Shown here one piece after another: positions 1 through 35,939 of a DNA stretch of 35,939 nucleotides. Source of the stretch: a candidate division WWE3 bacterium (lineage in GTDB: Bacteria; Patescibacteriota; WWE3; UBA101185; UBA10185); contig QZJF01000017.1 of the NCBI GenBank assembly GCA_003599255.1, positions 1-35,939 of the forward strand. Direction: 5' to 3'. Under the pieces are notes generated by a model. The model saw nothing but the letters and a program-made list of their open reading frames with translations, was not told the DNA's origin and searched no databases. Within the stretch, counting starts at the first letter, position 1, and the number at the start of each line of letters is the position of its first letter. The position numbers and the translations under genes are program-made.

Positions 1-78
1 CATATATCACAATGGCGCGCCTTCTTACTACGCGTCCAGAGGGTTTAGGGGTGTTCTAAGAGTCTGATTTGAAGAGTG

Positions 79-696
79 TTACCTGGTAACGATGTTACCT
101 GCAATATCAATACATTCCGGGACCAGATAGGATGGGTAGTCGGGATATTCATCGAAAGCACTACACATTATAGAACCATTACCGTCAGCAAGAACTTTTA
201 TATCTGTTCCATCTTTCACCGCAAAAAAATAACCGCCCCCGGCCGATGACGAAGCAGGAACTACTCCTCCTCCAATATATTTTCCCAAATGTTTGTGGAT
301 AACCACCTGCATCCCGGTCAAATCTAACCCTTTGCTGATCAGTGCTGCTTTAATTTTAGCAGCGTCGCTTTCAATATCACACTCTTTATTAAAATACGCC
401 CACTCCTCGCAGGAATAATTTTCAAAATTGCACATACCGAATTGCGATCCGTCTTTATTTGTGACAATTTCCAAAATACCTTCGCTGTCTTCACAATATT
501 TTGCTGCAGGATTTGGCATGTTTGCAATCTGATCCGCCTCGCTGTCCGTTACCAACCCGGTATCTTCTTCCCGTACCGAGGTAAGGTTGTTATCAGTAAG
601 CTCTTTTTTGAACGGATTGGGTAAAAGCAGCACACTTAAAAATATGAGAGCTATGAATATAAACGTGAAATATTTTTTCACACCAGCATTATACAA
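79..696 (-). CDS. Membrane-anchored/secreted protein with DUF333-like domain
   Basis: 205-aa ORF; N-terminal TM segment; 'NPAAKYCEDSEGILEIVTNKDGSQFGMCNFENYSCEEWAYFNKEC' resembles the DUF333 (putative hemolysin) pattern. Confidence 0.8.
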   Translation of the reverse strand: MYNAGVKKYFTFIFIALIFLSVLLLPNPFKKELTDNNLTSVREEDTGLVTDSEADQIANMPNPAAKYCEDSEGILEIVTNKDGSQFGMCNFENYSCEEWAYFNKECDIESDAAKIKAALISKGLDLTGMQVVIHKHLGKYIGGGVVPASSSAGGGYFFAVKDGTDIKVLADGNGSIMCSAFDEYPDYPSYLVPECIDIAGNIVTR

Positions 697-768
697 CTTT
701 TTATTTGCTTTTACACCGCGAAATACTCATTTTAAATCAGTTACAGAAGCTTGAGAAAGCAAATATGT

Positions 769-805
769 ACTATAGGTTGACGATAAACCGAGGAGCAGGT
801 ATAAT
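769..805 (+). promoter_or_regulatory. CTATAG-box promoter 1: aCTATAG-g-TTGACG-17-TATAAT
   Basis: CTATAG ends at 775, -35 777-782, -10 800-805, 17-bp spacer; SD 'caggag' before ATG at 858. Confidence 0.75.
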
Positions 806-857
806 GCACTCCATCAACCAGATCTTAAAAAAGTGCTCTCGAATACAGGAGTAAAAA

Positions 858-1097
858 ATGGGAAAATTTTCTTCTTTTGTGAGGATAGCAATATTCTCCG
901 GCGCCACAGCAATTTTTTTCAATGTCTGGGCCGCCGTGATCTTTCGACAATCGATCAACGCTCCGACTTTGCCTGAATCCTCCGCGCTTCTGGACACCGG
1001 CGTAAAATACCTACTAACTGGCATTGGTTTCACCGGGGTTCTCGCAGTGTGCCTTGCGGCACTTCTTGTGATTCATTTAAAGAAGCGAACCCATTAA
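858..1097 (+). CDS. Small membrane protein (79 aa, about two TM segments), unknown function
   Basis: ORF with SD and upstream CTATAG promoter; hydrophobic segments. Confidence 0.75.
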   Translation: MGKFSSFVRIAIFSGATAIFFNVWAAVIFRQSINAPTLPESSALLDTGVKYLLTGIGFTGVLAVCLAALLVIHLKKRTH

Positions 1098-1214
1098 TAA
1101 TCGACTTTCCGGCATGCCGGCGTTTCAACCTGTGTTTAACACATAGGGGAGTTTTCGATAAAACTGCAAGCTAAAGCAAGTAAAAGTTAAAAGACTTTGT
1201 TTGTTTTAGAAAAG

Positions 1215-1242
1215 AAACGACTCAGAAATGGGTCGTTTTTTT
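1215..1242 (+). terminator. Intrinsic terminator, possibly bidirectional
   Basis: 'aaacgactcagaaatgggtcgttttttt' stem-loop with T-tract; minus strand also has a U-rich tail and faces the convergent gene at 1268-1675. Confidence 0.7.
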
Positions 1243-1267
1243 GTTAAAAAGTGGACTAGAAAATCTA

Positions 1268-1675
1268 CTATTTGCAAAATTCAAGCAGCCACTCAGCGTA
1301 TTTCCTGTGTTCGAAATCTTCCTTGGATAGAAGGTCGGTTAACACATTCTTGCACTCCTCCGGGTGGAGCTCTGCCATCTCAGTCAGATAAAAACGAAGG
1401 GTATCACTGTCGTATTCTTCTTCATCATTTAATTTGAGGGCATTGAACAGCTGATGAAGATAATCCGGTCCTCCTAGCTTTGATATTAACACCGACAGCA
1501 TCTCTCTGGTCCAAAAATCATTTCTGGGCGATTCCAATAATTCGAGTAATTGAGGTAAATCGGTTTTTGTTGTTATTAATCCTAGTTTCTTAAAACTCTC
1601 CAACTTCTGATCAACTGAATAATTCTCATCATCGGACCAAATTATTTCCATTTCTTTTGTGATTTCATTATTCAT
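1268..1675 (-). CDS. Hypothetical protein, alpha-helical (possibly HEAT-like)
   Basis: 135-aa ORF; leucine-rich helical pattern; no firm family. Confidence 0.65.
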   Translation of the reverse strand: MNNEITKEMEIIWSDDENYSVDQKLESFKKLGLITTKTDLPQLLELLESPRNDFWTREMLSVLISKLGGPDYLHQLFNALKLNDEEEYDSDTLRFYLTEMAELHPEECKNVLTDLLSKEDFEHRKYAEWLLEFCK

Positions 1676-1716
1676 TCTTCGATTTTAACATACGTACTGT
1701 GTAGATAATTCTAGGT

Positions 1717-1751
1717 CCTATAGTTCACGGACCCTGGTTTTACTATACAAT
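1717..1751 (+). promoter_or_regulatory. CTATAG-box promoter 2: tcCTATAG-TTCACG-16-TACAAT
   Basis: Same architecture as the other CTATAG promoters; -35 1724-1729, -10 1746-1751. Confidence 0.65.
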
Positions 1752-1797
1752 TAGCCCTAACAACAACGGTAATAAACACTCTAAGGAAAATAGCGAG

Positions 1798-1944
1798 ATG
1801 AATTACTTTGGTTTCTTGATTGGAGTTAAGGTGGCGTTCTTTGCGCTGATCTGTACGACTGTTGCCATTGGCTACAACCCTGCTGAAGTTCTTATTTACT
1901 TAAGATCCGCAGGGGGAGTTTTTTTGACACGACAAATTACTTGA
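1798..1944 (+). CDS. 48-aa putative membrane micro-ORF
   Basis: MNYFGFLIGVKVAFFALICTTVAIGYNPAEVLIYLRSAGGVFLTRQIT*; below the ORF-track cutoff; 'aagga' SD and CTATAG promoter upstream. Confidence 0.5.
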   Translation: MNYFGFLIGVKVAFFALICTTVAIGYNPAEVLIYLRSAGGVFLTRQIT

Positions 1945-1959
1945 CCTACAATTTTTTTA

Positions 1960-2640
1960 GTGAAAGAAAAAAAAGTAAATCCTTTTACAACCGTTACTCC
2001 ATTATCAAAACTCGTAGCACTAACGCTTTTCGTATCACTTCCATTCATTGGAGCCTATGTTGGTATAAGATTTCAGAAGTCAGTAACGGTCCAACCAGTT
2101 GTGATAAATAAATCGTGTGAGCAGTGTGTGCCTCAAAACAATACAAAAAAACCTGCAGAAGAACCGCGTCTGATAATGGAAAAGAAAGTCGCCGGAGGGA
2201 GAATAGCAGCCTACAGACCAACCGGAAACGCCGCGGACGATGTGTTTTATATAGCTTTGGAAGTAGGTAAATATATACCCGAGATTTACTCCAGTGCCTC
2301 ATCTACTTTTTCCGAGGATGGGCTCTTTGCAATCGTTAACAGCAAACTATTTGTTGTAAATGGACAGACTAATAAAATTGACGTGTACAACATTATGCCG
2401 GAGGGCGTCAGTGAAGAAGACTACAACTTCAGTTCGCTTGGTTATCTGGAGTCCATTGATCTTCCCAGGTATAGATTAGGAACTTTGTATCGTTTGGAGT
2501 GTGTTACCCAAGATTGCTTAGTAAGCACGGCATTTCACTTGGAAGCGGGCTGCGGAATGAATCTCAACGTTAATACAAAAGAGTTTTCCAATATTCAATG
2601 CGGCGGCATGGGAGGCGAGATTATTCCCGAAAGATATTAA
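1960..2640 (+). CDS. Membrane-anchored hypothetical protein, GTG start
   Basis: 226-aa ORF; N-terminus 'NPFTTVTPLSKLVALTLFVSLPFIGAYVGIRFQ' resembles a recurrent CPR N-terminal anchor. Confidence 0.7.
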   Translation: MKEKKVNPFTTVTPLSKLVALTLFVSLPFIGAYVGIRFQKSVTVQPVVINKSCEQCVPQNNTKKPAEEPRLIMEKKVAGGRIAAYRPTGNAADDVFYIALEVGKYIPEIYSSASSTFSEDGLFAIVNSKLFVVNGQTNKIDVYNIMPEGVSEEDYNFSSLGYLESIDLPRYRLGTLYRLECVTQDCLVSTAFHLEAGCGMNLNVNTKEFSNIQCGGMGGEIIPERY

Positions 2641-2694
2641 TTCCCAGATAATGTACACACTTTTCTTTTGTCTTCCCCTTGCTATAATTCAGCC

Positions 2695-3117
2695 ATGAAT
2701 ACAATCCTTGGCCAAAATGAGATAAATTTGCTGATAAACCTAATTCTGAGCCTATTTGCAGGATTCATTATTGGCTCAGAAAGGGAATCCAGAGGAAAGG
2801 ACGCAGGTATCAGTACACACTCATTTGTCATAACAGGGGCAATGCTTTTTACATTCCTATCTTCCGTTGTTGATCCCATGTCCACATCCAGAATCGCTGC
2901 TCAAATAGTCTCGGGAATAGGATTTCTAGGAGCGGGACTTATATTAAAAGAGGGATCAAATGTACGTAATCTTACTACGGCCGCTAGTATATGGTACGCA
3001 GGTGCCATTGGCATGGCTTTCGGTTTCAACTACCGATTAATCGGCATTATGGCAACCATTGCAGCAGCTCTTATTCCCAAAATCCCTCATATTAATAAGA
3101 AAAACCCTGAATTATGA
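2695..3117 (+). CDS. MgtC/SapB family membrane protein
   Basis: 'GFIIGSERESRGKDAGISTHSFVITGAMLFT' and 'GIGFLGAGLILKEGSNVRNLTTAASIWYAGAIGMA' are MgtC-like. Start moved from 2668 to ATG 2695, 6 nt after TATAAT (2683-2688). Confidence 0.9.
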   Translation: MNTILGQNEINLLINLILSLFAGFIIGSERESRGKDAGISTHSFVITGAMLFTFLSSVVDPMSTSRIAAQIVSGIGFLGAGLILKEGSNVRNLTTAASIWYAGAIGMAFGFNYRLIGIMATIAAALIPKIPHINKKNPEL

Positions 3118-3512
3118 ACAACTCTTATAACTGGTACCAGACTCTGATTAAACCTGATTGGGCACCCCCAAGTTGGCTTTTTGGCCCTGTTTGGACAGTC
3201 TTATACATTATAATTGCGGTAACATTTGGTTTTGTGTTTTACAAAACCGCTAAAAAAGAATTACCTAAGAAAGTGGCATTACCTTTTGTACTAAATTTAT
3301 TTTTTAACTTCGTATTTACACCTATCCAATTCGGATTGAGAAGCAACATTCTGGCTGCGGTAGATATATTATTGGTGTTGGCGACATTAATTTGGTCATT
3401 TTACTCCATCAAGTCTTACTACAAATGGGTAGTTCTCGCTAACATGCCATACTTACTCTGGGTATGTTTCGCTACAATACTACAACTGACAATCACGTAT
3501 TTAAACTTTTAA
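3114..3512 (+). CDS. TspO/MBR family protein
   Basis: 'WYQTLIKPDWAPPSWLFGPVWTVLYIIIAVTFGFV' is TspO-like; start overlaps the MgtC stop (ATGA). Confidence 0.9.
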   Translation: MNNSYNWYQTLIKPDWAPPSWLFGPVWTVLYIIIAVTFGFVFYKTAKKELPKKVALPFVLNLFFNFVFTPIQFGLRSNILAAVDILLVLATLIWSFYSIKSYYKWVVLANMPYLLWVCFATILQLTITYLNF

Positions 3513-3532
3513 AATACCTTTGAGAAATAATT

Positions 3533-4252
3533 TCAGTCCAAGAACTCTATGGTATCCTGCCAGCCTTTGGTACCTTCTGCAGAAGCGCTAATCCCATACT
3601 GCCCTATACTGAAAAATAAAAACTTATCGGAATGTTCACTGTCTCCCAAAAAATATGAAATCCCGTTACTTTGCGTATATCTAAACGGACAGTTTTCATA
3701 AAGTCTAAAAAATTCCTGCATATCTTCCCATTCAGGTGCTACACGAATATTAACTTTTTCGTAAGTATCCGGGTACTGGTCCATGCCTGTATCAACAACA
3801 TATACCTCACAGTCTTCTTCTGAATATCCGCTAAGTAGCCTTTTTTCCACTGCCTCTACAAGTGTGTCATCTGGAGACTTAGCAAATATCTCAACATACT
3901 GTCCTGATTCGGGTTCCGAGGAATCATAATTCACATATACTTTATTGCCCGATTCATGAATACTTATAGTTTGGTTACCCTGATTTTCCAGATAATAGAA
4001 TCCTATCCCCAAAATTTCCGAAACATATTTTTTTTGACCGGGTTCCGGCAATTCCTCCTGTTCCTCCGGCACAGAGGGGGATGTTTCTTGTACCGGCAGC
4101 ATTTCTTTCTCTTCAACGACAACCGCGTTCTCATAACTTCCGGACTGAGAATTTCCGTCCTTAATCGACAACTCGCGGACCAGGTAAAAAACCGCGGGAA
4201 CGGTGAGAAACAACATAAACAGTATCACCTGAAATAGATGGGACTTGTTCAT
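3533..4252 (-). CDS. Membrane-anchored extracytoplasmic hypothetical protein
   Basis: 239-aa ORF with N-terminal TM and a Pro/Glu-rich linker. Confidence 0.7.
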   Translation of the reverse strand: MNKSHLFQVILFMLFLTVPAVFYLVRELSIKDGNSQSGSYENAVVVEEKEMLPVQETSPSVPEEQEELPEPGQKKYVSEILGIGFYYLENQGNQTISIHESGNKVYVNYDSSEPESGQYVEIFAKSPDDTLVEAVEKRLLSGYSEEDCEVYVVDTGMDQYPDTYEKVNIRVAPEWEDMQEFFRLYENCPFRYTQSNGISYFLGDSEHSDKFLFFSIGQYGISASAEGTKGWQDTIEFLD

Positions 4253-4328
4253 GCCACTATTTTACTCCTTTTTAAAAGTCATTAATCAATTATTTGCCAA
4301 GTAATGAGTATTCTGTAATGATAATTTC

Positions 4329-5432
4329 ATGAAATCAAATAAAGCATTTTTTATATCAGTATTTGTTCTGCTGGCCATTATCGTTTCAGCCGCGGCATTC
4401 TTTATTAAGGATCGTGTAGTGGATACACCGCCTATAGGAGATCCTCCTATGGGTATTGAGAACAAATACGTCCATCCCCTTTTTAAATATTCTATATCCG
4501 TACCAGAAGAACTTCAGATTGTCCCCAACGGAGGTACTAATATTTTAATCATGAAAAAAGAACAGGAACCTGGTCCGGGACCTGTTAATTTTATTTACAT
4601 ATCCGTTGTTACGCCGGACACAATGGAGGACGAAGGAAATATTTACAACTACAATCCGGGGCAATTTGAAAGGCTGATGGGTCTGAAGATTGGGAAAAGT
4701 GTGGCAGTCGCGGATATAGATCAGCCGGGCATTGCCGAGAGATTTACCTACACAAGAGTGGACGATACAAAGATTAACGGACTTCCGGTTAAGAGATATG
4801 AAAACACAAGTCCCTGGGAGTTTCCAAACGGAACAACGGAAACCAGATATGTTCTGGAAAACGACGGATACATTTATATCCTTGGGTCTTACACAGGAGG
4901 AGATAGCGTTGGAGTCTCGGCTCTGGATCCCCGAGTAGCTCACCAGGTTATTTCTACTTTTAAACCCGGAGTTCCTATTGAAACCGGATGGAAGCAACTT
5001 AATTCGTCTGTGTACGGGTTCACCATCTTGTATCCTGAAGATTTAGATCATCAAACGACAACTGAGGGAGAAAGATTTCTCAAAGTCGGTCCGACTCAGA
5101 GTCTGGGAACAGAATTGTTTGACGGAATAAGTTTAGTCATAAGATCAGGCTATTTTGAATCCGGAACATTCGAGGATCTGGTAGCGGCAAAATATGACGA
5201 AATAAAGAATGATCAAACTCAACCGCAACTGGGCGAGAAGAAACAAATATCAATAGCCGGAAAAGAAGGCTACATCTTTTCGGTTTCGGGACTGGGCGAA
5301 TGGACCCAGACTTATTTGCCCAAGGGAAACAACGAATACATAGAAATAATCAATAACACGGTGGAACCCAGCAACAGAGAACAAACTTATAAAAAAATAG
5401 TTGATAAAATGCTTGATACATTAGCTTACTGA
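4329..5432 (+). CDS. Membrane-anchored extracytoplasmic hypothetical protein with two similar halves
   Basis: 367-aa ORF; N-terminal TM; 'FKYSISVPEELQ...' and 'YGFTILYPEDLD...' look like repeated PsbP-like-fold modules (inference). Confidence 0.7.
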   Translation: MKSNKAFFISVFVLLAIIVSAAAFFIKDRVVDTPPIGDPPMGIENKYVHPLFKYSISVPEELQIVPNGGTNILIMKKEQEPGPGPVNFIYISVVTPDTMEDEGNIYNYNPGQFERLMGLKIGKSVAVADIDQPGIAERFTYTRVDDTKINGLPVKRYENTSPWEFPNGTTETRYVLENDGYIYILGSYTGGDSVGVSALDPRVAHQVISTFKPGVPIETGWKQLNSSVYGFTILYPEDLDHQTTTEGERFLKVGPTQSLGTELFDGISLVIRSGYFESGTFEDLVAAKYDEIKNDQTQPQLGEKKQISIAGKEGYIFSVSGLGEWTQTYLPKGNNEYIEIINNTVEPSNREQTYKKIVDKMLDTLAY

Positions 5433-5444
5433 CACAGCTCAATG

Positions 5445-5482
5445 CCCTATAGTTTTACAGGGGCGGGATTTCGCGGTAGAAT
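5445..5482 (+). promoter_or_regulatory. CTATAG-box promoter 3: ccCTATAG-t-TTTACA-17-TAGAAT
   Basis: -35 5454-5459, -10 5477-5482; SD 'aaggagg' before ATG 5536. Confidence 0.75.
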
Positions 5483-5535
5483 AGCTGTATCCCGAAAATC
5501 CATTACTTAAACAGATCCCACACAAGGAGGGTATT

Positions 5536-5922
5536 ATGGAAGGCGCACTTTTGATCACGAGCGACACCACCTTACTTGACGGCCACGGCAACTCAAAGTT
5601 AAACCTATACGATCTGATTGCCGAACAGGGCTGGTGCAGCGATGTTATCATCGCTACCCCAAATATCAACGCACTGGAGCTGAAACAGCTGCAACTGACT
5701 AAGGACATGTTCCGCGGTATTGCTGGTCCTGAATATCTTGACCTTGCCGTGCTGTTTTACGGGTGGCGTAGAGGCGATGTAGTTGTAGAGGACAGATGGG
5801 AGCTTGGTGCTACGAACGGCAACCAGACATTTGTCCACATCTATCCAGCAGAGTTTTTTAGTGTTCCTGGAAGTTGGAACATGTTTGCCGAGACGACAGC
5901 ATTTAAACTCGCGCTTCGTTAG
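5536..5922 (+). CDS. Soluble hypothetical protein (128 aa)
   Basis: ORF with strong SD, CTATAG promoter and downstream terminator; no recognised family. Confidence 0.75.
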   Translation: MEGALLITSDTTLLDGHGNSKLNLYDLIAEQGWCSDVIIATPNINALELKQLQLTKDMFRGIAGPEYLDLAVLFYGWRRGDVVVEDRWELGATNGNQTFVHIYPAEFFSVPGSWNMFAETTAFKLALR

Positions 5923-5951
5923 TCGTAGCCGCCTTAACTTTTCTCGCTCAT

Positions 5952-6004
5952 GGACGTCCCGAAACTGCATATAATCATGCAACCACAGGACGTCCTTTTT
6001 TATT
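5952..6004 (+). terminator. Intrinsic terminator
   Basis: 'ggacgtcc ... ggacgtcc' stem with inner tgcat/atgca pairing, then 'tttttta'. Confidence 0.75.
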
Positions 6005-6087
6005 TAAACTTTTTTCAGCTACTTCTCAGACTCTTGTTCTATATTTCCTACAGTAAAAATTTACATATAGAAAGTAGGTGAATATAA

Positions 6088-6492
6088 ATGATTAACAAAA
6101 AATTAATTTTCGGGTTGTCAGCACTGATTTTAGGAGCAGGAGTATTTATGCTTCCCGGTAAAGTAATGGCATACCAGGGTGACTATACTCAAAAAGGACC
6201 GAACTGTGATCCTGAAAGACATGAAGCCATGGAGCAAGCCTTCGAAAATAATGACTATCAAGCATGGGCTGACCTCATGGAAGGACGAGGCAGAGTAACT
6301 GAGGTCATTAACGAAAGCAATTTCAATAGATTCGCCGAGGCACATAGACTGGCCGAGGAAGGAAACTATGACGCAGCCGACGCAATAAGAGCAGAACTTG
6401 GACTACGAACCAGAAACGGTGAAAGAACAGGTTCTGGTTATATGCGCGGAATGGGCCAAGGAAGAGGACAGGGACTTGGAATAAACAGGTAA
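6088..6492 (+). CDS. Small secreted protein with Gly/Arg/Met-rich C-terminus
   Basis: 134 aa; signal-like N-terminus ending 'VMAYQG'; 'HEAMEQAFENNDYQAWADLMEGRGRVTEVINESNF' resembles a family often seen in CPR genomes (recollection, not searched). Confidence 0.75.
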   Translation: MINKKLIFGLSALILGAGVFMLPGKVMAYQGDYTQKGPNCDPERHEAMEQAFENNDYQAWADLMEGRGRVTEVINESNFNRFAEAHRLAEEGNYDAADAIRAELGLRTRNGERTGSGYMRGMGQGRGQGLGINR

Positions 6493-6510
6493 AAATACAC
6501 CTAGTATCAA

Positions 6511-6560
6511 ACAAGGGACTTCGAAATGGATCTTATCCGCTACGAAGTCCTTTGTTATTT
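6511..6560 (+). terminator. Intrinsic terminator
   Basis: 'acaagggacttcg ... cgaagtcctttgt' followed by 'tattttt'. Confidence 0.75.
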
Positions 6561-6621
6561 TTGTGAATGTTTACAGCGTATATATAGATGATATGATGGA
6601 TTAACGGGAAGACATAACCAT

Positions 6622-7752
6622 ATGAATTTCATGGGAAAAAAATTTTTAAGCGTAATTGCCTTTGGAATAATCGTCGTATTACTGCCGGTACTTAGTTCCG
6701 CACAGGAAAACAAAATATACTTTTTTTACGGAAACGGCTGCCCTCATTGTGCAGTGGTAGAAGAATATTTTGAAAAAAACGGATTTTTTGACAAATACCC
6801 AATCGAAAATAAGGAAATATACTTCAATAGAGACAATGCTTTCTTGTACAACGCCCTAATGGGCAAATTGGGGGTGCCTGAGCAACAACGAGGGGTCCCA
6901 ACTCTGGTTGTAGGAGATAAAGTTTTTGTAGGTGACAAGCCGATTATTGATAACTTTGAATTAGCCGTTTCGGAATTCATGGAGCAAAATACTGACTTCA
7001 ATACAGATAATACAACTGATGGAAATTCAGTTCCGGAACTAGAAGAAAATATTAGCGAAGAACAAACCAGGACTAAACTTGATCTGACACTTGCTGCCGT
7101 AGTAGCTGCGAGCCTGGTTGATGCTATAAATCCGTGCGCATTTGCCGTCCTGATTATTCTCATGAGCACAATTTTGGCAACAGGTGAAGGTAAAAAAGCC
7201 CTAAGATCCGGTTTAGCCTTTTCACTCTCAATATTCATATCTTACTTTCTAATGGGTATCGGTCTATATGCTGCCTTAGGTTCAGGACAAATATCCGGCA
7301 TTTTTTATAAATTCATCGGAGTTCTGGCACTTATATTAGGATTGTTTAATCTTAAGGACTACTTCTGGTACGGAAAGGTGTTTCTTATGGAAGTCCCCGT
7401 GTCATGGAGACCAAAGATGAAAAACCTTATCGGTTCAGTTACCAGCCCTGCGGGAGCATTTGGTGTAGGGTTTCTTGTAAGTCTGTTTCTTCTCCCGTGC
7501 ACAAGCGGACCATACATTGTTATTTTGGGTATGCTGGCTGAGAAAACGTTACACGCTAGAGCTGTGTTATACCTTTTGCTTTACAACATTATTTTCGTAT
7601 CTCCTATGGTCTTAATTTCCGCAGCCGTTTACAAGGGCTTTGACCCTAACAAAGCAGAGCAAATCAGACAAAAAAATCTGCGGGTACTACATCTTGTAGC
7701 CGGGATTATTCTGCTGTTAATGGGATTTGCTATTGTGTGGGGTTTGATCTAA
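6622..7752 (+). CDS. Thioredoxin-like domain fused to a CcdA/DsbD-like transmembrane domain
   Basis: CPHC in 'YFFYGNGCPHCAVVEEYF'; 'DAINPCAFAVLIILM' and 'LLPCTSGPYIVILGML' membrane cysteines typical of CcdA/DsbD. Confidence 0.85.
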   Translation: MNFMGKKFLSVIAFGIIVVLLPVLSSAQENKIYFFYGNGCPHCAVVEEYFEKNGFFDKYPIENKEIYFNRDNAFLYNALMGKLGVPEQQRGVPTLVVGDKVFVGDKPIIDNFELAVSEFMEQNTDFNTDNTTDGNSVPELEENISEEQTRTKLDLTLAAVVAASLVDAINPCAFAVLIILMSTILATGEGKKALRSGLAFSLSIFISYFLMGIGLYAALGSGQISGIFYKFIGVLALILGLFNLKDYFWYGKVFLMEVPVSWRPKMKNLIGSVTSPAGAFGVGFLVSLFLLPCTSGPYIVILGMLAEKTLHARAVLYLLLYNIIFVSPMVLISAAVYKGFDPNKAEQIRQKNLRVLHLVAGIILLLMGFAIVWGLI

Positions 7753-7768
7753 TCTGCCGGAGTACCGA

Positions 7769-8128
7769 TTACAAACACTTTGAAAGAAGCAGTAATTCCT
7801 GGGGAGTAGGATCCTGTGTTTCCATAAGCTCTTTGGCCCGTTCCTCACCGACCGCCTGAACAGCGCAATCTATCTGCTCGGGGGTTACATTTTCCTGAAG
7901 GTCTTCGACGAGCCCCTCCATATCTCCTGAATCTAACATTTCCTTCTGTTCCGGTGAAAGTTTGTCGGTATCTATAACCTGCTCTATAGCTGTTTTTTGA
8001 ACATAACCCTGGAGATCTCCGGATCTTACACCCTTGTATAAAAAGTACATCAGACCAAGAATGCCTATCCCAACGGCTATAGCCACTACAAGAAGCAGAA
8101 CTTTCAATAAGGAGATTATTTTATCCAT
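7769..8128 (-). CDS. Hypothetical single-TM protein
   Basis: 119-aa ORF with N-terminal TM. Confidence 0.65.
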   Translation of the reverse strand: MDKIISLLKVLLLVVAIAVGIGILGLMYFLYKGVRSGDLQGYVQKTAIEQVIDTDKLSPEQKEMLDSGDMEGLVEDLQENVTPEQIDCAVQAVGEERAKELMETQDPTPQELLLLSKCL

Positions 8129-8205
8129 ATATACAAAATAATATCACATAGATACTTTACATACCCCTGATTGTGAAACCCACGTATTACATCTAAAATG
8201 CATAT

Positions 8206-8787
8206 ATGTTCGGTGATGAAATTAACAGACAGGAAGCGGCAGAATGGACACCGGCACTCAAAGAAAGATTAAAACCCGCAGTACTTTATCATGCTTCAAG
8301 AAATAGAAATATTGAGGTTTTCGAGCCCAGAGCCGAATCAGTCAGGCATCCGGAAGAAGGTCCCGTAGTTTTTGCTGCTGAGGACGAGGTCTATGCGTGC
8401 AAATTCCTTGTCCCCTCCGACGATTCTTGGGCTAAATTATCGAGATTTGGAAAAGTGCACGTCGCCGTGTACGCAGATAAGGCAAGATTCTTTGAAAACG
8501 ATAAAGGCGGGGCCGTGTATGAATTACCTTCCGATAGCTTTGAACTGGATCCAAAATTCAGCGGCTCGACCGTTGAATGGACCAGCAAATCTCCGGTCAA
8601 ACCAATTAAAAAAATTGTTTACGAATCAGGTTTCCAGGCAATGTTGGACAACCGTGTCCAGGTATATTTCATCACTCCGGAACAGCTTCAGAGCATGAAA
8701 GACGCGCCGGATCATGGATACGCCATAATTAAAACTCTTGAATCTGAAAACGCCAAGCTCAACAAAAATGTTATACCTCTAAAATAG
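8206..8787 (+). CDS. Hypothetical protein, possibly ADP-ribosyltransferase-fold-like
   Basis: 'LYHASRNRNIEVFEPRAES...GPVVFAAEDEVYACKFLV' loosely resembles ART-fold entry motifs; family not established. Confidence 0.65.
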   Translation: MFGDEINRQEAAEWTPALKERLKPAVLYHASRNRNIEVFEPRAESVRHPEEGPVVFAAEDEVYACKFLVPSDDSWAKLSRFGKVHVAVYADKARFFENDKGGAVYELPSDSFELDPKFSGSTVEWTSKSPVKPIKKIVYESGFQAMLDNRVQVYFITPEQLQSMKDAPDHGYAIIKTLESENAKLNKNVIPLK

Positions 8788-8833
8788 CCCTGCTATATAA
8801 ATTGTTGCCCCTTTGGTGTAATATATAGATGAA

Positions 8834-9232
8834 ATGAAAGGATATGTCGTAAACATCGAAAAAGAAACGCTTGAAAACGAATATTTTAGGAAAGTCCTGT
8901 ACACAGCAAAAAATACCCAGCTCGTACTTATGTCTATAAAACCGGGAGATGAGATTGGAGATGAACTTCATGAGCTGGACCAATTCATTAGAGTTGAGAA
9001 AGGCAAAGCTACGGCAATCTTGAACAAAGGCAAAACCGAGTATAACTTGGAAGAAGATCACGCGATAATCATACCCGCCGGTACATGGCACAATATAATC
9101 AATACGGGCACAGCAGACCTAAAATTGTACACACTATACTGTCCTCCTGAACATAAGGATGGAACTGTGCACGCAACAAAAGAAGAGGCCGTTGAAGAAC
9201 ATTTTGACGGTAAATTAACCGAAAGCTCATAA
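8834..9232 (+). CDS. Cupin-domain protein
   Basis: 'IKPGDEIGDELHELDQFIRVEKGKATAIL...IIIPAGTWHNIINTG' cupin motifs. Confidence 0.88.
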   Translation: MKGYVVNIEKETLENEYFRKVLYTAKNTQLVLMSIKPGDEIGDELHELDQFIRVEKGKATAILNKGKTEYNLEEDHAIIIPAGTWHNIINTGTADLKLYTLYCPPEHKDGTVHATKEEAVEEHFDGKLTESS

Positions 9233-9235
9233 TTA

Positions 9236-9958
9236 ATGGAAGAAGTGCCAAATCAGACTCCCCAGAATCCTGCAAAAAAATCCTGGTACGAGAATCCCGG
9301 CTGCATAAGCTTGCTCTTAGTTTTCTTTTTCCCGCTGGGACTGCTCTTGATGTGGGTCTATACAAATTGGGACAAAAAAATAAAATGGGCAGTTACGCTC
9401 ATAATACTTTTTCTGATTGTATTAGGTTTCGCAATACCTACACCAAGTGCTCCTATAGCCAATTCGACCACAATCAACAACACACAAACCAAACCAATAC
9501 CTGAGATTCCGGAACCAGTTAACGAGGAAGCAAGTGTCGTGGAGACTGTAACGGAGGAACCAGTTGCGGGAGAATTAACAGCTGCAGAACAAGAATATTT
9601 GCAAAAAATACTTAAGTCTACCCAAAACCTGACAGGTGCTTTCTCGGTCATTGGAGAGATGGCGGACGAACCTCTGAAAGTTTATGACGATCAAGATTAC
9701 ATAATGCGCCTGGCCGTAGCTATAATAACTATTCAACAGGAATATAAAACGGCGACTGAAATTATTCCTCCCACAAGATTTCAGGACATCCACAAAGATT
9801 ACACTAAGGCACTCTCACTATACACCGCCGCAACCGAAGAGCTGACCTATGGAATAGATAGTTATGACCCGGACAAAATAAATAAGGCGGCAGATTTAAT
9901 GGAAGAGGCAAGTGTTTACCTGAATTCCGCCACAGAAAAAATGACTGCAATTCAGTAA
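9236..9958 (+). CDS. Membrane-anchored hypothetical protein
   Basis: 240-aa ORF with two N-terminal TM segments and helical C-terminal domain. Confidence 0.7.
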   Translation: MEEVPNQTPQNPAKKSWYENPGCISLLLVFFFPLGLLLMWVYTNWDKKIKWAVTLIILFLIVLGFAIPTPSAPIANSTTINNTQTKPIPEIPEPVNEEASVVETVTEEPVAGELTAAEQEYLQKILKSTQNLTGAFSVIGEMADEPLKVYDDQDYIMRLAVAIITIQQEYKTATEIIPPTRFQDIHKDYTKALSLYTAATEELTYGIDSYDPDKINKAADLMEEASVYLNSATEKMTAIQ

Positions 9959-9966
9959 TCCCTATA

Positions 9967-10004
9967 CCCTATAGTTTGACTTGCGCGCTGTTTTAGCCTA
10001 TAAT
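9967..10004 (+). promoter_or_regulatory. CTATAG-box promoter 4: ccCTATAG-t-TTGACT-17-TATAAT
   Basis: -35 9976-9981, -10 9999-10004. Confidence 0.85.
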
Positions 10005-10074
10005 GGCAACATCCAAAGCATTCGTAACATAATAACCCGTTATTCGGGCAAATCTTAGGACAAGGAGTATTCCC

Positions 10075-10380
10075 ATGGAAAGGATTCTTTGTAATCCGGC
10101 TTTTTTGTTAATACTTTTTGGGACTGTTGTTACCCTGACTTTAATTTTTCGAAGGGCAATCAAAAGACCCACAAAGTCAAACTTAACCTCAAGTCCCGAG
10201 GCTACAGTTATAAGTAAGGTGTTTAAACCCGGAACAACCATGGTTACCCGCTCGAGCATTACCCAGCAACCGGAAGAATGGCTGCTTGTGGTGAGCTGCA
10301 ACGGAAGCGATAACCGAACTGTTTCGGTATCCAGAGATTTATGGAACTCTATGGAAACGGGGGACAAAGTCTCCTTATAA
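10075..10380 (+). CDS. Small membrane-anchored protein (101 aa)
   Basis: SD 'acaaggag'; N-terminal TM; soluble C-terminal domain. Confidence 0.75.
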   Translation: MERILCNPAFLLILFGTVVTLTLIFRRAIKRPTKSNLTSSPEATVISKVFKPGTTMVTRSSITQQPEEWLLVVSCNGSDNRTVSVSRDLWNSMETGDKVSL

Positions 10381-10386
10381 CGTAAT

Positions 10387-10443
10387 AGCAGCGCTCTGTG
10401 ATTTGGAAGTTATTTCCACGTTGCGGGACGCTGTTTTGCTTTT
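10387..10443 (+). terminator. Probable intrinsic terminator or attenuator
   Basis: 'agcagcg ... cgctgtt' followed by 'ttgctttt'. Confidence 0.5.
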
Positions 10444-10503
10444 GCTGACTTCGCTATATATAATTACCGGCACAAAACAAGAATCTTACATAAGGAGGAG
10501 AAA

Positions 10504-10926
10504 GTGTTGAAAGTATCGGATGTTATTGGGGACTTCCCCAAACTGGACCACTTTGAACTTGGAGTACAAAGAAACCGAATGATTTATGCAATCTCATTCT
10601 TTGTTCACCAACTCGGCTGGATAGAGCTTAAAGACCGGGAGGTCGATGGAAACTGGGGATATGCACGCTTTTTGGTTCCTGTAAGCAACTCGGCTATTTG
10701 CATTCAGCTCACGGAACTCGTTGATGACCCTGTTGAACCGGTCCGTTCTGATCATGGACATCTCGGACTAAAAGTATCAGATCCTTCAAGAGCCGCGGAA
10801 GCTATTGTCGCTTGGGCACGCAGCGTCGGTCTCAAAGAAATAGAAGTTGAACCCGTCCCCGGAAACAAATGCTTCGTGTATTTGTGGGAACTGTTCAAGT
10901 CCGGTCTGGAGTTAGTCCCGAGATAG
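10504..10926 (+). CDS. VOC/glyoxalase-like protein, GTG start
   Basis: 'LDHFELGV...', 'GHLGLKVSDPSRAAEAIVAWARSVGL', 'VYLWELFKSGLELVPR' VOC-like; strong SD 'aaggagg'. Confidence 0.7.
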   Translation: MLKVSDVIGDFPKLDHFELGVQRNRMIYAISFFVHQLGWIELKDREVDGNWGYARFLVPVSNSAICIQLTELVDDPVEPVRSDHGHLGLKVSDPSRAAEAIVAWARSVGLKEIEVEPVPGNKCFVYLWELFKSGLELVPR

Positions 10927-10945
10927 CAGATAAAACCTGCCGAAA

Positions 10946-10985
10946 AGGCGATCACTGTACCCCAGCAATGATCGCCTCTTTTTTT
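10946..10985 (+). terminator. Intrinsic terminator
   Basis: 'aggcgatca ... tgatcgcct' perfect 9-bp stem then T-tract. Confidence 0.9.
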
Positions 10986-11034
10986 AAATTTATTAATCGA
11001 GTAAAATTCCCATACCACATTAAAGGAGAGAAAA

Positions 11035-11418
11035 ATGTCTGACCAATTTTGGGATGACCCTGATGAGGATCCTGCGATGATCGAAGCTTATCGGGAGTAC
11101 ATGGAAGGGATCTGGGAGGAAATTCTTGCCAGTGGCGAGTCCGGTAATCCTCTTGAAGGCAAAGTCACCCGAGTCTACTTTGTGAGCAAATCAAAGGGGC
11201 GCGGAAAACGCCGGAGAAAATGGAAAGAGGTAGAAATGATTGGTTTGGGCAACAGATTTCAAACAATCAAGGATGTACCGACCGGACGTCTTGATAGCAT
11301 CGCGGAAGAATTAATTCCTCCCGAGCTGGTACCGCCTCATGTTACTCCATTTCAATTTTTCCTGGATTGCTTCAGGAAACTGGACGAAAGGAAAAACGGC
11401 AGGAAAAAGCGGGGATAA
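11035..11418 (+). CDS. Hypothetical protein (127 aa), acidic N-terminus, basic C-terminus
   Basis: SD 'aaaggagag'; terminator overlaps its stop codon. Confidence 0.75.
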   Translation: MSDQFWDDPDEDPAMIEAYREYMEGIWEEILASGESGNPLEGKVTRVYFVSKSKGRGKRRRKWKEVEMIGLGNRFQTIKDVPTGRLDSIAEELIPPELVPPHVTPFQFFLDCFRKLDERKNGRKKRG

Positions 11419-11449
11419 TGTGAATACTTTTTTACACATCCCCGCTTTA
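11408..11449 (+). terminator. Intrinsic terminator overlapping the stop codon
   Basis: 'agcggggat ... atccccgct' 9-bp stem then 'ttta'. Confidence 0.7.
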
Positions 11450-11470
11450 CATGTTCTATAATATTTCCAC

Positions 11471-11683
11471 ATGAACAAATTAATTTACATATTTCTTAGC
11501 GTTTTAATTTTCTTGATTGTATTGCTGGTTGTTCTAAGCCTAAAACGGGATAACCGCTCATATGAAAATTTACCAAAAAATCCGCCCGAGGAAGTATTCT
11601 GCACTACCGAAGCTAAGCTGTGTCCCGATGGCTCTTACGTAGGCAGACAAGGCCCAAACTGTGAATTTGCTCCGTGTCCTTGA
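11471..11683 (+). CDS. Small membrane-anchored Cys-containing protein
   Basis: 70 aa; N-terminal TM; C-terminal 'CTTEAKLCPDGSYVGRQGPNCEFAPCP', a repeat-type motif seen in many CPR secreted proteins; ATG 8 nt after 'tataat'. Confidence 0.75.
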   Translation: MNKLIYIFLSVLIFLIVLLVVLSLKRDNRSYENLPKNPPEEVFCTTEAKLCPDGSYVGRQGPNCEFAPCP

Positions 11684-11697
11684 GTGTGCAAACGTTG

Positions 11698-11736
11698 CCC
11701 TATAGCATTGACTGGCCGCTACGTAACGTCTATAAT
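11698..11736 (+). promoter_or_regulatory. CTATAG-box promoter 5: ccCTATAG-ca-TTGACT-17-TATAAT
   Basis: -35 11708-11713, -10 11731-11736. Confidence 0.88.
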
Positions 11737-11791
11737 TCACCCCATCTGAAATCAAAAACAAGCACCTTGAATAAGAAGGAGGATTTTTCCC

Positions 11792-12877
11792 ATGTCAGCC
11801 AAAGACAAGGCCAAACGGGAGATGAAACATCAGTCTCTTGTACTGGCAACCGCAATTGTGGTCTATTTCTTTGTCGGAAATTTCTGGAATCCGACGGGAT
11901 TTGACCCTTTGGGATACTGGAATCTCAGTAAAATGGGGTTCTGGGAGACCATGCGTATTTTGTGGCCAATCGCAGTAATTGTCCCTTTTCTTTTGGGACA
12001 ATTGGATTGGCTGAACAGCTCTCTGGCTGACAAGCTGGAGAACGGAAAGTTTATAAGAACCCCGCTTCCATTCAAGATCCTACGCGCAAGTTTTGCCGGG
12101 ATCACCGAGGAACTGGGACACAGGGGATTTTATATCTACTTTATTATGTTGATAATCACTTTGCTGAACGAGCATCTTGATATCAGCATAACCCTTGCTT
12201 TCGCCTTTGCATTCAGCCAAGTTGTTCCGAAAGCAAAAACGGCCATGGCCCGGATATTGTACGGTGTTACGATACTGGCAGCATACCTGCTTCTGAGAAA
12301 CATGATATACCCGGATTTGGTCTACGATATACTCGGGAGTTACGTCAAAACGTACGAGTGGATTCTATCCCCTGAGAATCGCCTGACAATAGGGACAGCT
12401 TTCATGTGCATCTGGGCAGGAGATTCTCTCCTAAGAGTGACCGGGATCAATAACACCCTCAAGTTTTTGCCCCGCAACAGAGCAGAAGCCAAAAAGAAGG
12501 CGTTCATGAAAGAACTGTTCACACCTTCCATGGTGTTGCAGCAGTTAGTTTTCACAGCAGGATTACTCGGTCTGAACTTCTGGATGATAACTCAGACCAA
12601 TCCCGAGGCAGTGCTGGGCGGACAGCCGTTATTGGTCATGGGTATAACCCTATCATTCTTCAGATTTGGAATGGTTCATTCCTATCAGGGATGGTTGGGG
12701 GTTTTAGGTGCATTCTTCTTCGGAATTTACATGCAACATGTTGCGTTCACCTATGGATTGCAGTACGCAATAGTGGTCCATGTTTTATACAACTCTGTGT
12801 TGTTCGCTTCAGAACACATAACGCAGGGAATAAAGGACTGGATAAAACCACGCATGATTCCGCAAGAAGCGGACTAA
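11792..12877 (+). CDS. Polytopic membrane protein, CPBP (CAAX-like) metalloprotease candidate
   Basis: 'EELGHRG' fits EExxxR; 'FGMVHSYQG' and 'HVLYNSV' fit later CPBP His motifs; multiple TM segments; SD 'aagaaggagg'. Confidence 0.7.
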   Translation: MSAKDKAKREMKHQSLVLATAIVVYFFVGNFWNPTGFDPLGYWNLSKMGFWETMRILWPIAVIVPFLLGQLDWLNSSLADKLENGKFIRTPLPFKILRASFAGITEELGHRGFYIYFIMLIITLLNEHLDISITLAFAFAFSQVVPKAKTAMARILYGVTILAAYLLLRNMIYPDLVYDILGSYVKTYEWILSPENRLTIGTAFMCIWAGDSLLRVTGINNTLKFLPRNRAEAKKKAFMKELFTPSMVLQQLVFTAGLLGLNFWMITQTNPEAVLGGQPLLVMGITLSFFRFGMVHSYQGWLGVLGAFFFGIYMQHVAFTYGLQYAIVVHVLYNSVLFASEHITQGIKDWIKPRMIPQEAD

Positions 12878-12883
12878 CAACAA

Positions 12884-12926
12884 AGGGGTTTCCCGGCAGA
12901 CAACTGCTGCGAGACCTCTTTTTTAT
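12884..12926 (+). terminator. Probable intrinsic terminator
   Basis: 'aggggtttc ... gagacctcttttttat'. Confidence 0.6.
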
Positions 12927-12927
12927 T

Positions 12928-13866
12928 TCAGATAATGCCTTTGAAATAATCTATTGTTTTTGCAAGACCATCAGATAAAGACACTTTCGGTTCCCAGTTC
13001 AACTCATTTTTTGCAAGTGTAATGTCTGGTTGTCTCTGCCTCGGATCATCCACCGGCAGCTGTTTAAAGACTATTTCCGACTTTGTACCTGAAAGTTGGA
13101 TAATCTGCTCAGCCAGTTCCAGCAAAGTACTTTCATTCGGATTACCTACATTCACAGGTCCTGTAAAATCTTCTTTATTCATAAGCCTGTACATTCCCTC
13201 AATCAGATCGTCAACATAACAAAAGGACCGTGTCTGCTTTCCGTCTCCGTATATGGTGATCGGTTCACCTCTTAGAGACTGTACTATAAAGTTTGAAACT
13301 ACCCTGCCGTCATTTACAGCCATTCTTGGTCCATAAGTATTAAATATTCTGATTACACGAATTTCCAAATTGTGCTGTCTCTTATAATCAAAAAACAAAG
13401 TTTCGGACACGCGCTTACCTTCATCGTAGCATGCGCGCGGGCCTATTGTGTTTACATTGCCTTTATATTCCTCGGTTTGCGGATGCACCAACGGGTCACC
13501 GTAAACCTCGGACGTGGAAGCCTGCAAAATCCTCGCCCTATGCCTTTTTGCCAGGCCTAACATGTTGATTACACCCACAGTATTGGCTTTTATAGTCCTG
13601 ACCGGATTAATTTGGTAATGAACCGGGGAAGCAGGACAGGCCAAGTTGTAAATCTGATCAAGCATAATTTCACTGAAATAAATTGGCTCGATAATATCGT
13701 GATTAATGAACTTGAAATTTGGGTTTTCCCGTAACCTTTCAATATTTTGCTTATTTCCGGTAAACAGGTTATCCAAACAGACTACTTTATCTCCTTTATT
13801 TAATAGGTACTCACACAAATGACTACCGAGGAATCCAGCGCCGCCGGTTACCAATATTGTTTTCAT
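12928..13866 (-). CDS. NAD-dependent epimerase, UDP-glucuronate decarboxylase (UXS)-like
   Basis: '[19 protein letters not shown]', '[26 protein letters not shown]', 'CYDEGKR' are UXS-like. Confidence 0.9.
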
Positions 13867-13904
13867 ATATGTAGATTATCACTTTTAAAGAGGGTTTGTA
13901 TTTA

Positions 13905-13944
13905 TCCTATAGCGGTTGACTGGCGGATTTTAGTAGCCTATAAT
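13905..13944 (+). promoter_or_regulatory. CTATAG-box promoter 6: tcCTATAG-cgg-TTGACT-17-TATAAT
   Basis: -35 13916-13921, -10 13939-13944. Confidence 0.88.
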
Positions 13945-13993
13945 GCTTTCACCTATCCAAACCTTTAGAAAACAATCAGGAAAGAGAGGAGCG

Positions 13994-14431
13994 ATGTCTA
14001 AATCATTTAGCGCTAAATATTTAGTGCTGGTGGCAGCCGTCATTACCATTTTTCTGCTGATCCTTGCGGCGTGTGCGCCGGCCCCACCGGAAACAGTCGA
14101 GACTGTGGTAGTCACTATGGAGGCACAAGCACCTCCCCAAGTGGTCCAACCAACTTCGACTTCATATGTCAGCGAGACCCATCGGGGCGTCGACTATGTG
14201 GCTCCAGCAGATTTTAGCAACATGGACATTTCCGAAATCTGTCCAACCGGCCTGGAATACGAAGTTGTATCCAGCGGAAAAACGATCCGCCTTGGCTCGG
14301 ATTCCGGAGATATTACTGTCTTTGTCGAGATACCGAATCCGGGGTGTATGCTCCCGACGCGGGTCTGCACGTACGCCATTATTGAATATACGGCGTACTT
14401 ATCGTGTAATATCTTGACTGAAACCAAGTAA
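13994..14431 (+). CDS. Putative lipoprotein, unknown function
   Basis: ORF-track start at 13943 lies in the -10; ATG 13994 follows 'agagaggagcg'. 'LLILAACAPAPP' lipobox-like. Confidence 0.78.
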   Translation: MSKSFSAKYLVLVAAVITIFLLILAACAPAPPETVETVVVTMEAQAPPQVVQPTSTSYVSETHRGVDYVAPADFSNMDISEICPTGLEYEVVSSGKTIRLGSDSGDITVFVEIPNPGCMLPTRVCTYAIIEYTAYLSCNILTETK

Positions 14432-14444
14432 AGAGGAGGCGAAA

Positions 14445-14639
14445 GTGGACGACATTTTTGGGATTCCTACCATGGTAACTGCCGCTGCCGGGTGCATTAA
14501 TCAGCCTTGGTGGCATGAAGAGCTTATCCTGGAAAGTGAGTTTGATCTTTTCCGGGACAAGATGATCAAAAAGCATTCTGAGGAATGCGATTGCGGAGAA
14601 GATTTGACGGACCGGAACTTTACCATACTTCCGGACTGA
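14445..14639 (+). CDS. Small hypothetical protein (64 aa), GTG start, cotranscribed with the lipoprotein
   Basis: SD 'agaggaggcgaaagtg'; 13 nt after the upstream stop; terminator downstream. Confidence 0.7.
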   Translation: MDDIFGIPTMVTAAAGCINQPWWHEELILESEFDLFRDKMIKKHSEECDCGEDLTDRNFTILPD

Positions 14640-14661
14640 TCAGTCGGACTGTCAGATACAT

Positions 14662-14716
14662 ACAGGACCTGTTTGCCAAAGAATTTTTTCCGGCATATTA
14701 GGTCCTGTTTTTTTTG
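14662..14716 (+). terminator. Intrinsic terminator overlapping the 3' end of the tag gene
   Basis: 'acaggacct ... aggtcctgt' perfect 9-bp stem then T8. Confidence 0.85.
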
Positions 14717-15273
14717 ATTTCCTCATACCTGAAGCACTTAATCTCATGATCATTAACCATCCCTATCGCCTGCATATGTGCATAAATAATTGTAGATCCC
14801 ACAAATTTAAAACCCCTTTTAATGAGGTCTTTACTTAATGTATCTGATTCTCTTGAGGTGGCAGGAATCTCTTTTACCGATTTCCGGGAGTGCACAATTG
14901 GACGGCCGCCAACAAAACCCCATATGTATTTGTCGAAAGTCCCGAAGTCACGCTGCACTTCAAGAAACCGGGAGGCATTATTGACTGCGGCAGTTATTTT
15001 TAACCTATTTCTTATGATATCGGGGTTCTGCAATAATTGCTCAATTTTTTTGTCATTATATTTTGAAACTTTTTCCGGATTAAAATCCGAAAAGGCTTTT
15101 CTATAACCCTCTCTCTTTTTTAACACAGTTGACCAGCTCAAACCGGCTTGGGCACTCTCAAGAACCAGAAACTCAAAATGTTTTACATCGTCATGAACGG
15201 GAACACCCCATTCTTCATCATGGTATTTGTGAAAGAGCTCATTCTGAGCCCACTGACATCGGTAAATGGACAT
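14698..15273 (-). CDS. tag: DNA-3-methyladenine glycosylase I
   Basis: 'RCQWAQNELFHKYHDEEWGVPVHDDVKHFEFLVLESAQAGLSWSTVLKKREGYRKAF' is Tag-like. Confidence 0.93.
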   Translation of the reverse strand: MSIYRCQWAQNELFHKYHDEEWGVPVHDDVKHFEFLVLESAQAGLSWSTVLKKREGYRKAFSDFNPEKVSKYNDKKIEQLLQNPDIIRNRLKITAAVNNASRFLEVQRDFGTFDKYIWGFVGGRPIVHSRKSVKEIPATSRESDTLSKDLIKRGFKFVGSTIIYAHMQAIGMVNDHEIKCFRYEEIKKNRT

Positions 15274-15325
15274 AGTTCTATATTATACTTAATCGCAATC
15301 ACTAGCAGACTTGCCTAACACCGCA

Positions 15326-15365
15326 CCCTATAGCACTTGGATACAAGACGGTTCTGCGGTATAAT
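15326..15365 (+). promoter_or_regulatory. CTATAG-box promoter 7: ccCTATAG-cac-TTGGAT-17-TATAAT
   Basis: -35 15337-15342, -10 15360-15365. Confidence 0.85.
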
Positions 15366-15407
15366 TAATGCATCTGATACTATAACGGCACCAAGAAAGG
15401 AGTTAAA

Positions 15408-15539
15408 GTGAGAAAAATCTTCTCTGCTGTACGGCATGCAATCCGACATCTAAGGGGAGAATGTAACTGTAACTGTGCGGGCTGCGACTTGGGATATCAT
15501 TGCAATCGAGAATCACGAGGATGCAATATCAATCGCTGA
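15408..15539 (+). CDS. 43-aa Cys-rich microprotein, GTG start
   Basis: MRKIFSAVRHAIRHLRGECNCNCAGCDLGYHCNRESRGCNINR*; SD 'aagaaaggag', CTATAG promoter and terminator; absent from the supplied ORF track. Confidence 0.72.
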   Translation: MRKIFSAVRHAIRHLRGECNCNCAGCDLGYHCNRESRGCNINR

Positions 15540-15548
15540 TCCTGCACA

Positions 15549-15611
15549 ATGAAAGCGCTCAAATTCTGTTTAAGCTTTGCTTGAATCGGAAATGAGCGCT
15601 TCATTTTTTTA
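15549..15611 (+). terminator. Intrinsic terminator
   Basis: 'atgaaagcgctca ... tgagcgcttcat' then T7. Confidence 0.85.
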
Positions 15612-15624
15612 AGCCAAGTAAAAA

Positions 15625-16425
15625 TTAAAACGCGATATCCTTCATCAGATTCTTTTCCTGGTCCCCGCCAAGATAAGCCTTTACTGCTATATATTTTTCG
15701 ATTCCGGACCCTTCCAGTTTTTCCTTCATTAACTCCTCAATTTGAAACAGACCTACGGAATTGTTCATAATTATCTGGATACTGATCGGCTTCTCCTCCC
15801 CACTCTCGATCTTGATCTCATCAATTGCCTGTGCCGATAATGTATGTATATCCATAAATCCTTCTTCATAAGGGAATCTTGATCTTCCCTCACTCATGTC
15901 TAAAGCGTCCGCCACTCTTACGATACCGGCCTCAACTGTAATTGGCTTTCCGCCGCTTCTATGGCTAATAATCGCATGCAAAGTCTCCGAAATCACTATG
16001 GTTTGCTCTACTAATGGTAGAAAATCCAATACATCTCGTAACAATCTGTTGGCTACAATTACACTAAATTCTTCGTGACCTTTTCTATTTATGGACATAC
16101 CTAAGTCGTGCAGAAGACACCCAAGAAGCACAATCAACTCGCCGTGCTCATAACTCAACCCGAAATCACTTTCTACTGAAAGCGGAATCTTGGACTTTTT
16201 AAGCAGTCTGGTCATTTTCATACCGATATTTGCGACTATCTGAAAATGAACGTGACCATGATCGGTCATCTTAAGCCTCTCCAAAGCGTTAGTATTAATA
16301 ACTTCCCAAAGTGTTTTTATCTCATCATTGTTATTTATGTTTTCTAAAGCCTGCGCCACAAGCTTATTTCTATCGGACGGAACTACTATCTTTATTTTCT
16401 TTATTTCCTCATTAATATTTTTCAT
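15625..16425 (-). CDS. HD-domain metal-dependent phosphohydrolase
   Basis: 'LLGCLLHDLGMSINRKGHEEFS' and 'VRVADALDMSEGRSRFPYE' HD motifs. Confidence 0.85.
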   Translation of the reverse strand: MKNINEEIKKIKIVVPSDRNKLVAQALENINNNDEIKTLWEVINTNALERLKMTDHGHVHFQIVANIGMKMTRLLKKSKIPLSVESDFGLSYEHGELIVLLGCLLHDLGMSINRKGHEEFSVIVANRLLRDVLDFLPLVEQTIVISETLHAIISHRSGGKPITVEAGIVRVADALDMSEGRSRFPYEEGFMDIHTLSAQAIDEIKIESGEEKPISIQIIMNNSVGLFQIEELMKEKLEGSGIEKYIAVKAYLGGDQEKNLMKDIAF

Positions 16426-16476
16426 AGTCTAGGCATTATACAACAGATGTGCTTCTTTCGGATTACACCCATCTTG

Positions 16477-16513
16477 CTATAGGATTGAGAATCGATTTTA
16501 TTCGGAGTATAAT
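16477..16513 (+). promoter_or_regulatory. CTATAG-box promoter 8: CTATAG-ga-TTGAGA-17-TATAAT
   Basis: -35 16485-16490, -10 16508-16513. Confidence 0.83.
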
Positions 16514-16557
16514 TCCAGCCAACCTACCAACCGCTAAAAAAGCAGAGGAGATGAAAA

Positions 16558-16836
16558 ATGAATAAGGGAATACTTGTTTTATTTCTCCCATTCATCATGT
16601 GCTTGTGCACGAGCATGATTCTTGTACCATTGTGCCGGGCTCCGCTGATGATTTTGGGAATCGCTCCCGAAAGTGAGGGATCTCCTTTCACGATCGGACT
16701 GATGATTACCGCGGCAATCGCCCTTGTTGGTTTCGCTATAATGCGAATCAGGTCGAATAGGCGTAACGCAACAGGGGACACAGTAGAGGTAAATTCTGAA
16801 ATCAATGAGGACGACCCAAACATCATTGATTTATAA
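16558..16836 (+). CDS. Small membrane protein (92 aa, two TM segments)
   Basis: SD 'agaggag'; hydrophobic segments; acidic C-terminus. Confidence 0.77.
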   Translation: MNKGILVLFLPFIMCLCTSMILVPLCRAPLMILGIAPESEGSPFTIGLMITAAIALVGFAIMRIRSNRRNATGDTVEVNSEINEDDPNIIDL

Positions 16837-16893
16837 GAAGGTACCGCCTGTATGGCGTTTGTTGATCTCACGATCGGCAAGCGCCTTCTTTTT
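16835..16893 (+). terminator. Intrinsic terminator
   Basis: 'aagaagg ... ccttcttttt' with inner pairing. Confidence 0.7.
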
Positions 16894-16948
16894 ACCGTTA
16901 AAATCAAAAAAATCTATACAATCTAAAATATTATGGTATAATACTACT

Positions 16949-17092
16949 ATGGGTTCTATATTCGGGGTTATATTTGAGTTAATAGTTGCTCCAATAGCTT
17001 TCGTCCTTGAAGCATTAGGAACCGTCCTTGCTATCACGTTGACAGCTACGATAGAAGCAATAACCATGATCATCCCCGGCGAGAGAAGATAA
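16949..17092 (+). CDS. 47-aa hydrophobic membrane micro-ORF, probably leaderless
   Basis: MGSIFGVIFELIVAPIAFVLEALGTVLAITLTATIEAITMIIPGERR*; extended -10 'TGGTATAAT' (TATAAT 16937-16942) 6 nt before ATG. ORF-track start at 16805 is probably too early. Confidence 0.65.
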   Translation: MGSIFGVIFELIVAPIAFVLEALGTVLAITLTATIEAITMIIPGERR

Positions 17093-17123
17093 TTTTTCTA
17101 CGTTGCAGTCTTTTATACTAGGA

Positions 17124-17163
17124 CTTATAGTGTATTGAACCGCTTTGCCTTTTAAGATATAAT
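17124..17163 (+). promoter_or_regulatory. CTATAG-like promoter 9: cTTATAG-tgta-TTGAAC-17-TATAAT
   Basis: One-mismatch box; -35 17135-17140, -10 17158-17163. Confidence 0.75.
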
Positions 17164-17203
17164 ACCCACATCCAACAGCAAAAAACGTAAGAAGGAGTAA
17201 GGA

Positions 17204-17557
17204 ATGGATATTCCACTTTTAAGCCCTTTTCACATGCTTTTCCTCATTGTCCTGGCTTCCATCGGAGGAGGAGTTACGGGTACAAAGATGGGGATCTTGG
17301 AGATGGCGCTTTACTGGCTATCTATAATTGTTGTTTCGTATCTTCTCATTCTTTCGGTTAAAAAGACAAAGAATAAAGATAGAAAGATATTGTGTAAGGT
17401 TCTGGGTCTTGCAGTATTGGCGGCATCTACATGCTTTGCCGGAATGGTCGCCGCTACGTTTGCATATTTCGGAACCGCGCCATTGCTTTATGTTTTGCTT
17501 GGAGCGTTTGGTTTCATAGGTCACTTTGTGCTCACAGCAATAATCGGAAGCACTTGA
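17204..17557 (+). CDS. Small polytopic membrane protein (117 aa)
   Basis: SD 'agaaggag'; three to four TM segments. Confidence 0.78.
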   Translation: MDIPLLSPFHMLFLIVLASIGGGVTGTKMGILEMALYWLSIIVVSYLLILSVKKTKNKDRKILCKVLGLAVLAASTCFAGMVAATFAYFGTAPLLYVLLGAFGFIGHFVLTAIIGST

Positions 17558-17585
17558 GGCACCCCTACGCTACCCGCTTCGACGT

Positions 17586-17641
17586 GACCCGGATTCTTGA
17601 TTGTTAAAAGTACGACAATCATCTATCCGGGTTATTTTTTT
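17586..17641 (+). terminator. Intrinsic terminator
   Basis: 'gacccggat..tgattgt ... acaatca..atccgggtt' then T-tract. Confidence 0.82.
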
Positions 17642-17683
17642 ATCAGTTGGGCAAAATTTTGAACAAAGTGTATTATTTATGTT

Positions 17684-18295
17684 GTGCCTATACCATTATT
17701 AAGTAAATTACTGCCAAAAATCTCTGAGACTGATGCTTCTTTAAAAGCCAAATATATTAAGAACGCACTGTATTCCAAGGCACAAAACGTTTTCAGAAGA
17801 ATAGGACCTCATATCAAAGGAAGGAAGATTCTGGACGTAGGTGTGGGAGTGGGAGGCATTTCATCGTATTTACGTCAGAATGATTTTGACGTGACCGGAA
17901 TAGACGTTAAAAACCTGTCCATAATTATTGAGTCGTCACCAAAGATTTATAACGGAGAAAAGATGCCTTTCGAAAATAATGAATTCGATACGGCAATAAT
18001 AGTTCACGTTCTCCACCATTGCAGAGATAATATTAAAGTATTAGCTGAAGCAAAACGCGTCGCCAAAAGAGTCATAGTAGTTGAAGATACCTATCGCAAC
18101 AAACTGGAAAAAACAATCGTATCGTTTAACGATAATTTTGCAAATTTCGAATTTTACCAACACAAATATCTCACCGCTGAAGAATGGAAAGGCGCCATAG
18201 CGAAAGAAGGCTGGAGCTTGGTGCATATGGAGTCCTACACAGAATTTACCTACGGCTATCTCTACAGCAGATATGTTATGTTTGTTATAGAGTAA
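17684..18295 (+). CDS. Class I SAM-dependent methyltransferase, GTG start
   Basis: 'GRKILDVGVGVGGISSYLRQNDFDVTGIDV' SAM motif. Confidence 0.83.
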   Translation: MPIPLLSKLLPKISETDASLKAKYIKNALYSKAQNVFRRIGPHIKGRKILDVGVGVGGISSYLRQNDFDVTGIDVKNLSIIIESSPKIYNGEKMPFENNEFDTAIIVHVLHHCRDNIKVLAEAKRVAKRVIVVEDTYRNKLEKTIVSFNDNFANFEFYQHKYLTAEEWKGAIAKEGWSLVHMESYTEFTYGYLYSRYVMFVIE

Positions 18296-18320
18296 AGTTT
18301 TTGTGCTAACATTATCTTGT

Positions 18321-18623
18321 ATGAAAGGCTTTATTCAATTTATACGCGAACAGGGTGTCGTAGGACTCGCAGTTGGGTTCATCCTGGGCGGCGCAGTGTC
18401 TAAGGTTGTTTCCGCGTTGGTAAACGACATTATAAATCCGATATTGGGCATAGCACTGGGAGCCACAGGGAATCTTAAGGAAGCGTCGCTTAACATCGGA
18501 ACCGCAAAAATACTTTGGGGCGATTTTATAGGCGTAACCATGGACTTTTTGGTTATCGCCTTTGTCGTTTATTTCGGAGTAAAGGGACTAGGACTCGATA
18601 AACTGGATCACAAAAAAAACTAA
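18321..18623 (+). CDS. mscL: Large-conductance mechanosensitive channel
   Basis: 'MKGFIQFIREQGVVGLAVGFILGGAVSKVVSALVNDIINPILG' MscL-like; start moved from 18303 to ATG 18321. Confidence 0.93.
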   Translation: MKGFIQFIREQGVVGLAVGFILGGAVSKVVSALVNDIINPILGIALGATGNLKEASLNIGTAKILWGDFIGVTMDFLVIAFVVYFGVKGLGLDKLDHKKN

Positions 18624-18626
18624 GGT

Positions 18627-18995
18627 ATGTGGACTAAACTGACGCCCGAAGAAGAAAAAGTAATTGTCCATAAGGGCACCGAATCTCCGTTTTCCGGAGA
18701 ATATGATAGCTTTTTCAAAAATGGTACTTATATTTGCAGAAGATGCAGTGCTCCCTTATACAAATCAAAAGACAAATTCAACGCTCATTGCGGTTGGCCC
18801 AGCTTTGACGATGAAATTCCCGGAGCGGTTAAAAAAATTCCTGATGCAGACGGCGTCAGAACGGAAATAATCTGTAATGCCTGCGGTGCTCATCTGGGAC
18901 ACGTTTTTATTGGGGAGAATCTTACCGACAAAAATACAAGACATTGCGTAAATTCAATCTCGCTAAAGTTTATTCCAGCTGAAAATGATAAATAA
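18627..18995 (+). CDS. msrB: Peptide-methionine (R)-S-oxide reductase
   Basis: '[26 protein letters not shown]' and '[11 protein letters not shown]' MsrB motifs. Confidence 0.95.
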
Positions 18996-19542
18996 TACAT
19001 ACGAAAAAGCCGTTTTTGGAGGAGGGTGTTTCTGGTGCACAGAGGCAATCTTTAGACGATTAAAGGGTGTTAAATCGGTAACCCCGGGTTATGCTGGAGG
19101 TACGATGGAAAATCCATCATACGAACAAGTCAGTCAGGGTAACACCGGACATGCTGAAGTAATAGAAATAGAATATGACCCGAATATAATTTCCTACTCT
19201 AACCTGCTTGAAGTATTTTTCAAAACACATGATCCTACATCTAAAAATAGACAGGGAAACGACGTGGGAACCCAATACAGATCAGTAGTTTTATATGCAA
19301 ATGAGAATCAAAGAAACTTAGCAGAAAAGGCAATAAGGGAAATTGAAGAAAGTGGTATATTTGATAAGCCCGTATTAACTGAGATACTGCCGTTAGATAG
19401 TTTTTTCCGGGCGGAAGAATATCATCTTGAGTACTACGACAAAAACCCGGACAAGCCTTATTGCAGTCTGGTAATCGGACCAAAAATTGCTAAACTTGAA
19501 AAACTTTTTAGAGATAAAATAAACTATGATCCAAGATCCTGA
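18985..19542 (+). CDS. msrA: Peptide-methionine (S)-S-oxide reductase
   Basis: '[19 protein letters not shown]' and '[12 protein letters not shown]' MsrA motifs; overlaps msrB. Confidence 0.95.
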
Positions 19543-20074
19543 CACAATTCAGATACGCGAAGCGGTAAAAGGTGACGCTGAGAAAATTGCAGAGATAGAA
19601 AGAATGTCGTGGCTCGAAACGTATCCGAACAAAGATTATGGGATAGAAGAAGAAGACATAAAACAAAAGTTTGACACTGCCCTCGATAGAATAGAAACGA
19701 TACAGGAAATCATAGGATATCAAGATCATAAATATTTTGTAGCTGGCGCCGGAGACAAAATAGCAGGGTATTTCCACGGGCTCAAGGGACTAAACGAAAA
19801 CCAAGTAGTAGAAGCATATGTTCTGCCTGAGTACCAACGTCAGAATATAGGCAGGAAAGGCATTGAGGCGCTTTTGTCCTGGTTCGGCTCGGAACGTTCG
19901 GTTTTCGTAGAGATTGCATCATACAATCTGAAATCGATAAATTTCTTTAAATCTCTAGGATTCGCCGAGGCAGAAGGAGCCCGCAGAAAGGAAACCTGGA
20001 ATATTCTTCCCTCAGGAAATATCATTCCCTTAACCTTTATGAGAAAAACATTCAGGGTACCACAGGATGAGTGA
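19526..20074 (+). CDS. GNAT family acetyltransferase
   Basis: 'VEAYVLPEYQRQNIGRKGIEALL' and 'NLKSINFFKSLGF' GNAT pattern. Confidence 0.87.
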   Translation: MIQDPDTIQIREAVKGDAEKIAEIERMSWLETYPNKDYGIEEEDIKQKFDTALDRIETIQEIIGYQDHKYFVAGAGDKIAGYFHGLKGLNENQVVEAYVLPEYQRQNIGRKGIEALLSWFGSERSVFVEIASYNLKSINFFKSLGFAEAEGARRKETWNILPSGNIIPLTFMRKTFRVPQDE

Positions 20075-20621
20075 AATAATCGTACTTCTGGCAGGTATAT
20101 TGATTGCATCGTTTATCGTTGTATCTTATGTAGCACTTTTTATTTATCCACTGAAATCAGGAGCACCTTATGTTCCTTCTAATCCGGAGGTGGTTACTTC
20201 TATGATTGGAATGGCAAATCTTGGACCGGGAAAAGTCGCGGCCGATTTGGGCTCCGGAGACGGAAGAATCGTTGTAGCCATAGCCAATACAGGCGCCGAA
20301 GCACACGGATACGAAATTAGTCCTCCTCTGGTAGCACTTTCCAGGTCAAAGTTAAAAAAACTGAATCTCAATAATGCATTTATACACAAGAAAGATTTTT
20401 GGAAAGAAGATCTCTCCGGATACGACGCTATTTTCATGTATCAACTTCCGTATGTAATGCAGAAAATTGAGCCTAAATTTCTGGATAGCCTAAAACCCGG
20501 CGCCGTGGTGATTTCCAACGCCTTCTCGATCAAAAAATGGAAACCTTTTAGATCAGAGAATAGTATTTTTGCCTATAATGTTGGAGAAAACACTGGAAAT
20601 AAAGACTCCTCCCAGCACTAG
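20067..20621 (+). CDS. Membrane-anchored SAM methyltransferase, FAM173-like
   Basis: N-terminal TM; '[40 protein letters not shown]'. Confidence 0.8.
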
Positions 20622-21895
20622 TAGACGGATAAAAGATCATCCCAACTAGTGGTAAATTTTTGACTTTTTCTTTCCGATTTTCCTGTCCAGTCCCGGGATA
20701 TCCCGCAGGACGCAAAAAAAACTGTATCTGCTCTATAGCGATCGTTAATTTTATCAACTATTGAGCTAACTACAGACTTTTTCGAGCCCGAAGGCTCGAA
20801 AAGACTTAACGGCACAAAACCGGTGCAGGCGCGTATCTTCGAAATGTACACCCCGGCTTTGTAGTACCTATATCCTTTCCTATAAACTTTCCGCAAAACT
20901 GATAAGGCCGGCCCTATGAAATCCGAGGTATGAGAGGAATAACCCAATAACTCTTTCGATGCAAAGGCATTGTATTGTGAATCATTACGTCTAAAATTAT
21001 TCGTCCTGATATACACACATACTTTTTTAGCTACGGCTCCCTCAGAACGCAGTTTTTGACAAGCCGTAGTCACATAGGAGGACACCGCTTCTTCAAGATC
21101 CGACAGCTCCGTGATTGCCCTGCCGAATGAGCGGGAACTAATAATCCCTTTCTTCATTTTGAATTCCGTCTCAAGAGAAATGCACGAAACACCCCGCAAC
21201 TCCATTTGAGTGCGCTGTCCTGCAACGGTCATGTGCTGCTTAACGAAAGCCGAAGGAGCGGTTTTAAAATCCAAAGCCGTATTTATGCCGTAATTTCTCA
21301 GCAGCTTTGTATACTGTCTTCCTATTCCCCAAACGTCGGAAACGTCGACCCTGTCCATGAGGACATCCAACGCAGCATCACCGAGGTTAATTAAACTTAA
21401 GACTCCGCCGAATTCTGTAGTTTTTTTGGCAAGTTCATTTGCTGCCTTGGCCAGGGTTTTTGTAACAGCGACGCCTATAGATACCGGAATGCCCGTCCAA
21501 AGCCTGATTCTGTCTCTCATTTCCCTGGCTAATGTGGAGTAATCGGATATATTAAGGTCTGTTATGTCCAGAAAAGCTTCGTCTATAGAGTAGTATTCAA
21601 TATTGTCAGTGAAACTGCTTAAGACTTCCATCACACGTCCGGACATATCCCCGTAAAGCTCGTAGTTGGAAGAGAGAATCACCACACCGTGTTTTTCCAG
21701 TAAAGATTTGTACTTAAACACAGGGGCTCCCATGGGTATACCCAAAGCTTTTACTTCATTAGATCTTGCCACGATGCAACCATCGTTATTAGAGAGAACG
21801 GCAACAGGTCTGTTTTCCAGATCAGGATTAAAAACTCTCTCGCAGGAAACATAAAAATTATTGCAGTCCGCCAGCAAAAACACCCTATCAGTCAT
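20618..21895 (-). CDS. umuC: Y-family DNA polymerase, Pol V subunit UmuC
   Basis: '[46 protein letters not shown]', '[12 protein letters not shown]'; C-terminal 'PLSLFE' resembles a clamp motif. Confidence 0.94.
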
Positions 21896-22289
21896 GAGGC
21901 GCTCCGGGTTTGTGAATTATGTAAGTTACAACGCCCCATATGTAAAAATCTCTGATACCCTCAGCTATTTCCTCCGAGAATCCGGAACCGTCGTCCGTGG
22001 AAAGAATGGCAGTTTTACCTTTAAGTGTAAGTCTCCTGACCACGAAGTCCCCATCCAAAAACGCCAGTACAATGCTGTTGTTCCGTGCTTTCACGGATTT
22101 GTCAACGATAAGAACGTCTCCTGTGAAAATCCCTGCCGCTTTCATAGAACCGCTCTTACATCTCACAAAAAATGTTGCTGGCGGGTTTTTCACCAACAGA
22201 GAATTTAGATCTAAAAGTTTTTCTTTGTAATCCTCGGCCGGACTGGGAAATCCTTTAGGGGTTGCCTGTGGGGACATAAAAGAAATCAT
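21888..22289 (-). CDS. umuD: UmuD-like S24-fold protein
   Basis: '[53 protein letters not shown]' aligns with UmuD; 8-bp overlap with umuC. Confidence 0.9.
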
Positions 22290-22295
22290 ACATAT

Positions 22296-22324
22296 GTATT
22301 AACCGAAGATAACCCGAATGTCAA
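22296..22324 (-). promoter_or_regulatory. umuDC promoter: TTGACA-17-TAATAC, 6 nt before ATG
   Basis: Minus strand: TTGACA (22324-22319), spacer ttcgggttatcttcggt, TAATAC (22301-22296), atatgt, ATG. Confidence 0.75.
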
Positions 22325-22330
22325 GAGTTG

Positions 22331-24013
22331 CTATTTCCTTCTCTTAAAAAGCCTTTCGAGTTCTTGGATTGTTATAACAGCCTTAACTGGTCGGCCATGC
22401 GGGCAGGTATAAATGTAATTTTTCTCTTCCAGTTTATCCAGTATATTTTTACGCTCCTCCGAAGTAAGTCTTTCACCCGCCTTAATTGCACCCCTGCAGG
22501 CTAGATATGAGACTGTTTTTTCTGATCTCTTATCTATGTCAGAAATCTTGCCCACTGCAGCAATGTCTTCCATAAGTTCAAGAATTAAAGACACAATATC
22601 ATGTGAATTGAAAATCTCGGGAACGGCCGTAACTTTCCAGGACCCTGAACCAAACTCGGTAATATCAAAACCCAGATTTTCAAAAACTTTAACGGTCTCA
22701 TACATCAATGCCTGTTTGGACAAAGGAATATCTACAATTACCGGTGTCCGAAGCGGATATGTTTTTTTTTCTTTAGTAATGTCAAGAAAAGCTTTTAAAT
22801 ATTGCTCATACAAGATACTTTCATGGGCAGCGTGCTGATCGATCAAAATTAACCCCTCCCGGGAGGGAAAGAGAATGTAAGTGTCTCCTACTTGTATGGA
22901 TTCTCCGGAAATATCCTCCTCCGACAAGCCCTTGATGTTCCATGTATCAACTGTGTCTTTGAGCTTCAAAAAAGGAGTCTTAAGTGCTTTTTTATCGTAA
23001 ACGTAATCAATAACATAGGTGTTATCGTTGCTTAACAAGGTTTCATTTACAACTTTCTGTAGCAATTGCAGGATGCCTGACTCATTCCAAAATCTTATTT
23101 CTTTTTTTCGCGGATGTATATTTACATCTACCATATTTGGCTCGGTTTCAACAAATATTACATATGAGGGAAACGCTTTGGTATCGATTAAGTTACCGTA
23201 CGCAGTTTTGACCGCTTTTGCCACCGAAGCGACTGTAACCGGTCTGTTGTTCACATACAAGAACTGAGTGTCCCTTGAGTATCGACAAAATTGCGGTTTA
23301 GAAATATAACCTTTGATTGAGGTATTACCTTCGGAAGTTTCGAAGTAATACATATTTTCCGCAACGTTCATGCCCAGTAATGCATTCAATCTGACGGGCA
23401 GTGTGTCGGACTTCTTCAGAAATATCTGCGTACTTCCTCTACGGGAAAACTTAAATTCTATTGTCCTAAAAGCAAAGGCGTAATCTATAAAAACTTCCAT
23501 TATATGTTTGAGCTCTGTTTGCGGCGAGTTTAAAAACCGCTTTCTTACAGGAACATTAAAAAAAAGATTCCTAACTTCAACAATTGTCCCCGGGTTTATA
23601 CCTACAGGTTTTTCAGACTCAAGAATACCGCCTTGAATTACAATTTCAGAACCGAATTCTGCTGTATGTTTCCGGCTTTTTATTACAAGTGTTGAAATAG
23701 ATGCTATGCTTCCAAGCGCCTCGCCCCGAAATCCCAACGATTTAATAGTATGTAAATCCTCATCACTTTTAATTTTGCTCGTGTGGTGTGAGAGATAGCA
23801 TTTCAACAAATCCTCTTTTGACATCCCATCCCCATCATCTGCTATTCGAATTAAACCCAGTCCGACATCTTCGACTTCTATGGCTATTTTTGAAGAATGA
23901 GCATCTATAGCATTTTCCAAAAGTTCCTTAATAACGGAAGCGGGGCGTTCTATGACTTCGCCTGCGGCAATTCTGTCTACAACATCTTGTGGGAGCGATC
24001 GTATTTCAGACAT
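22331..24013 (-). CDS. mutL: DNA mismatch repair protein MutL
   Basis: GHKL motifs 'ELLENAIDAHSSKI', 'DDGDGMSKEDL', 'GFRGEALGSIASIS'; 'DQHAAHESILYE' fits the DQHAx2Ex4E endonuclease motif; 'CPHGRP'. Confidence 0.97.
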   Translation of the reverse strand: MSEIRSLPQDVVDRIAAGEVIERPASVIKELLENAIDAHSSKIAIEVEDVGLGLIRIADDGDGMSKEDLLKCYLSHHTSKIKSDEDLHTIKSLGFRGEALGSIASISTLVIKSRKHTAEFGSEIVIQGGILESEKPVGINPGTIVEVRNLFFNVPVRKRFLNSPQTELKHIMEVFIDYAFAFRTIEFKFSRRGSTQIFLKKSDTLPVRLNALLGMNVAENMYYFETSEGNTSIKGYISKPQFCRYSRDTQFLYVNNRPVTVASVAKAVKTAYGNLIDTKAFPSYVIFVETEPNMVDVNIHPRKKEIRFWNESGILQLLQKVVNETLLSNDNTYVIDYVYDKKALKTPFLKLKDTVDTWNIKGLSEEDISGESIQVGDTYILFPSREGLILIDQHAAHESILYEQYLKAFLDITKEKKTYPLRTPVIVDIPLSKQALMYETVKVFENLGFDITEFGSGSWKVTAVPEIFNSHDIVSLILELMEDIAAVGKISDIDKRSEKTVSYLACRGAIKAGERLTSEERKNILDKLEEKNYIYTCPHGRPVKAVITIQELERLFKRRK

Positions 24014-26627
24014 TCCATTCCCTATCCCAAATTTGTTTTATTTCGGCCAGAATATTTAAAGCTTCCAGAGGTGTGGTTCTGCTTAAATCTATTTCCTTCA
24101 GTTTCTCGGCCAACAAAACCGACATGTCCGTTTGAACCAAAATGGGCTCCGCAATAGATAATTTGGGGACATCCTCTGTGAATTTTTCACGAAGCTCGGA
24201 GAGTTTCAATGCTGCCTTCTCACAAACTTCCTGCGGTACGCCGGCAATACGGGCTACCTGTATACCAAAGCTGTGTTCTGATCCACCGCGCTTTACTTTG
24301 TGCAAGAACACCGGCTCGTGCTCAATTTCCGAAACGGCGACATGATAATTCTTAATCCGGTCCGGATGCCTGTTTTCAAGTTCCTGAAGTTCATGGTAAT
24401 GCGTTGCGAACAAGGTTTTGGGTCCGTTCGCTCCTGAAATCAAATACTCTGCCACAGACCAAGCGATACTTATACCATCGTATGTGCTTGTGCCTCTCCC
24501 AATTTCATCCATCACAATAAGGCTTCTATCAGTTGCATCGTTAAGTATACTTGCTGTTTCAAGCATCTCAACCATAAAAGTCGAAAGACCGGACGAAATG
24601 GAATCCGATGCGCCACTTCTTACAAATATTTTATCTACCGGAGTGATTTTAGCCTCTTCGGCTGGAACAAAACTTCCTATTTGCGCCATTAAAACAATGA
24701 CGGCAACCTGCCTTATAAACACGGATTTCCCGGCCATGTTGGGACCCGTCACAATAAGTAACTGATGGTCTCCGTTATTAAGATACACATCATTGGAAAT
24801 GAACTCCCCGGCATCAAGAGACATTTCGACCGATGGATGTCTTCCGTCTTTGATGGAGATAACTCCGTCATCACAAAGTTGAGGCCTGGTTAAATCCATT
24901 TCCTGCGCGAGTCTCGAAAAGCACACGAGACAATCAAGTTCGGCAATAGCCTCCGATGTCATCAAAATATCACTTGTATATTCCATTATTTCTTCTACTG
25001 TTTTGAGAAAAATGCCGTACTCAATCTCTTTTATTCTGTCCTCGGCAGTTAAAATTATATCCTCATGCTCTTTAAGTTCGGAGGTTATAAACCTTTCCGC
25101 GTTTACCAAAGTTTGTTTACGTACATAATCTGCCGGGACCAGATGGAGGTTGGATTTTGAGATTTCAATGTAATATCCGAACACCTGATTAAATTTTACC
25201 TTTAACGAGTTTATGCCTGTTCTCTCTTTTTCCCTCTGTTCAAGATTAATAACGTAGTCCTTGCTGCTAAGAATTTTGGACTTAAGTTCATCTAACTCAC
25301 GCGACACCCCGGTTCTTACAAAATTACCGTTCTTTGGGTCTAAAGGAGGTTCTTCAACAATAGTATCGGATATTATTTTTGCAATTGTTGTAATTCTGGG
25401 AGATATGCCTTTACCTATTTTGGTAACATAAGGATTTTCCTGGTTTCTTGCGTTACCGCCGATTTCTGCCGCCCATATCAACGAGTCCCTAAGGTTTATT
25501 ACATCTTTTGGATTTCCTATCCCAACCGACAGACGCGATAACAATCTGTCAATGTCCCTTATGTTTTCCAAACCCGTTATCGTTTCATCCCGGTATGACC
25601 TGTTAGTTATTAAAAAATCTATACCGTCATAAATTTCTTCTAGTGAGGATCTGTCTTTTAATGGACGAACCAATTTACGACGGAGCAGTCTCCCTCCCAT
25701 TGCAGTAGAGGTCTTGTCTAAAATGCCTATAAGAGAGCCTTTCTTTGATCCTTCCTTGATGGTACTGAAAAACTCCAAGTTGAACATTGTGGATCTATCT
25801 AAGCTTACGGCGTCCTCGCCCAAAATCACCGAGATTTTTTTGATATGATACAAATCCCTTTTCTGAGTAAATTTAAGGTACCCCAGCAATGCAGAAGAAG
25901 CCTTCTGTGCGGTCTGTAAATCCTCTATTTCAAAGGAAGACAGGCTGTGGATTCCGAAATGATCCTTCAATACATCCTTTGCCCGGGATGCATATGTATG
26001 CCATTCGGCAAACGGATATATGTTTAAATTTTTGTGAATCTTAAGTGACTTTAAAGTCTTACCGTCATTGTAAATCTCATCCGAAAGCACACATTCTGAG
26101 GGGCTAAACTTAGCTATTTCATTAGTTATTACATTCTCAAAATTTACTAACGGATATTCTGCACAAACAAAGGCTCCTGTAGACAGATCAGCCAGGGCTA
26201 CACCAAAAACCGACTCTTCCTTATGTAGAGCAAGAATAAAATTATTTTCTTTTCTTTCCAGAGATACACTCTCCAAGACGGTGCCCGGTGTTACCACTCG
26301 CACTACCTGGCGCTCTACGAGTCCTGGTTCCTTTGTATCTCCAATTTGCTCACATATCGCAACTTTATGTCCTGCTTTTATAAGTTTGGATAAGTACGAT
26401 TCCAATGCATGATATGGAATACCTGACATGGGTATTCTGCCGTCCCGTCCTCTTGATCTACTTGTTAGTGTAATATCAAGTATTTCGGCCCCAAGTTTTG
26501 CGTCATCAAGAAACATTTCATAAAAATCCCCTAATCTGAAGAGAACAATACAATCCTTGTAACCCTCTTTTATTTTCATATACTGCTGCATCATTGGAGT
26601 TGTAAAGATATTTGGTGTGTTGGGCAT
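24006..26627 (-). CDS. mutS: DNA mismatch repair protein MutS
   Basis: 'TPMMQQYMKIKEGYKDCIVLFRLGDFYEMF', 'IVTGPNMAGKSVFIRQVAVI', 'VMDEIGRGTSTYDGISIAWSV'. Confidence 0.98.
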   Translation of the reverse strand: MPNTPNIFTTPMMQQYMKIKEGYKDCIVLFRLGDFYEMFLDDAKLGAEILDITLTSRSRGRDGRIPMSGIPYHALESYLSKLIKAGHKVAICEQIGDTKEPGLVERQVVRVVTPGTVLESVSLERKENNFILALHKEESVFGVALADLSTGAFVCAEYPLVNFENVITNEIAKFSPSECVLSDEIYNDGKTLKSLKIHKNLNIYPFAEWHTYASRAKDVLKDHFGIHSLSSFEIEDLQTAQKASSALLGYLKFTQKRDLYHIKKISVILGEDAVSLDRSTMFNLEFFSTIKEGSKKGSLIGILDKTSTAMGGRLLRRKLVRPLKDRSSLEEIYDGIDFLITNRSYRDETITGLENIRDIDRLLSRLSVGIGNPKDVINLRDSLIWAAEIGGNARNQENPYVTKIGKGISPRITTIAKIISDTIVEEPPLDPKNGNFVRTGVSRELDELKSKILSSKDYVINLEQREKERTGINSLKVKFNQVFGYYIEISKSNLHLVPADYVRKQTLVNAERFITSELKEHEDIILTAEDRIKEIEYGIFLKTVEEIMEYTSDILMTSEAIAELDCLVCFSRLAQEMDLTRPQLCDDGVISIKDGRHPSVEMSLDAGEFISNDVYLNNGDHQLLIVTGPNMAGKSVFIRQVAVIVLMAQIGSFVPAEEAKITPVDKIFVRSGASDSISSGLSTFMVEMLETASILNDATDRSLIVMDEIGRGTSTYDGISIAWSVAEYLISGANGPKTLFATHYHELQELENRHPDRIKNYHVAVSEIEHEPVFLHKVKRGGSEHSFGIQVARIAGVPQEVCEKAALKLSELREKFTEDVPKLSIAEPILVQTDMSVLLAEKLKEIDLSRTTPLEALNILAEIKQIWDREWNV

Positions 26628-26647
26628 TACTATAGTATTCTATCAAT

Positions 26648-27247
26648 ATGCAGGAAAACATTAAAATACGAGGAAAAGTCGGAATATCTCCAATGTTTTT
26701 TATTATATTTTTTGCAGTGGCGATCGGTTTTGTGTTTTATTTGAAAAACAGGGAAGTCCCGCCATCAAACACAAACGTGAAAGAGTCAAACACAGAAGTA
26801 AAGAGGTTGGAAAGAGATAGAGATCAAACTAAGAAACCTCCCGCAATACCATCCTCTAATGGTGAAGGAAGTGCAGAACAGGAAAAAATAATCGGGGAAA
26901 AAGTAGATGCGGGTTACAGAGGAATGATAATTATTTTTAAAGACGAGGGATCGTTTTCGGAAACCGAACGTCAGGAAATTAGAAAAAAGGTCGCGGAACC
27001 TTTCTTCGACTACAATTTTGATAACAAAACAGAATACACACTAATGCAAATAGACAGATACACCGGGGAAGGCTATAAGTACAACATTTACGCGTATGCC
27101 GGCGGCGGGATACAAACCAGCTTTTTATTCGGTTCGGTTGACCCGCTTGAGTGGTGGACACCGGAATGTATGAACGAGTGTTTGTTTACGCCGGAATTCG
27201 AAAAGAATCACCCTGAAGTCGTGTCCGCATATAAATCCGGTCTATGA
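26648..27247 (+). CDS. Membrane-anchored hypothetical protein
   Basis: 199-aa ORF with N-terminal TM; divergent from mutS. Confidence 0.7.
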   Translation: MQENIKIRGKVGISPMFFIIFFAVAIGFVFYLKNREVPPSNTNVKESNTEVKRLERDRDQTKKPPAIPSSNGEGSAEQEKIIGEKVDAGYRGMIIIFKDEGSFSETERQEIRKKVAEPFFDYNFDNKTEYTLMQIDRYTGEGYKYNIYAYAGGGIQTSFLFGSVDPLEWWTPECMNECLFTPEFEKNHPEVVSAYKSGL

Positions 27248-28800
27248 GCATGCAAAAAAATTTAACTATCTTACTTGCAATCCTACTTATATTTGGAGGT
27301 TTGTTAAGAATTTATCACATAGAGTTTGGGTTGCCTCACAGCTTTTACGCGGACGAGCCTGAATTTTCAGAACTTGCCATAAAATATACTTACGAGATCA
27401 GAGATATTTTGAAAAACGGTGACTACTATAAATTAATTCCTATCTCATATGTTTATGGCACCTTACCGACATACATTCTCACGCTTCTGGTTATGGGGTT
27501 CAGTAAAATGAGCAACCTGTTCAACATACCTTTTGACAAGACCACTTTATTCATTTTTCAAAGAGTGATAACAGCTTTAACTTCTACCTTCCTTATTTTT
27601 ATAGGCGCTCATTTGTACAAAGCTACGATAAATAATAAATCCTGGTTTGGTTTTGCGACTACCGCCGGTCTTCTTGCGTTAAATTGGAAATTGATAGTAC
27701 ACGCTCACTATGTCAATGCAGATATTTTCCTTTCGCTGTTTATTGCTTTGTCAATTTATTATCTGGCTAAGTATCTTGAAAAAGAGATTTCAACAGGACA
27801 GCTGGTTTTGAGTGCGCTCTTCTTTGGGGCGGCTGCAGGAACAAAAATCACTGCCATGATAACCTTCCCTCTTCATCTTGCCCTCATTCTATGGAAAAAA
27901 GATTACAGGGGCGCTATTGCTTATGGCTTCATAGTCTTTGGGATCTTTGCGTTAACCAATCCCTTTTCAGTCATATTTGCCCAGGACTTTGCCTATCGGG
28001 TTTTCACACTTTCATCAAAAGAAGCCGGCCTTGTTTTTGACTCGGTCGATCTGTCAGTAACAAAATATATTGAGGCACTTATTTTCATGGCAACTCCCGT
28101 GTTTTTTATCACTTCCCTTTACGGGATGTACACCGCGTTAAAGGAAAGGGTAAACGGAAATAAAAATGTTCTTTTAATGGGAACCATATTAATCTATCTT
28201 TTATTTTTTACATTTCAGTCACGCAGAATTGACAGATGGCTGCTTCCGATTTTGCCTTTAATTCTAGTTTACACTGCTGCCGGACTAGAAAAACTAAAAA
28301 CGGAGTTCAAATTTAGAAAAGTGTTACTTACTGTGGTAATCGCCGGCGGCTTTCAGTATGCTTTTTACATCGGGCTTTTACTATCGCAGTTTCAAAGAAA
28401 TACTCCAAAATCAGAAGCATATCTGTGGGCTAAAGAAAACCTGCCGGCTACATCTACGAAACTTGCTTATACCGAGGAGGGTTTAGATCCCTTAAACAAA
28501 CTTCCGTACTCCAGGGTGCGCAAATTCGAGGTATACGCCTCGGAAAATGCACAATTTTTTATGCCCGAAGAGCCCTATCTTTATGATTATGTGATTATTT
28601 CTTCAAGACCTATGGAAAACTTCAAGAAACCTGAGGTAAAGAAACAATATCCGTTTTACTATGCACGTTGGAAATCATTTGAGGAAACGCTCCAAGATAC
28701 AAGCAAGTTTGAACTTGTAAAAGACTTCACTGTAAGTAAACCCAATTTAATTCCTCTTTCGGACGTTTTTATTTACAAAAGAATTACAGGTAATCTCTGA
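27244..28800 (+). CDS. PMT/ArnT-like membrane glycosyltransferase
   Basis: '[24 protein letters not shown]' and multiple TM segments fit PMT/GT39-like enzymes. Confidence 0.78.
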
Positions 28801-29902
28801 GACGTTTGCTTCGAGAAGGATGACGCAATTTCCTCAGCGCTTTCGCTTCTATCTGTCTTATTCTTTCTCGTGTAACGCCAAATTCTTTGCCTACCTCTTC
28901 AAGTGTCCTAGTTCGTCCGTCCTTAAGCCCAAAACGAAGTTCCAACACCTTTCTTTCCCTCGGGTTTAAAGTATCCAAAACATCCTCTATATGGTCTTTT
29001 AGCAATTCCCGGCTGGCAGCTTCAAATGGAGATAGAGTAGACTCATCCTCAATAAATTCTTTAAGTCTGGTGTCTTCTTCTTTCCCTACAGGTGTCTCAA
29101 GTGACGTAGTTTCCTGAGATATTTTAACGATTTCGTAAGCTTTCTCGGGCTCAATCTCCATAACCTTTGCTACTTCTTCCGGAAGTGGCGTTCTTTCCAA
29201 CTTTTGTTCCAAATCACGTTCAATTTTCTTGTATTTGTTTATTGTTTCTACCATGTGAACCGGAATACGTATTGTCTTGGCCTGATCTGCTATAGCTCTG
29301 GTAATAGCTTGGCGTATCCACCAGGTTGCGTATGTGGAAAACTTAAATCCTCTTCTCCAGTCAAACTTTTCTACAGCACGCATCAAACCAATATTACCCT
29401 CCTGAATTAAGTCCAAAAATTGCAACCCTCGCCCCATGTATCTTTTGGCTATGGATACAACGAGTCTAAGGTTGGCCCTGGCCAGCATCTCTGCCGCCTT
29501 GGCGTCATTCTTTTCGGCTCTTTTGGCAAGTGACACTTCTTCTTCTGCCGTTAAAAGATCGTATTTTCCGATTTCTCTCAGGTACATCCTAACCGGGTCC
29601 GCAGATAAGGTCTTGTCCAGCTTGATCTTTGATAAGTCAATCTCTTCCATTTCAGCCAATTTCTCGGCTTCTTTTTCAGAGGCAACATCAAATACATCAA
29701 CACCGGCTTCCAATAATTTCTCATAAAGGAAATCCAACAACTCAATGTTTTCTTCTGCGTTTGGAAATAGCTCCAAAACATTGTCTATTGTTAAGTAACC
29801 GGCTTTTTTTCCTTTTGAAACAAGTTTATTTATGGTAGCTTCATTTATTTCGATATTTTTACTTTTTGGGGTTTCTTTGTTTTTTTGAGATTTTCTAGGC
29901 AT
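28784..29902 (-). CDS. rpoD: RNA polymerase primary sigma factor
   Basis: '[27 protein letters not shown]', '[51 protein letters not shown]', region 4 '[31 protein letters not shown]'. Confidence 0.98.
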
Positions 29903-29919
29903 TAGTAAACCAATTAAAT

Positions 29920-31692
29920 TTATACGCTTAAATTTTCGAGACTGGCGCGTTCTTGCATAAGCGACTCGAATTCTTTAGTTAATTTTGTCTTGCGTTTGTC
30001 GTCTTTTTCTCTCTCTGCGATGCTTATCTGTTCGGTCAATAATGTCATTTTTTGAGAAATACTGTCCCTCTTAATCCTACTAACTACCTGTCGAATTTCC
30101 CTTGCAAGACCTGTAGGATCGTTCAATAGGTCCGTGTGGTCCCACATGTAGAGGTCGAAAAAGAACTCACGGTAACTGCTGTCTTCGAGCTTTTCTGAGA
30201 ACTGATTTGGAATAAATTCCCCGGACTCCTTTCTATATTTTAATAGAGAGGCAAAAATACCTCGCAGAGTCTCATTTTTAAAGTCCTCAGGGTTAAGCTT
30301 ATACGCAAATTCCCTGAACGTGTCAAGCTCCGTCTTAAGCAATAGTGATATTATATACGATTCTAGTGATTGTTTCGATAAAAATACGGACTTTTGGATA
30401 TCCGAAGAGGCCATTTCAGCAGATTTGCCCGGATCGGAAAACATAGAAAGTACGGTTTCCTGCGACAAATCAAGCTCTTTGGCTATTTGCTTGGAATAGT
30501 GATCGATAAGCACTTTGTTTTGAATTCTTGAAAACCAGGGCATTATCTCCTCCATAATTTTCTTTTTCCCCTCAGGGGAATTCTTATTGTAACGCTTTAT
30601 TACTGAAAGAAGTATAAAGTCATATGCAGGGATCGAATTGTTGAGAACCTCCTTTGCAGTAGTAGGGTCCTTTTTAATCACCTCGTCTAAGTCCTTATAT
30701 CCGTCGGGTATTACCGCGGCGCGTACATTGAAATCCATGTTCTCCCCCAGTTCTATAGCCCGTAATACAGCGGAAACTCCTGCGGAATCAGCATCAAAAC
30801 AAAATATGATGTCCTTGGTATACCTTGCTAATATTTTGAGTTGCTCCGTTGTGAGCGAAGTGCCTGACGATGCAATTACATTTTCTATACCTGCCTGATG
30901 CGCACTTATAACGTCCATCTGTCCCTCCACAAAAACTGCGCCTTCTTTCTTTATGGCAAGCTTTGCTTTATCCAACCCATATAAAAACGAACTTTTTCTA
31001 AAAATCAGCGTCTCATTCGTGTTTAAGTATTTTGGCTCTCGGTTAATTATGGTTCTTCCCGTAAAACCAAGGACTTTTCCATCTACCGAAACAAGCGGGA
31101 ATAATACGCGCCCCCTGAATTTATCGACATAGTCGCTGTTGCCCCTTTTTACACTCACCCCGGCCAATACAAGATCCTCCCTATTCAGCCCTCTCTTCTC
31201 CAGAAACCCGGTGATCACATTGGAAGTATCGGGGGCGTACCCAAGCATAAACTTCTTGATTGTGGAATCCGATAACCCCCTGTTTTTTCTCAAATAATCA
31301 AGCCCGGGCTTGCCGAGGTCATGAGTTGTCAGAAGGAGATGGTAAAACTTTGTTGACAGTTCGTTAATATAATAAATTTGTTTTTTTAATTTGGTATTGG
31401 GATCAAGAGTATTTTTCTCAATTTTGACACCTGCGCGTTCGGCTAACATTTCCAGGGCATTCATAAACTCAATCCCCTCAATTTTTTGGATAAATGAAAT
31501 AATGTCGCCTGACTCACCACATCCGAAACATTTAAAAATCTGCAATTCCGGGGAGACCATGAAAGAAGGCGTGTTTTCAGTATGAAACGGACACACGCCC
31601 TTAAAATTTTTTCCGGCTTTTTTTAATGAAACATATCTACCAACAACGTCTACTATGTCCAACTTCTGTTTTATTTCGGATACAGCATCCAT
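29920..31692 (-). CDS. dnaG: DNA primase
   Basis: '[37 protein letters not shown]' zinc ribbon and TOPRIM '[16 protein letters not shown]'. Start moved from 31746 to ATG 31692 ([17 protein letters not shown]). Confidence 0.96.
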
Positions 31693-31742
31693 TAGAGTTG
31701 GTATAGCATAATTAAAGTTAATAAACAAACAAAGACCTGAGT

Positions 31743-32960
31743 TCAACCGGAGAACATATTTATTATGAAATAAAGATTGGTAAAAGAAACTACCAACATG
31801 AGAATTTTCATCCTATCCGATAGTTTGTTATTTTTGGCGGTATATTCCGAGACGAACAATATGTATATAAAAGGAAGAAAGTCCAAAGAATATTTGTACC
31901 CGAACTGCACCCAGCCCACGCCAAAATACAGCAATATTGGAATACTAATTAAAAGAGACGTTAGCAGTAGAAGCAGGCTTTCGCGTTTTTTGTATGTATA
32001 AGTAAAAAGCAAAAGAAGAAAAGGAGAAGTGAAAAATATTCCCATTCCCCAAGTAGACGCCTTGATATATGGTGAGGCTAGAACGTGAGACAAACTGCCT
32101 TCTATAAACACCGGATCGGGAGACTTTAAGAAAAGATAATATAAATTCCCGGGCAGGTGCCTTAGACTAAACACTCCCATATTTCTTGCTTCCTGGTGCC
32201 ACGGCCATAATTTATTTTGAATGTAGCCCAGTTCTTTCCATGTATCATATCTGGCGTAATTATAGGCAAACATAAGCAAGAGGCACAAAATGAAGGGCCA
32301 AAGAAGCGCAAATAGCTCCTTTGCCATTCTTTTCGGGTCTTTCTTATCCAGCCAATTCTTCGAAATTACCGATAGCACAAAGAACATCAAACCAATAGCC
32401 CCTGTGAATCTTGTTAGGGCTATCAGCCCGAAAATAAGACCTATGACGGACAATGGAACACCCCTTTTGTACAAAAGATAGGACAGAAATATTAAGAATA
32501 CCGTAATCGTATGTGCCAGAAACCAACTCCAAGGAAGCATCGCCATTCCCAAGAAAGGCGTACAGACCAAAAAAGCGTATGCCCAAAATGCCACATCTTC
32601 TTTGGCTCCTTTATCTTTGAAAATTCTTTTCAGGACCAGAAACAAAAGACCCACAACAACTAAATTTAAATACCCCTGATAATATACCTGACTAAATAAC
32701 CCAAAAATCCAGACAAAAGGCATCATTAACACTGCCGGAAACGGGGGATTAGGCCAATAATAATGACCCCCGTATTCAACTGTATCCCACAAAACCCCGG
32801 GAAGTTCGACAAAATAAAGCTTTCCTTGTAAAAAAGATTGTGCTAGAAGATAATAATGATTGTTGCTGGTAACTTTAAGGTTAGAAATCACTATCAGCAC
32901 AAAAAAGAAAACTAGAGATATCTTGACCAGTTTATTCAAAACATTGGGAAATTTATCCAT
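31743..32960 (-). CDS. Polytopic membrane protein, PMT/GT-C-like
   Basis: Multiple TM segments and 'NNHYYLLAQSFLQGKLYF' typical of GT-C/PMT-like proteins. Confidence 0.72.
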   Translation of the reverse strand: MDKFPNVLNKLVKISLVFFFVLIVISNLKVTSNNHYYLLAQSFLQGKLYFVELPGVLWDTVEYGGHYYWPNPPFPAVLMMPFVWIFGLFSQVYYQGYLNLVVVGLLFLVLKRIFKDKGAKEDVAFWAYAFLVCTPFLGMAMLPWSWFLAHTITVFLIFLSYLLYKRGVPLSVIGLIFGLIALTRFTGAIGLMFFVLSVISKNWLDKKDPKRMAKELFALLWPFILCLLLMFAYNYARYDTWKELGYIQNKLWPWHQEARNMGVFSLRHLPGNLYYLFLKSPDPVFIEGSLSHVLASPYIKASTWGMGIFFTSPFLLLLFTYTYKKRESLLLLLTSLLISIPILLYFGVGWVQFGYKYSLDFLPFIYILFVSEYTAKNNKLSDRMKILMLVVSFTNLYFIINMFSG

Positions 32961-32981
32961 TCTGAGTTTAAATAGTATAGT

Positions 32982-33761
32982 ATGAGCAAATATTTTGAAA
33001 GCTACATCAGAATAGCCCCATTCTCACACTCCATGTGGAGGGCAAATGAGGCTAACCTTATTTCTGCAGTACCTATAGAAAAACCTTTACTCGACATAGG
33101 TTGCGGTTTTGGAGAATTTGGTGGTGTGTTTTTTAACACCAATGTTGAAGTCGGCATAGATATTTCACAAAGAGATCTTGATATTGCTAAGGGGAAAAAA
33201 CTATTCGACAAGTTAATACTCGCAGACGCAACAAATCTTCCGTTTGAAGATGGTACTTTTGCATCCTGTATATCCATAAGTACTCTGGAACATATCAAGG
33301 ATTCAAAAAAGGTTATATGCGAGGCATACAGGGTTCTAAGGGACGGAGGTAAGTTTATCTTTACAGTTCCTACATCCGATATCAACAATCACCTTGTTGG
33401 CGCAAAATTGTTTAACAAGTTAGGTCTCCAGCAACTCGCGGATAAATACACGCGCATGTACCACAAGGTTTTTATGCATGAAACAATTGAAGAAAAGAAT
33501 ACCTGGATTCAATGGGTAAAGGATGCCGGATTTAAAGAGATTACAACCGCGGACACGATGTCAGCTGAACATGTTAGGATATTTGAACTCTTTCTGCTTC
33601 CGGCATTTCCATCACAAATTCTAAGAAAATTAACCGGAAACAGGCATATTATAAACTTCCCACTAAGAACCGAACTACTCACAAAACTTTACAAGTCATT
33701 AAATGAACGTAACGAGATAAAAATGAATAGTTCAAATATTTTAATAGTTGCATCAAGATAA
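32982..33761 (+). CDS. SAM-dependent methyltransferase (type 11-like)
   Basis: 'PLLDIGCGFGEFGGVFFN..VGIDIS' and 'SISTLEHIKDSKKVICEAYRVLRDGGKFIFTVP'. Confidence 0.9.
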   Translation: MSKYFESYIRIAPFSHSMWRANEANLISAVPIEKPLLDIGCGFGEFGGVFFNTNVEVGIDISQRDLDIAKGKKLFDKLILADATNLPFEDGTFASCISISTLEHIKDSKKVICEAYRVLRDGGKFIFTVPTSDINNHLVGAKLFNKLGLQQLADKYTRMYHKVFMHETIEEKNTWIQWVKDAGFKEITTADTMSAEHVRIFELFLLPAFPSQILRKLTGNRHIINFPLRTELLTKLYKSLNERNEIKMNSSNILIVASR

Positions 33762-34586
33762 ATGACAAACTGCAGGATATGCAATAACACAAATATCACA
33801 ACTCTTGAATTACCAAAATTTAAACTCGACCAATGCAGTGATTGTGGCTACGCTCAGTTGAGCAAATACCCTTCCGAAGAAGAAGTTGAAAAAATTTACA
33901 AAGATAACTATTTCGAGGAAAAGAGAGGATCGGATCATATAAATGATTCCAAAATGAAATTTGAGTTTGTGGAAAAATTCATAAAAAAAGATGGGCTTTT
34001 ATTGGATTTCGGGTGCGGTACGGGAAATTTTCTAAAGTCGGCAAAAGAGGCGGGATACAACGTGTGCGGGTTTGATGTTTCCGAGTATGCGGCAGAATAT
34101 GTTAAGACAAATCTGAATATTGAAACAAAATCCGGCAAGTTCAATGAGGATGTATATGCGCAGGAATCCATAGATGCTGTTACAAGTTTTGACGTTATAG
34201 AACACCTGACAAATTTTGAGTACATGGTTGATTGTTTTAAAACATGGCTAAAACCCGGAGGATACTTATTCCTAACGACCCCGGATATCAAAAGTTGGGA
34301 TGCCGTGGTATTAAAAAAGAACTGGTACGGATTTCAGAAATACCCGGAACACATAAACTTCTTTACTTCTAAATCACTGCGGATATTGCTGGAATCCCAA
34401 GGCTTTAAAGTTGAAAAGGTTAAGGTATGGGGATTTGTAAGATCTTTTGAATACATATTCACCCATTGGATAAAGAACTCGAAAGTACAAAACATTTCAT
34501 TAAAAGTACTCAGGGCGCTACATCTGCAAAACATTGAAATTTATATCCCCATGGTCGATCTTATGCTAGTTGCTAAAAAAGATTAG
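33762..34586 (+). CDS. SAM-dependent methyltransferase with N-terminal zinc-ribbon-like motif
   Basis: 'CRICNN...LDQCSDCGYAQL' and 'LLLDFGCGTGNFLKSAKEAGYNVCGFDVS'. Confidence 0.9.
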   Translation: MTNCRICNNTNITTLELPKFKLDQCSDCGYAQLSKYPSEEEVEKIYKDNYFEEKRGSDHINDSKMKFEFVEKFIKKDGLLLDFGCGTGNFLKSAKEAGYNVCGFDVSEYAAEYVKTNLNIETKSGKFNEDVYAQESIDAVTSFDVIEHLTNFEYMVDCFKTWLKPGGYLFLTTPDIKSWDAVVLKKNWYGFQKYPEHINFFTSKSLRILLESQGFKVEKVKVWGFVRSFEYIFTHWIKNSKVQNISLKVLRALHLQNIEIYIPMVDLMLVAKKD

Positions 34587-35024
34587 CACTAAACCAATTG
34601 CGCTTAATACAGTAATCGACTGCATTGTCACTTGCATAATAATAAAACACTTTTGCTCGGAAATGTTACCAAAAAGTTTTCTTATCACAACAAAATGAGA
34701 GTCAATATAATGAGGGTGATGTCTGGGTTGAATAAATTGCTGAAGAAAGAAATATAGAGTTTCTCCGACACTTCGAATAAGCCAGAAAATCAAAAAGAAT
34801 ACTATCCATATCTCAGGGCGTCCTAAATACAATGCCAACCCTGCCATACCAGCGTGGAGAAGTCCTAAAACAAATACGTCCTCCCATACAAACGCACCGA
34901 TGGGAAATGCCCACCACCAGATAAATTCGCACTCATTTGAGTTCCTTCTTATTTTGGACACCGCAAATAATGATAAAAACATAGATGACAGCCCCCAGAT
35001 TGTTACGAAAGTTGAACTCAACAT
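34566..35024 (-). CDS. Polytopic membrane protein, unknown function
   Basis: 152-aa hydrophobic ORF; convergent overlap with the preceding methyltransferase. Confidence 0.65.
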   Translation of the reverse strand: MLSSTFVTIWGLSSMFLSLFAVSKIRRNSNECEFIWWWAFPIGAFVWEDVFVLGLLHAGMAGLALYLGRPEIWIVFFLIFWLIRSVGETLYFFLQQFIQPRHHPHYIDSHFVVIRKLFGNISEQKCFIIMQVTMQSITVLSAIGLVLIFFSN

Positions 35025-35046
35025 AATCGCTTTGTTTCTTTAAATA

Positions 35047-35136
35047 TGGCGGAGGGAGGGGGATTCGAACCCCCGTGCCCCTTTCAGAGCGCGTCGCTTT
35101 CCAGGCGAGCCGAATAGTCCACTCTCGCATCCCTCC
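35047..35136 (-). tRNA. tRNA-Ser (GGA)
   Basis: Minus strand GGAGGGA...TCCCTCC acceptor, long variable arm, anticodon loop 'cctGGAaag', 'GGTTCGAATCC' T-loop, encoded CCA. Confidence 0.93.
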
Positions 35137-35196
35137 GTATTAAACACTGCCAATTTTACACTAAAGAACAAAACAAATCTTATATATAATAATACT

Positions 35197-35939
35197 ATGT
35201 CCATCAATGGGGAACGCGAAATACCGGCTTTGGCCTACGCACCGGGAGAAGAAATTGGAGTGGGGTGGGAATCTATAGTCAGGGAACTGGGACCTGACTG
35301 GGTAATTAAAGAGGTAAATCCCTTCGATAATGATGGCGAAAAAAAGCCAAAATCAGAATCCCGAATGCGATATTTAAGATCCGAAGAACGCGCAGTAAGA
35401 ATGTCACATGAACAGCAAAGGCTTCAGCAGATATTCGGCGAAGAACATTTTGAAAGAATGTACTTTATTAAAACCGCTGATGAGAAAGGTGAGGAAATAT
35501 TTTTGATGATTCAAAAAAGAGTGCATGGTGCCAACCTAAACGCATACATAAAACGCGAGGACATCACTACAGAACAGTTTATAAAAGAAAACAGGGAGCA
35601 ATTGATGGAACTTGCATGGGGAGCAAAAAAAGCATTTATCGAGTTTGGTATGCCTTTGGATTTTCACATTGGAAACATGATCAGAGAAGAAGCTACCGGA
35701 AATATAAAAATAGTTGACACAGGCGAACCCGCCCGCGGACTCGAACGATTAAGCGGGGAGATCAAACCTCAAGATGTAATGGAAATAATGGAAAGAACGG
35801 AGAAACGATTAAATACCATGCGTACATTAGAAGATAGGCTTGAATTATCACCTGAGGAGGTAAAAGCACTTAACGAGAAATACGATATTGATGAATCAGA
35901 GTTTGGAAAAAGAGTAGAGTTTCTTCAAGGTAAGAAAAA
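35197..35939 (+). CDS. Partial CDS running off the window, divergent kinase-like protein
   Basis: Open from ATG 35197 (6 nt after TATAAT) to window end; 'LDFHIGNMIREEATGNIKIVDTGEP' resembles an HxxN...D-type kinase catalytic segment. Confidence 0.6.
   Translation, partial: MSINGEREIPALAYAPGEEIGVGWESIVRELGPDWVIKEVNPFDNDGEKKPKSESRMRYLRSEERAVRMSHEQQRLQQIFGEEHFERMYFIKTADEKGEEIFLMIQKRVHGANLNAYIKREDITTEQFIKENREQLMELAWGAKKAFIEFGMPLDFHIGNMIREEATGNIKIVDTGEPARGLERLSGEIKPQDVMEIMERTEKRLNTMRTLEDRLELSPEEVKALNEKYDIDESEFGKRVEFLQGKK

Follow-up and report, generated by a model that had tools for sequence, protein, structure and literature searches.

Analysis of a 35,939-nucleotide stretch of DNA (hereinafter, the window), which is part of contig C1 in the 1.1 Mb genome of a WWE3-type Patescibacterium, revealed a short gene for a cysteine-rich protein on the forward strand, at positions 15408-15539. 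The combination of a promoter, a Shine-Dalgarno sequence, a terminator and evolutionary conservation, all read from the DNA, strongly supports the identification of this open reading frame (ORF) as a genuine gene. The encoded protein belongs to a family that none of the searched family libraries contains and that is widespread across several bacterial phyla and phages. The members of this family probably are cytosolic microproteins that combine a metal-folded core containing six cysteines and one histidine (Cys6-His) with an interchangeable N-terminus, and function as binding adaptors or regulators.

The translation of the ORF, (V/M)RKIFSAVRHAIRHLRGECNCNCAGCDLGYHCNRESRGCNINR*, consists of 43 codons, with a GTG (not ATG) start and a TGA stop, and bears out the cysteine-rich product and the cysteine spacing, C-x-C-x-C-x2-C-x5-C-x6-C, that the initial annotation had reported. 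The gene is preceded by the -35 hexamer TTGGAT (15337-15342) and, after a 17 bp spacer, a perfect -10 hexamer TATAAT (15360-15365); a promoter scanner agrees on the -10 element and reports the -35 element at an offset position. The CTATAG palindrome (15328-15333), which had been taken for the -10 element, cannot play this role for the microprotein gene because it is located upstream of the -35 element; it is also found upstream of the homologue from the same genus. The two other proposed signals are present, namely, the Shine-Dalgarno sequence AAGGAG (15397-15402), with a spacing of 5 nt to the start codon, and an intrinsic terminator (15548-15610) that consists of a long hairpin followed by a U-tract and is far more stable than expected (minimum free energy -27.3 kcal/mol, z -5.29, equally stable shuffles 0 of 200). 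Both neighboring genes are on the opposite strand: the divergent tag gene for 3-methyladenine DNA glycosylase (PF03352, 14698-15273), which is retained next to the microprotein gene in a genome of the same genus, and a convergent gene for an HD-domain protein (PF01966, 15625-16425). The microprotein locus is monocistronic.

The homologue that adjoins tag in the same-genus genome (G001) was detected with an E-value of 4e-8 and carries TTGCGC-17-TATAAT at the matching place, GGAG and a GTG start. Across the 21 aligned core codons of the two genes, synonymous differences are saturated (pS 1.09) and nonsynonymous differences are few (pN 0.16); with the Cys and His codons removed, pS is 0.93 and pN is 0.26, values that retain some bias to conserved residues because the G001 homologue was found by similarity. 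Beyond the genus, a profile built from the first four members recovered homologues elsewhere in the phylum, with E-values of 2.6e-11 (G262) and 1e-7 (G162), each with start signals of its own. The coding RNA shows no unusual fold compared to shuffled sequences (z +0.91), and the locus matches no Rfam family, which argues against a noncoding RNA. The conservation with synonymous bias, together with the unstructured RNA, points to a coding gene. Thus, the proposal that an overlooked cysteine-rich microprotein with its own expression signals is encoded here is strongly supported, and neither of the two outcomes that had been named as fatal to it, namely, lack of synonymous-biased conservation or a noncoding RNA locus, was observed.

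Short, cysteine-rich and often unannotated ORFs could alternatively function through the act of translation, whereby the cysteine codons attenuate expression of a downstream gene and the product itself is unimportant. Such ORFs are described in mycobacteria as cysteine-responsive attenuators (Canestrari 2020, as cited in PMC9094748). Whereas these attenuators regulate a downstream gene, the window gene has a terminator of its own and is followed by a gene on the opposite strand, and the same arrangement is seen in many relatives; for instance, at most of 26 mycobacterial loci, a homologous gene downstream is on the opposite strand. Furthermore, His, Gly and other residues are conserved, and the changes are concentrated in synonymous sites, with the encoded amino acids preserved. 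This interpretation is largely refuted and appears extremely improbable; the absence of a co-oriented downstream gene argues against a cysteine attenuator of this kind.

Alignments of the family members show the common pattern C-x-C-x-C-x2-C-x4/5-H-C-x5-G-C in the C-terminal region of short ORFs. In the window protein, residues 19-39 (15462-15524) make up the motif core, C-x-C-x-C-x2-C-x4-H-C-x5-G-C, as delineated by alignments and by pattern scans with a decoy. The window protein carries the signature that defines the family here, C-x-C-x-C-x2-C-x4/5-H-C, close to the C-terminal end of its short ORF; in the G001 homologue, the last spacing deviates. The DNA pattern that we used for searching had the x4 spacing and fixed the Cys, His and Gly residues; the invariance of these residues in the pattern-found members is therefore by construction, and accordingly, the evidence for the motif rests on the profile-found members and on the decoy. 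Two members that were found with the profile, independently of the DNA pattern (L023 and L024), retain all six cysteines and the histidine. The histidine is part of the motif because its replacement with a glutamine codon in the decoy reduces the number of matching stretches in IMG/VR from 16 to 2. A six-cysteine pattern without the histidine was rejected as a search tool given that its output was mostly low-complexity junk; both family-like matches among that output do carry the histidine. Outside of the motif, glycine is frequently found just before the first cysteine, and the phage members in L025 and L027 have an added C-terminal H-x2-C. Non-motif codons of the mycobacterial members are under mild constraint (pS 0.38 vs pN 0.24).

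Scanning 62 members against Pfam, NCBIfam and PHROG produced no family above weak, sub-threshold similarity; the similarities of this kind were to FeoB_associated (PF12669), yeast metallothionein (PF11403) and phrog_28062. PF12669 gave the best sub-threshold Pfam match, over the clustered cysteines (E-values from 0.006 to 1.2), but the members score 9.9-17.2 bits (9.9 for the window protein) against a cut-off of 27. Moreover, in place of the membrane helix of PF12669, the window protein has the Arg/His-rich N-terminus RKIFSAVRHAIRHLRG with a net charge of +4, and its gene adjoins tag and the HD-domain protein gene rather than feoB. Small zinc fingers and knuckles resemble the family in being short Cys/His motifs that occur as standalone proteins or within bigger ones, but the core motif matches no Pfam zinc-finger family. 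No convincing chain match was found in a sequence search of the PDB. The AlphaFold2 model of the window protein is of moderate confidence (mean pLDDT 71, pTM 0.43) and, when used in a fold search of the PDB, yielded no match. A full-text literature search with the literal string CxCxCxxC, a narrow test, returned no paper.

A search of 84,980 species genomes with the DNA pattern identified 103 stretches, about 92 of which look real after 11 low-complexity, broken or unrelated-frame matches were discarded (L058, L062, L068, L086, L096, L102, L107, L134 and L138-L140). The bulk of these belong to Mycobacterium and Mycolicibacterium, with several types of paralogues; the other carriers are Acidobacteria, Chloroflexi (Anaerolineae and Kouleothrix), Alphaproteobacteria (Jiella, Bradyrhizobium and Devosia), Saccharibacteria, Pacebacteria, Sungiibacteriota and unnamed bacteria. 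In the mycobacterial genus around L054, 35 of the 99 sampled genomes, that is, about one third, carry one or two copies. In Patescibacteria, the distribution is sporadic, with clear matches in 6 of the 380 genomes, and one Saccharibacteria genome contains three copies. Two further matches, in G378 and G303 (E-values 0.002-0.007), were not counted: in one of these (L153), the His-Cys portion of the motif is missing, whereas the other (L154) covers just 11 profile positions. A match in a Klebsiella phage turned out to be antisense within a long coding sequence, and two matches in Rhizobium plasmids lack the motif. Three contigs titled Bifidobacterium breve MAG contain mycobacterial-type copies (L095, L133 and L137) and probably come from mislabelled or contaminated assemblies.

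Most of the 16 pattern matches among the viral contigs of IMG/VR are short ORFs of the expected kind; a tblastn-based search of viral contigs confirmed nothing, and tblastn probably is too strict for a query of 43 residues. In several viral contigs, the copies form tandem arrays and differ from each other: five in L028 (5148-5593), four in L025 (1461-2163) and three in L034 (3545-3880), the latter located directly after a run of tRNA genes. Several copies are also present in the neighboring pieces L027 and L038, and L028 and L034 encode 21 tRNAs each. Such diversified tandem copies suggest selection favoring variety. In one viral contig (L316, IMGVR_UViG_3300045978_000028), the motif lies within a 688-codon open frame (GGCSCDCARCDQGYHCRSGDDC), and a similar motif is present in gp95 of the Arthrobacter phage Edmundo; given this occurrence inside other proteins, we read the motif as a self-contained mini-domain. 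The large open frame of L316 possibly encodes a structural protein.

The tandem arrays, the tRNA-rich contigs and the sporadic distribution in Patescibacteria could be taken to indicate that the microgene is a phage-derived accessory gene of mobile origin that possibly targets a host or phage machine and was domesticated in cellular genomes. This interpretation overlaps with the metal-dependent adaptor and concerns origin more than mechanism. It seems rather improbable: the copy in the window is lodged between housekeeping-type genes (tag and the HD-domain protein gene), no phage gene was detected among the neighbors examined, synteny with tag is maintained within the genus, and about one third of the sampled mycobacterial genomes are carriers.

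The N-terminal portions of the family members are variable. Most of the patescibacterial and chloroflexal members and some of the phage members possess a short basic amphipathic N-terminus, and the mycobacterial members have N-termini of other kinds; because the N-termini differ between lineages, the core appears to be constant and the N-terminus to have been exchanged. In the window protein, the basic amphipathic segment spans residues 2-15 (15411-15452) and is predicted by AlphaFold2 to form a helix, with low confidence (block mean pLDDT 60-68). Its hydrophobic moment is 0.83 compared to the mean of 0.58 for shuffled sequences, 9% of which reach a value as high; for 5 of the 14 N-termini of this type that were tested, fewer than 5% of the shuffles reach an equal moment.

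At five loci from distant lineages, the microgene adjoins a gene for a homologous protein of about 190-250 residues. This partner gene is located downstream of and co-oriented with the microgene in Anaerolineae (L046, 6361-7047), Kouleothrix (L131, 3096-3845) and Pacebacteria (L143, 3367-4104), and is convergent with it in a further bacterium (L121, 7440-7997) and in Saccharibacteria (L310, 869-1465). A profile of the partner protein that was built without the L310 sequence recovers the L310 neighbor with an E-value of 6e-35. The four partner proteins scanned belong to no Pfam family, and a model of the partner protein produced no usable fold match. The partner is rare, being encoded in 4 of the 380 genomes of the phylum and missing from the window genome, and is thus tied to only a part of the family. 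Nevertheless, the partner gene offers a concrete handle on function.

This neighborhood invites the alternative that the microproteins are precursors of ribosomally synthesized and modified (RiPP) or bacteriocin-like peptides, with the N-terminus as the leader, the cysteine-rich region as the core peptide and the adjoining protein as a maturation, export or immunity factor. Compatible with this possibility, a Saccharibacteria member (L310, 1501-1707, reverse strand) has a 40-residue leader-like N-terminus that ends with LGG before the first cysteine, glycine often precedes the first cysteine in other members as well, the partner protein adjoins five copies in varied orientations, and a gene of the nitroreductase family precedes one copy only, that of G262. 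Nonetheless, neither the window gene nor L310 has a recognized maturase or exporter beside it, the partner is missing from the window genome, many copies are nearly leaderless, with several phage ones starting only 2-8 residues before the first cysteine, and the motif also occurs within a large viral protein. The window protein contains RGE in place of GG. A processed effector, one of the functions that the initial annotation had offered, is therefore the main rival, which we regard as unlikely, albeit not negligible.

The metal-dependent adaptor that we favor would work as follows. The 21-residue C-terminal core, with its six cysteines, one histidine and nearly fixed spacing, is predicted to adopt its fold in the reducing cytosol by binding one or two ions of a metal, with Zn(II) as the most likely candidate. 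The basic amphipathic helix at the N-terminus would dock this knuckle on an anionic surface, such as a membrane or a nucleic acid, or on a protein target, so that the microprotein would not be an enzyme but a binding adaptor or regulator that depends on metal. Metal binding, the identity and stoichiometry of the metal, docking and the target are all inferred. With its short, Arg/His-rich sequence, the N-terminus shows no apparent signal peptide, which suggests a cytosolic location, and in the cytosol, metal ligation is favored over disulfides. Taken together, the motif histidine, the lack of an apparent signal peptide and the presence of the motif within a large viral protein argue for metal binding among the functions originally listed and against a purely disulfide-rich protein.

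Metal binding could also serve to sequester excess zinc or copper, as in metallothioneins, instead of supporting a structural adaptor role. Like the bacterial metallothioneins SmtA and BmtA, the window protein is very small and Cys/His-rich, contains dense CxC motifs and is predicted to ligate metal in the cytosol, and three members show weak, sub-threshold similarity to PF11403 (best E-value 0.031). However, the E-values of these matches are not significant, the window protein itself shows no match to PF11403, and the prokaryotic metallothionein profiles of Pfam and NCBIfam match none of the 62 members. A zinc-finger fold of the GATA type is found in the bacterial metallothioneins described, among which SmtA binds four zinc ions (PMC10612145). 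The window family has just six cysteines in one compact spacing, and the near-fixed spacing and the conserved glycine exceed the needs of a loose metal sponge. Given also that the window copy adjoins no metal-homeostasis gene, a buffering function appears improbable.

It is quite possible, although we consider it less than probable, that the autonomous Cys6-His metal-binding microproteins found across phyla and, as diversified tandem arrays, in phages, along with the dedicated partner in a part of the family, constitute a small metal-dependent interaction or conflict system. Should the core prove to bind zinc, this autonomous metal-folded domain would be very small and unusually widespread. 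ORFs this short are often missed by gene finders, and so a family that spans phyla and phages can stay invisible. Because cultured Mycolicibacterium species have members of the family, a question that arose in Patescibacteria can be tested experimentally in a common laboratory organism.

The window contains a second small ORF on the forward strand (14445-14639, GTG start, 64 codons, ...ECDCGEDLTDRNFTILPD), which is preceded by AGAGGAGG; a repeat resembling a terminator is located at about 14664-14715. A tRNA-Ser(GGA) gene is located on the reverse strand of the window at 35047-35136.
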